64,000 nucleotides of DNA from positions 1-64,000 of the forward strand of contig JAHEHN010000001.1 of assembly GCA_024644515.1 (NCBI GenBank), in the 5' to 3' direction. The position numbers and the translations under genes are program-made. The stretch comes from Gammaproteobacteria bacterium (GTDB lineage Bacteria; Pseudomonadota; Gammaproteobacteria; Pseudomonadales; Pseudohongiellaceae). Under the pieces are notes generated by a model. The model made no database searches. It saw only the letters and a list, made by a program, of their open reading frames with translations, and was not told the DNA's origin. Every line of letters begins with the position of its first letter. The first letter of the stretch is position 1. This document shows, piece by piece, positions 1 to 64,000 of this stretch.

Positions 1-6
1 CCTGCT

Positions 7-717
7 TTAATTTCCGCCTGTTTGCGTGGTATTGAGCCGCAGGGATGCAGTATCCCCTTCGGCTTTATAGCCGATTTTTTCCATAAACGTCATGACCATA
101 TCGGTCGGGTCATAAGGCATGATCGTGACCTCATCAAACACCTGAGCCAGTAACTGGATCTTGCGGTCATAATCAAAGAGCCAGGAATCATCTTCCAGAT
201 AGCGGTAGGAATCCTTGTTGTCACTCAAGGCCAACCCCAATCCTTCCAGCTGTACTTTAAAGGATTCCCGATAACTGTCGCGATCTCGCAGACAGCACAC
301 ACAAATGATTTCATCCGAAAAACCTTCAAATAGTTGCCTTAACCTTTTGTACTCCTCCAGTGAGTTGAGCAGGTAGAGACCTTCATTGGTCCATAAAATC
401 TCTTCACAGCCTGATTCATTGGCCAACTGGTAATGCCGCCTGATGTCTGTGCGCAAAAGGTCCGGCAGGGTGCTGAAAAAGTCTTCTTCTACGGTTTCCT
501 TGAGCATGATCTTGGCAGTGGAGTCACGTTCTTCATCCAGTGCATAAACATTGAGCAGGAAATGGGAGGGATTGCCATAGCCGAGTAAAACATCGGGCAC
601 GTATAGGCCTGAATCAGCCAGAGTCGAGCGGTGACTTTGCAGATAATGCTGGATAGAGGTGGTACCGGTCTTGTGCTGGCCGATATGGATGATTGTTTTC
701 AAGCTCAGCTTTCCCAA
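7..717 (-). CDS. Sulfotransferase-family P-loop protein
   Basis: This is a 236-residue protein with a sulfotransferase-like fold signature. Near the N-terminus (residues 12-23) it has GQHKTGTTSIQ, the pattern of the 5'-phosphosulfate-binding loop of PAPS-dependent sulfotransferases. A later stretch, CLRDRDSYRESF (about residues 142-153), resembles the 3'-phosphate-binding segment. The likely role is sulfation of a surface glycan or lipid; the acceptor cannot be read from the sequence. No ATG lies upstream of the P-loop, so the start must be a TTG: either the one used here or the one five codons further in. It stands alone, divergent from pgk, with no visible sulfation-pathway neighbours in the window. 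Confidence 0.7.
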   Translation of the reverse strand: MGKLSLKTIIHIGQHKTGTTSIQHYLQSHRSTLADSGLYVPDVLLGYGNPSHFLLNVYALDEERDSTAKIMLKETVEEDFFSTLPDLLRTDIRRHYQLANESGCEEILWTNEGLYLLNSLEEYKRLRQLFEGFSDEIICVCCLRDRDSYRESFKVQLEGLGLALSDNKDSYRYLEDDSWLFDYDRKIQLLAQVFDEVTIMPYDPTDMVMTFMEKIGYKAEGDTASLRLNTTQTGGN

Positions 718-927
718 GTTTGTGTGAATTTTCTTCTGTAATTTGCCGATTAACTAATGCCGGAGTGCAGAAAATTGCTGAGCAATCGGGTATCATTCTT
801 CAGCATATTAGCGCGGTAATTTTTGCTCCCGCAAAGCACCTTCACCAAGGTTATTGGAACTTTACCAAACTCTCGCAGAACACTAAAAGAGAGTGCCGTA
901 GTTCCTGATAATAGGTCAACAAACAGT

Positions 928-2112
928 ATGACGATTAGAAGTATTAATGATTACCTCCTGAAAAACCAGCGGGTATTAATCCGCGAAGACCTGAATGTCC
1001 CCATTAAAAACGGAAAAGTAATCAACGATGCCAGGATCAATGCGGCCTTGCCGACAATCCGTTATGCCCTGCAAGAAGGTGCGGTGACTTTACTGATGTC
1101 TCACCTGGGGCGTCCGCAAGAAGGGGTCCCCATCAGTGCGCAGGCAGAATTCTCCATGGCGCCTGTTGCGCAGAGGCTGGGTGAATTGCTGGGTCAGACA
1201 GTAGCCATTATGCCTCCCGATTTTTCACAGGAAGATTCTCTGAAACTTGCGCCTGGTACCTGTGTTTTGCTGGAAAATGTTCGCACCAATGTCGGAGAAA
1301 AAGTAAATGAAGACAGTCTTGCCCGTTATTATGCCGGCTTATGTGATATTTTTGTGATGGATGCGTTTGGTACTGCCCATCGTGCCCAGGCCAGTACCCA
1401 TGGTGTTGCCAGGTTTGCCGAAAAAGCCTGTGCCGGGCCCCTGTTGAAGGGTGAGCTTGATGCCTTGGGCAAGGCCTTGACCAATCCTCAGCGTCCAATG
1501 CTGGCTATTGTTGGTGGGGCAAAGGTTTCCAGCAAGCTGGGAGTATTACAGGCGCTGGCAACAAAGGTAGACCAGCTGATTGTCGGTGGTGGCATAGCGA
1601 ATACCTTTTTGGCCGCAGCCGGCTTCCCGGTTGGAAAATCCCTGGTTGAAGAGGAGATGATAGCAACAGCCAGGATGTTGATGGCTGAGACCGACATCCC
1701 GTTACCCGTGGATGTGATGGTAGCGAAAGAATTTTCCGAACAGGCTGCTGCGACCTTGAAGGGGGTGAAGGATGTTGCTGATGATGACATGATCCTCGAT
1801 ATTGGTCCTGAAACCAGCAAACGCTTTAGTGAAATTATTGCCAGTATGAAAACCATACTCTGGAATGGCCCGATCGGGGTATTTGAGTTTGAGGCTTTTT
1901 CCCATGGTACTGAAGTGGTTTCCAGGGCCATAGCCGCTAACGCCGGGTTTTCTATTGCTGGAGGTGGAGAAACTATTACGGCAATTGACAAGTTTGGTAT
2001 CAGCAGCGATATCTCCTATATCTCAACCGGAGGAGGTGCTTTCCTAGAATTTGTTCAGGGGGAAGTATTGCCGGCAGTTGCAGTTTTGGAAGAACGCGGT
2101 AAAAATAAGTAA
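928..2112 (+). CDS. pgk: Phosphoglycerate kinase
   Basis: Phosphoglycerate kinase (394 residues) interconverts 1,3-bisphosphoglycerate + ADP and 3-phosphoglycerate + ATP in glycolysis, gluconeogenesis and the Calvin cycle. Family marks are the N-terminal REDLNVP substrate loop, SHLGRP, the GGAKVSSK nucleotide loop, the NGPIGVFE segment and the C-terminal GGGETITA and STGGGAFLE motifs. The frame is open 35 codons further upstream, but the ATG at 928 gives the normal family N-terminus, so the shorter form is chosen. fba follows 65 nt downstream on the same strand, the usual proteobacterial pairing, probably one transcript. Confidence 0.97.
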
Positions 2113-2177
2113 AAAGAATAAAATTTAAAAACAAAATATTTACAGTAAAAAAACTACAAAGTTAAAAGGACAAGAGC

Positions 2178-3245
2178 ATGGCTTTAATGAGTTTAAGACA
2201 ACTGCTGGATCATGCAGCTGAAAACAGTTATGGCGTTCCTGCGTTTAACATTAATAACCTGGAACAGGTCAGAGCCATTATGGAGGGAGCCCACGAAGTA
2301 AACAGTCCGGTCATCCTCCAGGCCTCTGCAGGTGCCCGTAAATATGCCGGATCCAATTTTCTTAAACATATGATTCAGGGTGCTATCGAGGAATTTCCAC
2401 ATATCCCCATTGTCATGCACCAGGATCACGGGGTTTCCCCTGCGGTTTGCCAACGTTCTATTCAGCTGGGTTTTTCATCCGTGATGATGGATGGTTCTCT
2501 GGGTGAAGACGGAAAAACACCAATGTCTTTCGAATACAATGTTGAAGTCACGCAGAAAGCGGTTGAAATGGCGCATGCCTATGGCGTATCAGTTGAAGGT
2601 GAGCTTGGCTGTCTTGGTTCTCTGGAGTCAGGTATGGCCGGCGAAGAAGACGGTCATGGTGCAGAGGGCAAGCTTACCATGGAGCAATTGCTGACAGATC
2701 CGGAAGAAGCTGCACAGTTCGTTGAAGCTACCCAGGTAGATGCGCTTGCTATTGCTGTAGGTACCAGTCACGGAGCCTATAAATTCAGTCGCCCGCCCAC
2801 CGGGGATATTCTGGCTATAGAAAGAATTAGGGAAATCCACAAGCGCATTCCCGGCACTCACCTGGTGATGCATGGTTCGTCATCTGTGCCCCAGGAATGG
2901 CTGGCTATTATCAATGAGTTTGGTGGAGAAATTCCTGAAACCTATGGCGTCCCTGTTGAAGAAATACAGGAAGGCATCAAGAATGGCGTCAGGAAAGTGA
3001 ATATTGATACTGACCTGCGCCTTGCATCCACTGGTGCAGTCAGACGTTTTCTTGCCGAGAATAAATCAGAATTTGATCCGCGTAAATTTCTAACGCCGAC
3101 TATCACTGCCATGAAAGAAATTGTGGTTTCACGATTGGAAGCCTTCGGAACTGCTGGTCAGATTTCCAATATGAAGAAAATATATAACCTTGAAGAGATG
3201 GCGGCCAAGTATGCTGCCGGCGACTACAAGGCCCATGTAATCTGA
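2178..3245 (+). CDS. fba: Class II fructose-1,6-bisphosphate aldolase (Calvin-cycle subtype)
   Basis: A class II, zinc-dependent aldolase of 355 residues that splits or forms fructose-1,6-bisphosphate. It matches the longer Calvin-cycle-type subgroup. The metal/base segment VMHQDHG (residues 79-85) contains the catalytic Asp and a zinc-ligand His. Further marks are [20 protein letters not shown], the TSHGAYK region, [10 protein letters not shown] and [10 protein letters not shown] clear AAAGGA ribosome-binding site lies 7 nt before the ATG. With pgk upstream and rpiA nearby, this part of the window is central carbon metabolism; the subtype alone does not prove carbon fixation. Confidence 0.96.
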
Positions 3246-3451
3246 GGCATTAAAGAATGCGCGCAGGTCATTTCCTGTCCGTAAATTCAGATTCTAGCCA
3301 CTGTTATTACCCGAATCATTAACTAATACTTATCTGTTCTGTGATCAGTTAGCTATACAAATTACAACAAGTCCCTGAACATAAGCCAAAGCCATCATCA
3401 GGTCAGGTCTTAGACAGGTGTCTGCTCCTATAATAAAAACCGAGGTAAGTA

Positions 3452-4288
3452 TTGGAACCCAATCACGAAGACTCTGACCAGATAAATCAGTTCTATCAAT
3501 GGATCAGGGGATACCTGGCGGATCTCTCGCGCTCTGCTGATGGTGAGTTGAGTCATGCCATTAATTTCGGCTACTGGGAGGCCGGCTGTAAAAACCTGTT
3601 CGATGCTGAAATGGCATTTTTTGAACTGATTCTGAGTATGTTGTCCCCCCTTGAACAGGGTGATCATGGCGTTGAAATTGGCTGTGGTATAGGTGGTTAC
3701 GCTGCACGCTTGCTGGAACGATGCCCCGTCCAGCTAACATGCTATGATCTGCTTGAAGAGCATCTGCAGTTGACACGTCAATTTGCAGAAACAAAAGCGG
3801 TGGCAGAAAGATTGCGCACTATTCAGGGTAATTCAATGGAAATGGACACCTTTTCAGATGATAGTCTAGACTTTATCTACTGTGTTGAATCATCATTCCA
3901 CTATGATGAAAAGCAGAAGTTCTTTAATGAAGTGCAGAGAGTGCTAAAGCCCGGCGCTACTTTTGTCTACGCAGATATCAGTTGCGAGGATGTGTCAAAA
4001 ATCACTTTCAAATCAGGGAATCATTTTTCTGCAAAAACAGAACTTGATGACTACCTGAAAAATGCCAATCTTGTCATTGTAGAGCACAGGGATATTGGCG
4101 GACAGGTATACCGTCCACTGCAGGAATATACAGAATATTTTAACGATGAGTTACTTGATGCTCCGGCAGGCTCAAATAAGGCAAAGGTAGGTAAATACTG
4201 GGACCTGGTGCTCAATAACTATACCAAACTGTTTAATAAGGGCTTGATGGGTTACCAGGTTTATAAGGTTCAGAAGCTGGAAAAATAG
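3452..4288 (+). CDS. Class I SAM-dependent methyltransferase
   Basis: A 278-residue protein with a Rossmann methyltransferase core. Motif I, GVEIGCGIGGYAARLLE (about residues 73-89), is followed by the acidic ligand region CYDLLEEH and the post-core FIYCVESSFHY. The layout resembles the Erg6/UbiE/small-molecule methyltransferase group; the substrate is unknown. It begins at TTG with a GAGG ribosome site six bases upstream; no in-frame ATG fits. Only 4 nt separate it from the acyltransferase-like gene that follows, so the two are very likely co-transcribed and may act on the same lipid or amphiphile. Confidence 0.8.
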   Translation: MEPNHEDSDQINQFYQWIRGYLADLSRSADGELSHAINFGYWEAGCKNLFDAEMAFFELILSMLSPLEQGDHGVEIGCGIGGYAARLLERCPVQLTCYDLLEEHLQLTRQFAETKAVAERLRTIQGNSMEMDTFSDDSLDFIYCVESSFHYDEKQKFFNEVQRVLKPGATFVYADISCEDVSKITFKSGNHFSAKTELDDYLKNANLVIVEHRDIGGQVYRPLQEYTEYFNDELLDAPAGSNKAKVGKYWDLVLNNYTKLFNKGLMGYQVYKVQKLEK

Positions 4289-4292
4289 AGAT

Positions 4293-5189
4293 ATGAACGT
4301 CCTTGCTACATTGCGTTTCAAACTGATGTTTGTCTGGGCCTATCTCTTGCGCATCACCTTATCCTATTCTACTGGTAATAATCTCGCGTCGAAAACCATT
4401 CCTCTGCTTCATCCGCGTCTTCCCCGACAAAAAAAAGCGTTTATTGCCGGGCTGAAACAAATATTTGCTGATAATAAAACTGTGGAGGAAGCCTGGCGCC
4501 GCCATAAATCACTTGTTGGTTTGTCGCGCTTCCAGAGTAGTTTTTATGCGCAAAAAAATACTCGGTGGATCAAGCAATGCGAAGTAGAAATTCATGGTGC
4601 AGAATATGTGCGAGATTATTATTCGCGGCAAAAAGGAGTTTTGGTAATGACCTATCACCACCACTTGAACATGCTGTTTTGTAATTTGCTGGGAAGACTC
4701 ACTTTACCTGTTACAACCATTGCCATGGATGCTCAGGATAGTCGGCAGTATCAAAAATTTGGTGGCAGGGTAAATCGGGTATATGAACATGCTGAGAAGC
4801 ATCTCAATGGTGGCGACATAATACTGGTAAAGCCCCAGCGCATGATGCGTTCCATTTTACGTGCTTTTGATAAAAACCATCTCGTCATTAGCGCCAATGA
4901 TTTTCCGGAGGTCTTTGATGACAAAAACCGCAAGGATTTCCCCTTCCTGAGCACAAGTTTGTCGTGCCCCACCGGTACAGTAAAACTGGCCGTCAGAAAA
5001 AAAATTCCCATTGTCGCGGCTTATTTAAATTGGCTGGGTGGTTCCAGATTTGAATTGGTGATCAGGCCTGTTAGTGATGGTAGCGAAGAAATCAAGGTCA
5101 AGCAGGTCATGAGTCGCTACCTGTCAGTTTTGGAACTGACTGTACAAAATCAACCCGGCATATGGGAAGGCTGGAAGTGGATTAAGTAA
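4293..5189 (+). CDS. LpxL/HtrB-like acyltransferase family protein
   Basis: A 298-residue protein resembling bacterial lipid A / lysophospholipid acyltransferases of the LpxL (HtrB) family. Seen: a hydrophobic N-terminal segment (about residues 10-24), a His-rich motif TYHHHLNM (about 119-126) where the family carries its catalytic H-x4-D/E, an RAF..NHLVIS segment at the usual glycine/acidic block, and a C-terminal GIWEGWKW like the family's terminal PEQW region. The acidic partner of the catalytic His is not obvious, so activity and substrate are uncertain. It is coupled to the methyltransferase just upstream, and the pair sits as an insert between fba and rpiA. Confidence 0.6.
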   Translation: MNVLATLRFKLMFVWAYLLRITLSYSTGNNLASKTIPLLHPRLPRQKKAFIAGLKQIFADNKTVEEAWRRHKSLVGLSRFQSSFYAQKNTRWIKQCEVEIHGAEYVRDYYSRQKGVLVMTYHHHLNMLFCNLLGRLTLPVTTIAMDAQDSRQYQKFGGRVNRVYEHAEKHLNGGDIILVKPQRMMRSILRAFDKNHLVISANDFPEVFDDKNRKDFPFLSTSLSCPTGTVKLAVRKKIPIVAAYLNWLGGSRFELVIRPVSDGSEEIKVKQVMSRYLSVLELTVQNQPGIWEGWKWIK

Positions 5190-5194
5190 TTTAC

Positions 5195-5872
5195 TTATGT
5201 TTTTGCGCCTATGGTTTCTACGCCAGATTCTTTACCAAGTAAAAGAATATCTGCTGGACGCTGAGCGAACAAGCCATTGGTTACCACACCCACTATCTGG
5301 TTGAGATCTGCTTCCAGTTTCCTCGGATCTACAATAGACATGTTATAGACGTCGAGAATTATGTTCCCGTTATCAGTCACGCAGTCTTCACGATAGACCG
5401 GGTCGCCATCCAGTTTCACGATCTGTCGCGCAACGTAACTGCGTGCCATTGGAATGACTTCAACTGGAAGGGGGAAAGTGCCCAGTACCCCGACAAATTT
5501 GCTGGCGTCTGCAATACAGACGAACTCTTTTGCCACTGCAGCAATTATTTTCTCGCGTGTCAGGGCAGCGCCACCACCTTTGATCAGTTGCAAATACTCA
5601 TTAGCTTCATCCGCACCATCAATATATACCGTCACCTCGTCTACTGCGTTTAATTCGAATACCGGGATGCCATGCGACTTCAGGCGGCGGGCGGTTTCTT
5701 CCGAGCTTGCCACAGTCGCTGTGATCTCGTGTTTAATTTTGGCGAGCTCTTCGATAAACAGGTTGGCCGTGGAGCCTGTGCCGACCCCGATAACACTGCC
5801 TTCAAAGAGGTATTTCTGGATGTAATCAAATGCTGCTGCAGCAACGGCCTGTTTTAGTTCATCCTGGGTCAT
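5195..5872 (-). CDS. rpiA: Ribose-5-phosphate isomerase A
   Basis: RpiA converts ribose 5-phosphate and ribulose 5-phosphate in the non-oxidative pentose phosphate pathway. Marks are the phosphate loop [12 protein letters not shown], the DGADE active-site motif and [11 protein letters not shown]. The open frame extends four codons to a TTG, but the internal ATG gives an N-terminus of MTQDELK, identical to the start of the E. coli enzyme, so 5872 (225 residues) is preferred. It converges with the acyltransferase gene, only 5 nt between the two stops, and is divergent from the 30-codon gene at 6082. Confidence 0.95.
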
Positions 5873-5981
5873 AGTATTGCTCAATTGTTATCGGGTTAGT
5901 TCTGCCTGGTATAGCAAGTCTAACCAAGGCGGTGTCTGGTTGCGAGACGATATTAGTGTCTGAAAGAAAATAAAGTAAAGG

Positions 5982-6010
5982 TTGCATGAAGCCAATAAAA
6001 ACCATATAGT
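5982..6010 (+). promoter_or_regulatory. Candidate sigma-70 promoter for the 30-residue peptide
   Basis: TTGCAT at 5982-5987 is separated by exactly 17 bases from TATAGT at 6005-6010. The -10 matches consensus at 5 of 6 positions, the -35 only in its TTG. It points toward the small ORF at 6082, which would give a leader of about 65 nt. Inferred from sequence only. Confidence 0.45.
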
Positions 6011-6081
6011 TCAGCCGTTTGCAGCATGCATCTAATAAAGATATTTAAATATAGACTCTAACCCATTGTCTCGGAAATGTT

Positions 6082-6174
6082 ATGAAGAAGAGTCCTGATC
6101 TCATGATGGTCCTGTTTATTGTATTCAGTGCTGGCATTCTGATTAGTAGCGTTGCACTAAGCAGTTTGCTGTAG
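6082..6174 (+). CDS. 30-residue single-span membrane peptide
   Basis: A short ORF beginning MKKSPDLMMV and continuing as one hydrophobic helix (about residues 8-30) with a basic N-terminus, consistent with an inner-membrane miniprotein. Translation support: GGAA six bases before the ATG, a plausible promoter at 5982-6010, and a location in an otherwise empty gap between rpiA and fau on the opposite strand. Function is unknown. Short ORFs with hydrophobic content can arise by chance, so conservation of the peptide in relatives would be decisive. Confidence 0.5.
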   Translation: MKKSPDLMMVLFIVFSAGILISSVALSSLL

Positions 6175-6210
6175 CCGGATTTAGCGGATAATTTCAGCGA
6201 AACTGCATTA

Positions 6211-6831
6211 TCAAAGGCACTGGTACATTTTCCGGCCCGTGATAATTCCCTTCAGAGGCACATCCCAATTGGCTGCCTCAAGATTTTCTACCCTCTGACA
6301 TTCGTGAGCCAGGCCAATAAGCACGGGGCTTTCAGGTGATTTAAGCGATTTATGAGCTTGCCTTATCTTGAAGGCAAAGGTGCGGTCATAATAACCCTTT
6401 CCCATCCCCAGTCGGTTTCCCCGTTCATCAAACGCAACCAATGGCATAAAAACGGCCGAGAGTAGTTCTGGCGCTATGGTGGGTGCCTCTGGCCCTGGTT
6501 CATGTAATCCAAAGCTATTTCTAATCAGGGGTTTTTCAGGAAGGTATTGTCGAAACTCCAGTGTCGTTGTTGCGTCAAGCATCACTGGCAAGTAGCAGTT
6601 TTTACCCAGTTCCAACAGTGTTTCCAGCAAAATACCGGTATCAACCTCACCATCGGCGGACATATAAATGGCGATATCGTTGCCTAATCGGAAGAATGGC
6701 TGCAGAAGGGCGGTTTCGGTAACAGTTTTAGCTGTGTTGTGCTGCTCATCGGCGCCTATTTGCCGGCGTAATTCGCGCTTGCTGGCGCGCAGAGCCTTCT
6801 TATCGATCGAGCTGGTAGATTCAGATTTCAA
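6211..6831 (-). CDS. fau: 5-formyltetrahydrofolate cyclo-ligase
   Basis: This enzyme (also called ygfA; MTHFS) uses ATP to turn 5-formyl-THF into 5,10-methenyl-THF and salvages a folate that otherwise accumulates. The 206-residue protein has the family's Lys/Arg-rich N-terminus (KKALRASKRELRR) and its hallmark GMGKGYYDRTF near residues 143-153. The only start compatible with the N-terminal helix is a TTG at 6831. The order zapA / 6S RNA / fau on one strand is the same as in E. coli, where the cyclo-ligase is co-transcribed with 6S RNA. Confidence 0.93.
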   Translation of the reverse strand: MKSESTSSIDKKALRASKRELRRQIGADEQHNTAKTVTETALLQPFFRLGNDIAIYMSADGEVDTGILLETLLELGKNCYLPVMLDATTTLEFRQYLPEKPLIRNSFGLHEPGPEAPTIAPELLSAVFMPLVAFDERGNRLGMGKGYYDRTFAFKIRQAHKSLKSPESPVLIGLAHECQRVENLEAANWDVPLKGIITGRKMYQCL

Positions 6832-6885
6832 TAGTAATTATGGCTTTTGAAATGGTAGTGAGTACCAACTATTTTATTCGGGGTG

Positions 6886-6902
6886 TGACCTGAATCAGGT
6901 CA
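6886..6902. repeat. Perfect 17-bp palindrome between 6S RNA and fau
   Basis: TGACCTGA-A-TCAGGTCA is an 8-1-8 perfect inverted repeat lying between the 3' end of the 6S RNA and the fau start. As RNA it would form a six-base-pair stem with a GAATC loop; no U-run follows in either direction, so it is not a terminator. It could be an operator for a dimeric regulator or a processing hairpin in a 6S-fau transcript. Confidence 0.55.
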
Positions 6903-6949
6903 TATCACAAATAAAATAATCAAGAAAATATTGAAAACAGAGTAAAAGA

Positions 6950-7127
6950 ATATTCCCCAAAATACCGCTGCCGAACGAGTCCTGAACCCTATGGTTCAGG
7001 TGGTGGCCAGTCCGACGTATAAGGCTTTCCGTCTAGCGGACATGCACACAACGTCATTGGGCAAAGCCTCCGGGTAACACTTATCGGCTCAAGAACATAT
7101 TCAGCTGGCCAATACCCCAGGGAGTAT
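6950..7127 (-). ncRNA. ssrS: 6S RNA (regulator of sigma-70 RNA polymerase)
   Basis: 6S RNA mimics an open promoter and sequesters sigma-70 RNA polymerase in stationary phase. On the minus strand this region has the closing stem (TCCCTGGGGTATTG at 7110-7123 pairing over 14 positions with CGGTATTTTGGGGA at 6954-6967, G-U pairs included), TTGAGCCGAT, the central GCATGTCCG...CGGAAAGCCTT arm, the CCTGAACC-atag-GGTTCAGG hairpin and the terminal TCGGCAGCGG. These match E. coli 6S RNA in order and spacing, and the position between zapA and fau is the canonical locus. Ends are estimates, plus or minus about 10 nt. Confidence 0.92.
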
Positions 7128-7132
7128 AAAGG

Positions 7133-7138
7133 ATTATA
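7133..7138 (-). promoter_or_regulatory. -10 element of the 6S RNA promoter
   Basis: A perfect TATAAT on the minus strand lies just upstream of the predicted 6S RNA 5' end (about 7126). No good -35 hexamer is visible at 16-18 nt. Confidence 0.55.
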
Positions 7139-7308
7139 TGACAAATTTATTCGAGAAGGGATGAATTTAGTCATCTATGGCAAAACAAATCGCAATCTTC
7201 TCTGGAGCGCGGGCGCAGGAAAGGGTAACGGGGAAATTGAGGGGGGAAGACTTTAAATCAAAGAAAACAGCAGGGCTGGTGTTGTCAGGATAAATCGATT
7301 AACTGAAT

Positions 7309-7623
7309 TTATATCTCAATTTGTCTGCTGGCCTGGAGTGCTACTTCTATTTTTTCCTGCAATGTCCTCACCCTGTCGAGCGAAGTGCTCTCGGAATCAG
7401 AAGCCTGTTGGGATTTTTGCAGTAATTCATGGCAAATGTTAAGAGCTGCCATGATGGCGACCTTTTCAAAGGCTAGGGTTGAACCCCTGGATTTTACCCC
7501 TTCCATTTGTTTGTCGAGGTATTTTGCGGACTTGCGCAGGCCTTCTTCTTCAGCAGGGGGGCAACTGATCTGGTAATCACGCCCCAGAATAGTAATAGTT
7601 ACGGTATCGACTTCTTCTGCCAT
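7309..7623 (-). CDS. zapA: Cell division protein ZapA
   Basis: ZapA (104 residues) cross-links FtsZ protofilaments and stabilises the Z-ring in the cytoplasm. The N-terminal beta segment with VTITILGRDYQISCPP, the acidic/Lys linker and the coiled-coil C-terminal half (about residues 60-100, with ALNICHELLQ) match the family. It starts at ATG 7623. It is followed on the same strand by 6S RNA and preceded by the TIGR02449-type coiled-coil gene, the standard gammaproteobacterial order. Confidence 0.93.
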   Translation of the reverse strand: MAEEVDTVTITILGRDYQISCPPAEEEGLRKSAKYLDKQMEGVKSRGSTLAFEKVAIMAALNICHELLQKSQQASDSESTSLDRVRTLQEKIEVALQASRQIEI

Positions 7624-7690
7624 TGTTACTAATCTCTTTTACCTGTCATCTCTTCAGAGCTTCAGCTTTCCAGCCTGCGCGAGAGTCTTA

Positions 7691-7897
7691 TTAAACTTGT
7701 TCGAGTGTCTTGAGTCGTTGTAAGACTTTTTCCAGACGCGTTCTGGCCAACTGGTTTTTTTCAACCAGAGAATTACGTTCATTTTCCCAGTTATGCTTGT
7801 CATCCCTGAGTATTTGATTCTCTTTTTTCATGTCATTACAAAGTTGAATCAGTTCATCAACTTTGTCTTCTAAGGTATTGAAACTAGTATCAGTCAT
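7691..7897 (-). CDS. TIGR02449/ZapB-like coiled-coil protein
   Basis: A small, almost wholly coiled-coil protein (68 residues from the second ATG; 74 from the one at 7915) with heptad-like LEDKVDELIQLCNDMKKEN and a basic C-terminal half. It matches the TIGR02449 family found immediately upstream of zapA and usually likened to ZapB. The probable role is divisome-associated assembly with ZapA. Neither ATG has a convincing ribosome site, so the start is a choice. Confidence 0.8.
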   Translation of the reverse strand: MTDTSFNTLEDKVDELIQLCNDMKKENQILRDDKHNWENERNSLVEKNQLARTRLEKVLQRLKTLEQV

Positions 7898-8074
7898 TGG
7901 TCTTAAATCATCCACAAAAAAGACGGCATGTAACTATAAAGCCACCATAGGACAGGGTCAACTCATGATTTAAGCGCAAAATCCTGAGACTGCTGCAGAT
8001 TTCTCAATTTGAGGGAATGTAATGCTATCATTGATGCCATTATTTCCTTGTTCCAGTCTTATTTCGGAGAAAAA

Positions 8075-8650
8075 ATGGCAGCTGACTATGCAATGGCAGC
8101 AGAATTACTCGCCGCGCATCATATTTCTACACCAGTTGCTGAAATACATGGCGTTTTAAGCGGTCAGATGTGTGCTGATAGTTGTGCTTTTGATCTTGCG
8201 CTGAGTTTGAAAGTGCTGGAAATCGAGAACGAAGCGGACGAAGTGGTCGCTAGCCTGCTGAAAATGCTGGCAGACGATATTCTGGCACAGCTACAGGCTG
8301 AAAATTATGCCTTCAGCCCACTGATTCCTGATGAAGATGAAGAGTTCGGGCAGCGTTTGAAGGCACTCTCCCAGTGGTGTGATGGTTTTAATGCCGGATT
8401 TGCCGGGGCATGGGTGCGCGATGATGCGGCGATGAGTGAAGAAACCCGGGAAGTCCTGAATGATTTCTCGCGTATTGCCCTGGTAGACCAGGAAGATGAA
8501 GACGTCAGTGAAACTGAAAATGAAGTCAATTTCATGGAAATCGAGGAATACGTGAGGATGGCTGCAATTACTGTGTTTGTGCAAAACACCGAGCAATATG
8601 CGGGTTCAGGTCCGCTTTCTGTGGAGATTCCAGGCGACAATATTCACTAG
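8075..8650 (+). CDS. UPF0149 family protein (YgfB-like)
   Basis: A 191-residue all-helical YgfB/UPF0149 protein. The N-terminal AEIHGVLSGQMCA block and the central LSQWCDGFNAGFAGA block are family hallmarks. The frame is open back to a TTG at 8009, but the ATG at 8075 has a strong CGGAG ribosome site 5 nt away and gives the family's normal distance to AEIHG, so it is preferred. In E. coli ygfB sits upstream of pepP and ubiH, as here. In Pseudomonas aeruginosa YgfB has been linked to control of ampDh3 and beta-lactam resistance; that role is not implied for this organism. Confidence 0.9.
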   Translation: MAADYAMAAELLAAHHISTPVAEIHGVLSGQMCADSCAFDLALSLKVLEIENEADEVVASLLKMLADDILAQLQAENYAFSPLIPDEDEEFGQRLKALSQWCDGFNAGFAGAWVRDDAAMSEETREVLNDFSRIALVDQEDEDVSETENEVNFMEIEEYVRMAAITVFVQNTEQYAGSGPLSVEIPGDNIH

Positions 8651-8709
8651 GCAAACCCTTTTATAAGACTCCCCATAAATTTTTTAGTAGAGCGGACATA
8701 AGCTGACAA

Positions 8710-10035
8710 ATGGCACAACTTCAAATCAAAAACTCCGAGTATAAAAAAAGACGCAATGAACTGATGTCGCAAATGGAGCCAAACTCCATAGCCATTCTTT
8801 CATCCGCAGAAGAATTCCTGCGTAATGGTGACTCAACCTTTGCCTTTCGTCAGAACAGCGATTTGTACTATCTGACCGGCTTTCGTGAAGCACAATGCTG
8901 CCTTGTCCTGATACCCGGGCGTTCACAGGGCGAGTGCCTGTTGTTCTGCCAGGAGAAAGATGCACATAAGGAAATGTGGAACGGGCGCCTGATGGGGCCG
9001 GAAAATGCAGCTGACATCCTTGGGGTCGATGATGCTTTTCCCATCTCGGACATTGACGATATTCTGCCGGGCCTGATTGAGGGCAGAGAGCGCGTCTATT
9101 ACGCCATGGGACGCGACGAACAGTTTGATCATCAGGTTATGGAGTGGGTCAAGGTTATTCGAAGCAAGGTCCGCAGTGGCGTACATTCGCCTGGCGAATT
9201 TCTGGTACTGGATCATCTGTTGCATGAAATGCGTCTGATCAAGTCGCGAGCAGAACTTAAAGTTATGCGCGAGTCAGGACAGATTGCGGTCAGGGCGCAT
9301 CAACGTGCCATGAAAAACTGCAAGCCAGGCATGTACGAATATGAACTGGAAGCGGAATACCTTTATGAATTTGCTCGCTCCGGGTGCAGGAATCCAGCCT
9401 ATAACTCCATTGTTGCCAGTGGTGAAAATGCCTGCATTCTGCATTACACGGAAAATAACATGCAAATGAAACAAGGCGACCTGGTGCTGATTGATGCGGG
9501 TTGCGAATATGAATATTACGCCTCCGATATTACCCGTACGTTCCCGGTTAATGGCCGCTTCAGCAAGGAGCAAAAGGCGATTTATGAATTGGTGCTGAAG
9601 GCCCAGCTGGAAGCCATCAAGGTAGTAAAACCGGGTAATCACTGGGATGATCCCCACAAGGTGACAGTGAAAGTAATTACCCAGGGACTGGTAAAGCTGG
9701 GTATTTTGAAAGGCAAGGTTGAGACCCTGATTAAAAAAGGGGCCTACAAGGATTTCTATATGCATCGGGCCGGCCACTGGTTGGGCATGGATGTTCATGA
9801 TGTCGGTGATTACAAAATTGATGGCAAATGGCGGCTGCTGGAACCAGGAATGGTTATGACGATCGAGCCTGGGATTTATATTGCCTCAGGCAACAAGAAA
9901 ATCGACAAGAAATGGTGGGGGATCGGTGTTCGCATTGAGGATGATGTCGCAGTGACGGCAGACGGTTATGACGTACTCACGGATGGTCTGCCAAAAACTG
10001 TAGAAGAAATTGAAGCGTTCATGGCGGCAGCCTGA
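8710..10035 (+). CDS. pepP: Xaa-Pro aminopeptidase (M24B)
   Basis: Aminopeptidase P removes an N-terminal residue preceding proline and uses a dinuclear Mn site. The 441-residue protein has the N-terminal AMP_N domain (about 1-170, with LYYLTGFRE) and a pita-bread catalytic domain. Metal ligands are visible: Asp pair in LIDAGCEYEYYASDITRTF, His in HRAGHWLGMDVHD, Glu in MTIEPGIY and Glu in VRIEDDVAV. The stop overlaps the start of ubiH (TGATG), indicating translational coupling. Confidence 0.95.
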   Translation: MAQLQIKNSEYKKRRNELMSQMEPNSIAILSSAEEFLRNGDSTFAFRQNSDLYYLTGFREAQCCLVLIPGRSQGECLLFCQEKDAHKEMWNGRLMGPENAADILGVDDAFPISDIDDILPGLIEGRERVYYAMGRDEQFDHQVMEWVKVIRSKVRSGVHSPGEFLVLDHLLHEMRLIKSRAELKVMRESGQIAVRAHQRAMKNCKPGMYEYELEAEYLYEFARSGCRNPAYNSIVASGENACILHYTENNMQMKQGDLVLIDAGCEYEYYASDITRTFPVNGRFSKEQKAIYELVLKAQLEAIKVVKPGNHWDDPHKVTVKVITQGLVKLGILKGKVETLIKKGAYKDFYMHRAGHWLGMDVHDVGDYKIDGKWRLLEPGMVMTIEPGIYIASGNKKIDKKWWGIGVRIEDDVAVTADGYDVLTDGLPKTVEEIEAFMAAA

Positions 10036-11294
10036 TGGGACTATGTCGCTCCGAATCCTATGACCTGGTGATCGTCGGTGCCGGGATGGTAGGGGCAAGT
10101 CTTGCCTGTATACTGGAGCGGTCGCGTCAGCACGGCGCGTTATCTATTTTGCTGGTAGAGTCCGCCGTCATCGATTTGGATGCTCCTGCAGCGCAACCTT
10201 CTTTTGATGCCCGTAGCACTGTTCTTTCCTATGGCACCGTAGATTATTTGCGGGAACTGGGTCTGTGGGAAGAACTCAAATCCGATGCCGAAGCGATTCA
10301 AAAGATTCACGTATCTGACCAGGGAAAATTTGGTGCAGTGCGAATGGTCAATGCTGAGTTGGGCGTCGATGCTCTCGGGTATGTTATAGAAAACAGATTG
10401 CTGGGCAAAATGTTCAATAAGCGTCTGGCGGCTATTGGCAATCTTGAAATTTGCAGCGGTGTCAGTGTTTCAAACATAAAGCCTGAACCCTCAGGTATGA
10501 AAGTAACCCTTGAAGACGGGACGCAGCAGAGCAGCCTGACTACCGCCTTGGTGGTGATGGCAGAAGGCGGGCGCTCGGGACTCTGCGAAAAACTGGGTAT
10601 TCATAGAACCCGTGAGTCATATCAGCAGGAAGCTATTATCGCCAATGTGGCTTTCACCCGTTGTCATGAGAATGTCGCCTATGAAAGATTCACCCCCAAT
10701 GGGCCATTGGCATTGTTACCTTTACCTGATCATGACAATCAGCATCGTGCTGCCCTGGTATGGACCAGAAATACCGATGACGTCAGTAGTACACTGGCTT
10801 TATCCGACAGTGATTTTCTTAGGCAGCTGAATGAAGAATTCGGTAACAGACTGGGCCGCTTCACCCGGGTCGGCCAGCGCAACAGCTATCCATTAAGTCT
10901 GATTCAGGCCCAGGAACAGGTTCGCCCTGGCCTGGTGCTACTGGGAAATGTCGCTCATTCCCTGCATCCAGTCGCCGGACAGGGATTTAATCTGGCTTTC
11001 AGGGATACCGCGCATCTGGCGTCTATATTACTGGAAGCTATGGCCACGGATACAAGCCTGGGAGACGTTGCACTGCTGCATCGCTATCAGGAGGAAACCC
11101 GATCAGACCAGCACATGACAGCAATGTTCAGCCATTATATGACCAGGTTATTTTCCTCGAAGAATATTGCGGCGGTATGGATCCGGAAATTTGGTTTATT
11201 CAGTATCGATCTGGTGATGCCTGTACGCAAGGCCTTTGCGCGGCGGGCTATGGGAATGGGAGAAGCAAAAGTGACCCTGGAAGCTGATGCCTGA
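10035..11294 (+). CDS. ubiH: UbiH-type FAD-dependent ubiquinone hydroxylase
   Basis: A flavoprotein monooxygenase (419 residues) of the UbiH/VisC/UbiF family, which hydroxylates the aromatic ring during ubiquinone synthesis at the inner membrane. Marks are the N-terminal FAD dinucleotide fold VIVGAGMVGASLA, an AEGGRSGLCEKLGI segment in mid-protein, and the family signature GNVAHSLHPVAGQGFNLAFRD near residue 308. The pepP-ubiH order supports UbiH over UbiI/UbiF. The usual third gene, ubiI, does not follow; a DUF4440-like gene does. The ATG overlaps the pepP stop. Confidence 0.88.
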   Translation: MGLCRSESYDLVIVGAGMVGASLACILERSRQHGALSILLVESAVIDLDAPAAQPSFDARSTVLSYGTVDYLRELGLWEELKSDAEAIQKIHVSDQGKFGAVRMVNAELGVDALGYVIENRLLGKMFNKRLAAIGNLEICSGVSVSNIKPEPSGMKVTLEDGTQQSSLTTALVVMAEGGRSGLCEKLGIHRTRESYQQEAIIANVAFTRCHENVAYERFTPNGPLALLPLPDHDNQHRAALVWTRNTDDVSSTLALSDSDFLRQLNEEFGNRLGRFTRVGQRNSYPLSLIQAQEQVRPGLVLLGNVAHSLHPVAGQGFNLAFRDTAHLASILLEAMATDTSLGDVALLHRYQEETRSDQHMTAMFSHYMTRLFSSKNIAAVWIRKFGLFSIDLVMPVRKAFARRAMGMGEAKVTLEADA

Positions 11295-11688
11295 GGGCGT
11301 GGTAATTTTTATGGATATCCTGAATATTTCCGAGCATATAAGAATTCTTGAAGAGCTATTGCTACATCAGGATTTTTCCTTGAGCCCAGAATCTCTGGAA
11401 GCCATGTTGGCTGAAGATTTTCGTGAAGTGACCCCGGATGGTACTGAGATAAAAAGAGAAGCGGTGCTGCAGTGGTTACTAAACAAAAGCGCCGCTGCAC
11501 GCTGGCAATTTTCAGATTTTAAAGTACAAATACTGGCCCCGGGGCTGGCTCAGGCTACGTATCATGCCAGGCAGATCAACCCGGCAAAGAATTCCTCCAG
11601 AGGAGCGATTCACAGTTCTCTATGGCGACAGAACGAATCAGAGAAACGCTGGCAGTTACTGTTCCATCAGTCCACTCTAGTGAGTTGA
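11287..11688 (+). CDS. NTF2-like (DUF4440-type) protein
   Basis: A 133-residue protein with the sequence pattern of NTF2-like DUF4440 proteins: an N-terminal helix pair, LLAxDFREVTPDG at the conserved turn, a KREAVLQWL helix, and strands ending in LWRQ...WQLLFHQST. The ligand is unknown. The ATG at 11287 overlaps ubiH by 8 nt; a second ATG at 11311 would give a more usual start (MDILNIS), so the true protein may be 125 residues. It occupies the place where ubiI often lies. Confidence 0.65.
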   Translation: MPEGVVIFMDILNISEHIRILEELLLHQDFSLSPESLEAMLAEDFREVTPDGTEIKREAVLQWLLNKSAAARWQFSDFKVQILAPGLAQATYHARQINPAKNSSRGAIHSSLWRQNESEKRWQLLFHQSTLVS

Positions 11689-11810
11689 CGTCATAATTTA
11701 TTTGCAAGCAGGCTGAAATAAAAAATCATTCGTACCGCGATGAAGCAAGTTACAATGACTTGTTTCATTCATACCCATTGGCAGTTTTTTAGTTTTATTC
11801 AGGATTACAT

Positions 11811-13244
11811 ATGTTTAAGCAGTTAGGATTAAATGAGCCGTTACTGAAGAGCCTGGATAAACTCCACCTGAATACTCCTACGCCGGTTCAGGAAGTCATG
11901 ATTCCGGCCCTGCTTGCCGGTAAGGATGTGCAGGCCAGCGCCATGACTGGCAGCGGTAAAAGTGCGGCATTCCTGCTGCCGCTACTGCATAAAATGATCG
12001 AAAATCCGGCGCCTGTGACGGCCACTCGATGTTTGATACTTAGTCCAACCAGGGAGCTTGCCCTGCAACTGGATCGTCATTGCCGTGACCTGGCCAGTTT
12101 TACGTCCATCAGCTCTCTGACCATCCTGGGTGGAGAAAGCTTCAAGGAACAAAAAGCCAAGATAAGAAAGAATCCTGAAGTTATTATCGGTACTCCAGGG
12201 AGAATTCTGGAGCATGTGCAGAAAAACTCTCTTGAACTTGGCGACCTGGAATTTCTGGTACTGGACGAGGCCGACCGTACTCTGGATATGGGCCTGAGAG
12301 ATGCCGTCATGGAAATTGTCGGGCATTGCAAGACGGACAGACAGACCATCCTTTTATCGGCCACCCTGAAGCATCTGGGTCTGGGAAAAATTTCCAGTGA
12401 AATACAAAAAAATCCTGAACGCATAGCTATTGGCAGCCATCGCACCGCCCATGCCTATATCAACCAGGAAATCATCCTTGCTGATGATCCATCCCATAAA
12501 CGCCAGTTATGTAGCTGGCTGCTGGCCAATGAGAGTTTCAAGAAAAGTGTCATCTTTACCAATACCCGTCTAAGTGCTGAAGAGCTGGCGTCATTCCTGA
12601 TGAAGCAGGGGCACAGGGCTTCTTGCTTGCATGGTGAAATGCAGCAGGATGAGAGAAAGCGGGTAATGAGCCTGTTCCGTGATGGTAAGGTTGGAATATT
12701 GGTAGCCACTGATCTTGCCGCTCGTGGTCTGGATATTCCGACCATTGATCTGGTCATCAATTATGCCATGCCACGCTCCGGCGATGAGTACGTTCACCGC
12801 ATTGGCAGAACCGGCAGGGCAGGGGCAACCGGACTGGCCGTTTCCCTGATTGCGCCCCAGGAATGGAATCTGATGGAGAGCATCGAGCGTTATCTGAATC
12901 TTGATTTCAAGCGCCGTAAAGTTGAAGCATTTCCGGCAAAGTTTTCTGGACCCTCAAAGAAAAAGAAAACAGCTAAAAATACAAAGTCCAAAGCCGGAGA
13001 TAAAGACAAGCCGAAAATAAAACAGCGCCATCGTGATCGCAAAAATATCGGCAAAAGACGTCAGCCCTCTATAGCAAAACTTAAAGAGCCTTCAGCGGCA
13101 GGAACTAAGGAGCCTTCAGCAGCAGGAAATAAAACGCCTTCAGCTGTAACGAATAAATCGCCATCTGCGGGTACAGATAAAAAACCCGCAGTAGCAGAAA
13201 AAGCCAGGCATGATGGCTTTGCGCCGCTAAAAAGAAAAAAATAG
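11811..13244 (+). CDS. DEAD-box ATP-dependent RNA helicase, SrmB-like
   Basis: A DEAD-box RNA helicase of 477 residues, probably acting in ribosome assembly or RNA turnover. In order: Q-motif region TPTPVQ, motif I AMTGSGKS (Ser replaces the common Thr), PTRELA, TPGRI, DEAD in [22 protein letters not shown] and HRIGRTGRAG. The core ends near residue 375. The tail is Lys-rich and disordered, with five imperfect 8-residue units (KEPSAAGT, KEPSAAGN, KTPSAVTN, KSPSAGTD, KKPAVAEK) before a basic end. It is closest in type to SrmB/RhlE, but the subfamily is not certain. Confidence 0.92.
   Translation: MFKQLGLNEPLLKSLDKLHLNTPTPVQEVMIPALLAGKDVQASAMTGSGKSAAFLLPLLHKMIENPAPVTATRCLILSPTRELALQLDRHCRDLASFTSISSLTILGGESFKEQKAKIRKNPEVIIGTPGRILEHVQKNSLELGDLEFLVLDEADRTLDMGLRDAVMEIVGHCKTDRQTILLSATLKHLGLGKISSEIQKNPERIAIGSHRTAHAYINQEIILADDPSHKRQLCSWLLANESFKKSVIFTNTRLSAEELASFLMKQGHRASCLHGEMQQDERKRVMSLFRDGKVGILVATDLAARGLDIPTIDLVINYAMPRSGDEYVHRIGRTGRAGATGLAVSLIAPQEWNLMESIERYLNLDFKRRKVEAFPAKFSGPSKKKKTAKNTKSKAGDKDKPKIKQRHRDRKNIGKRRQPSIAKLKEPSAAGTKEPSAAGNKTPSAVTNKSPSAGTDKKPAVAEKARHDGFAPLKRKK
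13083..13202 (+). repeat. Five degenerate 24-bp tandem coding repeats in the helicase tail
   Basis: Five consecutive 24-bp units encode an 8-residue repeat with consensus K-x-P-S-A-x-x-x (residues about 425-464). The first two units are nearly identical and later ones diverge, which suggests expansion by slippage. Copy number may vary between strains. Confidence 0.8.
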
Positions 13245-13309
13245 CAACGCCAGAATTGGGGAAGATTCAGGAAATTTGGAGTTTGCCAGGTTGCCCGGGG
13301 TCGTGGCTT

Positions 13310-14050
13310 TTACCAAGTAATATTGGCTGCAAGCATGGTGGAATACTGCTGAATTGATTCCTCTTTTTCCCCGATAACAACCAGATTGCCCCCAGGGGTT
13401 GGCGTGATTACGCCTTCGAATCGATCATCAGAAATGGCAATTTGTCCGCCTATAGGCTCATTAGGGATTACCATCACGGTAATCTGTCCTACATTGCCCT
13501 TCATAACGATGTGAACACCCTTTACTCCATTCTGGAAATCTACCCAACAATCTTCGCTGACATCAATTTCGATATTGCTCATGTCAGGGGATTGCAGGAA
13601 GCTCATACCTTCCCGGTTACTGCTCATTACATTATTGACGTAACTCATGGAAACCGGGGTGTGATCTTCCAGAAAACTTAACTCACTGTAGAGATGGCGC
13701 ATGACAACCTCTTCCAGGGAATTGGCTCTTCCCGGCAGCATCATCGCAATGACGCCTGCGGCAACCACCAGTCCAGCGGCGTATTGAAAATTACGACGCC
13801 AGAAAGAATCATTGGCTGACACGGCCTGAATATCCGGATGCAGAGTGCCTTCAGGAATATTCAGTAATGTCTTTTTCAGGTGTTCAGGGGCAGAAATCGC
13901 AGTAAGTCCGGACTCCAGTCTTTTATCGAGAACCTTAAGGCTTTCCAGTAACTCCTGTCGTGCAGGATTTTCAGCAACTGCCAAAAGAAATTCCGCTGAG
14001 TCATCATGAGGATTGGCATGAGCTCTCTCAAGAAAAAGTTGATCATTCAT
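13310..14050 (-). CDS. DUF3379 anti-sigma-like membrane protein
   Basis: A 246-residue protein of the DUF3379 type, normally encoded just after an ECF-like sigma factor and presumed to restrain it. Seen: an N-terminal cytoplasmic region with a Leu-rich helix (about residues 20-50), one transmembrane helix (FQYAAGLVVAAGVIAMM, about 88-105) and a periplasmic C-terminal domain of about 140 residues. The neighbouring upstream sigma gene is broken (14362-14902), and the gap of 311 nt between them is unusually long for such a pair. If the breakage is real, this regulator has lost its partner. Confidence 0.75.
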   Translation of the reverse strand: MNDQLFLERAHANPHDDSAEFLLAVAENPARQELLESLKVLDKRLESGLTAISAPEHLKKTLLNIPEGTLHPDIQAVSANDSFWRRNFQYAAGLVVAAGVIAMMLPGRANSLEEVVMRHLYSELSFLEDHTPVSMSYVNNVMSSNREGMSFLQSPDMSNIEIDVSEDCWVDFQNGVKGVHIVMKGNVGQITVMVIPNEPIGGQIAISDDRFEGVITPTPGGNLVVIGEKEESIQQYSTMLAANITW

Positions 14051-14361
14051 CTTTTCCGTACCCTTACAAGAATAATTTGTCTATTGATTTGTTATTTTTC
14101 AAATTGATTCAGCGATGCTTTATAGTAAAAAACCGCTTTATATTTTTTCGTGCAAATCCTTACTATCACTATCCCTACTAATTTCTATTACTTTCAATCA
14201 CTTTACCAACTCTCACACCAATAAGGCTATACAGACCTGAGAGTGGCTTAATTCATTTCGGCTCTAATCAATATTTTCCTGATTTTATGTTTTTCATCTG
14301 TGTCTGTGCAGATGATAAAAAAATGCTGGTTTAACCCTGTTGTCAAAGAGTGCATAGAGTA
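14051..14361. other. 311-nt gap between sigma pseudogene and DUF3379 gene
   Basis: No ORF with recognisable content. The only structure seen is a 7-bp inverted repeat, ACTCTCA (14209-14215) and TGAGAGT (14238-14244), with a 22-nt spacer and no U-run. The DUF3379 gene probably has its own promoter here, but I cannot assign one. Confidence 0.5.
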
Positions 14362-14902
14362 TTAATCCGTCTCATTGCTCTCCAGCTTCTCTTTAAGTTT
14401 GTTTCTCGCCCGAAACAAGCGTGTCATCACGGTGTTGTTGTTCAAATCCAGCATTTTGGCGATTTCATCGCCACTGAAACCGCCGATCACCTGCAATAAC
14501 AAAGGATCCCGGTATTCCGGCTCCCTGATCTTCCATGGCCTTGTGGACCATTTCCCGCTCCAGAATCTGGTCAGGCTCCAGCTTGCCGCTATCAGGGAGA
14601 GAATAATCATCTATGTCATCCGCTTCGGGACGATATTTTTCAAAGCGCCGGGCATTCTCTCTCCTGAGAATGGTGAAAAGCCATGCTTTTGCCGCCCCGG
14701 GTTATTCCAGGCTGTCGAGGGCGCGCCAGGCTCTCAAAAAGGTTTCCTGAGCCAGGTCTTCAGCAATCTGCCGACTTTTACTGAGCCAGTAAGCGTAGCG
14801 AAAGATGTCGTTGTAATATTCACCCACCAGGGTTTCGTATCGCAACTTCTTGCTTTCGCTGCCGTCAATGACCGGTTCGTTGCTTTTTCCTTTCGATGAC
14901 AT
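14362..14902 (-). pseudogene. Sigma-70 family (ECF-type) sigma factor, interrupted twice
   Basis: On the minus strand, region 2 is clear: YNDIFRYAYWLSKSRQIAEDLAQETFLRAWRALDSLE. The frame then meets TAA at 14702-14704. Reading through it in the same frame restores the expected PGAAKAWLFTILRRENARRF. A second lesion near 14515-14530 requires a shift of frame to reach region 4 (YRDPLLLQVIGGFSGDEI, then NNTVMTRLFRARNKL); removing one base gives exactly the family spacing. So both sigma domains are encoded but no single frame covers them. The partner DUF3379 gene is intact. Sequencing or assembly error is an alternative to true loss. The ATG at 14902 is the likely original start. Confidence 0.82.
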
Positions 14903-15131
14903 CTTTATAAGAATTCGGTAAAACTGAGGATTAACCATAGGTTAGTAACGGGATATTATGGCTGAAGGCTGAATGAAGAAGCAAGGACAGGGGAGAATAG
15001 GCGCTATTTCACTCATTAATGTCTTGTTAATTTAAATGGTATTCTTGAACTGTCTTAACGAGATCTTTATCCATTAATGCTACCCTTCTGTTACTTCAAC
15101 AAGACAAATTCAGTTAAGATTTTATGCGTTT

Positions 15132-15827
15132 ATGAGCAAAAAGAAGATAGTTATTATTGAAGATGAGCCCGATATTCTCGAAGTGCTCAGCTATAACCTG
15201 AAGCGGGAAGGCTTTGATGTATTTACCGCAGTCAATGGCACTCTCGGTCTGTCTCTCGTCAATAAGGAGAATCCGGATCTTTTATTGCTGGATCTGATGC
15301 TGCCGGGGATGGATGGTATTGAAATTTGCAGCAATGTTAAAAGTAACCCCGCCAATCAAAATACCTTGATAATTATGGTCACTGCGAAAGGCGAAGAAAG
15401 TGATATCGTCCTTGGTCTTGGGGTGGGCGCTGACGATTACATTACCAAACCTTTCAGTCCCAAAGAGTTGGTCGCAAGGGTAAAAGCGGTTCTGCGCAGA
15501 GGAACTCTGGTAGAAAGCGTTCCCAGACAAGATCAGGTTCAGGTCGGCAAGCTGGCCATTGATCCCACCAAATATGAAGTCACCGTTGCAGGAAATGAGA
15601 TCAGGCTGACGGCAACAGAATTTCGCCTTCTGCATTATCTGGCCAGTAATCCAGGAAGAGTTTTCTCCCGGGAGCAGTTATTAAGTCGGGCTATGGGTGA
15701 TGATGTGGTCGTTGTCGACCGCAATATAGATGTTCATATACGTGGTATTCGCAAGAAAATGAATACTGAGCCACCAATGATTGAGACCATCAGGGGGGTT
15801 GGCTATCGTCTCCGTGATCCTGCTTGA
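15132..15827 (+). CDS. phoB: Phosphate regulon response regulator PhoB
   Basis: An OmpR/PhoB-class response regulator of 231 residues. The receiver domain (about 1-120) has the acidic pair EDE, phosphoacceptor Asp54 in LLLDLMLPGMDG, and Lys in YITKPF. The C-terminal winged helix (about 135-230) has LTATEFRLLHYL and RNIDVHIRGIRKK, which are characteristic of PhoB. Under phosphate limitation it activates the pho regulon. It lies 130 nt upstream of phoR. I could not find a convincing pair of Pho-box heptamers in the leader; the best part-match is CTGTCTT near 15050. Confidence 0.95.
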   Translation: MSKKKIVIIEDEPDILEVLSYNLKREGFDVFTAVNGTLGLSLVNKENPDLLLLDLMLPGMDGIEICSNVKSNPANQNTLIIMVTAKGEESDIVLGLGVGADDYITKPFSPKELVARVKAVLRRGTLVESVPRQDQVQVGKLAIDPTKYEVTVAGNEIRLTATEFRLLHYLASNPGRVFSREQLLSRAMGDDVVVVDRNIDVHIRGIRKKMNTEPPMIETIRGVGYRLRDPA

Positions 15828-15957
15828 CAGGAAATCGACCTGATTCGTGTTTTCAAATTACCCCCGTCAATTATTGCTTTATACTGTTTTCAATCAGCCA
15901 ATATGTCTGCTTTGCAGATATCCATCATCATGATTTTTATAAAGGCCAATTAAGACA

Positions 15958-17766
15958 ATGCTGCTGAAGTCATTTTATTTCTGGCGTACCTATATCGGGT
16001 ATGTGCTTGTGGCATTGATAGGCACATTCCTGTTTGCAATGTCACTGGTAGGGCGATTTGAACAGCAGATCGAGGAAAAAGCAGATAGCACTCTGCTTTA
16101 TAATGCGCAATTGCTCAGCCAGGTATTAGTGGCGCCATTGCAAAACCTGAATTACCCGCAGGTGAGAGAAATGGCCGAATCTGTAGCCCAAAACGCTGAT
16201 CTGCGCGTTACGGTGATAGACAACAATGGTGTCGTGTTGTCGGATAACTTTGAAAACCCTTTTACCATGGATAATCATCTGAGAAGGCCGGAAATTCTCC
16301 TGGCGTCCTCTGCCGGCATAGGCCGTGCAACCCGTTATAGTTTTACCCTGGAAGAGCAGTTCAATTACCTTGCTGTGCCCATGCTTTTGCAAGATCAGAT
16401 TGTAGGGTTTGTTCGTACCGCCAGGGCTTCAACTGCGATGCAGGCAGAAATTAGTGAGGCAAATTCAGTCTTGCTGAGAAATGCAGCGATTGCCACTTTT
16501 TTTGTGTTGTTGCTGGCATTTTATCTGTCAGCACGGCAGGCAATGAAGGTGCTGGAGTTAACGGCAATGGCCGAAGAAATATCGCGCGGTAATTTTTCCC
16601 GAAGAATACCGGTAGAGAATGCCCTGGGATTAAAAAAACTCGCGCAAGCGATCAATAAGATGGCGCGTAGTTCGGCGCAAAGTGTGACTGAAATTACTAC
16701 CGACCGTAATCGGTTGGCAACAGTTTTTACCTGTATGGTGGAAGGTGTGGTGGACGTCGATATGGACCAGAACATCCTGCACATTAATGAAGCCGCTGTG
16801 CGGATGCTGTCTATTAATGAGAAAGACAGTCTCGGCAAGCCATTGTGGCTGGAAATTCGTAATCAGGAAATCATCAGCGCCCTTGATAAAGCTATCAAGA
16901 CCTCTTCTGTGATAAAGACACAGACGCGTCTGGATCATGAGTTGGTGCAACGTGTGGTAGATATCTATGCCGCCTCTCTCAGTGATGATCAGGGTGAGCC
17001 TATTGGCGCAGTTCTGGTGCTGCATGATATTACTGATCTGAAAAACCTGGAAAGGGTTCGAACTGATTTTGTTGCCAATGCATCCCATGAGTTAAAAACG
17101 CCGATTACTGCTATTCGTGGTCTGACCGAGACAATTATCGATGATGATCAGGTCGATAAAGAAACCATGGTGCATTTCCTCAAGAGGGTGCATGCCCAGA
17201 GTCTGCGCTTGTCGCAACTGGTGGGAGATCTGATGACAATCTCCAGACTGGAGAGCAGTGATTCCAGAGAGGATTTCACTAAGATCAATTTCGCTGACCT
17301 GATACGTCGGGCGCTAAGAGCAGCACTATCCACAGCCGAACAAGAAGGCCATACCCTGGTTGCGGATTTACCGGAAAAAGACATTGAACTCTATGGCGAT
17401 CGCCAGAATCTGAGTCAATTGCTGGACAATCTGATCGATAATGCCATGAAGTACACTACTGAGTCAGGAACTATAAATATTACTTTGAAGGTAGAGGGTC
17501 AAACGGCGCTGCTTGAGGTCACGGATTCCGGAATTGGTATCAGTCCGCAGCATCAGAAACGGGTTTTTGAGCGTTTCTACCGGGTAGATAAAGCTCGCTC
17601 ACAGAGTCTGGGTGGGACGGGCCTGGGCTTATCGATAGTAAAAAATATTGTGGAAAAGCATGGAGGCACAGTGAGTGTAAGAAGCCAGCTTGGTAGTGGT
17701 TCAACATTCATCATTCGACTACCCATGGATAATGCAGGTACTGAACAGGCTCAGGCTGGGAAATAA
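15958..17766 (+). CDS. phoR: Phosphate regulon sensor histidine kinase PhoR
   Basis: A 602-residue inner-membrane histidine kinase. Helix 1 (about 12-30) and helix 2 (about 175-193) flank a periplasmic region of about 145 residues, larger than the minimal periplasmic part of E. coli PhoR. A HAMP segment (about 193-243) is followed by a PAS domain (about 248-360), HisKA with His377 in [15 protein letters not shown], and HATPase with [20 protein letters not shown] and [10 protein letters not shown]. It phosphorylates PhoB; inhibition via PstSCAB-PhoU is the established model, and all those genes lie downstream here. Confidence 0.94.
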
Positions 17767-17981
17767 AAGCCTTTACAAGTATTTTGCTCTTCGACTTATA
17801 AGGGAATTAATTGTTGGTTGTAAAGGTGATGTGAGACATCCCTGTCTCAATTTATCCTGTTCTACTGATGGGTAATGCTGTCAGCTATTTTTCCGTTTTA
17901 AACAATTTGATTCAAAAACCAAAGCTCTTTCTAAAGCCGTTTTTCATCATTATAATCTTTCTTTTAGCAGGAAGCGTTCTT

Positions 17982-19433
17982 TTAAAATGAAACGTCCCAC
18001 TGCAAACGTAAGCGATTATCAGACTCATCCTGGGCAAAAAACGCGTCATCAAGTGTCAGGCGCGAAAAGTCCATAGTCACCTTGTTGTTGTGGCCATTAA
18101 AGAACCAGTTGGCCCCGACAGTGAATTCCCTGCGCTCGTTTTCCAGGATCCGGCTGCTGGCATTGGGTTCATCAACAAAGGCATAACGCACAGCCAGTTC
18201 AAGCGGTGCCGGGAAGTTTGGAATCAGGTTGCTAAAGAAATAGCCAGCCTGAACATAGCCGCCGGTCAGCTCGTGTGAACTACCATCAGAGTTGTCTTTT
18301 ATGGTTTTACGGTGAAATTCCTGCTGCGCTGAGAAACCTCGATACTTATAGGCAAATTCCTGGACTACCTGGTCTATATCGAATTGACCAAGAGTGGCGT
18401 TGGCTGGTCTGTCGAAGCCGTCAAGATTGCCACAGCCCGAGGAAGACCAGCGAGTACATCTGCCAGTGGTAGTGAAACCTGCAAGAGCGAGGCTGCCTGT
18501 TGGTCGTTCAGTATATTCGACATCCGTTTGGCGCCATGAAAGATCTCGGCCGAGGAAGTTCCATTGCAGGCGGCCCATATACATCATGTCGTTGTCATCA
18601 TTGTTGACCGAGCGGCCTTCACCGTTGAATACACCGGCGTAATAACGCATATCTGCTGGCGTATCCTGGAACAGATGTCCTCGAAGCTGCACGCCAATCT
18701 GTCTATCCATGGTGAATACACGGTTGGCAATTGAACGCTCTACAAATTGTTGTCTACCTGAGGAATCTACACGTTCGCGGTTAAGATCGACCTTCCACTG
18801 ACCCAGGCGAATGCCTCCCCAGTCCCATTTCGCGATATCTATACGCCAGTCAATCACGCGCGCACTTGAGGAAGCGCTACTATCATCGACATCCCGTGAC
18901 GGCTGAAGATCTACCTCGAAATAATAGCTCAGCCAGGGCTGGAAGCCGTGACCACCAATTTTCATACGCAGGCGGCGAGCTTCGAAATTGGACTGTTCCT
19001 CGGCATTAAAATTACGAATCTGTCTCGGGTCAGAACGGTAAGGCGTGGTAAAGCGTGTTTGCGCACGCCACTGCAGATCTGTGCGCCAGTTGCCATCACG
19101 TGTGGCCAGTCGAAAGCCGCTGCTTGTTTCGCTTGCTGTGACCGGAAACTCTTCGTCAATCTGCCTGGCGATTTCGGTAGCAACGCGCTGTTCTATTACC
19201 TCTCCGACTGCTTCTTCTGCCGCTTTTTCCAAAACGACAACCGGCAAAACGTCCCCGCTTGAAAGGGAATCCTTTTCAATTAATGCATCATATTGCTCAG
19301 TTGTTATTGCGCCATTTTGAAGCAATATGTCCAGCAGCTCCTGATCCGCAGCATAGGCCGTGGTTGAGGCTCCCAACAACGCAGCAAGCAGTAGTGCCGG
19401 CTTTAAGTTGAAAGGTGTGTTTTTTAGGTTCAT
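17982..19433 (-). CDS. OprO/OprP-family phosphate-selective porin
   Basis: An outer-membrane channel of 483 residues. From the ATG at 19433 there is a signal peptide ending TAYA, then a short coiled-coil-type N-terminal segment (LLDILLQNGAITTEQYDALIEK) typical of OprO/P-family porins. A beta-rich body follows, ending in Phe (QWDVSF), the usual outer-membrane assembly signal. The frame is open 16 codons further upstream, but that extension would precede the signal peptide. Its place between phoR and pstS strongly suggests phosphate or polyphosphate uptake; selectivity cannot be read from the sequence. Confidence 0.85.
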   Translation of the reverse strand: MNLKNTPFNLKPALLLAALLGASTTAYAADQELLDILLQNGAITTEQYDALIEKDSLSSGDVLPVVVLEKAAEEAVGEVIEQRVATEIARQIDEEFPVTASETSSGFRLATRDGNWRTDLQWRAQTRFTTPYRSDPRQIRNFNAEEQSNFEARRLRMKIGGHGFQPWLSYYFEVDLQPSRDVDDSSASSSARVIDWRIDIAKWDWGGIRLGQWKVDLNRERVDSSGRQQFVERSIANRVFTMDRQIGVQLRGHLFQDTPADMRYYAGVFNGEGRSVNNDDNDMMYMGRLQWNFLGRDLSWRQTDVEYTERPTGSLALAGFTTTGRCTRWSSSGCGNLDGFDRPANATLGQFDIDQVVQEFAYKYRGFSAQQEFHRKTIKDNSDGSSHELTGGYVQAGYFFSNLIPNFPAPLELAVRYAFVDEPNASSRILENERREFTVGANWFFNGHNNKVTMDFSRLTLDDAFFAQDESDNRLRLQWDVSF

Positions 19434-19739
19434 TGAGAAGACTCCATACCGTAGTGATGACCTGTTATTTAGTGGGGGCATTCTTCCAAAGGATTATTAA
19501 GAAATTATAAAGAGCAGGTTAAGTTTTAAAGTTGCAGTTAAATTAATATTAAGAACTCATAAAACAGGCCTTCAGGTAGATTTTTTAAAACCGTCCATTG
19601 TTAAAGGCTTTGGGACATGGAGGCTTGATGGTTCTGCTAAATATTGGAAAGAACTCCAAATCTTTATGAAACCTTAACAGTGTGGTGTGACAATGCCAGC
19701 CATTATGATTGCAACTACTTTTTTTGGAGAACCGTAAAG

Positions 19740-20705
19740 ATGAAATATCAGACTGCCTTACTAAGTAAATCTGTAAACCTGTCGCTTTTATTGACTATCA
19801 CCTTGCTGCTTGGCGCTTGTTCTCAGCAGGATGAGTCGCAGGAGGCCGGGGCAACCGGTGCCGCAGCACTCAGCGGTGTCGTCAGTCTGGATGGTTCAAG
19901 CACTGTTTACCCGATTAGCGAGGCGGTCGCCGAGGAATTTCTGGCCGTAGCACCAAGGGTAAGAGTTACTGTAGGCGTTTCAGGGACTGGTGGCGGTTTC
20001 AAGAAGTTCCTGGCTCAGGAGATCGACATTAACGATGCTTCACGTTCAATCAAGGACTCGGAAATCGAACAGGCAGTAGCCAGTGGCATTGACTACCTGG
20101 AAATTCCGGTTGCTTATGATGGTCTTTCAGTAGTGATTAACAGCAACAATGACTGGGTTGACTATTTAAGAGTAGAAGAACTGCAACTGATCTGGCAGCC
20201 AGGTAGCACAGTTGACAGCTGGGATGATATTCGTCCTGAATGGCCCAGTGAGCCTTTAAGACTTTATGGTCCCGGCACTGATTCCGGTACTTTTGATTAT
20301 TTTACTGAAACCATCAACGGTGAATCAGGCGCCTCCAGACCTGACTATACTGCCAGTGAGGATGATAACGTGCTGGTTCAGGGGATCAGTGGTGATGAAT
20401 TTTCTCTCGGCTTTTTTGGTTTTGCCTACTATGTGGAAAACATGGATAAGCTGAAAGTGGTTCCGATTGATGGCGGTAATGGAGCCATCATCCCTTCAGC
20501 AACAACTATTAACAATGGCACCTACAGCCCCTTGTCCCGGCCTATCTTTATTTACCTCAATACGGCCAGCATGGCGCGTCCAGAAGTGAACGAATTTGTT
20601 AATTTCTATCTTGAAAATGCAGGTGTTCTTGCCAGCGAAGTAGGGTATATCGCGTTGCCAGATGATTTATATCAAGAGGCCAAAGACAAAATCTCGGCTT
20701 TATAG
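19740..20705 (+). CDS. pstS: Phosphate ABC transporter substrate-binding lipoprotein PstS
   Basis: A periplasmic phosphate-binding protein of 321 residues. The lipobox LLGAC places the lipid-modified Cys at 27. The phosphate-binding loops GSSTVYPI and [10 protein letters not shown] are visible, followed by [11 protein letters not shown] and the [12 protein letters not shown] loop. The upstream-extended frame (to 19644) is rejected: the ATG at 19740 has GGAG 10 nt before it and starts the signal peptide. pstC, pstA and pstB follow on the same strand. It is divergent from the porin gene, so 19434-19739 should hold shared pho-regulon control sites. Confidence 0.95.
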
Positions 20706-20790
20706 TTTCTGGTGGATCGTTTACTAAAGTTTGATGGTATATTGGTCTACAATGCGAGTCCTTGTTAAGTGAGCCGGTGATAGATTAATA

Positions 20791-21750
20791 ATGGCACAAG
20801 AAGAATATCCCGATGCTGCTGGAGCCAGTCAACCAGCAGAGTCCCCAGCCGCCAGATCGATTAAAAAATCCGGCGTGCTGTGGGGTGAATTGGCCATCAA
20901 GAGTTGGCTGGCTTCGTGCTCCTTCATTTCCATTGTCACCACGGCTGCGATTGTTATTTTGCTGCTCAGTGAAACCCTGAACTTCTTTGAAAACGTATCG
21001 CCAGGAGAGTTTTTCTTCGGCACAACCTGGACCCCCCTGTTTGAGCCTTCATCATTCGGGGTATTGCCCCTGGTGTGGGGTACACTGATTGTGACTATCG
21101 GCGCAGCACTTATCGCTATTCCAACAGGATTGGCCAGTGCTATTTACCTCAGTGAATATGCCTCAGATCGCATGCGAAGCACCATCAAGCCCGTGCTTGA
21201 ATTACTGGCGGGTATTCCGACGGTGGTCTATGGTTATTTCGCCCTGACCTTTGTCACGCCGGTTTTGCGTAACGTATTTCCTGATATCCAGGTGTTTAAT
21301 GCCCTGAGTGCAGCAATTGTTGTTGGCATTATGGTCTTGCCCATGGTGGCCACCATGAGTGACAACGCGTTAAGGGCCGTTCCTATCAGCCTGCGCCAGG
21401 GAGCCTATGCCCTGGGAGCTACCTCCTACGAAGTTACCACAAGGGTAGTAGTTCCGGCAGGACTATCAGGCGTTATGGCGTCTTTCCTGCTTGCCATTTC
21501 CCGGGCCATTGGAGAAACCATGGCGGTTACGCTGGCGGCCGGACAAACACCAAATATGTCCCTGAGCATGTTTGAAAGTATTCAGACCATGACATCCTAT
21601 ATTGTGCAGGTCAGCCTGGGCGATACACCCAGTGGTGGCGTTGCCTACCAGACCTTGTTTGCAGTAGCTACGCTGTTGTTTGCCATTACTCTGGTGATCA
21701 ACATTATTTCCCAGATGATTCTGAATCGCTTCAGGGAAGTTTATGAGTGA
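20791..21750 (+). CDS. pstC: Phosphate ABC transporter permease PstC
   Basis: An inner-membrane permease of 319 residues with about six hydrophobic spans, forming the PstA/PstC channel. A hydrophilic N-terminal tail of about 35 residues precedes the first span. Marks are [17 protein letters not shown], the [18 protein letters not shown] region and the cytoplasmic EAA-type loop [17 protein letters not shown], which docks on PstB. It is separated from pstA by 12 nt. Confidence 0.94.
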
Positions 21751-21762
21751 GGTTAAGTATTA

Positions 21763-22641
21763 ATGCCTTTAACAACTGAACAAGAAAGCCGGCATCTGGA
21801 AAAGCGACATCGCAAGGCCAGGTTTTTTGCGATTTTCTGTGCCGCTATTACCTGGTCAAGTGTATTGCTGCTGGCTGTTCTGCTGTATCAGGTTTCTATT
21901 GAGGGTTTCCGCTGGCTGGACTGGCAGTTTATTAGCAGTTTTCCTTCCCGTTTTCCGGAACGAGCTGGAATCAAATCGGCGCTGGTAGGAACTATCTGGC
22001 TGATCTCGCTGGTGGCATTGATTTCCATTCCCGTGGGCGTTTCCACGGCGCTGTATCTGGAAGAGTTTGCTGGCAAAGGCAAGATTTCCAAAATAATTGA
22101 AGTGAATGTCGCCAATCTGGCCGGTGTACCCTCTATTGTTTACGGGATCCTGGGCCTGGCAATATTTGTCCGTTTTTTCGCGCTGGAGCGAAGCCTTATT
22201 TCCGGCGCCTTGACCATGAGTCTGCTGATTTTACCGGTGATTATTATTGCCAGCCGCGAAGCGATTAAAACTGTTCCCCAGGGTATCCGCAATGCAGCCT
22301 ATTCCCTGGGGGCGACTAAGTGGCAGACAACCTGGGCCCATGTATTGCCCGCGTCTTTTCCGGGTATCATGACGGGAGTCATTCTTGCTCTTTCGCGATC
22401 CATCGGGGAAACTGCGCCCCTGATCATGATTGGCGCCATGACCTTTGTCGCTTTCCTGCCAGAAGGTCCCATGGACTCATTTACCGCGATGCCTATTCAG
22501 ATTTATAACTGGGTTTCACGTCCACAGGAGGAATTCCATGAGCTGGCAGCGGCAGGCATTATTGTATTACTGGCGGTCTTATTGGCAATGAATGCAACAG
22601 CTATATTTATCAGAAATAGAACAGAACGGAGAATGAAGTAA
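21763..22641 (+). CDS. pstA: Phosphate ABC transporter permease PstA
   Basis: The second channel subunit of the high-affinity phosphate transporter (292 residues, about six spans). Marks are [18 protein letters not shown], the [20 protein letters not shown] segment and the EAA-type loop [17 protein letters not shown]. Its stop codon overlaps the start codon of pstB by one base (TAATG), so the two are translationally coupled. Confidence 0.94.
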
Positions 22642-23441
22642 TGAGCCAGTTTCCAGACTCGACACTGGCAGAACAGAATTTGCAAATGAGCAAGAAATCC
22701 GTTCTGGAGCTACGTAACGTAAATATATTTTATTCGGATAATCAGGCCGTCAATGATGTGTCTTTTAATATCAGGCGCAATAAAATCACGGCAATAATTG
22801 GTCCTTCTGGTTGCGGCAAGAGTACTTTGTTGCGGTCATTAAACCGAATGAATGATTTTGTAGACGGTGCCCGGGTTGAAGGTGAGCTGATTTTTAGTAA
22901 TGAAAATCTCTACGGTAAAGAAGTGGATCCAGTAGAAGTCAGGCGCCGTATCGGAATGGTTTTTCAGAAACCAAACCCTTTTCCCAAGTCCATCTACAAT
23001 AATATTTCCTGGGGGCCCCTGATAAATGGGTACAATGGTTCCACAGATGAGCTTGTGGAGCGCTCCCTGAAACAGGCTGCGCTGTGGGAGGAAGTAAAAG
23101 ACCGTCTACATGAGTCCGCGCTTAACCTCTCTGGTGGACAACAGCAGCGCTTATGTATCGCCAGGGCACTTGCCATGGAGCCGGAAGTATTGCTGATGGA
23201 TGAGCCCTGCTCAGCACTGGACCCAATATCGACAGCGCGTATTGAAGATTTGTTGTTTGAATTGAAATCCAGCTATACCATCGTGATTGTGACCCATAAT
23301 ATGCAACAGGCTGCCAGGATTTCAGACTACACTGCCTTTATGGAAATGGGCGATTTGATAGAGTTCAATGTCACCAAGAAAATATTTACACGACCGGCGA
23401 TGAAACGTACGGAAGAATATGTCACAGGTCGTTTTGGTTAA
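22641..23441 (+). CDS. pstB: Phosphate ABC transporter ATP-binding protein PstB
   Basis: The ATPase of the phosphate transporter (266 residues), on the cytoplasmic face. Walker A is GPSGCGKST, Walker [14 protein letters not shown], the ABC signature [15 protein letters not shown], the Q-loop [10 protein letters not shown], and the switch His is in [10 protein letters not shown]. The ATG overlaps the pstA stop and has GGAG about 9 nt upstream; an internal ATG at 22686 is less likely. Confidence 0.96.
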
Positions 23442-23521
23442 ATACTGGCTCGAGTATTAGTTAAAACACTGGTCAAAAAAATATAGCTCAAGACTTTTTC
23501 GATTTACTCCAAGAGAATTCC

Positions 23522-24178
23522 ATGTCATTACATTTACAGCGCGATCTTGAAAAGCTGAAGAAAGAAATCCTTAAACTGGGGACTATGGTTGAGTCGGCCA
23601 TTAATAACGCCATCCTTGCGCTTAATAATCGTGAGATGCTGTATGTTGATGAGGTGCTCAGGCTAGAAGATCATATTAATGAAATGGAAGTAAAGATTGA
23701 GGAAGACTGTCTCAAGATTCTTGCATTGCATCAGCCTGTTGCCGGCGACCTTCGATTTATCGTCGTTTCCCTGAAAGTAAATAATGACCTGGAACGGATG
23801 GGCGATTTTGCCAAAAATATTGCCAAACGCGCCAGGGAATTAATGCAGGAGGAGCCCATTTCGACCTTGCCTGAATTCGTTAATGAATTACCCAATCTGG
23901 TCCGTACAATGGTCAGAAACTCTCTCGATGCACTGGTAAAACTTGATGTTAGTCTTGCCAGAGAGGTTATTGCGATGGATGACAAGGTAGATGAAATTAA
24001 TCGTGCCATGTACCAGGAGGTCACAAGGGTCGCTAAAGAAAACGCGTCGAAGACGGGGGTGGCTATCAGTCTTCTTTCAACTTCACGTTACATGGAGCGT
24101 ATCGGCGATTTGAGCACCAATATTGCAGAAGACGTTATATTTATGGTTGAAGGCAGGGTAATCAGGCACGACGATTAA
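23522..24178 (+). CDS. phoU: Phosphate signalling protein PhoU
   Basis: PhoU (218 residues) is a dimeric all-helical cytoplasmic protein that relays PstSCAB status to PhoR and keeps the regulon off when phosphate is plentiful. Two repeated PhoU domains are visible, each with an E-x-x-L...D metal-binding pattern (first around LRLEDHINEMEVKIEED; second around VIAMDDKVDEINRAMYQE), and the RYMERIGDLSTNIAED segment near the end. It completes the pst cluster. The next gene begins only 4 nt after its stop, so transcripts probably continue into the imelysin operon. Confidence 0.95.
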   Translation: MSLHLQRDLEKLKKEILKLGTMVESAINNAILALNNREMLYVDEVLRLEDHINEMEVKIEEDCLKILALHQPVAGDLRFIVVSLKVNNDLERMGDFAKNIAKRARELMQEEPISTLPEFVNELPNLVRTMVRNSLDALVKLDVSLAREVIAMDDKVDEINRAMYQEVTRVAKENASKTGVAISLLSTSRYMERIGDLSTNIAEDVIFMVEGRVIRHDD

Positions 24179-24182
24179 AGCC

Positions 24183-25463
24183 ATGCGATATTTGATACCA
24201 TTTTTTCTTGCTTTAGGCCTGAGCGCCTGCAGCTCCGTTATTTCCACTGACAGTGGTAGCCAGGGAGTTTCACCCGGGGCTATTCTCGACACCTATATTG
24301 CTATTGCCAATGCCGCCTATGAAGATTCGCTTATTACTGCGCGTCAACTGGAACAGTCGGTAGATGTTTTTCTGGCTTCGCCTTCAGCCCTGACTATGCA
24401 ACAGGCACGCAATGCCTGGTTAGCTGCTCGAGTCCCGTATCAGCAAACTGAAGCCTTTCGTTTTGGTAACCGTGTTGTTGACGAATGGGAAGGACGAGTT
24501 AATTCGTGGCCCCTGGATGAAGGGCTGATTGATTATACGGCGGCTTCCTACGGTGAAGAGTCCGACTTCAATTATTTCTATAGCGCCAATGTGATTGCTA
24601 ACGAGATTATTGATCTGGGCGGCATAACCGTTGATGCAGCCATGATTACACCGCAATTACTGGCAGAAAACCTTCACCTGATTGACGGTGTAGAGGCCAA
24701 TGTGGCGACCGGTTACCATGCCATCGAGTTTTTACTTTGGGGCCAGGATCTCAATGGCACCAGTCCCGGTGCGGGTAACCGTCAATGGACTGATTACTCA
24801 CTGCAAAACTGCAGTAATGGAAATTGTGATCGTCGTCGTGATTATCTGAAAGCAGCAACAGAATTGCTGGTAAATGATCTGGAAGAGATGGTTGGCAACT
24901 GGCAACCGGGCGGCGCTGCTTATATGGATTTAATGGGCAAGGGGGAGCAGGCTGGTCTGGCCACGATCCTCACCGGCATGGGTAGTCTGGCCTATGGTGA
25001 ATTGGCAGGAGAGCGTATTCGGCTGGGATTGCTGCTAAATGATCCGGAAGAAGAGCATGACTGTTTTTCGGACAATACCCATCATTCACACTACTATGAT
25101 GCTCTTGGCATCAAAAATGTTTACCTTGGTGAATATCGGCGCGTCTCGGATGAACTTGTTTCCGGGGCATCACTGGCAGATCTTATCTCGCAACAGGCGC
25201 CTGCAATCTCTGCCGAGATGATGGCGCGGCTGGAAGAAACCGAATCAGCTATGCAGAGACTGGTGGATGAAGGCGAGTCCGGCAATACTTTCGACGTACT
25301 GATCGGGCGTGATAATGCGCAGGGGGAAGAAATAATTACCCGCATAGTAGATGCTCTTATGGAAGAGACCCGAACCATTGAAAAAATTATCAATGCGCTC
25401 TCTCTGGTAAATGTGAGTATCGAAGGGTCGGAAAGTCTTGATAATCCCTCGGCTGTTTTATAA
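24183..25463 (+). CDS. Imelysin-family (M75) lipoprotein
   Basis: A 426-residue exported lipoprotein (lipobox LSAC, Cys at 16) of the imelysin/IrpA family. The conserved GxHxxE motif is GYHAIE (residues 178-182), followed by FLLWGQDL, and the YDALGIKNVYLGEY region near residue 300 fits the IrpA-like repeat. Members were first described as insulin-cleaving proteins, but structures argue for a ligand-binding role in iron uptake. It is the first gene of a five-gene run. The 4-nt spacing after phoU leaves no room for a promoter of its own, and the stop overlaps the next gene's start region. Confidence 0.88.
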   Translation: MRYLIPFFLALGLSACSSVISTDSGSQGVSPGAILDTYIAIANAAYEDSLITARQLEQSVDVFLASPSALTMQQARNAWLAARVPYQQTEAFRFGNRVVDEWEGRVNSWPLDEGLIDYTAASYGEESDFNYFYSANVIANEIIDLGGITVDAAMITPQLLAENLHLIDGVEANVATGYHAIEFLLWGQDLNGTSPGAGNRQWTDYSLQNCSNGNCDRRRDYLKAATELLVNDLEEMVGNWQPGGAAYMDLMGKGEQAGLATILTGMGSLAYGELAGERIRLGLLLNDPEEEHDCFSDNTHHSHYYDALGIKNVYLGEYRRVSDELVSGASLADLISQQAPAISAEMMARLEETESAMQRLVDEGESGNTFDVLIGRDNAQGEEIITRIVDALMEETRTIEKIINALSLVNVSIEGSESLDNPSAVL

Positions 25464-26652
25464 GTACTTTTCCCGGGCTTTTTCCATAGCATTGGCAGCG
25501 ACCTGTCTTCCCCTGTTCGCAGCAGACTCACTTATCCCGTCACTGGATTTTATTACCGGCAAGGCCCTGTTTGAAAAAAACTGGGTGTCGTCATTTTCCT
25601 CTACTACAGCCAGTGATGGCCTGGGACCATTTTATAATGCGCGTTCCTGTAACCAGTGCCATCCTGACGGGGGGCGTGGAAGCCGCGAGCAATCTCTTGT
25701 TTTACATGTTAATGATCCTGTTTACGGCCAGCAGCTGCAAAAATTTGCCATTACCGGCTTGCAGCGCGAGGCAGAAGTCAGCCTTGTGTTTGCCGATGTA
25801 AATTTCGATGGCAAGCCATCCGCCCCTACGATAGAACTCAAAAACCTTTCCCGGGGAGCCATGGCCAATGAAGCGCTCTCTGCGCGTATAGCGCCTTCGT
25901 TGCAGGGACTGGGCCTACTGGCGCGCATTCCCGATGACCTTATTCTTGCCATGGCTGACGAGGCGGACAGTAATGGCGATGGTGTTTCCGGTCGGGTGAA
26001 TATGATTAGCGACAATACCGGTGCTACCAGCATTGGCCGGTTTGGCTGGAAAGCCGGGCAGGTGTCCTTGCGTGATCAGTTGGCAAGAGCCCTAAGTCTT
26101 GATCTTGGTCTCGGCAATCCTGTTTTCCCCTCGGCTGCCGGTGACTGCACTGCGGCGCAGACAGAGTGTTTAAACGCTCCCCATGGCAATTCAAGCCATC
26201 ATGACAACCTTGAAACCAATAATCAGGTACTGGATCTTTTGCTGAGCTATATTTCGGGTTTGCCCGCACCATCAAAGGCCAGCCTGGGCGGGTCGCAAGA
26301 GGCGGCCGGCGCAACACTTTTTCGGCAGAGCGGTTGTGCTGCCTGTCACGTGCCCTTTCTGGAAAGCGGAGACCTCAGGCTTACAGCTTATACAGATCTG
26401 CTGTTACACGATATGGGGCCAGGACTGGCAGATGATCTTTCAGAAGGAAGTGCTCTGGGCAGTGAATGGCGAACGCCGCCATTATGGGGGCTGGGAAGCC
26501 TGCAAGGGCAACTTTTACATGATGGGCGCGCAGCAACCATCGAGGAAGCTGTCTGGTGGCATGATGGCGAGGGCGCCGCTGCCAGGGATCATTATGGAAA
26601 TCTCTCACAACAGCAACGTAATGATTTAAACGCGTTTCTGAATGGTTTATAA
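25438..26652 (+). CDS. Di-haem thiol oxidoreductase-like cytochrome (DHOR/DUF1111)
   Basis: An exported c-type cytochrome of 404 residues with two CxxCH haem sites: CNQCH (residues 71-75) and CAACH (about 300-304). The layout, with NARSCNQCHPDGGRG, LSRGAMANEA and WRTPPLWGLG...LHDGRA, matches the DUF1111/DHOR family usually found beside imelysin genes. A TTG start overlapping the preceding gene by 26 nt, with GGA about 6 nt before it, gives a complete signal peptide ending FAAD. The role is probably redox handling in the periplasm, perhaps of iron; unproven. Confidence 0.85.
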   Translation: MIIPRLFYKYFSRAFSIALAATCLPLFAADSLIPSLDFITGKALFEKNWVSSFSSTTASDGLGPFYNARSCNQCHPDGGRGSREQSLVLHVNDPVYGQQLQKFAITGLQREAEVSLVFADVNFDGKPSAPTIELKNLSRGAMANEALSARIAPSLQGLGLLARIPDDLILAMADEADSNGDGVSGRVNMISDNTGATSIGRFGWKAGQVSLRDQLARALSLDLGLGNPVFPSAAGDCTAAQTECLNAPHGNSSHHDNLETNNQVLDLLLSYISGLPAPSKASLGGSQEAAGATLFRQSGCAACHVPFLESGDLRLTAYTDLLLHDMGPGLADDLSEGSALGSEWRTPPLWGLGSLQGQLLHDGRAATIEEAVWWHDGEGAAARDHYGNLSQQQRNDLNAFLNGL

Positions 26653-26667
26653 TGAGAACCGTTCTCA
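26653..26667. promoter_or_regulatory. Fur-box-like 7-1-7 palindrome
   Basis: TGAGAAC-C-GTTCTCA is a perfect 7-1-7 inverted repeat inside an AT-rich flank (ATAA / ATTA). It matches the Fur heptamer arrangement TGATAAT-n-ATTATCA at 10 of 14 arm positions; TGAGAA half-sites are common in Pseudomonas Fur boxes. It touches the stop codon of the DHOR gene and ends 16 nt before the ATG of the second imelysin gene, so it could set a second, iron-responsive promoter inside the operon. Confidence 0.6.
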
Positions 26668-26683
26668 ATTAAAATCTCCTGTT

Positions 26684-27757
26684 ATGAAAAACCTGTACTC
26701 CTGTATATGTATGCTGGCAGCCTTGATTCTCCCCACTCTGGTGTTTGCCCAGGCCAGTGAGGACTGGACCCGGGTAAATCTCTCCGTGACTGATAACCAT
26801 GTCATTCCAGGCTATATCAGTCTTGAAAATGCTGCTGCCGGAATGGCGACTGCGGCCCAATCCTTTTGCCGTTCGCCAAATGCGGCAGGGCTTGAAGCCT
26901 TCAGAAATGGCTTTCATAACAGCATGGATGCCTGGCAACAGATTCAGCATATCCAGTTTGGTCCTATTACCTATTTCAACTGGAATTTCAGGATTCACTA
27001 TTGGCCGGACGAGAAGGGCACCGGAGCCAGACAGCTGGATGACCTGATTGACTCCATGAACAGTGATTCCCTGGCTAAAGATAACTTCGCCAGCGAAAGT
27101 GTCGGGGTCCAGGGTTTTCCGGCGCTGGAAAGACTTTTGTTTGATGATGAAAGCCTGCTTGCTTTCCAGGAAGATAACTATCGCTGCCAGGTAGCTCAGG
27201 CCATCGCACTAAATATCAGTGACATTGCCAGCGGTGTCAGTCAGCGCTGGCGTGATGAATTCAGGACTACTATCGAGAATGCCGATGAGCGGGGATTTTT
27301 TGAAAGTGCCGAAGATGCCACAATTGATTTCCTGAAAGCACAGATAGAGCCTGTGCGCCGAATTCAGCAGCAGAAAGTGGAAGAGGTCATCGGAGATTCC
27401 GCCGCTCGCGCCCGAATTCGACGCGCTGAGTCATGGCGCTCAAATCGCTCCCTGCGCAATCTCAGATTGAATGTTCTGGCACTGGAAAATCTGTTCAGTG
27501 GCAATGAAGGACAGGCAGTTGCCCTTGGAGCTGTTCTGATGTCTGAAGACCGGACGCTCATCAGTGAGGCTTTCCTCACCCTGAAGATGAGACTTGAAGC
27601 GGCGCCAGATTCAATTGAAGAAGCACTCGATGCTGATGACGGCTATGCCCGCTTACAACAGATAGCTGCCGGACTCGATGACCTGTTTGAAGCATTTGAA
27701 GCAGGGCTAAAAAACACTGATCTCTACCTTGGTTTCAATTCCCTGGACGGTGATTAA
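26684..27757 (+). CDS. Second imelysin-family exported protein
   Basis: A 357-residue exported protein, signal peptide ending VFAQA. It belongs to the imelysin superfamily by the VGVQGFPALERLLFDDE segment (the GxxGxPALE form of the family motif) and helix pairs such as DAWQQIQHIQFGP. It differs from the first imelysin: shorter, not a lipoprotein, and lacking the GxHxxE form, so the two are not a recent duplication. The upstream open frame reaches 26642, but the ATG at 26684 starts the signal peptide and leaves the Fur-like palindrome in the leader. Confidence 0.85.
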   Translation: MKNLYSCICMLAALILPTLVFAQASEDWTRVNLSVTDNHVIPGYISLENAAAGMATAAQSFCRSPNAAGLEAFRNGFHNSMDAWQQIQHIQFGPITYFNWNFRIHYWPDEKGTGARQLDDLIDSMNSDSLAKDNFASESVGVQGFPALERLLFDDESLLAFQEDNYRCQVAQAIALNISDIASGVSQRWRDEFRTTIENADERGFFESAEDATIDFLKAQIEPVRRIQQQKVEEVIGDSAARARIRRAESWRSNRSLRNLRLNVLALENLFSGNEGQAVALGAVLMSEDRTLISEAFLTLKMRLEAAPDSIEEALDADDGYARLQQIAAGLDDLFEAFEAGLKNTDLYLGFNSLDGD

Positions 27758-27773
27758 TCCAGCTGGCCTACTG

Positions 27774-28919
27774 ATGAAGTTAGATCGCAGATATTTTCTT
27801 ACCCTTGCCAGCGCCGTTATTGGCTCGCCGGTGCTGGCGGTTGGCCAAAATTCTTCAGACACTACTGCGCTTTTTCTGAGTGCGGCATCAGATAGCGATG
27901 ATCAGCACTGGGTGATTGGCTTTGAGCTTGTCGATGGCAAAAGTGCCGAGAAATTCAGGCATCTGTTGCCGGCCAGGGCTCATCATATCGCTGTACATGA
28001 AGCGCTCGGGGTGTTCGTTGTTATTGCCCGGCGTCCCGGAAATTATTTATGGGTTGGTGATCTGCATAGTGGTGAGCCATTAGCAGAAATTACGGTGCCT
28101 GTTGATCGTCATCTTTATGGCCATGGTGTGTTTTCAGAAGACGGTCGTCATTTTTATGCGCCTGAGAATGCCTGGCAGCTGATCAATGGTGACAGCGGCA
28201 GAGTTGTTGCCTGGCAGGTCAGTCGTGACAGTCAGGGGTTTTCTATGGTGCGCGCCGGGGATTTTCCCAGTTACGGTACCGGTCCCCATGAGTTATTACT
28301 TAAACCAGATCAGAACACCCTGGTGGTTGCCAATGGCGGCATTCGCACTCATCCAGAACGTCCACGGGAAAAACTCAATATCCCCTCCATGGAGCCGTCG
28401 CTGGTTTATATGGATGCAGTTACTGGTGAGTTGCAGGAGCAACATATGCTGGATGCTGAATACCATCAGGCAAGTATTCGGCATATTGATCAGAATGCTT
28501 CCGGACAGATAGTGATCGGTATGCAATACGAGGGTGAGCCTTTTGCTCGTGCCCCTTTACTTGCCCTGCATGAACAGGACAAGCCCCTGCAATTATTATG
28601 GGCACCAGAGCCACAGCAGGGGCAGATGAAACAATATATAGGCTCGGTACGATATGATCGCAGTGGCCGGTTTTTTGCCGCCAGTAGTCCGCGTGGCAAC
28701 ATGATCAGTTTCTGGGATGTTGCAACTGGAGAAATGATAAAGTCACTGCGCTCTCGTGACGGTTGCGGTCTGTGTGCCATAGAGCAGGGCTTTCTGTTTA
28801 CTGCAGGCAGTGGGCGAATTACTCAATACGATATGGTCAGGGATGAAATAGAAGCGTTGAATTCCGGGTCTTTTGGCAAAGTGTTCTGGGATAATCACCT
28901 GAGTATGATTGCGCGATGA
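27774..28919 (+). CDS. DUF1513 Tat-exported beta-propeller-like protein
   Basis: A 381-residue protein of the DUF1513 family, which accompanies imelysin/DHOR genes. The N-terminus MKLDRRYFLTLASA carries an RR-x-F-L twin-arginine signal and ends near VLA, so it is likely folded in the cytoplasm and exported by Tat. The body has repeated short strands (HIAVHEALGVFVVIARRPG, GHGVFSEDGRHFYAPEN, RHIDQNASGQIVIGMQYEG) in the manner of a propeller. It contains a CGLC pair near the C-terminus. Its stop overlaps the start of the peroxidase gene (ATGA). Confidence 0.82.
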   Translation: MKLDRRYFLTLASAVIGSPVLAVGQNSSDTTALFLSAASDSDDQHWVIGFELVDGKSAEKFRHLLPARAHHIAVHEALGVFVVIARRPGNYLWVGDLHSGEPLAEITVPVDRHLYGHGVFSEDGRHFYAPENAWQLINGDSGRVVAWQVSRDSQGFSMVRAGDFPSYGTGPHELLLKPDQNTLVVANGGIRTHPERPREKLNIPSMEPSLVYMDAVTGELQEQHMLDAEYHQASIRHIDQNASGQIVIGMQYEGEPFARAPLLALHEQDKPLQLLWAPEPQQGQMKQYIGSVRYDRSGRFFAASSPRGNMISFWDVATGEMIKSLRSRDGCGLCAIEQGFLFTAGSGRITQYDMVRDEIEALNSGSFGKVFWDNHLSMIAR

Positions 28920-30079
28920 AATATCCAATAACGTTGACTCTGCTTTTTTCGTTTTGCCTTTCTCTGCTGGCGTTGCCGGCTGTTGCCGATGAAAAAGCAG
29001 ATGATTACCAGACCAGGCTGGAAGACCTCGGACGCGCCCTGTTTTTTGATGTCAGCCTGTCCCGTGATCGCACCCAGGGTTGTGGCACCTGCCACGATCC
29101 TTCCCAGGCATTCATAGACTGGCGGGAAAACGGGGTTCGCCGGGCACTATCCATGGGCAATGACATGCATTCCCTGGGCGACCGTAACGCGCCGACACTA
29201 TCCTATGCGGCCATGATTCCGGATTTTTATCGCAATATTGAAGGCGATTATGTCGGTGGCCTGTTCTGGGATGGCAGGGAAGCAGATCTTGAAGGTCAGG
29301 CCGGTGGACCCTTTCTGAATCCTTTGGAAATGCAAATGACTGATAAGGCCGCTGTTGTGGCCCGTTTGCAGGAACACACGCTTTTTCCGCGGGCGTTCAA
29401 AAGCCTGTTTGGGGAGGATGTGTTTGAAGATACTGATATGGCCTTCCGACGCATGACCGAAGCCATTGCGGCGTTTGAGCGTACCGACTTCTTTTCTCCT
29501 TTTGATTCAAAATATGACCGTTACCTAAAGGGAGAGTATGAACCCACGGTTCAGGAAGAACTGGGGATGACGCTGTTTTTCTCCCAGCAGTTCAGCAACT
29601 GTAACCAGTGTCACCAGTTAAAAACTTTTGCCGAGAGTGAAGGTGAAACCTTTTCCAGTTACAAGTATTTCAACATTGGTACCCCGGTAAACCGCGAAGC
29701 CAGACAGGTGAACGGACTGGGCATGGAGCATATTGATCGTGGCTTGCTGGAAAACCCCCATGTCAATGATCCAGCCGAGGCCGGTAAATTCAAAACGCCT
29801 ACCCTGCGTAATGTGGCACTTACGGCCCCCTATATGCACAACGGCGTGTTTCAGGATCTGAAAACAGTGGTGCAGTTTTACAACAAGTACAATGTTCGTG
29901 GTAAAGCGGCAGATATCAATCCTGCAACAGGCGAGTCCTGGGCTGAACCGGAAGTTTCAGACAATATCGATCTGGAAAAATTGCAATCTACGCCAGCTCT
30001 GGATGAGCGTCGTATTGATGCCCTGGTAGCCTTCATGAAAATGCTCACTGATAAACGCTACGAACATCTGGTGCAATAG
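28916..30079 (+). CDS. MauG/CcpA-like di-haem cytochrome c peroxidase
   Basis: A periplasmic di-haem protein of 387 residues with a signal peptide ending VADE. Haem sites are CGTCH (56-60) and CNQCH (about 229-233). Other family marks are LGRALFFDVSLSRD, RNAPTLSYA, FWDGREADLEGQ and the C-terminal FKTPTLRNVALTAPYMHNGVF. It belongs to the cytochrome c peroxidase/MauG superfamily; peroxidase versus oxidase activity cannot be decided. It is the last gene of the imelysin operon, translationally coupled to DUF1513, and adds a second di-haem protein to the set. It converges with the methyltransferase gene. Confidence 0.87.
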   Translation: MKYPITLTLLFSFCLSLLALPAVADEKADDYQTRLEDLGRALFFDVSLSRDRTQGCGTCHDPSQAFIDWRENGVRRALSMGNDMHSLGDRNAPTLSYAAMIPDFYRNIEGDYVGGLFWDGREADLEGQAGGPFLNPLEMQMTDKAAVVARLQEHTLFPRAFKSLFGEDVFEDTDMAFRRMTEAIAAFERTDFFSPFDSKYDRYLKGEYEPTVQEELGMTLFFSQQFSNCNQCHQLKTFAESEGETFSSYKYFNIGTPVNREARQVNGLGMEHIDRGLLENPHVNDPAEAGKFKTPTLRNVALTAPYMHNGVFQDLKTVVQFYNKYNVRGKAADINPATGESWAEPEVSDNIDLEKLQSTPALDERRIDALVAFMKMLTDKRYEHLVQ

Positions 30080-30123
30080 ACTCGCGGCCCCCGCGTGTTC
30101 TGTTTGAATGGTTGAGCGGAGCC

Positions 30124-31032
30124 TTAGCTGGCGAGTTTATACAACGCAATTTTCAGACGTTTATCCGCATCAGTTTCCTCAAATTCCACAGCGGGTGGAA
30201 TCCATTCAACAAACTCACTGCCCGGTAAATTTTCTGCCATGCAATCATGTAAAAAATCCTCCCCCAGAAAGGGGCTGTTCAGGGCAGCAATAATGGTAGC
30301 TCCCGGATTACAGAGTTCAGGCATTCGTTTCACAACGCTTTTATAATTACGCTCTGCGTTAAAGCTGCCACGCTGATTGGTGGGCGGGTCGATAATCACC
30401 AGGTCATAGGGGCCAAACTGCTTGATCCTTGCCCAGGACTTGAACAGGTTGTGAGGGATACTTCTGATTGGCATGGGTCCCTGGCCATTTAGCATGTGGT
30501 TTTGCAGTCCCCACTCAATGCTTGGCTTGCTCATATCGACATTGGTGACACCCTTGCCGCCTCCTGCCAACGCCGCCACTGACAGGGCGCAGGTATAGGC
30601 AAAAAGGTTCAGCACATTGCAGCCATCACTGTTTGTCTTGAGCCATTCGCGCAACGGGCCGGTATCAAGAAAAAGGCCGGCATTTTGGCGTCGCCCCGGG
30701 TGTACTTCAAAGCGAAGTCCTTGCGCTTTAACAATAATCTTGTCGAGCTCTTCACCGTAGAGCGTGTCTGCTGGGGACTGTTTCAGGTAGCGATGCTGCA
30801 GAACAATGGATTTAATCTGTTTTTTGCTATCGGCGGCCAGAATCAGCTGTTTCAACGCTTCTGCATTATCTACTGCTTGCCAGGCAGAAATAAGCACCAC
30901 AGGTTTGAACCAGTCGATGCAAAGGTGTTCCAGTCCAGGATAGCAATGACCGCGGCCATGGAAAATTCGGCGCGCTTCATGCTGCTCTTCAGAAAAAAAT
31001 GTCTGAAGTTTTTCATTGAGAGAAGTAAGCAT
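30124..31032 (-). CDS. RlmI/RlmK-like class I SAM methyltransferase
   Basis: A 302-residue methyltransferase of the PF10672-type (RlmI/RlmK-like) group, likely an RNA or small-molecule cytosine/guanine methylase. Marks are GLFLDTGPLREWL before the SAM fold, VLNLFAYTCALSVAALAGG (motif I, about residues 139-157), NVDMSKPSIEWG and IIDPPTNQRGSF (motif IV DPP). It lacks an obvious N-terminal PUA domain, so it is shorter than RlmI. It ends tail to tail with the peroxidase gene; queH lies just upstream on the same strand. Confidence 0.78.
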   Translation of the reverse strand: MLTSLNEKLQTFFSEEQHEARRIFHGRGHCYPGLEHLCIDWFKPVVLISAWQAVDNAEALKQLILAADSKKQIKSIVLQHRYLKQSPADTLYGEELDKIIVKAQGLRFEVHPGRRQNAGLFLDTGPLREWLKTNSDGCNVLNLFAYTCALSVAALAGGGKGVTNVDMSKPSIEWGLQNHMLNGQGPMPIRSIPHNLFKSWARIKQFGPYDLVIIDPPTNQRGSFNAERNYKSVVKRMPELCNPGATIIAALNSPFLGEDFLHDCMAENLPGSEFVEWIPPAVEFEETDADKRLKIALYKLAS

Positions 31033-31084
31033 TATTTTTATTTAGGAAAGAGGCTGTAAAACAGCAGGTAAAGTTCTGGTTGAA

Positions 31085-31744
31085 TTAGTCGGTTTTGTCT
31101 GCCTGGTAGTATTGCACACCAATTTTGATGCGATCACGCCCCTGGGATAAGCGATGCTGATTGGTATCACGCAGCGAGTAAACACAACCGCAATATTCCT
31201 GCTGATAAAACTCTTCACGCTTGCTGATTTCTATCATGCGCTGGGAGCCGCCACCTTTACGCCAGTTATATTCCCAGTAAGTCATACCCGGATAGCGCGA
31301 TGCCGCACGTACGCCGCAATCGTTAATCTGGGTCATATTTTTCCAGCGTGAAATACCCAGCGAACTTGAGATAACGGGAAAGCCATTTTCCCTGGCATAG
31401 AGCGCAGTACGCTCAAAGCGCATGTCAAAACATTTGGTGCAACGCTCACCACGTTCCGGCTCCATTTCTAGGCCCTTGATACGCTCAAACCAGTTGTCGG
31501 TATCGTAGTCAGCATCAATGAATTCAATATTATGTTTCTCCGCAAAGCTGATATTTTCTTCCTTGCGCAGTTCGTATTCCCGTTTTGGATGGATATTCGG
31601 GTTATAGAAAAAAATGCTGTAGTTGATGCCAGAGGCATGCAGGGCTTCCATGACTTCCCCGGAACAGGGGGCACAGCAGGAGTGCAGCAGCAGTTTATCT
31701 GCACCTTCGGGGAGTTCCAGCTTGGGTCTGTCGTTTGCATCCAT
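31085..31744 (-). CDS. queH: Epoxyqueuosine reductase QueH
   Basis: QueH (219 residues) reduces epoxyqueuosine to queuosine in tRNA and is the non-orthologous alternative to the cobalamin enzyme QueG. Cys motifs for its Fe-S cluster and metal are all present: HSCCAPC (about residues 21-27), CTKCFDMR (about 101-108) and CGCVYS (about 184-189). [18 protein letters not shown] also matches the DUF208 family. It starts at ATG 31744. Confidence 0.93.
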
Positions 31745-31927
31745 GGGTCGGCCAGCTATGCAGTGTTGAATAATTATATCCGGTTAATGAACAGCTTACG
31801 CTTGATTCCGGTGCGACACACTACCCAGATCAGCGCGTTCTGTAAAGTTTTCTTGTGACTGGAATCCCTTTAAAACATAATCCATGTCAATGCTAAAGAC
31901 CCTGTAAGCAATAGGTTCTTTTCACTG

Positions 31928-31952
31928 CGGCATGATGGGGGTTATCATGCCG
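31928..31952. repeat. Perfect 9-bp stem in the leader of the DUF6152 gene
   Basis: CGGCATGAT and ATCATGCCG form a perfect inverted repeat around a 7-nt GGGGGTT loop, 50 nt before the ATG at 32003. No U-run follows, so it is not a terminator. It could be an operator or an mRNA hairpin. Confidence 0.55.
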
Positions 31953-32002
31953 GGTAAGATAAACAGTCAGGATAAAAACCTGATGGGGGAGGAAATAAAG
32001 AG

Positions 32003-32407
32003 ATGTTACTTAACAGAGCAAGATCGCTGGCTTTAATGGCCACAGCACTGGTTTTATTCATGGGCAATTCGCTGGCGTGGGCACATCATTCTTTTGCCGC
32101 TGCCTACAATATGGACAACCCGATCGAAATAACCGGCAAAATTGTCAATGTCCGCCTGACCAATCCTCATTCCTACTTTTTCCTTGATGTTGAAGGGGAA
32201 AACGGCGAAATGCAGCGCTGGTCATTCGAAGCCGGCACACCCAGTGGAATGATTCGTGGTGGTTATTCCCCCGAGGTCATCAAGGAAGGGGATATGGTGA
32301 CTATAGGCGGCTTTCGCGCACGCGATGAATCCACCAATGGCATGCTGACAAAACTGGTAACTTCTGATGGTACCGAATATGGCATGTTTGGACCCAGGGA
32401 AAGGTAA
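32003..32407 (+). CDS. DUF6152 family exported protein
   Basis: A 134-residue protein with a signal peptide ending AWAHH and the DUF6152 pattern: HHSFAAAYNMDNPIEITGKI, then VRLTNPHSYFFLDVEGENG. His residues follow directly after the cleavage site. Function unknown. A strong GGAGG precedes the start. The next gene (32440) begins 32 nt downstream and encodes the domain with which a DUF6152 domain is fused at 34215-35360, implying that the two products act together. Confidence 0.8.
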   Translation: MLLNRARSLALMATALVLFMGNSLAWAHHSFAAAYNMDNPIEITGKIVNVRLTNPHSYFFLDVEGENGEMQRWSFEAGTPSGMIRGGYSPEVIKEGDMVTIGGFRARDESTNGMLTKLVTSDGTEYGMFGPRER

Positions 32408-32439
32408 GCCGGGGTAAGGGAAGAAAAGAGGCAATAAAA

Positions 32440-33207
32440 ATGAAAATACTCAATGGTAATTTACTAGTCGCACTGGCCGCTCTGGCGTTTGTTTTTTCGG
32501 CAGCTGCACAGGATGGCGGGGAAATTCCGCGCATGGCTGATGGCAAGCCCGATCTTAGTGGTGTCTGGTGGACCGGGGGCGATCTTGGCAGTGCTGGCTA
32601 TGGCAGTACCACTGACAGAAGTGCCGGCTTGCAATACAACCTTTACACCGATCTTTACACCCCGGAAGCAGCGCAGCGTATGGCGACCCTGAGCGACAAG
32701 GATGACCCGACACTGCAGTGCAAACCCACCGCCTTTGGCACTCTCAGTGTGCGCCTGTTTGATGTCGGTGCCGTAGGGCAGATCGTTGCGACGCCAGATA
32801 TGATGATTTTTCTGCAGGAGACTTTCCATGGTTATCAACTGATTCCCACCGATGGTCGCAAACATCGCTTTTTGCCGCCTTCCTATCGTGGTGATGCCGT
32901 TGGGCATTGGGAAGGTGACACTTTCGTAGTGGAAACCGTCAACTTTACCGATGATACCTGGATGTTTGCCGAAGGCGGTGTGTCGTTTCATTCCGACCAG
33001 CTGCGTATTGTTGAACGCTATAACATGGCTGATGCCAATACCCTGCGTATTGACGCCACCATTTATGATCCAGGTGTACTAACCGAGCCCTGGGTAGTAC
33101 CTACCAAGACTCTGGTGCTGGCCCCCTTTGACCAGTTGTTACCGCTGATATGTTCCGGGGTAGAAACCCAGGAAAGAATGGATGGGGCTTCTGCAGCCGG
33201 GCAATAG
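32440..33207 (+). CDS. Exported protein with PDLSGVW/WEGDT motifs
   Basis: A 255-residue secreted protein, signal peptide ending SAAAQ. Characteristic motifs are GKPDLSGVWW after the signal, LQCKPTAF, and GHWEGDTFVVETVNFTDDTW followed by LRIVERYN. Proteins with these motifs are common in marine and environmental proteobacteria, often beside DUF6152 genes, but no biochemical role is known to me. The same C-terminal block is the second half of the fused protein at 34215-35360. Confidence 0.75.
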   Translation: MKILNGNLLVALAALAFVFSAAAQDGGEIPRMADGKPDLSGVWWTGGDLGSAGYGSTTDRSAGLQYNLYTDLYTPEAAQRMATLSDKDDPTLQCKPTAFGTLSVRLFDVGAVGQIVATPDMMIFLQETFHGYQLIPTDGRKHRFLPPSYRGDAVGHWEGDTFVVETVNFTDDTWMFAEGGVSFHSDQLRIVERYNMADANTLRIDATIYDPGVLTEPWVVPTKTLVLAPFDQLLPLICSGVETQERMDGASAAGQ

Positions 33208-33270
33208 AGCTTTTTGATTCAAACTTAACGATGCGTCCGGCGCCTGCCGCCGGGCCTGTCGTGCATTCAG

Positions 33271-34011
33271 TTACTGATACTTTCTTCTTTCCCAGACCTC
33301 TTTCTGGTAAATCCCGCCATCGGGTTTACGATATTTCTCGCTATTGGCCTGATTTTTGGTTTCCATTTCTTCAAGTGACAATGACACGTCAATCTCTGCT
33401 TCCCAGTGCTCTCTTTTGAAAGGAATAATCTGGGCATAAGGGGTGCCGGCGGGAAGAATGCCGGTGATGCCCTTGAGAAAGAAAAACGGCATGGTGCCGG
33501 GCAGATGAACCTTGTCATTATCGACAATGCCGCTGGTGGTCAGGAAGGGCAGTTCAAAGCGGTTCATGGGCTGGGTATACAGTGCACTGTAGCCTTCCGG
33601 CAATTCCACCGCCCAGTCGGCCCACCAGGCGAAATGTTTCTGATGATAGCCCTGGGGATGTGGAAACTGATTCAGCGGCATCCGCTCTACGAGGAAATTT
33701 GCATAACGATCGTCAAGTACCCGACCATGAATATTGCCTTCGGCATCTTCAAAAAATTCCAGATCGCAGGGAGTCTTGTAGGTATAGCCACTGCCCATGA
33801 CATCAAATACCGCCGGACAGGCTTTCCAGGTTGGGATCTTGCCGCCGGTTTCGGGCATTTTCCAGTGTTTACCGCTTGCCGGATCACGTGCGAAACGATC
33901 TGCATTGCGGTACCACTCAGGAATGGTTTTGAGTATGGGTTCCGGTTTGGAAATGCTTTCTTTGGTTAACCATGGGCGGTTGGAAACAAACTTGATTTTC
34001 TTGGTATCCAC
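33271..34011 (-). CDS. Uncharacterised protein, resembles phage/marine IPEWY family
   Basis: A 246-residue soluble protein with no signal peptide. It has a KPEPILKTIPEWYRNA N-terminal motif, ACPAVFDVMGSGYTYKTPCDLEF in the middle and a Trp-rich HFAWWADWAVELPEGY segment. I recall similar architecture (IPxWYK, CPxxxDxxxxGY, then a DL strand) in uncharacterised proteins of marine phages and bacteria, so a transferred gene is possible, but this is memory, not a search. It lies between the split and fused DUF6152 genes, on the same strand as the fused one. Confidence 0.6.
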   Translation of the reverse strand: MDTKKIKFVSNRPWLTKESISKPEPILKTIPEWYRNADRFARDPASGKHWKMPETGGKIPTWKACPAVFDVMGSGYTYKTPCDLEFFEDAEGNIHGRVLDDRYANFLVERMPLNQFPHPQGYHQKHFAWWADWAVELPEGYSALYTQPMNRFELPFLTTSGIVDNDKVHLPGTMPFFFLKGITGILPAGTPYAQIIPFKREHWEAEIDVSLSLEEMETKNQANSEKYRKPDGGIYQKEVWERRKYQ

Positions 34012-34155
34012 GATGGGCTTCCTTGAGGTCCTGATTCTTTGCGGTGAGTGTCAAAGTTATTAATTTAAACGATTGGCGCAGGAAAAGGGACAGGAAAAGC
34101 GTAAATAAATTTTTCCCTGTACTATTTTTGATCTGGAGTCTGAGTAGCAGGCAAT

Positions 34156-34186
34156 AAAAAAGGCTAGGGTTAGCCGGCCTTTTTTT
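34156..34186 (-). terminator. Rho-independent terminator after the fused DUF6152 gene
   Basis: AAAAAAGGC (34156-34164) pairs with GCCTTTTTT (34177-34185) around a 12-nt loop that contains a smaller TAGGG/TAGCC element. Read on the minus strand it ends in a U-run, 29 nt beyond the stop of the gene at 34215. Confidence 0.75.
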
Positions 34187-34214
34187 ATGCTGATCAAGGA
34201 TCAGAGTAGTCTAT

Positions 34215-35360
34215 TTAATTCTGCTGGAACTCAGGGGTCATTTCCTTGCATTCCTGTGCCTGGAAAGGCACATCTGAAAGATACATGACATCATAGCTTT
34301 CATAGGGCGCGGCCAGATAGACTGGATCAGTGACTGAATATTCGCGCTTGAGTGCCATTTTTTCAGTGTCCAGAGAGAAGCGCTCCACGATATGCATCTG
34401 CTCACTGCTGCGTGAAGGTGGCGTCAGAACCCCTTCCGCGAAACCGATAGTATCAACCACCAGTGTGTCGCCTTCCCAGTTGCCAATGGAGTGACCGGCA
34501 TAGCTGGGCTCAATGTTGGCTGGATGCTCGGTCATGCCTATATGGATGCGGCGATTCAGGTTGTACAGGCCATAGGTGATATCAATAACCTTTTCACCCT
34601 GCGCAGTAGTAGTTTGCCGGAACTGGTTTATTGGCCAGTCTGCAGTCCAGTCACGAATAAAACTGGTGGGTTTGCAGTCGAACCAGGGGTTGTCGATAGG
34701 TGAGCGGCTGTCAAAGGCATCGGCAGCAGCCTGACCTCTTTCGGTATAGACCACCTGTGGTCTTGGCGGTTGCGTGGCACGAACATCTTCAATGCTGATG
34801 CTGCCTGCAGCAAAGGCGGGAGACATGCTCTTGGGAATCATGGAGCCGCGGCCACCACTGGGAGGTACCGTCAGCACCAGCTGTTCCACCGCCCAGTCAC
34901 CGCTTATATTAAGCTGGCCATCAGCAAGGCGCAGAGGGCGATCAGAGGTATCCACAGGGGCAGTGGAGAGCAACTGATCATTGCGGTTCATGGTGATTTC
35001 ATCATCGATGGTGAAGGTCTCGATATAGCAGGCTTCAGGATCATCACGGTGAGGATTACCCTCGATTTTTACATGGGAGCCGACCTTGAACATATCGGTG
35101 GACCAGCCAGAGCGTCTGATCAGCGTACCGGCGCGCATTTCACAGCGCATATGCAGAACATTGCCGTCTGCCTCCACAACATCCAGTTCCATATAGGAAT
35201 GCGGGTTGACCAGGTTCATCTTGGTGAGCGTGCCTTCCCATTCTTTTTTAATTTCCAGCTGGAACAGACCGAAACCATGGTGAGCCAGCACCGGGCTGGC
35301 CAGTCCTGCGATTAGTGCGCTGGCAGCAGCCGTACGAAGAATTCTTTGAGTGTTAAGCAT
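34215..35360 (-). CDS. DUF6152 domain fused to a WEGDT-motif domain
   Basis: A 381-residue exported protein (signal peptide ending VLAHH). Residues about 25-125 form a DUF6152 domain (HHGFGLFQLEIKKEWEGTL, LVNPHSYMELDV). Residues about 140-375 match the partner protein at 32440: GQLNISGDW, FDCKPTSF, GNWEGDTLVVDTIGF, HIVERFSLD. It is therefore a single-chain version of the neighbouring two-gene pair and a Rosetta-stone link between the two domains. Function unknown; an AHH N-terminus after cleavage suggests metal binding, as inference only. Confidence 0.8.
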   Translation of the reverse strand: MLNTQRILRTAAASALIAGLASPVLAHHGFGLFQLEIKKEWEGTLTKMNLVNPHSYMELDVVEADGNVLHMRCEMRAGTLIRRSGWSTDMFKVGSHVKIEGNPHRDDPEACYIETFTIDDEITMNRNDQLLSTAPVDTSDRPLRLADGQLNISGDWAVEQLVLTVPPSGGRGSMIPKSMSPAFAAGSISIEDVRATQPPRPQVVYTERGQAAADAFDSRSPIDNPWFDCKPTSFIRDWTADWPINQFRQTTTAQGEKVIDITYGLYNLNRRIHIGMTEHPANIEPSYAGHSIGNWEGDTLVVDTIGFAEGVLTPPSRSSEQMHIVERFSLDTEKMALKREYSVTDPVYLAAPYESYDVMYLSDVPFQAQECKEMTPEFQQN

Positions 35361-35622
35361 AGTAAATATCCTGGTTTTTCAAAAACGGTGGCTAGTATAG
35401 TGTTTATGGGCTTTGTTGCCAGTAGCAAAGTGAAATTTTCGCAATATTTACATATTGCCCGGTTTTTGCTTCATGGCCCGGATACAGGGAAAAAATAATG
35501 ATCTATGACGCAGCTTCTCACAATTTAGTGCCAATAATCAGCTATCATTAGCCATGTCATAAAAGCAGTTCCTCTCAAGGCAAAAGTGTCTTCAAGGCAC
35601 AAAATGCCTACAACGGAAGAAA

Positions 35623-37752
35623 GTGTCAGCAGAATTAGTGTCCAAGCCTAACGCCCATCAAGTCCTGCAAACGGTCTTTGGTTACGAATCTTTTCGTAAT
35701 CAGCAGGAAGCCGTGATTGAGCAGATCCTCGGTGGCGGCGATGCCCTGGTATTAATGCCCACCGGCGGTGGCAAATCCCTGTGCTTTCAGGTGCCTGCAT
35801 TGCTTATGCAGGGCACGGCCATTGTTATCTCCCCTCTGATTGCACTGATGCAGGATCAGGTGATGGCACTGCGCCAGTTCGGTATTAAATCGGCTTTTAT
35901 AAATTCCAGCTTGAGCGCAGAAGAAGTGGCCCAGGTTGAAAGTGATTTAATTAGTGGTGAACTGGATTTACTTTACGTGGCGCCGGAACGTCTGATGATG
36001 CCGCGCATGTTGTCGCTACTTGCACAGACAAAAATCTCCCTGTTTGCCATTGATGAGGCCCATTGTGTCTCCCAGTGGGGCCATGACTTCAGGCCTGAAT
36101 ATATCCAGTTGTCTGTTTTGCACGAACGTTTTCCTGCTGTCCCGCGTATTGCCTTGACGGCAACAGCAGATGAAAGCACCCGCGCCGAGATTATTCAGCG
36201 CCTGGCACTGGATCAGGCGCAGGTTTTCAATGACGGCTTTGATCGTCCCAATATTCAATATCGCATCAATGAAAACCAGGGTAATGCGCGCGATCATTTG
36301 TTACGTTTCATTCTGAATGAGCATGAGGGCGATACCGGCATTGTGTACTGCCTGTCACGCAAGCGGGTGGATCAGATTGCCCAGTGGCTGGAAGCCAAGG
36401 GCTTGAAGGCGCTGCCTTACCATGCCGGGATGAGCAATGAATTGCGCCAGCATCATCAGGAACGTTTCCTGCGCGAAGAAGGCGTGATCATTGTCGCGAC
36501 CATTGCTTTTGGAATGGGCATTGATAAACCGGATGTGCGTTTTGTGGCACATCTGAATTTGCCAAAAAGTATTGAAGGCTATTATCAGGAAACCGGTCGT
36601 GCTGGCCGTGATGGTTTGCCAGCAAATACCTGGATGTCCTATGGCCTGCAGGATGTAATCATGCTGAGGCAAATCCAGCAGGGCTCAGCCGGCTCCGAAA
36701 ATTACAAACGTATTGAGGGCCATAAGCTGGATGCCATGCTTGGCCTGTGTGAAATCATTTCCTGCCGACGGCAGGCATTGCTGCGCTATTTTGGAGACGA
36801 AATGGACGCGCCCTGCGGGAATTGTGACAACTGCCTTAATCCACCTGAAACCTGGGACGCTACCGAAGCTGCACAAAAGGCAATCTCCTGCGTGCATCGC
36901 ACGGGACAGCGTTTCGGCGTGAAGTATTTAGTGGATGTATTGTTGGGGAAGGACGACGAGCGCATTATGCAGTTTGATCATCACAAGGTGTCCACCTTTG
37001 GTATTGGTACCGAGCTGGATGCTAAAGAATGGAGCACCCTTTATCGGCAGCTTATCGCCAGCGGATACCTGAAAGTAGATTTTGAGCGGCATGGCAGTAT
37101 TCGGCTTACCGAAGCGGCGCGACCGATTCTAAAAGGAGAACAAAAACTCACCCTGCGCAAAATGCTTAAAAGCAGTAAGACAAAACAGCGTAAATTCCAC
37201 AGCTTTTCCGTTACGGCCAATAATGAGTTATGGGAGGCCTTGCGCGGCCATCGTATGGCACTGGCCGAAGAGCAGGGTGTACCGGCGTATGTGATCTTTC
37301 ATGATGCGACTCTGGCTGAAATGACTGAGCGCCAGCCGCAGACGCTGGAGCAGTTAAGTAAGATTACCGGAGTGGGGGAGAGAAAACTGGAAGCCTATGG
37401 TGAAAGTTTCCTTGCAGTGATTTTCTCTAATTCGGCTTCAGAAAAGCTTGTTGATAAGAGTGAGACGGTTGCAGAAACTATTGATTTTCTCGCTCAGAAA
37501 TTAAGCCCGGAAGAAATAGCGGGCAGACGTAATCTGACACTTTCAACCATCTATAAACACCTTTCCCTGGGGATTGAAGCAGGCAAGGTGAAGCTTGCTG
37601 ATGCCGTAAGACTTGAAGAAGATGAAATCAAAGTGATCCGATTTGCCTTTGAGCAGAATGACGACGGTAAACTCAAGTCTGTATATGAGGCGCTTGAGGG
37701 CGAATACGATTACGGCGTGTTGGGATGTGTGCGTGCATCATTGGGAAATTAG
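35623..37752 (+). CDS. recQ: ATP-dependent DNA helicase RecQ
   Basis: A 3'-5' DNA helicase of 709 residues in recombination and fork repair. Walker [11 protein letters not shown] (Lys51), DEAH in [29 protein letters not shown] and the RAGRDG motif VI mark the helicase core. A zinc-binding RQC segment ([12 protein letters not shown]...CGNCDNC) follows, then winged helix, HRDC ([21 protein letters not shown] to [13 protein letters not shown]). The last ~90 residues add a helix-turn-helix ([21 protein letters not shown]), which E. coli RecQ (about 610 residues) lacks. The start is a GTG with GGAAGA just upstream; no ATG fits. Confidence 0.95.
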
Positions 37753-37787
37753 TTTTTTGACGAAAATGCTTTTTCAAGAGATAAAAA

Positions 37788-37819
37788 AATCCGGAACAGA
37801 TGATTATCTGCCCCGGATT
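37788..37819 (-). terminator. Rho-independent terminator of the decayed TonB-dependent receptor
   Basis: AATCCGG (37788-37794) pairs with CCGGATT (37813-37819), with an inner CAGAT/ATCTG stem and GATT loop. On the minus strand a run of seven U residues follows. It lies 27 nt beyond the stop of the receptor remnant, so it is the remnant's own terminator left behind; it lacks a U-run in the recQ direction. Confidence 0.75.
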
Positions 37820-37845
37820 ATCAGATGATTGAAGCATTCGGATCT

Positions 37846-38180
37846 TTAGAAATTATAAGCGGCCCCTAAAGAAAAGAAAGCGCCATTAAATCCAAAAGGG
37901 GCAGAACGACGGGAATATTGGAAGACTCCCGAACTATCCATAATAAGATTTCCACCCGGACCATTTTCAATAGCCCCTGTGCGTGAGTTGCCAATGAGGA
38001 TGTCATCGGGTGTCACATCGAAAATATTGTTGCCGGCAAACATCAGCGTCAAGCCATTCTCCAGCTGGTAGGAGATACTTAGATCAGTGACTATATATTG
38101 TCATAATTGCTTGTTTGGAACTGCGCCTGATTTTCCGGGTTCAGTTCCTGTTTTTTAAAGCATAGAATAGCTAATCTAGG
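37846..38180 (-). pseudogene. C-terminal remnant of a TonB-dependent receptor
   Basis: Minus-strand translation gives the end of a TonB-dependent outer-membrane receptor: QFQTSNYDNIVTDLSISY, then GLTLMFAGNNIFDVTPDDI, and SRRSAPFGFNGAFFSL, ending AAYNF. The frame changes at an ATATATA run near 38092-38097; deleting one TA unit joins the two parts exactly. Nothing recognisable lies upstream of about 38180, where the frame meets a stop, so only the last ~105 codons remain. It is a true fragment, since the plug and most of the barrel are missing. Confidence 0.8.
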
Positions 38181-38263
38181 TTAATCGGGAGCTTGTAAGC
38201 GATAATGCTGCTTTGTAATTGTGTTATCGCTTTTTTGAGTCTTCCCTAGCAAAGAGTCACTAC

Positions 38264-39616
38264 ATGTCAGCTTCCTTTATTCTCAACCTGATTATTTTTG
38301 CGGCGCTATTTTTTATGCTGGTTTGGCTGGGCAAGGGCGAATCCAGCCTTTCACGTCGGGTACTTATCGGTCTGATGGCAGGTAGTCTGTTTGGATTTTA
38401 TCTACAGCTGGTTTTCGGCTTTGATACAGCGGTGGTTCAGTCAACGCTGGAATGGACCAATGTCATCGGTAATGTTTATGTCAATCTCTTACTTCTGATC
38501 ATCATGCCGCTGATACTTATCACCATGATTGCCGCGGTGCTCAAGGTTGAGGAAATTAAATCCCTCGGTAGTATCGGTGGTACCGTGGTTGGTATGTTGA
38601 TTCTTACGACCATGATCGCTGCCTTGCTGGGCATACTCATGGCGACTGTCTTTGGCCTTAATGCGGGTGACCTTAATATCGGTGTGCAGGAAATGGCTAA
38701 AGCCGAGGAACTGGCATTGCGCCAGGTAAGTGTTGCTGATCTTACCATTGCTGAGTTAATTGTAAGTTTTGTCCCCAGTAATATTTTCCAGGATCTCAGT
38801 GGTGGTCGCGATGTTTCGATTATTGCCGTGGTAATTTTTGGCTTACTCTTTGGCATAGCAGCCTTATTGGTGTCTGAAGAAAATCAGACTCATGGCGAAC
38901 GTATCCGTAGTTTTGTTGATACTACACAGGCTGTAGTGATGAGATTCGTTAAGCTGGTAATCAATCTGACGCCTTACGGTGTGCTGGCCCTGATGACCCG
39001 GGTTATCGCAGGTTCCGATGGTAATGCCATTCTGACCTTGATCAGTTTTGTGATTGCTTCATATATTGCTATTGTCATTATGTTTGGTGTTCATACCATC
39101 ATTCTTGGCTTGATTGGCACCAATGTTCCGAGTTATTTCAGGAAAGTATGGCCGGTACTGACCTTTGCTTTTGCCACCCGCAGCTCTGCCGCGTCTATTC
39201 CCCTAAGTATTCGAGCACAAATAGAAGAGTTAAAGATTCCTGCGCCGATAGCCAATATTGCCGCTTCTTTTGGTGCCACCATTGGGCAGAATGGTTGCGC
39301 CGGTATTTATCCTGCGATGCTTGCTGTGATGGTGGCGCCCAACATGGGGGTGGAAATCGATGTCGGATTTATTGCGAGTTTGCTGCTGATCATTGCGATT
39401 GGTTCATTCGGTATTGCTGGCGTAGGAGGAGGGGCAACCAATGCAGCACTGGTGGTACTGCCGGCAATGGGTTTTCCGGTTACCGTCGTTGCGCTGCTGA
39501 TCTCAATCGAACCCCTAATTGATATGGCTCGTACCGCTCTGAACGTGAATGGAGCAATCACTGCGGGCATGGTTACTAAACGTTTGCTGGGCCGTAAGGC
39601 TGCCGTTGCAACGTAA
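38264..39616 (+). CDS. Dicarboxylate/amino acid:cation symporter, TcyP-like
   Basis: A sodium/proton symporter of the DAACS family (450 residues, inner membrane, eight or more hydrophobic spans). The N-terminus (LNLIIFAALFFMLVWL, then SSLSRRVLIGLMAGSLFGF) is close to the E. coli L-cystine transporter TcyP (YdjN). Substrate-site regions are AFATRSSAASIPLSI and GATIGQNGCAGIYPAML; the GVGGGATNAALVVLP segment is also typical. L-cystine is the most likely substrate but dicarboxylates are not excluded. The ATG at 38264 is used rather than the upstream alternative at 38219. Confidence 0.88.
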   Translation: MSASFILNLIIFAALFFMLVWLGKGESSLSRRVLIGLMAGSLFGFYLQLVFGFDTAVVQSTLEWTNVIGNVYVNLLLLIIMPLILITMIAAVLKVEEIKSLGSIGGTVVGMLILTTMIAALLGILMATVFGLNAGDLNIGVQEMAKAEELALRQVSVADLTIAELIVSFVPSNIFQDLSGGRDVSIIAVVIFGLLFGIAALLVSEENQTHGERIRSFVDTTQAVVMRFVKLVINLTPYGVLALMTRVIAGSDGNAILTLISFVIASYIAIVIMFGVHTIILGLIGTNVPSYFRKVWPVLTFAFATRSSAASIPLSIRAQIEELKIPAPIANIAASFGATIGQNGCAGIYPAMLAVMVAPNMGVEIDVGFIASLLLIIAIGSFGIAGVGGGATNAALVVLPAMGFPVTVVALLISIEPLIDMARTALNVNGAITAGMVTKRLLGRKAAVAT

Positions 39617-39667
39617 TAATTTGTCAATCAGGCAAGCAAAGCGGTCATTAGCATCGGTTTGTACAAC

Positions 39668-40363
39668 TTAAAAGCTGTGAATCAGATTTAACTGGTATTG
39701 CCCCTTGCCGAAGTTTTTGCTTTCCTGCCACATATAACCAAACTGCAAACGCAGATTATCCTGCACGCTATAACCTAGTGCGGCATAGGCACGATTTCTG
39801 TCGAAGTAATCCACTTCACGATTATTGCCGATATCCCGGTTCAGATTAACAAAAAGCTCGTTGTATAAAGACAGATACAAGGCGCCCTGTTCCAGATTAT
39901 CTTTATTGAATGGATAGTTCAGGCCAAGAAAATATCGAAAGCGGCTACGAAAATCCTGCCCCTCTACCCAGCGCTGTTCAAGTCTGAAGCGGTGAGTGAA
40001 TAGCCATTTATTGCCAAGTCGCTGGTTGCCAAGGGCCTCCTGGTAAAACCTGCTTTCCTCGCTCTTGTCATTACTGGGGCCAAAAGCGCCTGAAGTGATG
40101 TGAGCATAGCCAAGAGTATATTTGAACGCGCTGCTTTGTGGTCGCCAGGTAAGTCCGCCACGGATTAGCAGCTGTTCAAGGTCCTGGGTAGTTTTCCAGT
40201 TACGGTGTTGAATATCGCCCTGCACGCCGAAACCACTTTCAGTATTTTCATGGCTCCACATATACATATACCAGGCACCTTCCTGGTTTTGATCGATTTG
40301 TGCGCTTACATTTGCGCTGAAAAAAAGGAGAAGGCCGATGGTGTTAAGTCGAAATAAATGCAT
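39668..40363 (-). CDS. DUF2490 outer-membrane-type protein
   Basis: A 231-residue exported protein, signal peptide ending VSAQ, with DUF2490 features: QEGAWYMYMWSHENT after the signal, WKTTQDLEQLLIRGGLTWRP, FTHRFRLEQRWV and a final aromatic residue (NLIHSF), consistent with a small outer-membrane beta-barrel. Function unknown. The upstream open frame to 40411 is rejected since it precedes the signal peptide. Confidence 0.78.
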   Translation of the reverse strand: MHLFRLNTIGLLLFFSANVSAQIDQNQEGAWYMYMWSHENTESGFGVQGDIQHRNWKTTQDLEQLLIRGGLTWRPQSSAFKYTLGYAHITSGAFGPSNDKSEESRFYQEALGNQRLGNKWLFTHRFRLEQRWVEGQDFRSRFRYFLGLNYPFNKDNLEQGALYLSLYNELFVNLNRDIGNNREVDYFDRNRAYAALGYSVQDNLRLQFGYMWQESKNFGKGQYQLNLIHSF

Positions 40364-40462
40364 GTTGGTATTTCCATAATCAGGCACATAACAAAGGCGA
40401 TACCGACGCATCGCCTTTGTTATGAAAGTAACAATTATGTTGTTATTGCAATACTGCTCTGC

Positions 40463-41593
40463 TTATTCAGAGAACTCGTAAACTACAAACTGTGTGCCAT
40501 CTCTGCCTTTGAAGTCCAGCTCACAATCACCCAGAGAGTCTGGCAAGGTCCAGTCAACATTTTCCTGGTATTTCAATTCGAGATTACGTCGCTCGCATCT
40601 GGCTTCAATTTCACTGACTTTTCCATCCACATTAGTGATAGTAAAAATGCGACGCACCGGATGATAGGTCCATTGATTATCAACAATTTTAGTAATTAGC
40701 TGCAATGGTTCAGGCGAATCCAGCAAGGCTTTAACCTGAGATGCCTGTTCGTGAATAGGATCGTCTTCAGCGACTTCGAATTTGTTATTGAGTTCCTCAT
40801 AGGTATTCCAGGCCAGTTGATTTTGCCGCACCGACATCGCTAACAAAAACTTTCTTTTCAGTGCCAGCTCAAGTGCATCATTGGTAAGAAAATATCTTCT
40901 ATCACCCTGTGGGCCTTCATAGGCCATGGTTGCCAGATTAACTGCATCCAATGCTTCAAACGGTTCATTTCTGGTCATAAAAATATTGGCATGCAATTCA
41001 TTGGCGATGGCATAGTCAAAAACCGTACCATAACCTTTACGCATCAGTTTATTTAACTGCTTTAACGCCTTGTCCTGATCCTGCTCGGCCAGCAGGGTAT
41101 AAATTTCGACAATACCTTCCTTGATTTCCTCCGACATGGCCAAGGGAATCTCTTCCTGGGCAGCCGTTACCGCAATTGTGGCATCAGTTGACTCATCTGA
41201 ATTTGCCGGACCACGTCCGCCTGGTCCAAATGGCGGTGGTGTAGCCGGGGCATTGGGATCAATACGCAGGGCAAATAACCATTCCTGATTATGAAAGTCT
41301 GCAGGCTCACCATCGACGGTGCCAGGCGTAAATGACCAGCCGCGGACCGTGTCACGCAGCATATTGTTTAAAAACTGGTTAGAGACGTAATCAATGAGCT
41401 CTACGTCATCAACGCTGCCATCTGCTTTAACGGTATACCTGACCTTGACGATAGCTTCTGTGCCAAAGCCCGGCATAAATCGTCCCTGCACGTTTACCGG
41501 AATCGGAGCTTCAAAAACCTGTGAAAAACTGATGTTGGAAAAAGCTGGTGATAGTAAAAGACCCGCAATAATCAATTTACCTAGAATACGCAT
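40463..41593 (-). CDS. Periplasmic protein with TonB-C-like domain
   Basis: A 376-residue exported protein, signal peptide about residues 1-25. The N-terminal half (about 26-110) has the TonB C-terminal pattern: FGTEAIVKVRYTVKADGSVDDVELID, then RDTVRGWSFTPGTVDGEPA. A Pro/Gly-rich linker (APATPPPFGPGGRG) leads to a helical, TPR-like second half. It lacks the N-terminal anchor and Pro-rich spacer of true TonB, so it is probably a soluble or outer-membrane-associated relative. It lies 234 nt downstream of the large TonB-dependent receptor gene, same strand, but after that gene's terminator. Confidence 0.72.
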   Translation of the reverse strand: MRILGKLIIAGLLLSPAFSNISFSQVFEAPIPVNVQGRFMPGFGTEAIVKVRYTVKADGSVDDVELIDYVSNQFLNNMLRDTVRGWSFTPGTVDGEPADFHNQEWLFALRIDPNAPATPPPFGPGGRGPANSDESTDATIAVTAAQEEIPLAMSEEIKEGIVEIYTLLAEQDQDKALKQLNKLMRKGYGTVFDYAIANELHANIFMTRNEPFEALDAVNLATMAYEGPQGDRRYFLTNDALELALKRKFLLAMSVRQNQLAWNTYEELNNKFEVAEDDPIHEQASQVKALLDSPEPLQLITKIVDNQWTYHPVRRIFTITNVDGKVSEIEARCERRNLELKYQENVDWTLPDSLGDCELDFKGRDGTQFVVYEFSE

Positions 41594-41773
41594 GTGCCCT
41601 CCGTCCATAATTTCTTTCGTGTTATGTTTTTATTTTTATTGTGACTTTATTGTTATTGTTTTCCTGTCGAGTTTAAAACAAGAAAAGGCGGGTCGTCTAG
41701 TTTCTCTTGATTGCAGTTGGAAAGGTTGCATATTGATACTCTTTTCTCGCGGAATTGACTTTATTTCGGGCAT

Positions 41774-41804
41774 AAAAAAACGGCGGGCTATAAAGCCCGC
41801 CGTT
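41774..41804 (-). terminator. Rho-independent terminator of the TonB-dependent receptor gene
   Basis: AACGGCGGGC (41779-41788), loop TATAAA, GCCCGCCGTT (41795-41804): a perfect 10-bp GC-rich stem. Reading on the minus strand it is followed by a run of seven U (41774-41780), 39 nt past the receptor stop. This is the strongest terminator in the window. Confidence 0.9.
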
Positions 41805-41842
41805 CTTATTGCTAGTGAACTACTAGCTAGGTACAGGTCTGC

Positions 41843-44800
41843 TTAGAAGGACGCTTTCAGTCCAATAAACATACGACGACCGAGGGTGTCATAGTAACCA
41901 CCATTGAAGCCGCCTATACCTGGAAGACTGAAGCCGTTAGGATTCTGACATCCAGGTGCATTTGCACCACACTGACCTTGCAGGTCGGTACCAACAGGGA
42001 AACCTGCTGAGCTGCCCACATTGGGTGGCTCTTCGTCGAACAGGTTGGTAATACCTGCACGCAGAGTAAAGGTTTCATTGATGGTGTAGTTCGCTGCCAG
42101 ATCGAAAATGTTGTAGCTGTCAGTTTCGATTTCAGTAGTCGGCGTATAGCTCAGGATAAGACCTTGTCCGCCGCCAGAAACACGGGCATTATTCTCGATG
42201 ATAGCTGACTGCTGTGCATAGCCAGCAGAGTAAACACCGGGAAGATGACGCCAGCGCAATGTTACGCTCCAGTTATCTCTCATGTAACTGATGTTACCGA
42301 AGAGTCTGTAGTCGTAGGAACCGCCGTTGGTACCCTGCAGGTTTGGACCCAGAGAGCCTTTCCAGTCAGTCTCTACGTCAAATGCCGCAGCGGACTGTTT
42401 GGTGACGTACTCATTCAGGAATGTCGCATTCAGGCTTAATCCCAGATTACCAGTCAAACCAAACAGCTCGTTCAGGTCACCGAACCAGTTCACACCCACA
42501 TCCAAACCGGAAGTTTCGATAGTAGCATTGTTGCTGTATGACAGTAATGTGTTGAGTGCATTACCATTTCGCTGATCACGTGGAACCAGCTGACAAGCCG
42601 CACTGGCAGCCTGTGTCGCAGCTTCTGCTGGAGAACTAACCTGGACAGCGCCGAAGCAGCCAAAGGCTGATTGGTCAATGGAGTTCAACAGAATCGCATC
42701 AGTGATTTCTACATTGTAGTAATCAAGAGAGAGATTCAGACCACGGGCCCAGGCATTGTCAAACGGTGAACGAATTACCGCACCTGCAGTCCAGGTATCA
42801 GCTGTTTCCGATTGCAATGTACGGTTACCCTGCTGAAGAACCCAGGCGAAACCGCCGCCACCACCCTGGTTGGATACGTCATCACCATTGTAGTAGTACT
42901 GCTGGGTAGCAAATGAACCTGGTCCACCCATCAGGGCTTCACAGATCAGGTAGGCGCTGTCTGCACCAGCCTGAGTCTGACCAGCGGCAAGTTCGGGAGG
43001 CTGCTCATTATCGCCAAGGATAGGATCGCCTGCGAAAGAGTTAGCACCAGCACCGTAAGGCGCGTTTGCTCTTGGAGAACATGGATCGCCGAAGTTACCA
43101 CCACCGGTGAAGACTTCCTGAGGATTCAGGAACAGCTCGCCCAGGTTAGGTGCACGAGTCGCACGGTTAAAGCCACCGCGGACTCGGGCCCAGTCATTGA
43201 TCTGCCAGTTAGCCAGAGCTTTCCAGGTAGTTTCTTCATCAACTTCATTGTAATCAGAGTAACGTGCACCAAGTTCAAGTTCCAGCATTTGAATGCCAGG
43301 AACATCGGCAATGACAGGAACCAGAGCTTCAACATAGTAGTCTTTTACGGAAGTGCTGGCATCCAGATAACCTGTTGGATAAACACCTACCACCTGATCC
43401 TGGAAGGAGAAGGAAGACTGTACATTATCAGGGATAAACTGTGCTTCGTTATCACGATCCTGATAACCAGCCGCGAAGCGAGCTTCACCGGCAGGCAGTT
43501 CAATCAGAGAACCCTGAACATTGATTTCAATAATGTCCTGCTGGTTCTGGGTACGGGTCTGCAGAGTCGCATTTACCGCATCGAAACAGTCTTGTGAAAG
43601 AGGCTGGTCGCCACCGAAGAAGGTGTCATAGAAGCCGGATTCACAAGTGAAGTCACCAGCACCAAACGCTGGGCGAATGGTAGGAATTATTTCTGCATCA
43701 TTGATGTTTGTGCCAACCGCATAAAACTGGTTACCAGTACCAGACGCACCACGACCGTAGTCAGGGTAGTTGGTTACTGTACGATAACGTGCCAGAGACA
43801 GGTTACCTTCAGCATTGTTGTAGGTGGCAGACTGACCGTGTGAGTAATAAAGCTCAGCAGTCCAGTCTTTGACCGGAAGTTCTATGTCCAGTCCAGCCTC
43901 AAACTGCCATACCTCGTTGGTGTTGTATGTACTACGTGGTGGCAGACTGAAATTGGGATTCCAGTTTGGCTGCCAGCGACCGGCAGGATCTGGCCTTGCA
44001 TTCAGCATCAAGGCAAACTCAGCTGGTACCGGGAACTGTGCGCCAGCTGCACCTGTTGGAATGAAGCTTGGATTCGGGAAGGCGCCTGGATTGGCAGCAA
44101 CCGCGTTCAGTACAGCCGGATCGGAATAATCCAGAGTCGGATCAATCGGGCTGTCAGTTGTAGGGTTGTAGCCAATATGCGTTTCCCAACCACCAATGGC
44201 GTTGGTACCAAACAAAATGGTTTCAGTCTGGCTTTCAGCGAAGGTGGTACGGGCGAAAGCAGTCACTCGATCAGTCAGATCAAACTTGCCAGAAGCAAAG
44301 AAAGACCAGCGTTCCTGAGGAGCGGCGGCAAAAGCCTGGGTGTTATTCCACTTCAGCACTTCGTTAGTGGTTTGACCACTGGCGTCCTGGTTGTTGTTTA
44401 CAACACGTTTCTGATAATCCAGAGCGCTGGTGGGGATTTTGGCGCGTGATTCACCAACTGCATTACCTGAGACAAAGACCGTGCCGTCAGGATTGAAGTT
44501 CATGTTGGGAATATTGGGTGAAAATGCCTGGAACCATGCTAGCGGGTTTTGCCCACCATAAAGCGCATTTAGCGCATTTTTGCTGGGCATGTTAGGGGCA
44601 ATAAAACCACCTGAGTTGACACCCTGCAGGAAGAAGAATGAACCAGCAGTTTGTGGATCCTGCCAGAAGTCCGTGTAGGGATCACGGTTTCTCTGGTAAG
44701 CGCCGGCCCTGTTGTAGTTCTCCAGGCCCATTACCACGTTACCGCGGCCATCGGCAAAGTTACCGCCCATGATGGCAGCAATACGGTATTCTTCACCATC

Positions 44801-45388
44801 GCTGGCATCCTGAACGCCGTACTGTGTATCAATTTCGAAACCTTCGAAATCATCACGCAGAATGAAGTTGGTTACACCACCAATGGCATCAGCACCGTAT
44901 ACCGCAGAAGCACCACCGGTAATGGTTTCAACGCGCTCTACCAGAGCGGAAGGTACACCATTCACGTCAGTTACCATCAAGGCATTGATAGGTGTTGGAC
45001 GTTTGCCATTTACCAGCACCAGGCTTCGGTTAGGACCAAAACCACGCAGTGAGATAGAGGCGATACCGACAGAGTTTACTGGAGTGATCTGAACGTCACC
45101 CTGTGTCGTAGTAGGTGAGTTAGCAGGGTTGTATTCTGGTAACTGGTTTAGATAGGACTCAATATTCAAGCCCGTCTGTGTTTCAAAGTCAGCCCTGTCG
45201 ACGGTAGTAATCGGGCTGTTGGAATCTAGGTCCCGACGAACAATTCGTGAACCTGTTACGACAATCTCTTCCAGTTCTTCATCCTGTGCGTAAACGCTGG
45301 TGGCTAGACCAGTCAGTGCCATGGCACTGATAGCGGTTGCAATAGATGCAGATAGAAGGGAACGCCCTAGATTAGGATTCTTAGACAT
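41843..45388 (-). CDS. TonB-dependent outer-membrane receptor
   Basis: A large TonB-dependent receptor of 1181 residues. Signal peptide ends VYAQ, directly followed by EELEEIVVTGSRI (TonB-box region). The plug domain (about 60-190) contains ISLRGFGPNRSLVLVNGKRP and ITGGASAVYGADAIGGVTNFILR. The barrel is long, with Gly/Asn/Pro-rich extracellular loops, and ends YDTLGRRMFIGLKASF with a terminal Phe. The ligand is unknown. It starts at ATG 45388 with a GGGGAG ribosome site; the open frame extends 41 codons upstream. Barrel style resembles nutrient receptors of marine gammaproteobacteria rather than siderophore receptors; this is impression only. Confidence 0.93.
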   Translation of the reverse strand: MSKNPNLGRSLLSASIATAISAMALTGLATSVYAQDEELEEIVVTGSRIVRRDLDSNSPITTVDRADFETQTGLNIESYLNQLPEYNPANSPTTTQGDVQITPVNSVGIASISLRGFGPNRSLVLVNGKRPTPINALMVTDVNGVPSALVERVETITGGASAVYGADAIGGVTNFILRDDFEGFEIDTQYGVQDASDGEEYRIAAIMGGNFADGRGNVVMGLENYNRAGAYQRNRDPYTDFWQDPQTAGSFFFLQGVNSGGFIAPNMPSKNALNALYGGQNPLAWFQAFSPNIPNMNFNPDGTVFVSGNAVGESRAKIPTSALDYQKRVVNNNQDASGQTTNEVLKWNNTQAFAAAPQERWSFFASGKFDLTDRVTAFARTTFAESQTETILFGTNAIGGWETHIGYNPTTDSPIDPTLDYSDPAVLNAVAANPGAFPNPSFIPTGAAGAQFPVPAEFALMLNARPDPAGRWQPNWNPNFSLPPRSTYNTNEVWQFEAGLDIELPVKDWTAELYYSHGQSATYNNAEGNLSLARYRTVTNYPDYGRGASGTGNQFYAVGTNINDAEIIPTIRPAFGAGDFTCESGFYDTFFGGDQPLSQDCFDAVNATLQTRTQNQQDIIEINVQGSLIELPAGEARFAAGYQDRDNEAQFIPDNVQSSFSFQDQVVGVYPTGYLDASTSVKDYYVEALVPVIADVPGIQMLELELGARYSDYNEVDEETTWKALANWQINDWARVRGGFNRATRAPNLGELFLNPQEVFTGGGNFGDPCSPRANAPYGAGANSFAGDPILGDNEQPPELAAGQTQAGADSAYLICEALMGGPGSFATQQYYYNGDDVSNQGGGGGFAWVLQQGNRTLQSETADTWTAGAVIRSPFDNAWARGLNLSLDYYNVEITDAILLNSIDQSAFGCFGAVQVSSPAEAATQAASAACQLVPRDQRNGNALNTLLSYSNNATIETSGLDVGVNWFGDLNELFGLTGNLGLSLNATFLNEYVTKQSAAAFDVETDWKGSLGPNLQGTNGGSYDYRLFGNISYMRDNWSVTLRWRHLPGVYSAGYAQQSAIIENNARVSGGGQGLILSYTPTTEIETDSYNIFDLAANYTINETFTLRAGITNLFDEEPPNVGSSAGFPVGTDLQGQCGANAPGCQNPNGFSLPGIGGFNGGYYDTLGRRMFIGLKASF

Positions 45389-45814
45389 GTTTCTCCCCTT
45401 TGTTTTTAGGATTACAAAAATTAATTTTAGTAATGCTAGACAGATCAGGAAATAACCACGGTGTTTTCCTCCTGAAATGAGGTTAACAACTATTTCCCGC
45501 TTGCATAGCACCCCCTAAGATAAGCCATTCAGCCTTTCAAAGTCAATGAATCAGGGACAATCTTCGGCTAATATTGGGGAAAACCCCCATAGAAAATAAT
45601 CAGAAATATCAGTCAGTTGATGATGGAATTTAAGAAAGGATTACAGCTTTGGCTGTCATTTGGTTTAACTAGCCAATCGGGTCCGGAGAATGTGGTATTC
45701 AGTAACGACTCAATTCCACCTGTAACATTGTTTATAAAAATCATAACCCCATGATTTAAAACAATAAAACCTGATTATAGAAATTGCTATATACAAGCCT
45801 GGGGCCGAGATCAA
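45389..45814. other. 426-nt gap upstream of the receptor gene
   Basis: AT-rich DNA with no convincing ORF. A short TGGGG-aaaac-CCCCA inverted repeat near 45575-45589 is present without a U-run. It should hold the promoter of the receptor gene, but I cannot place one confidently. Confidence 0.5.
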
Positions 45815-46426
45815 CTAATTGACGCGTTTGACCTGAATAAAGCCACCCAGTCGTTTTGACGTCAAGCGGTAGGAGTTACCCCAGATAGTTGGGTAAATCC
45901 TGACTTCCTCGCCTTCTTTAAGGAAATAGCGCTTGGTAATCATCTGCTGCCATTTCTGACCGCTGGATAAGGTGATTACTGACATGCCCTGACCAATCTG
46001 CCTGATTGAGGCAATGGTAGCTATCAGTTCCTTCTGTCCTTCATCGCCTTCCACTATCCTTGTTGACTGGCTTGAGTTGGCAGTCTCGGTGTTGCGGCCA
46101 AAATCTTCTATTTCTTCCTGGCCTGCGCCCGGATCAGTCACCTGCTGATTTTCCATGGCTGGCTCATCACTGGTGACCTCACGGTTTCTTGTGGGCAAAC
46201 TAACTACAGGTAAATTGTCTGGATTGGCGCGAGGAGCAGGCCTTTCCAGCTCAACCACACTGCTGACTTCACTGGCTTCGATCCGGTCGTAACAGGCATA
46301 ACGGGCTTGACGATCGGTGATTGAACGGCAATCGGTAAAGTCAGTTTCCTGGGCAAAAGTGCTCAGGCAGTAAGTAGAGAGAATTGCCAGGAGCAATCCT
46401 TTAACCAGTAAGCTGGGTGATGTCAT
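45815..46426 (-). CDS. Exported protein with CYDRI motif
   Basis: A 203-residue exported protein of unknown function. From the ATG at 46426, a signal peptide ends FAQE; then TDCRSITDRQARYACYDRIE, a paired-Cys motif seen in several periplasmic proteins, including type VI-associated TagO/VasI-like ones. No other type VI gene is present, so that link is not claimed. A Glu/Pro-rich, probably disordered middle (about 60-125) leads to a beta-rich C-terminal domain with SVITLSSGQKWQQM and GNSYRLTSKRLGG. Confidence 0.65.
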   Translation of the reverse strand: MTSPSLLVKGLLLAILSTYCLSTFAQETDFTDCRSITDRQARYACYDRIEASEVSSVVELERPAPRANPDNLPVVSLPTRNREVTSDEPAMENQQVTDPGAGQEEIEDFGRNTETANSSQSTRIVEGDEGQKELIATIASIRQIGQGMSVITLSSGQKWQQMITKRYFLKEGEEVRIYPTIWGNSYRLTSKRLGGFIQVKRVN

Positions 46427-46859
46427 GTGCAGGTTCTTTATATGTTTATTGAATGAATGGATTGTATTTTTAATGTACGTGGGCATTTAATGTTTGAGGA
46501 TCTTTTTATGTCAACTGTGTCTTTGCAAGCCCGTGACCCTGGAAAATCAGTATATAGTAGCGCTTTTTGCAGTTCAATCATGTAAATAGTAAGGGTTCAA
46601 TAAGTGATCAGGATATATTCACTTGAATAATCAGTTTGCCTGCAAGCCCTTGTTTCCGAATGGTCGTTGCCGTTTTATGAATATTTTTTCCGGGATGGGC
46701 GAAATTATTTGATGCATCTGTCAATATCCTATTCGTACATAATGACTGCAATAATCCATTTTAAATTAATCATACTGGTTTGTTTTTTTGATAGACGTTT
46801 GTCAGAAACTTTCAGTTTAATTTTCATATAACCTTTAAATAGCTTTTAAGAAACTTTTA
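46427..46859. other. 433-nt divergent intergenic region
   Basis: AT-rich region between the CYDRI-motif gene and the haloperoxidase gene. No ORF, RNA or strong inverted repeat seen. It must contain both divergent promoters. Confidence 0.5.
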
Positions 46860-49130
46860 ATGCTGAGCAGGCACTTTACATTTACTCTACTCTTTTTGTC
46901 AGGCTTCCTTCTGAGTAGCAGTTTAACTGCGCAGGAAAGAGAGGTCGCCGTCGCCAATTTTAACCTTGGCAGTGGACAATTGTGTTTTCCCATGCAGTTG
47001 AGTAAGGATGACAGCATCTATGATGTCTGTCTGGCCTTTGATCCTGACGCTGCTCGACCACAATTCATTCTTAACAGTTATAGTGCTGTAGTTCATGATA
47101 TGGCAAAGATGCCCTATTTTAGTAATGAACAGGGACTGGTTTTACCGCTGGTAAAATTTAGCAATGGTGTTGCCTTTGCCGATGTGGTGATGGATGTATC
47201 TCTTGATTCGTCAACCGATGAGTATACTTTTACTGTGATTGCTGCCAGACGCCTGCGTTATGATCTTGATCACTCGGCGGCACGGGTATGGAACGAAGCT
47301 CTACTGCAAAGTATTCGCGGTGATCTGGCGCGACCAACCGTGCATGCGCGCAATCTTTTCCATACTGCAGTGGCCATGTATGACGCCTGGGCGGTGATAG
47401 AGCAGGGGGCTGCAAGTAATTATCTGCTGGGGCAAAACCTTCATGGTTTCAGCTGTAATTTTAATGGTTTCAGCGCGCCGCAGAACAAACAGGATGCGCA
47501 GCGTAAAGCCATTAGCTATGCCGCTTATCAACTGCTCAAGCACCGTTTTGCTGATGCGCCGGATGCTGAAAGTGTTATGGGCATCTATGAAGATCTGATG
47601 TTGTTATCGGGTTTTGATGCAGAATTTGAGTCAACAAATTACAGCAGCGGATCCGCGGCAGCGTTGGGTAACTATATAGCACAATGCGTCATTGACTATG
47701 GCTTGAGTGATGGGGCAAATGAAAGCAATGACTATGCCTCTTTGATTTACCAGCCGCTTAATGAGCCCATGTTTCCCGAGCGCCCGGGCAATACCACACT
47801 AAGTGATCCGGATCGTTGGCAGCCGCTTTCCTTTGAGGTTTTCAGGGATCAAAGTGGTAACGTGTTCAATCAATCCACACCGGAGTTTGTCAGTCCGGAA
47901 TGGGGCTCAGTGTTACCGTTTGCCCTGCAAGATTCCGATCGTACCACTTATCAGCGTGATGGCGCCCAATGGCAGGTTTATCATGACCCCGGCAGCCATG
48001 CCCTGTTAAAAGAAGAAGATCAACAGGCCATTTTCCAATGGAATTTTGAGACCGTCGTGCACTGGTCTTCCCATCTGGATCCCGATGATGGCGTGCTGTG
48101 GGATATTTCTCCGGCGGCTTCCGGCAACCTTGATCGGGTTAATGACTATCCGGTAAATCAGGACCAGATGACTCAATTTTTTGATCAGATAAATGGCGGT
48201 GATCCTTCTTCCGGTCATGCGTTAAATCCTGTGACCGGTCAACCCTATCAATCTCAACTGGTTCCCCGGGGTGACTATACGCGGGTACTGGCTGAGTTCT
48301 GGGCAGATGGGCCGGATTCGGAAACCCCCCCCGGACACTGGTTCACTATTTTCAATCATGTGACAGATGACCCCTTATTGGAAAAACGTATCGCCGGTAG
48401 TGGCGCATTGGTCAGTGATCTGGAATGGGATGTGAAAGGTTACCTGGTACTTGGTGGTGCCATGCATGACTCGGCAGTAACCGCCTGGGGTATCAAGGGC
48501 TATTACGATTCGTCCCGGCCGGTGTCAGCCATTCGCCATATGGCCGAGCTGGGTCAGCGCACGTCCTCCTCCCTACCCAATTATGATCCCCAGGGTATGG
48601 GGCTGGTGGATGGCCTGATCGAGCTGGTGGAAAGTGGTGATGTGCTTGCCGGAGACAACGATGAGCATGTCGGCAAGCTCAAGCTATATACCTGGCGCGG
48701 CCCTGACTTTGTTGACGATCCGCAATCCGATTATGCCGGGGTCGGCTGGATTCTGGCGGAAAACTGGTGGCCCTATCAGCGACCCACCTTTGTCTCACCG
48801 CCATTCGCTGGCTATCTCTCCGGGCACAGCACGTTTTCAAGGGCGGCGGCTGAAGTGATGACCCTGTTTACTGGCAGTCCCTATTTTCCAGGGGGATTGG
48901 GTGAATTTGTTGCACCAAAAAATGAATTTCTAGTGTTTGAAGAGGGGCCCTCGGTGGACGTGGTATTGCAGTGGGCGACCTATCAGGATGCCTCGGATCA
49001 GACCAGTCTTTCCCGGATATGGGGTGGTATTCATCCCCCGATGGATGATATTCCGGGACGTTTGATAGGAATCACTATTGGTCAGGATGCCTATCAGATG
49101 GCTCAGAAATATTTTTCTGGTAATCCCTGA
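46860..49130 (+). CDS. Vanadium-dependent haloperoxidase-family protein
   Basis: A 756-residue exported protein (signal peptide ending LTAQ) of the vanadium haloperoxidase/PAP2 superfamily. All vanadate-site residues are present with the spacing of known enzymes: Lys546 and Arg553 (KGYYDSSRP), Ser654-Gly655-His656 (YLSGHSTF), and Arg719 and His725 (RIWGGIHPP). An all-helical domain precedes (about 140-400). Such enzymes oxidise halide with hydrogen peroxide to hypohalous acid; the halide preference cannot be read. It has an unusually long N-terminal beta-type region (about 26-130). It faces the FG-GAP protein tail to tail, with 28 nt between stops. Confidence 0.87.
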   Translation: MLSRHFTFTLLFLSGFLLSSSLTAQEREVAVANFNLGSGQLCFPMQLSKDDSIYDVCLAFDPDAARPQFILNSYSAVVHDMAKMPYFSNEQGLVLPLVKFSNGVAFADVVMDVSLDSSTDEYTFTVIAARRLRYDLDHSAARVWNEALLQSIRGDLARPTVHARNLFHTAVAMYDAWAVIEQGAASNYLLGQNLHGFSCNFNGFSAPQNKQDAQRKAISYAAYQLLKHRFADAPDAESVMGIYEDLMLLSGFDAEFESTNYSSGSAAALGNYIAQCVIDYGLSDGANESNDYASLIYQPLNEPMFPERPGNTTLSDPDRWQPLSFEVFRDQSGNVFNQSTPEFVSPEWGSVLPFALQDSDRTTYQRDGAQWQVYHDPGSHALLKEEDQQAIFQWNFETVVHWSSHLDPDDGVLWDISPAASGNLDRVNDYPVNQDQMTQFFDQINGGDPSSGHALNPVTGQPYQSQLVPRGDYTRVLAEFWADGPDSETPPGHWFTIFNHVTDDPLLEKRIAGSGALVSDLEWDVKGYLVLGGAMHDSAVTAWGIKGYYDSSRPVSAIRHMAELGQRTSSSLPNYDPQGMGLVDGLIELVESGDVLAGDNDEHVGKLKLYTWRGPDFVDDPQSDYAGVGWILAENWWPYQRPTFVSPPFAGYLSGHSTFSRAAAEVMTLFTGSPYFPGGLGEFVAPKNEFLVFEEGPSVDVVLQWATYQDASDQTSLSRIWGGIHPPMDDIPGRLIGITIGQDAYQMAQKYFSGNP

Positions 49131-49158
49131 GCGCCAGACAAGTGAGCTGCCCGGGACT

Positions 49159-51621
49159 TCAGGGCGAGATATAAAACGTTTGATCTGCGTCTACATTCGT
49201 GAGGATACGTTCGTTGCCAGATGGCCAGACCACCCGTATTTCCTCTATCACGGTTTGGCTGCCCAGGCCAAAATGCGCTACTACGGGATCCTGTGAAAGA
49301 AAATTACTGCCGGCTCTAAGCTCGCGCATCTGGCTTACACCATTGCTGGTGAGATAAATCCGCGCGCCAATGGCCTCGGTATTTTTGTCCTCGCCTTCCA
49401 GCCTGACATCAAGCCAATGTTGACCATAGAGACCGCGATTTTCATACAAGCGGGGTCGGCTGCGGTTATTGGCCACCAGGATATCGATGTCACCATCGCG
49501 GTCATAGTCGAAACAGACAACACCGCGACCCTGATGGGTATCATCCACACCCCTTATCTCTGCCTGGTTGGCAAATGAGCCGTCCTGTAAATTCACAAAC
49601 AGACGTGATCGATCTTCCAGGTAGATACCAAAATCGGGGTTATGATCTCCGGTATAGCCATTGGTTTGAAACAGATCCAGAAAGCCGTCGTTATTGAAGT
49701 CAGCAAAGCAGGTGCCCCAGCCCCAGCCACCATCTCTGGTTCTGGTTTTTCCGGTAATGTCTGTGAACGTACCATCTCCATTATTGCTGTAAAGACGGTT
49801 ACCATCGACTTCCGGATTTTCCAGAGTATGGTCATAGACACTGGTAACAAACCAGTCCAGATCACCATCATTATCAAAATCCCCTACCGTTGCGCCCATA
49901 CCAAAATCATCGGTGATTTCAGGACCGGTAACAGTGGTAAAGGTGCCGTCGCTATCACTCATAAAGACCTGGCTGGTGCCAAAATCAGCGGCAATTAGAA
50001 TGTCCAGCCAGCCATCGTTATTAATGTCAGCAAAGTTGCCGGTAAAGCCATTGGTAATGACTTCTTCAAGTCCTGCCGTCTCACTGACATCGGTGAAGGT
50101 ATTGTCAGCGTTTTGCCTGAACAGGCGTTTTTCCTGCGCGTTACTCATCCAGTGGGTGATGAGAAAATCCAGGTCACCATCCTTGTCATAATCGGCAAAA
50201 CTGGAACTCATACTTTCAAAAACGATGGGGATTTTCGCTACCTGTGTAACATCAGAAAAAGTACCGTCCTGGTTGTTGCGGAAAAGAATCGGTTGGGTGG
50301 TTTTGTTGATCCCGTTCACCATCAGGTCAAGCCAGCCATCGCCATCATAATCGGCAAAGGTGGCGCCGGAATTTTGAGCCTGGGTATCGTCGTCTATGAC
50401 ATTTGCCGGGAGCGCAATATCCACACCGGCTTCTTCTGCCACCTCGATGAAAGAGCCATTACCAAGATTTCGATAGAGCAGATTTTTGCCGATATCGCCC
50501 TGGGTAAAATATAAATCTACCCATCCATCCTTGTCATAATCGCCAGCAGCGACACCAGAGACCAGCAAGGTTAATTCTTCAGCCAGGTCATCGTCTTCCG
50601 GCAGAAATCCATGCTGATGGTCTATGCCGGCACGTAATCCGACTTCTTCAAAAACCCACTCATTGCCTATTACCGACAGTATGGCAAAAGCATTGCTAAT
50701 GACTTCTCCACCGATAGCGACAGAAAAATTCAGTTGGTAATCACCACTGCCAAAAGTAGGTAAGGTGGTTAGCGGAAAATTACGGAATTTTTTTGCTTTG
50801 CCCCTGACAGCGATTTCCGGCAGTGGCGTTTCTTCAAAGCCGCTGCCAAGGACGTAGGAAAAGATCTGATCACCATTACTGATCCACACGCTATAGTCGG
50901 CAGTTTGATTGCTGTAGTTGCCGGGATCGAAATCCAGGGCCAGAGTGACGTTTTCCGATTCCACTACCTCGAGACGGGTACTACCGTTAACTGTTATCAG
51001 TGAAGTTACGTCCGCTTCATCGAATACCTCGGGATCCGTGCCGGAAATATGTTCAAGCATATTGCTCAGGCCATCACTGTCCGAGTCATTCAGATTGGCG
51101 CCACTGGCATTGAGAAAATCCATCAGGGCAGAGGCATCCGGTGCCTCGCCACTGATTTTTTTGGTCCTGCTGGTAATAATGCCAGCCAGACTGCAGCTGG
51201 GTGGCTCCTGACCATTCATGCTCATGGAACTGATGGCGTTTGCAGGAGACCTCACCGATATCAGTCGGGCCTCGACATCGAGTCTTACTCGTGGCACATC
51301 GAATAGCCAGTAATCACATAGGTCAATTTCAGTTTCATGGTAATCAAGGCACAGGATAAGTCCGGTCTCGGCATAGGAGTCGGCCTGAATGCTGGCGGGT
51401 AAGTCCTCGTGCACGGGGTCGGGTTGTCCATCACCCAGAATGAGGACTCCTTGCTGAAACTTGGTCGCGGCGAATCCACTTTCCGAGCCATCACAGAGTC
51501 CGCTCAAGGCAGCAGTTTGCTGGGCAGTCAGTTGCACATTAGCCAACACTGGCGCATTAAATGCCAGGCATAGTATGAATAGAAATCCTTTTCCCCTATC
51601 TGGAAAGCAGCTGGGTTTCAT
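49159..51621 (-). CDS. FG-GAP/VCBS repeat protein with ASPIC-UnbV domain (CRTAC1-like)
   Basis: A secreted protein of 820 residues, signal peptide ending VLAN. Residues about 180-200 carry a Ca-binding DSDSDGLS-type loop, as in thrombospondin type 3 repeats. From about 360 to 690 there are seven FG-GAP-type Ca loops (for example DYDKDGWVDLYF, DYDGDGWLDLMV, DINNDGWLDILI, DFDNDGDLDWFV, DYDRDGDIDILV), which form a beta-propeller. The C-terminal ~90 residues match ASPIC/UnbV (GARIYLTSNG, FGLGSQTVIEEIRVVWPSG). Likely extracellular, Ca-stabilised binding or adhesion protein. Convergent with the haloperoxidase gene. Confidence 0.88.
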   Translation of the reverse strand: MKPSCFPDRGKGFLFILCLAFNAPVLANVQLTAQQTAALSGLCDGSESGFAATKFQQGVLILGDGQPDPVHEDLPASIQADSYAETGLILCLDYHETEIDLCDYWLFDVPRVRLDVEARLISVRSPANAISSMSMNGQEPPSCSLAGIITSRTKKISGEAPDASALMDFLNASGANLNDSDSDGLSNMLEHISGTDPEVFDEADVTSLITVNGSTRLEVVESENVTLALDFDPGNYSNQTADYSVWISNGDQIFSYVLGSGFEETPLPEIAVRGKAKKFRNFPLTTLPTFGSGDYQLNFSVAIGGEVISNAFAILSVIGNEWVFEEVGLRAGIDHQHGFLPEDDDLAEELTLLVSGVAAGDYDKDGWVDLYFTQGDIGKNLLYRNLGNGSFIEVAEEAGVDIALPANVIDDDTQAQNSGATFADYDGDGWLDLMVNGINKTTQPILFRNNQDGTFSDVTQVAKIPIVFESMSSSFADYDKDGDLDFLITHWMSNAQEKRLFRQNADNTFTDVSETAGLEEVITNGFTGNFADINNDGWLDILIAADFGTSQVFMSDSDGTFTTVTGPEITDDFGMGATVGDFDNDGDLDWFVTSVYDHTLENPEVDGNRLYSNNGDGTFTDITGKTRTRDGGWGWGTCFADFNNDGFLDLFQTNGYTGDHNPDFGIYLEDRSRLFVNLQDGSFANQAEIRGVDDTHQGRGVVCFDYDRDGDIDILVANNRSRPRLYENRGLYGQHWLDVRLEGEDKNTEAIGARIYLTSNGVSQMRELRAGSNFLSQDPVVAHFGLGSQTVIEEIRVVWPSGNERILTNVDADQTFYISP

Positions 51622-51823
51622 TACGTGTATTTTTAATTCTTCTACAGGGAAGGTCAGGGTAAACAGGTAAGCGGATTATGTCCATAATTCCTGCAATATT
51701 GCTTCAAGGATTAACCAGGTCATAGACAGGCTTCAGTAAAAATTGCTAACAAGCAATAAAAGAAGTGGGCTTATGTATTGGCTAAATTTGTGCTGAAGAA
51801 GGGTATATGATGAAAAAGCTTTG

Positions 51824-51854
51824 GGCCCTGAAGAAAGCCAATAACTTCAGGGCC
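51824..51854 (-). terminator. Rho-independent terminator of the lipoprotein gene at 51885
   Basis: GGCCCTGAAG (51824-51833) and CTTCAGGGCC (51845-51854) form a perfect 10-bp stem with an 11-nt loop. On the minus strand a U5 run follows after five bases, and the hairpin is 31 nt beyond the stop. Confidence 0.75.
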
Positions 51855-51884
51855 ATTGCAAATCAAGGCATTGAGAAAACAGTT

Positions 51885-52382
51885 TTACTGACATTGCATC
51901 AAGCCGACCATCAGGTCATAGCTTCTATCATAGTCTTCACAATTGGGTAACAGGTCACCCGGTGCGGCTACTCCTATTGGGCGACAATTGATATGCCTTA
52001 CAGTACCAGGCTCATAAACGCGTGCCTGTTCCTGGCCACCAGCGGGACAGATTTTTGCGATCCTGTCGTCACAGTCCACGTCATCCAGCATGGCGCAGGC
52101 GAACAGGTTAACACCGGTGTTATCTTGCAGGCGATAGCCCCAAAATACCATTTCGTTGCCAACGCGTCCGTTGGTGCCGGTCCCTGTGGCATTGGCGAGC
52201 TGAGGAACAATTTCGCTAACCGGTTGGCTAAATACATTGTCAGGCCCTGCAGAAACTCCCATGGTTCGTTCTATGCGGGGCTGTCTTTCGATGGGAGTAC
52301 AGGCCGCTATTAATACCAGAAGCGATAAAACAAAAGGGGTTTGCCAGTTGATTGTGAGCTTCCTTAAAGTGAGTTTGTTCAT
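51885..52382 (-). CDS. Hypothetical lipoprotein
   Basis: A 165-residue lipoprotein with lipobox LIAAC (Cys at 28) after a hydrophobic signal. The mature part has six Cys (ACAML, VDCDD, KICP, INCRP, NCEDY, QCQ), suggesting disulfides in the periplasm or outer membrane. The middle has VGNEMVFWGYRLQDNTG. I do not recognise a family. Confidence 0.65.
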   Translation of the reverse strand: MNKLTLRKLTINWQTPFVLSLLVLIAACTPIERQPRIERTMGVSAGPDNVFSQPVSEIVPQLANATGTGTNGRVGNEMVFWGYRLQDNTGVNLFACAMLDDVDCDDRIAKICPAGGQEQARVYEPGTVRHINCRPIGVAAPGDLLPNCEDYDRSYDLMVGLMQCQ

Positions 52383-52522
52383 GATTCTCCTTCTATAATC
52401 TAAAAAAAAGACCTACGAACATCTTAATCGCACCCTGATCTATTCATGCTATTAGTACGTCGCCAGTTAAGACTTGATTTCGGGCAAATTCCTTTCACAA
52501 ATACGGAATTTATTTTTTAAAA

Positions 52523-52557
52523 GGAAAGAAGGGGGCAAGACAGAATTCTCCCTTTCC
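52523..52557 (-). terminator. Possible terminator of the aldo/keto reductase gene
   Basis: CTTTCC (52552-52557) and GGAAAG (52523-52528) pair, with further imperfect G/C pairing inside, and a U4 run follows on the minus strand. The stem begins right at the stop codon of the gene at 52558. It is imperfect, so the call is weak. Confidence 0.4.
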
Positions 52558-53577
52558 CTAGCCCATGGGATACAGGCAATCCTTGTGCACTGCATCACAC
52601 TGTTTCAGTACCTCATCACCCAGGGTTATATCAAAGGCTGCCAGGCTGTCGTCCAGCTGTTCGGCCGAGCGGGCGCCAATGATGGTAGAAGCAACAAAAT
52701 CAAATTGCATGCTCCAGGCGGTGGCCAGCGTGACCGGAGACATCCCGGCCTCTTTAGCTATGTCTGCATATCGGGCAGTGGAGGTCAGTGTGCCGGTATT
52801 CACAAAACGCTCAGCCATGGCACGCTGACGGGGATCTTCTGCAGTGAGATAGAATGAAAAGCGGGCGTTTTCCGGGACCTGGCCATCATTGTATTTTCCG
52901 CTCAACACACCGCCGCCAATAGGCGAATAGGGCAGTAGTGAGACATTCTCGCGGCGGCAGACGTTAGCAAGCTCGTCCAGAAAGCGCCGGTTGAGCAGGG
53001 AAAAATTGTTCTGAATAGACTGAAAGCGCGCCATGCCTTCGTAATCGGCAATGGTGTTGCTTTTGGTCAGGCCATAGGCGTTTTCATTAGAAGTGCCCAG
53101 ATAGCGCACTTTGCCAGCCTGCACCAGGCGATCCAGCGCATCCATGGTTTCCAGCATCGGGGTAATGGGGTCAGGCCAGTGAATCTGGTAAAGGTCAATA
53201 TAGTCCACGTTCAGACGCCGCAAACTGCCTTCCACCGCTGTCTCGATATGATGACGATCCAGTGCTGTCAGGCCATGACGGACAACGGGCACCATCCAAC
53301 CCGAAGCCGCACCGGTGACCTTGGTGGCAATAATCAGGGAATCCCTGGGCTTGGTCTTGATCCATTCCCCGAAAATTTCTTCTGTCAGGCCAATAGTCTT
53401 TTCATCGGGGGGCACCGGATAGATTTCAGCAGTATCAAAAAAGTTGATGCCGCGCTCATAACTCTTATCCAGAATACGAAAGGCCTCTGCCTTGTCGCTC
53501 CAGCTACCAAAACTCATGGTGCCCATACATATGGGGCTGACCCGCAGGCCACTTTTACCTATATAACGATAGTCCAT
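52558..53577 (-). CDS. Aldo/keto reductase
   Basis: A 339-residue NADPH-dependent oxidoreductase with a TIM barrel. The catalytic tetrad is visible: Asp and Tyr in FFDTAEIYP, Lys in IIATKV and His in LYQIHWPD. The strand SLLPYSPIGGGVLSGKY and the cofactor loop STIIGARSAEQLDDSLAAF also match. It is nearest the Tas/potassium-channel-beta-like group. Substrate unknown. Confidence 0.9.
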   Translation of the reverse strand: MDYRYIGKSGLRVSPICMGTMSFGSWSDKAEAFRILDKSYERGINFFDTAEIYPVPPDEKTIGLTEEIFGEWIKTKPRDSLIIATKVTGAASGWMVPVVRHGLTALDRHHIETAVEGSLRRLNVDYIDLYQIHWPDPITPMLETMDALDRLVQAGKVRYLGTSNENAYGLTKSNTIADYEGMARFQSIQNNFSLLNRRFLDELANVCRRENVSLLPYSPIGGGVLSGKYNDGQVPENARFSFYLTAEDPRQRAMAERFVNTGTLTSTARYADIAKEAGMSPVTLATAWSMQFDFVASTIIGARSAEQLDDSLAAFDITLGDEVLKQCDAVHKDCLYPMG

Positions 53578-53714
53578 TGCTGCTCTCTGTTGATATTATC
53601 GATGCCAATCAATGCGCGATCATAGCGAATTTGATCAAACTCTGCAGACTCTTGTTGCGGTAATGAAATGCGCACCTAGTGTAGGCTGAAAAGTACAGTG
53701 TGAAAGGAGACCAT

Positions 53715-54371
53715 TTGGCTATTCCGAGTATTAATTTAGCAGTCTCTGCCTCTCAATCCCAATCTCAACGTATTCTGGAAATTGCACCCTTGTGTTCAAC
53801 AATGACCGGTGCCAGTACTGGATCATTACCTGCGTCTATTCATCTTAGTGTTGATGCAGACAAGCAGGTTATCCTGATTACGTTTGATTTTTTTCATAAT
53901 CCCCATGTTGAGCATAATACCTATACCCATGACAACTCAGCCATGTGGAATCAGGAAGTGTTTGAAGTATTCATTTCTGCAGGGGCAGAAACACCAATGC
54001 GCTATCTGGAAATTGAGTTAAATCCCAATGGTGCATTGTTTTCCGCTTGGGTGACAAACCCTGATGGCACCGGCAGTAATAACCTTTTGGAATTTTTTGC
54101 TGGTCGTGATGCGGGTATTCAAACTTCGGTAGTTAAAGGAGAAAATTCCTGGCACGGAAAGATAATAATTCCCTTGTCTCTATTGGGAAGCTTGCAGGAG
54201 CACTATCGACTTAATTTTTTTCGCATTGTCTCTCAGCAATCCCATGATCCAAAATCATCATGGTCGTGTACTGCAGAATCCTGCGCTTTTCTGGCCTGGA
54301 GTCCCACCTTAAGTGGTGACACGCCAAACTTTCATGTGCCGGCATGTTTCGGTCATTTAACACTGAAATGA
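53715..54371 (+). CDS. CBM9/DOMON-like domain protein
   Basis: A protein of 218 residues with features of the DOMON/CBM9-like fold: IHLSVDADKQVILITFDF, then NQEVFEVFISAGAETPMRYLEIELNPNG (WxxDxxEvFi-type strand and the YxEIexNP motif), and SWHGKIIIPLSLLG. No signal peptide is visible, unlike most secreted CBM9 proteins. The frame opens at GTG 53700, but an AAGGAGA ribosome site overlaps it and lies 5 nt before TTG 53715, so TTG is the better start. Converges with the DUF6702 gene, whose stop is 20 nt away. Confidence 0.7.
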   Translation: MAIPSINLAVSASQSQSQRILEIAPLCSTMTGASTGSLPASIHLSVDADKQVILITFDFFHNPHVEHNTYTHDNSAMWNQEVFEVFISAGAETPMRYLEIELNPNGALFSAWVTNPDGTGSNNLLEFFAGRDAGIQTSVVKGENSWHGKIIIPLSLLGSLQEHYRLNFFRIVSQQSHDPKSSWSCTAESCAFLAWSPTLSGDTPNFHVPACFGHLTLK

Positions 54372-54391
54372 TTTTTTGGCAGCGAAATAGT

Positions 54392-54889
54392 CTATAAGGT
54401 TTGAATGCCGGAATCACTGGCAAAAATCAGCGAGCGCGTACCGGTGTCTTCGTCAGGAGCAAAATAGAAGTTAAGATAATTGGTCATGTCGGGCCAGTAG
54501 TTGCGCAGCATTTCATGGTGCACACTGGTAATTTCGGAAAGCGCAGAGCAGGGTGCTTCCTGGTAGATAAAAAAATACTCGGCCTCCAGTTCCGCGCCTA
54601 TCAATGTCAGCGGAATTTTTTTACCTTTGCTGTCCCAGAGCATAAAGCTGTTGCTTAGCTCAACACTGATTCGCGCCTGGGCCTCTAGATTGTCGAGGCC
54701 ACCCTGTGCCTGCAGATGATTGCCCAGTGTATGCTCCACGTCGTGGGCAAAAGTCCTGTGTACGATTTCCAGCAGTTCAGTACGCGGGTTGCAGGTGATG
54801 GTGGTGAGTACGGTTTTTTCGCGATGGGCTTGCGCGTAAAAAGGTATTAACAGCAAACTGCAAAGACCCGCTAAAAAAGTTCTTTTCAA
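54392..54889 (-). CDS. DUF6702 family exported protein
   Basis: A protein of about 165 residues. From the TTG at 54889 there is a clean signal peptide (LKRTFLAGLCSLLLIPFYAQA), followed by the DUF6702 pattern TTITCNPRTELLEIVHRTFAHDVEHTL, a NSFMLWDSKGKKIPLTLIGAE strand pair and a C-terminal NLIF-type strand. The open frame continues to 55030 across the end of the M1 peptidase gene, and the exact start is uncertain. These genes often accompany M1 peptidases of this type, as here. Confidence 0.72.
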   Translation of the reverse strand: MKRTFLAGLCSLLLIPFYAQAHREKTVLTTITCNPRTELLEIVHRTFAHDVEHTLGNHLQAQGGLDNLEAQARISVELSNSFMLWDSKGKKIPLTLIGAELEAEYFFIYQEAPCSALSEITSVHHEMLRNYWPDMTNYLNFYFAPDEDTGTRSLIFASDSGIQTL

Positions 54890-54977
54890 AAGGCATGCGC
54901 TGGGCGATGCAGTAAATATCAGCAAGCTGGATTTCCAGTTGCTGATATTCAGTAGGTTAAGAAGTGGCACGGTTTGC

Positions 54978-57416
54978 TTACTCGCCGGTTTCTTCCAGCG
55001 GAAGATCGGCAGACGGTTCTTCTTCGTCACCGGTCTCAGCTGATTTCAGCTCCACCAGCATATCCGCCATCAGGTCACGCTGCTTGGTATCACTTTTGTA
55101 GAGCTCGATACGTGAGCGTTGAATTTCCCGCGGTAATTTGTTGTTGCCGATGTCGGCATCGGCAATCTGCAGCATGGGATCCACTTCCACCGATTCGATT
55201 TCCTTCTGTGTAATCAAGGTATGTGTGACAGCGTGAGAGTCATAGCGCCAGATTTCCGCAGGAATCATTTTGCTTTCACTACTGCCATCCGCATACTTGA
55301 TTTCCAGCGGAATGGGCATGACCAGGCCGCCAATATTTTCAAAGTCCAGGAAATAAATCAGTGAGCCATCGGCAATAGCTTTATCGAGAACCTCCAGTTC
55401 CCAGTCTTCCAGGCCATCGCGGAAACTGGTGTAGTCATTGCGATCTTTATTGGACACCGTGAATTCATTGTTTTCATTATAAAAGTCATTCAGTTCAGGA
55501 AAGCGATCTACGCGTTTTTCAATATCTGCATTACGCAGTTTGGTGAGTGACTCCGGATCATCATCAGCTTCTTCCCGGTCAAGTGGGAATTCTATTTCAG
55601 GGTCCTGGGTGGAGACTTGGTATTCGCGAATATCATTAAGTGCAATATCCACATGATCGGTGGAGTAAAACCAGCCACGGAAAAACCAGTCCAGATCTAC
55701 TGCGGAGGCATCTTCCATGGTGCGGAAGAAGTCACTGGGAGTTGGTCTTTTGAACATCCAGCGTTCACTGTATTGTTTGAAAGCGAAATCAAACAGGCTG
55801 CGTCCCATAACGGTTTCCCGTAATACTACTAACGCCGTAGCGGGTTTCGCGTAGGCGTTGTTACCGAATTGCAGAATGGATTCTGAGTTGGTCATTATAG
55901 GAACCTGATTTTGCGAGAGCATGTAATCCACGATATTTTTTGGATCGCCGCGCCGGGAAGGGTAGTCATCTTCCCACTCCCGTTCCGCCAGAAACTGCAG
56001 GAAGGTATTCAGACCTTCGTCCATCCATGTCCATTGTCTCTCGTCCGAATTCACCGTCATGGGGAAGTAGATATGACCAATTTCATGGATAACCACCGAG
56101 ATCAGGCCGTACTTGGCGCGACGTGAATAGGTGCGCTCGCCAGTGTCTTCATCTTCCACCGGGCGGTAACCATTGAAGGTGATCATCGGATATTCCATGC
56201 CACCGGATTCCCAGGCATTGACCGAAATCGCTACGGGATAGGGATACTCAAAGGAAAACTTCGAATACACATCCATAGTGTGAGCCACTGCATGAGTGGA
56301 ATATTTTGACCACAGAGGTTCTGCTTCCGGTGGATAAAGAGACATGGCCAGCACTTCCTCATACTCGGCGCCTTCCTGTACATGGGTCATGGCATCCCAG
56401 ATATATTTGCGTGAACTGGCCCAGGCGAAGTCGCGCACATTTTCTGCTTCAAAGCGCCAGGTGACCATGTCATCGGTGCCCTCTGCCTGATTGGCTTCGG
56501 CTTCCTCGGGAGTAACAATGAAAACAGGCGTATCGGATTCGCGCGCCTGGTCAAGTCGATCACGCTGCTGCGCAGTAAGTACCTGGTTGGGATTTTGCAG
56601 CACGCCGGTAGAGGCAACAATGTGATCTGCAGGGACGGTAAGAGATACGTCGAAGTCACCAAATTCCAGGGTAAATTCTCCACGTCCGATAAACTGCTTG
56701 TTCACCCAGCCGTTGTAATCGGTATAGGCGGCCACTCGGGGATACCACTGGGCCAGCGCAAACTGGTAGGTGTCGCTGTCACGGAAATGTTCAAGACCAC
56801 CTCGACCTCCCATGATGTCGGAGTCAGTAATATTATGTTCCCAGTCGATTTCAAAAGTGACTGACTGGCCACTGCGCAGGGGCATGGAAAGATCAATGCG
56901 CATCATGGTGCCGTTGATGGTGTAATCCAGTGCATTACCATTGCGCAGGGCAACACGCTGAATTTCAAAACCAAATTCCCGTTCTGCCGCATGTTGTTCC
57001 AGGCGCATACCGGCAAAGGAAATGCGGTCGCTACCGGTGGTGCCGGTAGTACGGCCGATGGAGTCATCACGGAAACGGTTTTGATCCAGTTGTACCCAGA
57101 TATAGGGCAGGGTGTCCGGTGAATTATTGCTGTAGGTTATGCGCTCGCTGGCGATAATGCGTTGGTTGTCCTCATCCAGGGTGGCCTCAATTTCATAATC
57201 AGCCTGCTGCTGCCAGTAAGCGTTACCCGGTGCGCCTGAAGCAGTACGGTAAGCATTCGGCGTCGGCAGGATTTCATCCAGCTGACGAAATACATCCTTG
57301 AAGGAGCCTTTTGTTTGTTTGGTCTGGCTGAATGCTGCAGGCGAAATAAATCCAATACATAGCAGGGCCGCTACAATTACCACCGTTGGCTTTTTATTGA
57401 TTGGCTTGTCTGACAT
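54978..57416 (-). CDS. M1 family metallopeptidase
   Basis: A secreted zinc aminopeptidase-like enzyme of 812 residues, signal peptide about 1-30. The substrate-anchoring GGMEYP (405-410) and the zinc motif HEIGH (444-448) with the third ligand Glu467 in TWMDEGLNTF are intact. The N-terminal beta saddle (about 70-270) is present. After the catalytic region comes a long C-terminal part rich in acidic residues, ending in a Glu-rich tail. Likely role: degradation of peptides in the periplasm or outside. The DUF6702 gene follows on the same strand. Confidence 0.93.
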   Translation of the reverse strand: MSDKPINKKPTVVIVAALLCIGFISPAAFSQTKQTKGSFKDVFRQLDEILPTPNAYRTASGAPGNAYWQQQADYEIEATLDEDNQRIIASERITYSNNSPDTLPYIWVQLDQNRFRDDSIGRTTGTTGSDRISFAGMRLEQHAAEREFGFEIQRVALRNGNALDYTINGTMMRIDLSMPLRSGQSVTFEIDWEHNITDSDIMGGRGGLEHFRDSDTYQFALAQWYPRVAAYTDYNGWVNKQFIGRGEFTLEFGDFDVSLTVPADHIVASTGVLQNPNQVLTAQQRDRLDQARESDTPVFIVTPEEAEANQAEGTDDMVTWRFEAENVRDFAWASSRKYIWDAMTHVQEGAEYEEVLAMSLYPPEAEPLWSKYSTHAVAHTMDVYSKFSFEYPYPVAISVNAWESGGMEYPMITFNGYRPVEDEDTGERTYSRRAKYGLISVVIHEIGHIYFPMTVNSDERQWTWMDEGLNTFLQFLAEREWEDDYPSRRGDPKNIVDYMLSQNQVPIMTNSESILQFGNNAYAKPATALVVLRETVMGRSLFDFAFKQYSERWMFKRPTPSDFFRTMEDASAVDLDWFFRGWFYSTDHVDIALNDIREYQVSTQDPEIEFPLDREEADDDPESLTKLRNADIEKRVDRFPELNDFYNENNEFTVSNKDRNDYTSFRDGLEDWELEVLDKAIADGSLIYFLDFENIGGLVMPIPLEIKYADGSSESKMIPAEIWRYDSHAVTHTLITQKEIESVEVDPMLQIADADIGNNKLPREIQRSRIELYKSDTKQRDLMADMLVELKSAETGDEEEPSADLPLEETGE

Positions 57417-57863
57417 ATGCTGTTCCCTGTCTGGATATTTTAGTGACGCAGGCCTGATGCCTGTAATTCGGTAGAAAGTATAACGGCAAAAAAGCAGCCG
57501 GGGTAATAATGGGACTTAAAAGACTGAATAATCCTGTTTCAGTAATAATCTTGCAGTAACGATTATTATATTTTTTGATTATTCCGAGTACCCATGATCA
57601 ATGTCCTCGTTTAACAGATGTTTTTCACCTGCCATTCTAAAAAACGATGTGCCGATATGACGCAAAATTTGCCCGTTTCAGGCATAAGCGCACAATCCCG
57701 GTGCAGCAGTTTTCCAGGAAGTGTATATTTTCAGGAGTCTTTCAATCTCCTGTTAACATGCCACTCAATGACATACATAATTGATGCCAGTTTTATATTT
57801 CTGTCATAAAAATGTTTAAGCAAGAAGGAGTCTTCGACTCCTTCTTGACCAACGGAGCAAGCA
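57417..57863. other. 447-nt divergent intergenic region
   Basis: Region between the M1 peptidase start and the M20 gene. No ORF is supported. It contains the 27-nt perfect hairpin at 57821-57847 just ahead of the M20 ribosome site; nothing else recognisable. Confidence 0.5.
57821..57847 (+). repeat. Perfect 12-bp hairpin in the M20 leader
   Basis: CAAGAAGGAGTC, loop TTC, GACTCCTTCTTG: a perfect 12-bp inverted repeat (or 11 bp with a C-UUCG-A loop). No U-run follows. The CGGAG ribosome site begins 5 nt after the stem, and the ATG is at 57864. The stem also hides an AAGGAG sequence, which would mimic a ribosome site if unfolded. Confidence 0.7.
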
Positions 57864-59282
57864 ATGCCAATTATAAGAATCTCAGGTCGACTGTTGATTT
57901 CGATTATTTTCAGTTTTTTATTTGTTTCCGCCAATGCCGCTGAAGCGGATTGGGATCTGATCAATCAGGAAACCCTGCAACGCTTTCAGGACATGCTTCG
58001 CATCGATACTTCGAACCCGCCAGGTAACGAAACCGTGCTGGTGGAACAGCTGGCAGACATACTTACTGCTGAAGGTATTGATGTAGAAATCTACAGCCGT
58101 GATCCTGCCCGCGCCAACCTGGTAGCCCGACTGCGTGGTAATGGCAGCAAGCAGCCATTACTGCTGATGGCGCATCTTGATGTGGTGACTGTCGATCCGG
58201 AAAAATGGAGCTTTCCGCCCTTTGGCGGCACGCTGGATGACAAGTGGATTTATAGTCGCGGGGTGGTGGATGACAAGGACAATCTGGTGGCCTCACTGAT
58301 GACCATGCTGTTGTTGGAACGCAGTGGCGTAACCCTGGATCGCGACGTAATTTTTCTTGCCGAGGCTGGTGAGGAAGGCGGCGTGCAGTGGGGTATCGAG
58401 TTTATGACCAGTGAGCATCCCGATGCTATTGATGCCCAGTACTGTCTTGCTGAAGGTGGCAGCGTGACCCGCGAAAATGGCGCGGCACTGTTTGCCGGCA
58501 TCCAGTCCGGTGAAAAGAAGCGCCGTACTGCTGTACTGAATGTCACCGGCGTTGCCGGGCATGGCTCCGTTCCCACGCGAAATAATGCGGTGGTGCGTCT
58601 TGGTCAGGCAATCACAGCCCTGGCGGATTGGCAGGAACCTGTTCGTTTGAGCGACACCACGACCACCATGCTGGCCCGCCTTGCCGAGATTTCTCCGCCC
58701 GAAGCTGCGGCTCGCTATCGGGCTCTGCTTAACCCTGGCTCCCGGGCAGCTGAAGAAGCCATGCTCTGGATGCTCGATAATAAGCCCGCTACCGCTGCAC
58801 TGCTTCATAATACGGTTACCCCGACCATCATGAATATTGGTTACCGCTACAATGTTATTCCTTCAGCCGGCAGCGCCTCCCTGGACGTACGCCTGTTGCC
58901 GGAATAGGATTTTGACAGTTTCCTTGAGGCGATAGCCGCCGTGGTGGATGATGAGGCGATTTCAGTGACCTGGGACGATGCACTGGTTCGCCCCAGTGCA
59001 GCAGTGAGTCTGGATACCGAAGCTTTTCGGGTCATTGAACAGGTTTATGGGGAACACTATGGCGTACCTGTCATTCCAAGGATGAGTACTGGCGCCACTG
59101 ATATGAGTTATGTGCGTGCCATGGGCGTTAGCTGTTACGGCGTCGGTCCGGGCATCGATCGCGAGGATGGTCCGCTGGGTTACGGGGCACACAGTGATCA
59201 GGAACGCATTCTGGAACAGGAATTATACAAATTTGTGCAGGCCTATCATGAGATAGTCGTGCGCCTGGCAGTACACCAGTAG
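57864..59282 (+). pseudogene. M20 family metallopeptidase interrupted by an in-frame TAG
   Basis: The gene encodes a 472-codon M20 peptidase with a signal peptide (ending NAAE) and a zinc site: His in MAHLDVVTVDP, Asp in RGVVDDKDN, Glu pair in AEAGEEGG and Glu in YCLAEGG. At 58905-58907 the frame has TAG after RLLPE. The same frame then continues DFDSFLEAI to GATDMSYVR and GAHSDQERI, which contains the last metal-ligand His. So one base change separates it from an intact gene. The truncated 347-residue product would lack the final His and the end of the catalytic domain. Sequencing error is a real alternative. Confidence 0.82.
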
Positions 59283-59404
59283 ATAGTGACTATTAGATAA
59301 GGTCAGGGGCGAGACGGACTCCTTGTAATCCTGCCATGGTTTTTTGCCGTATATAGCAGAAAACTACAGTAAGTCGTCTTATTGAATATCGGAGAATTTT
59401 GATC

Positions 59405-59998
59405 ATGGTTAAACTGGCTGAACTCAAATTGGTGTTTCCACTGTTTTCTTTACTGGCTTTCTTTGGGTTCAGTAATTCTGTCTTTGCCCAAGAAGAAATT
59501 AATGGAGTGGAGACTGCGCAGAAAAACTGTGCGCCATGGCTGGATCACAAGCTTAATAAACTGCATTCAAGCCAGATAATAGATCTGTGTGCACAAACGG
59601 CGGGTAAGCCGGTACTGCTGATCAATACCGCCAGCTACTGTGGCTATACCTACCAGTTCACCGGCCTTGAAGCGCTCTATCAACGCTATAAAGACAGAGG
59701 GCTTGTGGTTGTCGGCTTTCCTTCTGATGATTTCAACCAGGAAGACGATGATGCAGCCAAAACAGCCGATATTTGCTACATCAATCATGGTGTGACTTTT
59801 GCCATGACCGATGTGATCAATGTTAAAGGTTCCGATGCCCATCCGGTATTTCAGCATCTGGCCAATGAAACCAAACGACCTAACTGGAACTTCAATAAAT
59901 ACCTGGTGGATAAAGACGGTAATGTCATCGAGCTGTTCCGCAGTGGTGTCGAGCCTGACAGCAGAAAACTGCAGGCGGCTATTGAAGCTGTCCTTTAG
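59405..59998 (+). CDS. Glutathione peroxidase family protein, exported
   Basis: A 197-residue thiol peroxidase with signal peptide (ending VFAQE). The active-site Cys is in NTASYCGYTYQFTGLEALYQRY (Cys where selenoenzymes have Sec), the second motif is VVVGFPSDDF, and WNFNKYLVDKDG completes the catalytic Trp/Asn set. It probably removes peroxides in the periplasm using thioredoxin- or glutathione-like donors. ATG 59405 is chosen; a TTG 6 nt upstream also fits the GGAG site at 59391. Confidence 0.9.
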   Translation: MVKLAELKLVFPLFSLLAFFGFSNSVFAQEEINGVETAQKNCAPWLDHKLNKLHSSQIIDLCAQTAGKPVLLINTASYCGYTYQFTGLEALYQRYKDRGLVVVGFPSDDFNQEDDDAAKTADICYINHGVTFAMTDVINVKGSDAHPVFQHLANETKRPNWNFNKYLVDKDGNVIELFRSGVEPDSRKLQAAIEAVL

Positions 59999-60031
59999 AT
60001 GGCGCGGTAGTCAAGGCGATCTAAACCGGTA

Positions 60032-60220
60032 ATGGCTCACCACAAGGCTAATCTGCCTGAAAAAATTTGTCAGCATTGCCAGCGTCCATTTGCCTGGCGC
60101 AAAAAGTGGTGGCGCTGCTGGGACGAGGTGAAATATTGCAGCGAACGTTGCAAGCGCGATGGCCGATCAGCAGTTCCCAAAAACCAGTGCGCAGCTGCGA
60201 CTGTGGAAGATGAGTTTTGA
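60032..60220 (+). CDS. DUF2256 zinc-ribbon protein
   Basis: A 62-residue protein with the complete DUF2256 motif: KICQHCQRPFAWRKKW, then WDEVKYCSERCKRDGR, i.e. four Cys in two CxxC/CxxxC knuckles. It likely binds one zinc. Function unknown; homologues occur near photolyase/cryptochrome or glutathione peroxidase-type genes. It follows the peroxidase after 33 nt and may be co-transcribed. Confidence 0.88.
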   Translation: MAHHKANLPEKICQHCQRPFAWRKKWWRCWDEVKYCSERCKRDGRSAVPKNQCAAATVEDEF

Positions 60221-60232
60221 TTCGGCTGCTGT

Positions 60233-60264
60233 TGTTGTAAACCTCAAGTGTTGTAAACCTCAAG
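60233..60264 (+). repeat. 16-bp perfect tandem duplication
   Basis: TGTTGTAAACCTCAAG occurs twice without spacer (60233-60248 and 60249-60264), just after the DUF2256 stop. It is probably a recent slippage or duplication event. Confidence 0.9.
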
Positions 60265-60516
60265 CCAAACCCTTTTGCTCTCAGACCCGATCTTCAGAAA
60301 GCGTTATCCTGCTTTATGTCCCTGTGACGCCCTGAAAGAGTTGCTGCATATCAATAGTGCAACAAACAATAAGGCATTTAGTCGCTTATCAAAGCCTTTG
60401 CATAGCCACAATTCCCTGATCCTTTTATACTGCTATATACTGATCGGTAAATGGTCATTTATAAGTAATTTTCGGATAGATTAAAAATAATCAGCAAATT
60501 GAAAGTTAACCCGGGG

Positions 60517-61227
60517 ATGGCAATTCAAAATGTAAGCATGATGAAAAAAACAGATGATGAAAAAGTACAACGCCGCGCTGTGATGGCTGGCATGGGAGCA
60601 GTCGTGGCAGGACTGGCCGTGACAGCGGCCTCACCGGATGCCCGCGCACAGACAAGTGCAACAAACTTTCAACCTGCCCGGCATGCAGATGATGCCTGGT
60701 TCGATGAGCTTTCCGGTAGCCATCGTGTATTTATCGATACTTCCACTGTCGTGGGAGGTCAGGATGCCCTGCGTTATGCCTTCAATATTATGAATGCCCA
60801 TGTCGAAGCCTATGATGGGGCCGACGAAGATTACGCCATGATTATTTGCTACCGCCATGGTTCAACAGCCTTTGGTTATGGTGATGCCATCTGGGAAAAA
60901 TACGGTGAATTACTCAATGGCCGTATGCAACTCACCGACCCTGAAACCAAGGAAGTGCCAACACGAAATATTTTGAATCTGGCCAGTGGACCATTCGCCA
61001 GGGCCAGCATTCCATCCATTATAGAAAGAGGCGTACATTTTGCTATTTGTGCCACAGCCACTCGCGGCATTGCCGGTATGATTGCTGGCAGTACCGGTCA
61101 GGAGACTGATGATGTGGTTGCCGAGCTGATGGCAGGTGCCATTCCCAACGCCCGCTTTGTACCCGCCGGTGTTATGGGTATGACGCGAGCCCAGGAATAC
61201 GGGTATAGCCTATTGTATGCAGGATGA
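60517..61227 (+). CDS. Tat-exported DsrE-like protein
   Basis: A 236-residue protein. The N-terminus has a twin-arginine signal (QRRAVMAGMGAVVAGLAV, cleavage near ARAQ), so it is exported folded. The mature part resembles the DsrE/DsrF-like fold: RVFIDTSTVVGGQDALRYAFNIMNAH, YAMIICYRHGSTAFGYGD, then GVHFAICATATRGIAGMIA. Only two Cys are seen in mature sequence. Function unknown; sulfur-relay roles of DsrE need not apply. Several starts are possible (60499 TTG, 60517, 60538, 60541 ATG). It lies 35 nt upstream of the cbb3-type fusion gene and is probably in the same transcript. Confidence 0.72.
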   Translation: MAIQNVSMMKKTDDEKVQRRAVMAGMGAVVAGLAVTAASPDARAQTSATNFQPARHADDAWFDELSGSHRVFIDTSTVVGGQDALRYAFNIMNAHVEAYDGADEDYAMIICYRHGSTAFGYGDAIWEKYGELLNGRMQLTDPETKEVPTRNILNLASGPFARASIPSIIERGVHFAICATATRGIAGMIAGSTGQETDDVVAELMAGAIPNARFVPAGVMGMTRAQEYGYSLLYAG

Positions 61228-61260
61228 GCATGCGGGATGAGCATGCGGGATAAACATGCC
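61222..61260 (+). repeat. Three tandem 13-bp units before the oxidase gene
   Basis: GGATGAGCATGCG occurs twice in a row (61222-61234, 61235-61247), then a degenerate third copy GGATAAACATGCC (61248-61260). The first unit contains the stop codon of the DsrE-like gene and the array ends 2 nt before the oxidase ATG. Each unit holds a GCATGC or ACATGC core. Confidence 0.9.
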
Positions 61261-61262
61261 AT

Positions 61263-63938
61263 ATGAGTGAAGCAACGTCGGCTTCCCGTCCTGAAACGGA
61301 AATCCCTGCGCATAACCTGATAGACACCTGGCTGGTCTATGCCCACAGCATAGCCGCGCTGGTGTGTGTGCTGTTCGCTATTCTGTGCGGCATCGCCATT
61401 TCCCTGCAATTCTTTTTACCTGATGTACTGGGGCCCTGGCACTCCATGGCCTGGGGTCGAATGCGCTATGCCCATACCCAGGGCATCATGCTGGGCTGGC
61501 TGGGGAATGCCTTCCTGGCCTTTCTCTATCATGCCGTACCTGTGCTGACCGGGCGCAGGGTTTGCAGCCCAACACTGGGACGCTGGATATTCGGGCTATG
61601 GAATTTTGTAGTCATGCTACCGGGCTGGTTGCTTGTGCTCAGTGGTGTGAGTCAGCCGATTGAATGGGCAGAGTTTCCGGTTGTTATTGATGTCTTCGTT
61701 ATTCTCGCGCTGGTGCTGGCTGCAGTGCAGTTCCTCCCCCCATTTTTTAAAAATGGCCTGGAAGATCTCTATGTTTCCAGCTGGTATATCATCGGTGCGC
61801 TGGTGTTTACCCTGTTGGCCTATCCCATGGGCAATATCATTCCTGATCTGGTGCCCGGGGCCAAAAGCGCTGCTTTTACCGGTCTCTGGATTCATGATGC
61901 GGTGGGGCTGTTTGTAACGCCACTGGCTTTATCGATACTGTATTTTGTTATTCCAGCCGTAACCGTCAGGCCCATCTATAGTCACTTCCTTTCCATGCTG
62001 GGATTTTGGGGGCTGTTTTTTCTCTACCCCCTCAATGGCACCCATCATTATGTATTCTCGGTGATTCCCATGGCGGCCCAGTTAGGCGCTATTGCAGCCT
62101 CCGCATTGTTGGGGGTGATCGTCATTGTGGTGGTGACCAACCTGCTGATGTCTTTGCGTGGCTCGAACATGCTAAAAAAAGATATCGGCCTGCGGTTTGT
62201 TCTGGTGGCCACGATCTTTTACCTGATTGTCAGTGTGCAGGGTGCCCTGCAGGCACAAATGTCACTGAACCAGGTGGTGCATTTTACCGACTGGGTGATA
62301 GGGCATTCCCATCTCGCCATGCTTGGCTTTGCTACCTTTGCCGGTATTGGCGGCATTATTCACAGCTGGCAACGTATTCCCTGGGCGCGCTATAACGCCG
62401 GCGCCCTGTTGTGGTCATTCTGGCTGTTGGTGATTGGCATCAGCATTATGGTTATTGATCTGACCATTGCCGGTCTGGTTCAGGCCCAGCTGTGGCAAAA
62501 CGGGTCGCCCTGGTATGAATCTGTGCAGCAATCCAGACCCTACTGGATGATTCGTTCCCTTTCGGCGATTCCCATCGTGGCTGGATTTATTCTGCTGTTT
62601 TATGGCTTGTGCAGTGGTGAAAAAGGCGCAGGCGTAAGACTGCTATCCAGCCAGCGTTCTAATGAAGAGGCCATTGCCAAAGCCAGCGCAATGGAGAATG
62701 CTAACCAACCCCCGGTGTCCCCTGCGCACTTTTTACGCATGTCATACCGGGTAGCGGCAAGCGCGGCTATTGGGTTTTTTATCCTCTCAGTGGGCTTGCT
62801 GGGTGTCTGGCCCGGGGTAGAACTGGATCGGCAGATTGCTGCCATGTCTCCGCCCGACCTTTATGCCCTGTCTGACTCAGAAGCTCGTGGCAGAAAGATT
62901 TATGCACGGGAAGGTTGTTCCTATTGTCATACCCAGCAAATACGTTATACAGAAGCGGATATCAGTCGCTTTGGCGCACCTACTCTGGCCTGGGAAGGCC
63001 AGTTTGATACGCCACATATGTGGGGGACCCGTCGGGTAGGACCAGATCTGTCGCGCAGCAGCGGCACCCGCAATCGCGAATGGCATCTGGCACATCTGTA
63101 TTCACCGCGCAGTGTGGTGCCCTGGTCAATCATGCCGTCCTACAATGCCTTTTTTAACGGCAGTGTGGACCAGCCCAGGCAGGAAGCGCTTGATCTGGTG
63201 GCATATCTTGAATCATTGGGTCGAGCCAGGGACCTGGCATGGCCGGATGCAGATGAAAGGGTGAGGGCGCTTTATCCCGAGCATAAATGGGCGCAAATGG
63301 CCGTGAGCTCGCCGCTTTTAAATGCGCATCCTGGTATGGCCCGAGCATCAGGCGAAACTCCTGTACTTGACTCTGCCGCTTTGTCAGAAAGTGGAGAAAC
63401 CGGAGAAAAGCTTTGGCTGACTTTATGTGCCGGTTGTCATGGTGAGAATGGCACGGGTAATGGCCCGGCTGCTGACTGGCTAAGACCACGTCCGGTAAAT
63501 CTCACGCAGTATGATTTTACCTGGCAGCGTCTGGCACAGGTGCTTTGGCATGGTGTGCCTGGTACCGCGATGCCGGCCTGGCGGGATATTCCGGTTGCTG
63601 GTTTAACTGCGCTGGCAACTTATGTGAAAGCATTCGCTGTGGAAGAGTCTATAGCGCCACCCGATCAGAATCAGCTGGCAACAGGGGAGCAGGTATACCA
63701 GAATAACTGCGCTCAATGTCACGGTGATGCTGGTGATGGCCAGGGCTTTGCTGTCAGCCAGTTAGCAATAGCTCCCACAGATTTTACCAGCCAAAGGCCC
63801 TCACTGGGTGAAAGTGTCCGCGTATTGAACAATGGTATCGAGGGTTCCTCCATGGCGCCCTGGACCGATCGTCTATCAGAGTCAGAGATACTGGCAGTGA
63901 GTTATTATCTGCGTCAGTTTTATGAGGCCGGGCCATGA
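61263..63938 (+). CDS. Fused cbb3-type oxidase: CcoN-CcoO-CcoP-like haem domains
   Basis: A single 891-residue polypeptide. Residues 1-470 match CcoN: haem-ligand His71 (RYAHTQG), CuB ligands His211 (WIHDAVG) and His261-His262 (GTHH), the crosslink-type Tyr255 six residues before it, and His348/His350 (GHSHLA). Residues about 495-650 match CcoO, with CSYCH (552-556) and IMPSY. Two further cytochrome c domains follow, CAGCH (722-726, AMPAW) and CAQCH (816-820, SMAPW), as in CcoP. It would be an inner-membrane terminal oxidase for low oxygen. Usual cbb3 oxidases use three separate genes. The stop overlaps the next start (ATGA). Confidence 0.85.
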   Translation: MSEATSASRPETEIPAHNLIDTWLVYAHSIAALVCVLFAILCGIAISLQFFLPDVLGPWHSMAWGRMRYAHTQGIMLGWLGNAFLAFLYHAVPVLTGRRVCSPTLGRWIFGLWNFVVMLPGWLLVLSGVSQPIEWAEFPVVIDVFVILALVLAAVQFLPPFFKNGLEDLYVSSWYIIGALVFTLLAYPMGNIIPDLVPGAKSAAFTGLWIHDAVGLFVTPLALSILYFVIPAVTVRPIYSHFLSMLGFWGLFFLYPLNGTHHYVFSVIPMAAQLGAIAASALLGVIVIVVVTNLLMSLRGSNMLKKDIGLRFVLVATIFYLIVSVQGALQAQMSLNQVVHFTDWVIGHSHLAMLGFATFAGIGGIIHSWQRIPWARYNAGALLWSFWLLVIGISIMVIDLTIAGLVQAQLWQNGSPWYESVQQSRPYWMIRSLSAIPIVAGFILLFYGLCSGEKGAGVRLLSSQRSNEEAIAKASAMENANQPPVSPAHFLRMSYRVAASAAIGFFILSVGLLGVWPGVELDRQIAAMSPPDLYALSDSEARGRKIYAREGCSYCHTQQIRYTEADISRFGAPTLAWEGQFDTPHMWGTRRVGPDLSRSSGTRNREWHLAHLYSPRSVVPWSIMPSYNAFFNGSVDQPRQEALDLVAYLESLGRARDLAWPDADERVRALYPEHKWAQMAVSSPLLNAHPGMARASGETPVLDSAALSESGETGEKLWLTLCAGCHGENGTGNGPAADWLRPRPVNLTQYDFTWQRLAQVLWHGVPGTAMPAWRDIPVAGLTALATYVKAFAVEESIAPPDQNQLATGEQVYQNNCAQCHGDAGDGQGFAVSQLAIAPTDFTSQRPSLGESVRVLNNGIEGSSMAPWTDRLSESEILAVSYYLRQFYEAGP

Positions 63939-64000
63939 TTATCGATATCATTGTGCTAACCTCTGTGGGTCTGGCGCTGGTTTTCTTACTGGCCTGGGGA
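63935..64000 (+). CDS. Partial gene coupled to the oxidase
   Basis: The ATG overlaps the oxidase stop (ATGA) and opens 22 codons, MIIDIIVLTSVGLALVFLLAWG, cut by the window end. It is a hydrophobic N-terminal helix, so a membrane protein, perhaps a small oxidase subunit or assembly factor. No more can be said. Confidence 0.6.
   Translation, partial: MIIDIIVLTSVGLALVFLLAWG

Follow-up and report, generated by a model that had tools for sequence, protein, structure and literature searches.

Gene set behind pstSCAB-phoU

The window, that is, the whole 64-kb stretch of DNA analysed here, carries on its forward strand a pstSCAB-phoU cluster whose last gene, phoU (23522..24178; TIGR02135 phoU_full, 207.9 bits against a cut-off of 130.25), is adjacent to and collinear with a set of five further genes on the same strand. 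The first of these, imelysin 1 (24183..25463; PF09375, Peptidase_M75, 284 bits), encodes a lipoprotein of the ICMP/PA4370 type with the lipobox LSAC and the GxHxxE motif in the form GYHAIE at residue 177, its nearest solved relative being Pseudomonas aeruginosa ICMP (PDB 7xrx, E=2e-114). It is followed by a di-haem oxidoreductase, DHOR (DUF1111; 25438..26652; PF06537, 191 bits), with CxxCH motifs at residues 71 and 300, which begins at a TTG codon that overlaps imelysin 1 by 26 nt and is kept in four relatives of the genus. Imelysin 2 (26684..27757; PF09375, 154.7 bits) is of the IPPA/PA4372 type, has GFPALE as its GxxxxE motif and matches IPPA (PDB 3pf0, E=1.9e-14); an upstream ATG at 26642 was rejected as its start, the start with a signal peptide being that at 26684. 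A DUF1513 protein with a Tat-type signal, RRYFL (27774..28919; PF07433, 322.8 bits), and a MauG-like di-haem enzyme of the CCP_MauG family (28916..30079; PF03150, 153 bits) complete the set.

Open reading frames, profile matches and motifs thus bear out the five genes in the places and families that a preliminary description of the locus had given them. The four haems named in it correspond to four CxxCH motifs, two in DHOR and two in the MauG-like protein, and the propeller that it ascribed to DUF1513 is backed by a predicted structure (AF2, pLDDT 88), all-beta, with many beta-propeller matches in the PDB. Counted from phoU, the successive junctions measure +4, -26, +31, +16 and -4 nt. No Shine-Dalgarno-like sequence stands ahead of the imelysin 1 ATG, nor ahead of most genes of the operon, and for the latter reason leaderless translation of imelysin 2, suggested by its missing Shine-Dalgarno, was dropped.

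The predicted Fur box and the phoU junction

The 31-nt gap between DHOR and imelysin 2 had been taken for a plain short gap. It holds a perfect palindromic Fur box, TGAGAACCGTTCTCA (26653..26667), which abuts the DHOR stop codon ahead of imelysin 2 and is the sole 15/15 match in the window to the pattern used for the scans, TGADAAYNRTTHTCA. A scan of the whole genome gave 7 sites for this pattern and 0 for its reversed control. Another of these sites is found 50 nt upstream of a gene for a TonB siderophore-type receptor and a further one 28 nt upstream of a gene for a ferric ABC binding protein, both genes being identified by sequence reading and not by family search. With a single FUR-family gene in the genome, there is no ambiguity as to which protein would read the box.

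In the genus of the window (g1) the box is kept at the same codon of the DHOR/imelysin 2 junction in 6/6 genomes, and in the sister genus g8 it occupies the same place in two of three, intact in one and weakened (13/15) in the other. The sister genus g2 carries a full Fur box ahead of imelysin 1 instead (5/5 genomes), preceded by a TTGACA-like -35 element. The three genera form a trichotomy, so that no direction can be assigned between the two positions of the box. In g1, neither the end of phoU nor the gap between phoU and imelysin 1 contains a Fur box better than 12/15. Two candidate promoters, both consensus matches and neither of them strong, lie at the internal site: a sigma-70 type TTTATA-N18-TAAAAT on the forward strand, which spans the Fur box (26646..26675), and an alternative TTTAAA-N17-TATAAT (26625-26653). 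A TTAGAAT-like -10 element recurs in the relatives of the genus, 5-8 nt ahead of the ATG of imelysin 2.

Fur would be expected to bind at the predicted 26653 box, which would divide the genes into two plus three, and the transcription units proposed here are predictions of the same kind; judged from sequence, the five genes are probably not one regulatory unit, contrary to their earlier description as a single operon. The iron link, drawn in that description from gene names, is made directly visible by the box.

A neighbourhood comparison (tblastn of the window proteins against the loci of relatives) showed that in three genera of the family pst-phoU leads into these five genes in unchanged order, and the five-gene order is therefore not a product of chance. 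Among the 14 family genomes with the operon (six of g1, five of g2 and three of g8), phoU is directly ahead in 12, so the concern that the phoU link might be confined to this genome did not hold. None of the examined loci outside the family has the link, and the core of four genes is found widely without phoU, for instance in Neptunomonas, Bordetella and Rhodobacterales. The phoU link is thus characteristic of the family, being more than a peculiarity of one genome and less than a general arrangement. In all genomes of the genus the phoU stop and the imelysin 1 start are separated by 3-4 nt, a remnant of phoU in one of them (G005) included; the 4-nt junction reported as new is thus indeed tight and conserved in the genus, although it is not unique to this genome. 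The gap contains no terminator-like site, and no conserved promoter was seen in the tail of phoU, where conserved positions track codons. For a transcription start in the interval from phoU to imelysin 1, which the preliminary description had named as evidence against the link, g2 offers a strong candidate and the genus of the window none. The spacing without a Shine-Dalgarno sequence would fit translational coupling, a weak feature when taken alone, and it is only this spacing that suggests read-through from pst.

Phosphate starvation as a switch fared less well, since position is what would point to it and the sequence adds no positive sign beyond that. A search of the window and, in 12 genomes, of the 400 nt that precede pstS gave Pho-box matches at chance level in the genus, as judged with the E. 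coli consensus, from which a divergent box may depart. Moreover, pst-phoU was lost twice. In G005, neither PstC nor PhoU is encoded anywhere in the genome; there, phoR precedes a relic of the phoU end (reading TNIAEDVIFMIEGKLVKH* D*), after which imelysin 1 begins with the spacing unchanged, and G018 has lost pst-phoU and kept the operon with its Fur promoter. The retention of the operon in both genomes indicates that the module can do without pst.

That the whole set belongs to the phosphate regulon, with PhoB driving pstSCAB-phoU and read-through activating the iron module, would agree with the terminator-free 3-4 nt gap, with the link in 12 of 14 family genomes and with the place of the set directly behind phoR in G005 after pst-phoU was gone. 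This is nevertheless unlikely in view of the chance-level Pho-box matches at pstS, the two operons that outlived pst and phoU, the candidate Fur promoter between phoU and imelysin 1 in g2 and the internal Fur box, which gives the last three genes separate control. Somewhat less doubtful, if still a minority view, is that a Fur-controlled operon landed behind phoU by chance in the ancestor of the family and that imelysin 1 and DHOR depend on a weak, unrecognised promoter. The restriction of the link to one family, the independent Fur promoter of g2 and the two genomes that do without pst are in its favour, but the constant spacing in the genus, relic included, and the lack of a Fur box upstream of imelysin 1 there both suggest a junction in use. 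Altogether, iron rather than phosphate appears to be the best-supported control of the gene set.

The MauG-like enzyme and its partners

The closest solved relative of the fifth protein is MauG of Paracoccus denitrificans, matched over the full length (416 bits, E about 1e-123). It scores below the family cut-offs both for the TTQ-forming MauG (TIGR03791, 93.6 bits against 443.85) and for MbnH (TIGR04039, 166.2 bits against 362.85). The genome has no mauA gene, PF02975 being absent in G000 and G002-G006 and giving one partial match in G001. The identity as a TTQ-forming MauG was rejected on the missing mauA and the score below cut-off.

In MauG, Tyr294 is the axial ligand of haem 2, Trp93 lies between the haems and Trp199 is the exit residue at the interface with preMADH. 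The window protein keeps Tyr294, together with Gln103, Pro107, Glu113, Thr275 and Pro277, and has a 3-residue insertion before haem 2 relative to P. denitrificans MauG. Trp93 is present in it and replaced by Leu, Met, Val or Arg in the sister genomes. Trp199 is absent, a weak discriminator because it is also absent in the mauA-linked relatives of the family.

MauG acts on preMADH and MbnH on MbnP, and by analogy the window enzyme might oxidise a Trp or Tyr of a partner and so bring a metal-binding or redox site of an imelysin, of DHOR or of DUF1513 to maturity. The relationship to MauG, the conserved Tyr ligand with its five companion residues and the presence of the quinohemoprotein amine dehydrogenase beta subunit among the fold matches of the DUF1513 propeller would speak for this. 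It is nonetheless improbable, given that Trp93 is not kept in the sister genomes, that the exit residue is missing, that no partner residue could be pinpointed and that propeller matches are very common. An ordinary periplasmic peroxidase, clearing H2O2 around ferrous-iron handling in iron-starved cells, is a more plausible role, though still a tentative one; it would suit membership of the CCP_MauG family, an accessory place at imelysin/DHOR loci and the general link between iron limitation and oxidative stress. Against a classical bacterial CCP stands the Tyr294-type ligand, a criterion that separates such enzymes from the Met/His of typical members (PMC7567364).

MauG-like genes were searched for in 398 genomes of the phylum and 294 of the order. 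Outside the family 53 loci were found; in 22 of them, or 23 if one truncated contig is counted, imelysin/DHOR genes lie no more than about 9 kb away, the MauG-like gene standing upstream of them, downstream or divergent. DHOR is encoded by 20 of 22 carrier genomes against 105 of 398 (26%) overall (Fisher p = 9e-11), a p-value that, like the other given here for co-occurrence, ignores shared ancestry, the carriers spanning about 11 families. The two carriers without DHOR (G164 and G444) also lack Tyr294, with Lys and Leu, respectively. In the order, 12/18 of the unlinked MauG-like genes have an upstream Fur-like box of at least 13/15, as compared with 12/144 control ORFs from the same loci (p = 7e-8). 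Across Pseudomonadota, imelysin/DHOR clusters repeatedly have a MauG-like enzyme as a partner; the addition that had been called new is therefore present at this locus without being peculiar to it. The literature searched contained no published link between imelysin and MauG, or between pstB, phoU and imelysin.

In an unrooted tree of 73 sequences, sampled by similarity to the window protein, mauA-linked MauGs branch at two distinct positions, with imelysin-linked and unlinked members around them: P. denitrificans MauG falls among the alphaproteobacterial members, and the mauA-linked genes of the family stand beside its imelysin-linked clade. A single clade of imelysin-linked MauG was rejected, as the tree forces at least 7 label changes. 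It can be speculated, with considerable reserve, that the Tyr-ligated MauG family primarily serves iron limitation together with imelysin and DHOR, and that TTQ MauG was recruited from it at least twice.

An iron-limitation module and its known counterparts

Based on the available evidence, the gene set is probably an iron-limitation redox module of the periplasm and outer membrane, of the icmP (PA4370) type with a MauG-like enzyme added, and under split control. The two imelysins, a lipoprotein with GxHxxE and a second one without the His, would bind iron or other metal species; DHOR and the MauG-like enzyme would contribute haem-based redox chemistry at that same site, and the Tat-exported DUF1513 propeller could act as scaffold or docking partner. 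Under low iron, a promoter located at the DHOR stop codon and otherwise repressed by Fur would drive imelysin 2, DUF1513 and the MauG-like gene, while imelysin 1 and DHOR would most likely share the pst-phoU transcript and be coupled to it in translation. We infer the ligand and the chemistry of the module. Of the periplasmic iron or metal redox machine first proposed, the iron-related exported redox module is retained and phosphate starvation as its switch is not.

Both the 2011 structural paper and the other literature consulted describe the role of imelysins as still unclear. A recurrent accessory enzyme with the well-studied chemistry of MauG offers a concrete handle on it, as the partners of this enzyme can be assayed for whether they become oxidised, bind metal or form complexes. 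Natural rewiring experiments are likewise available within the family, with the Fur box in two alternative places and pst-phoU lost twice, and a comparison of the sister genera can test whether phosphate and iron responses were joined.

Among known systems, the nearest are P. aeruginosa PA4370(icmP)-PA4373 and Vibrio cholerae VC1264-VC1266, which are Fur-regulated and have the same order of GxHxxE imelysin, DHOR/DUF1111 and GxxxxE IPPA-type imelysin (PMC3143127). All three of these genes are present together in the window, with a conserved, perfect predicted Fur box at the operon. In the P. aeruginosa operon DUF1513 comes fourth, as in the order seen in the relatives, PA4373 being presumably the DUF1513 member. 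The earlier likening of the first four genes to the iron-related icmP region is accordingly upheld by families, order and Fur box. The window set differs in that its Fur box is at the DHOR/imelysin 2 junction, before imelysin 2 and not imelysin 1, that its first gene lies directly behind pst-phoU and that its fifth gene is MauG-like. With regard to ligands, published thermal-shift tests on two imelysins, PIBO and IPPA, gave no stabilisation by ferric ion or haem and hence no sign of specific iron binding, which counts against the iron reading (PMC3143127).

The lruB-DHOR-imelysin operon of Leptospira shares the imelysin-DHOR-imelysin core and is induced by iron chelation with dipyridyl, according to the available part of the report, where neither a MauG-like gene nor a phoU linkage is mentioned (PMC13066512). 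With P. denitrificans MauG the window enzyme has in common two c-haems, Tyr294, Trp93, Pro107 and Glu113, and is set apart from it by the missing Trp199, a genome without mauA and the score below the TIGR03791 cut-off. The ferrous-iron system EfeUOB/M likewise combines an imelysin-domain protein and a haem peroxidase under iron control; in contrast, the window set lacks an EfeU permease and a cupredoxin domain, and its DHOR is a di-haem protein of the c type, EfeB being a DyP-type peroxidase (PMC3577903). An icmP-type iron-starvation gene set is already known, and to it this locus adds an extra haem enzyme, an internal Fur box and the position behind phoU.

A phoU relic in a relative of the window genome

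Between phoR and the first imelysin gene of G005, a relative that carries the five-gene imelysin operon and lacks pst-phoU, a phoU relic of about 18 codons plus stops is present (locus L106, contig C19, 8268-8392). This relic is a fossil of the phoU/imelysin 1 junction.

Genes flanking the window operon

Divergent from pstS, the window encodes a porin-like protein (17982-19481, minus strand), which matched the NCBIfam model of the ExtI porin weakly, below the cut-off. On the 3' side of the operon, past two minus-strand genes, several exported proteins of unknown function are encoded (32003-35360).

MauG-like genes and their neighbors

In genome G547, a putative ABC uptake operon, read as zinc/manganese-type, lies directly 3' of a MauG-like gene (L192, 9034-13150), and a Fur-like box (14/15 match) was detected 89 nt upstream at this MauG-like locus. 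In genus g3 of the same family (Pseudohongiellaceae), a MauG-like gene adjoins mauA, encoding the methylamine dehydrogenase (MADH) light chain, at L202, L203, and L204; no DUF1513/imelysin operon was found in the g3 members carrying these loci.

The MauG-like protein of the window (P0005; 28916-30079, plus strand) scored 416 bits against the crystallised MauG of P. denitrificans vs 94 bits against TIGR03791, the NCBIfam MauG model, and based on these scores TIGR03791 may cover a different subgroup.
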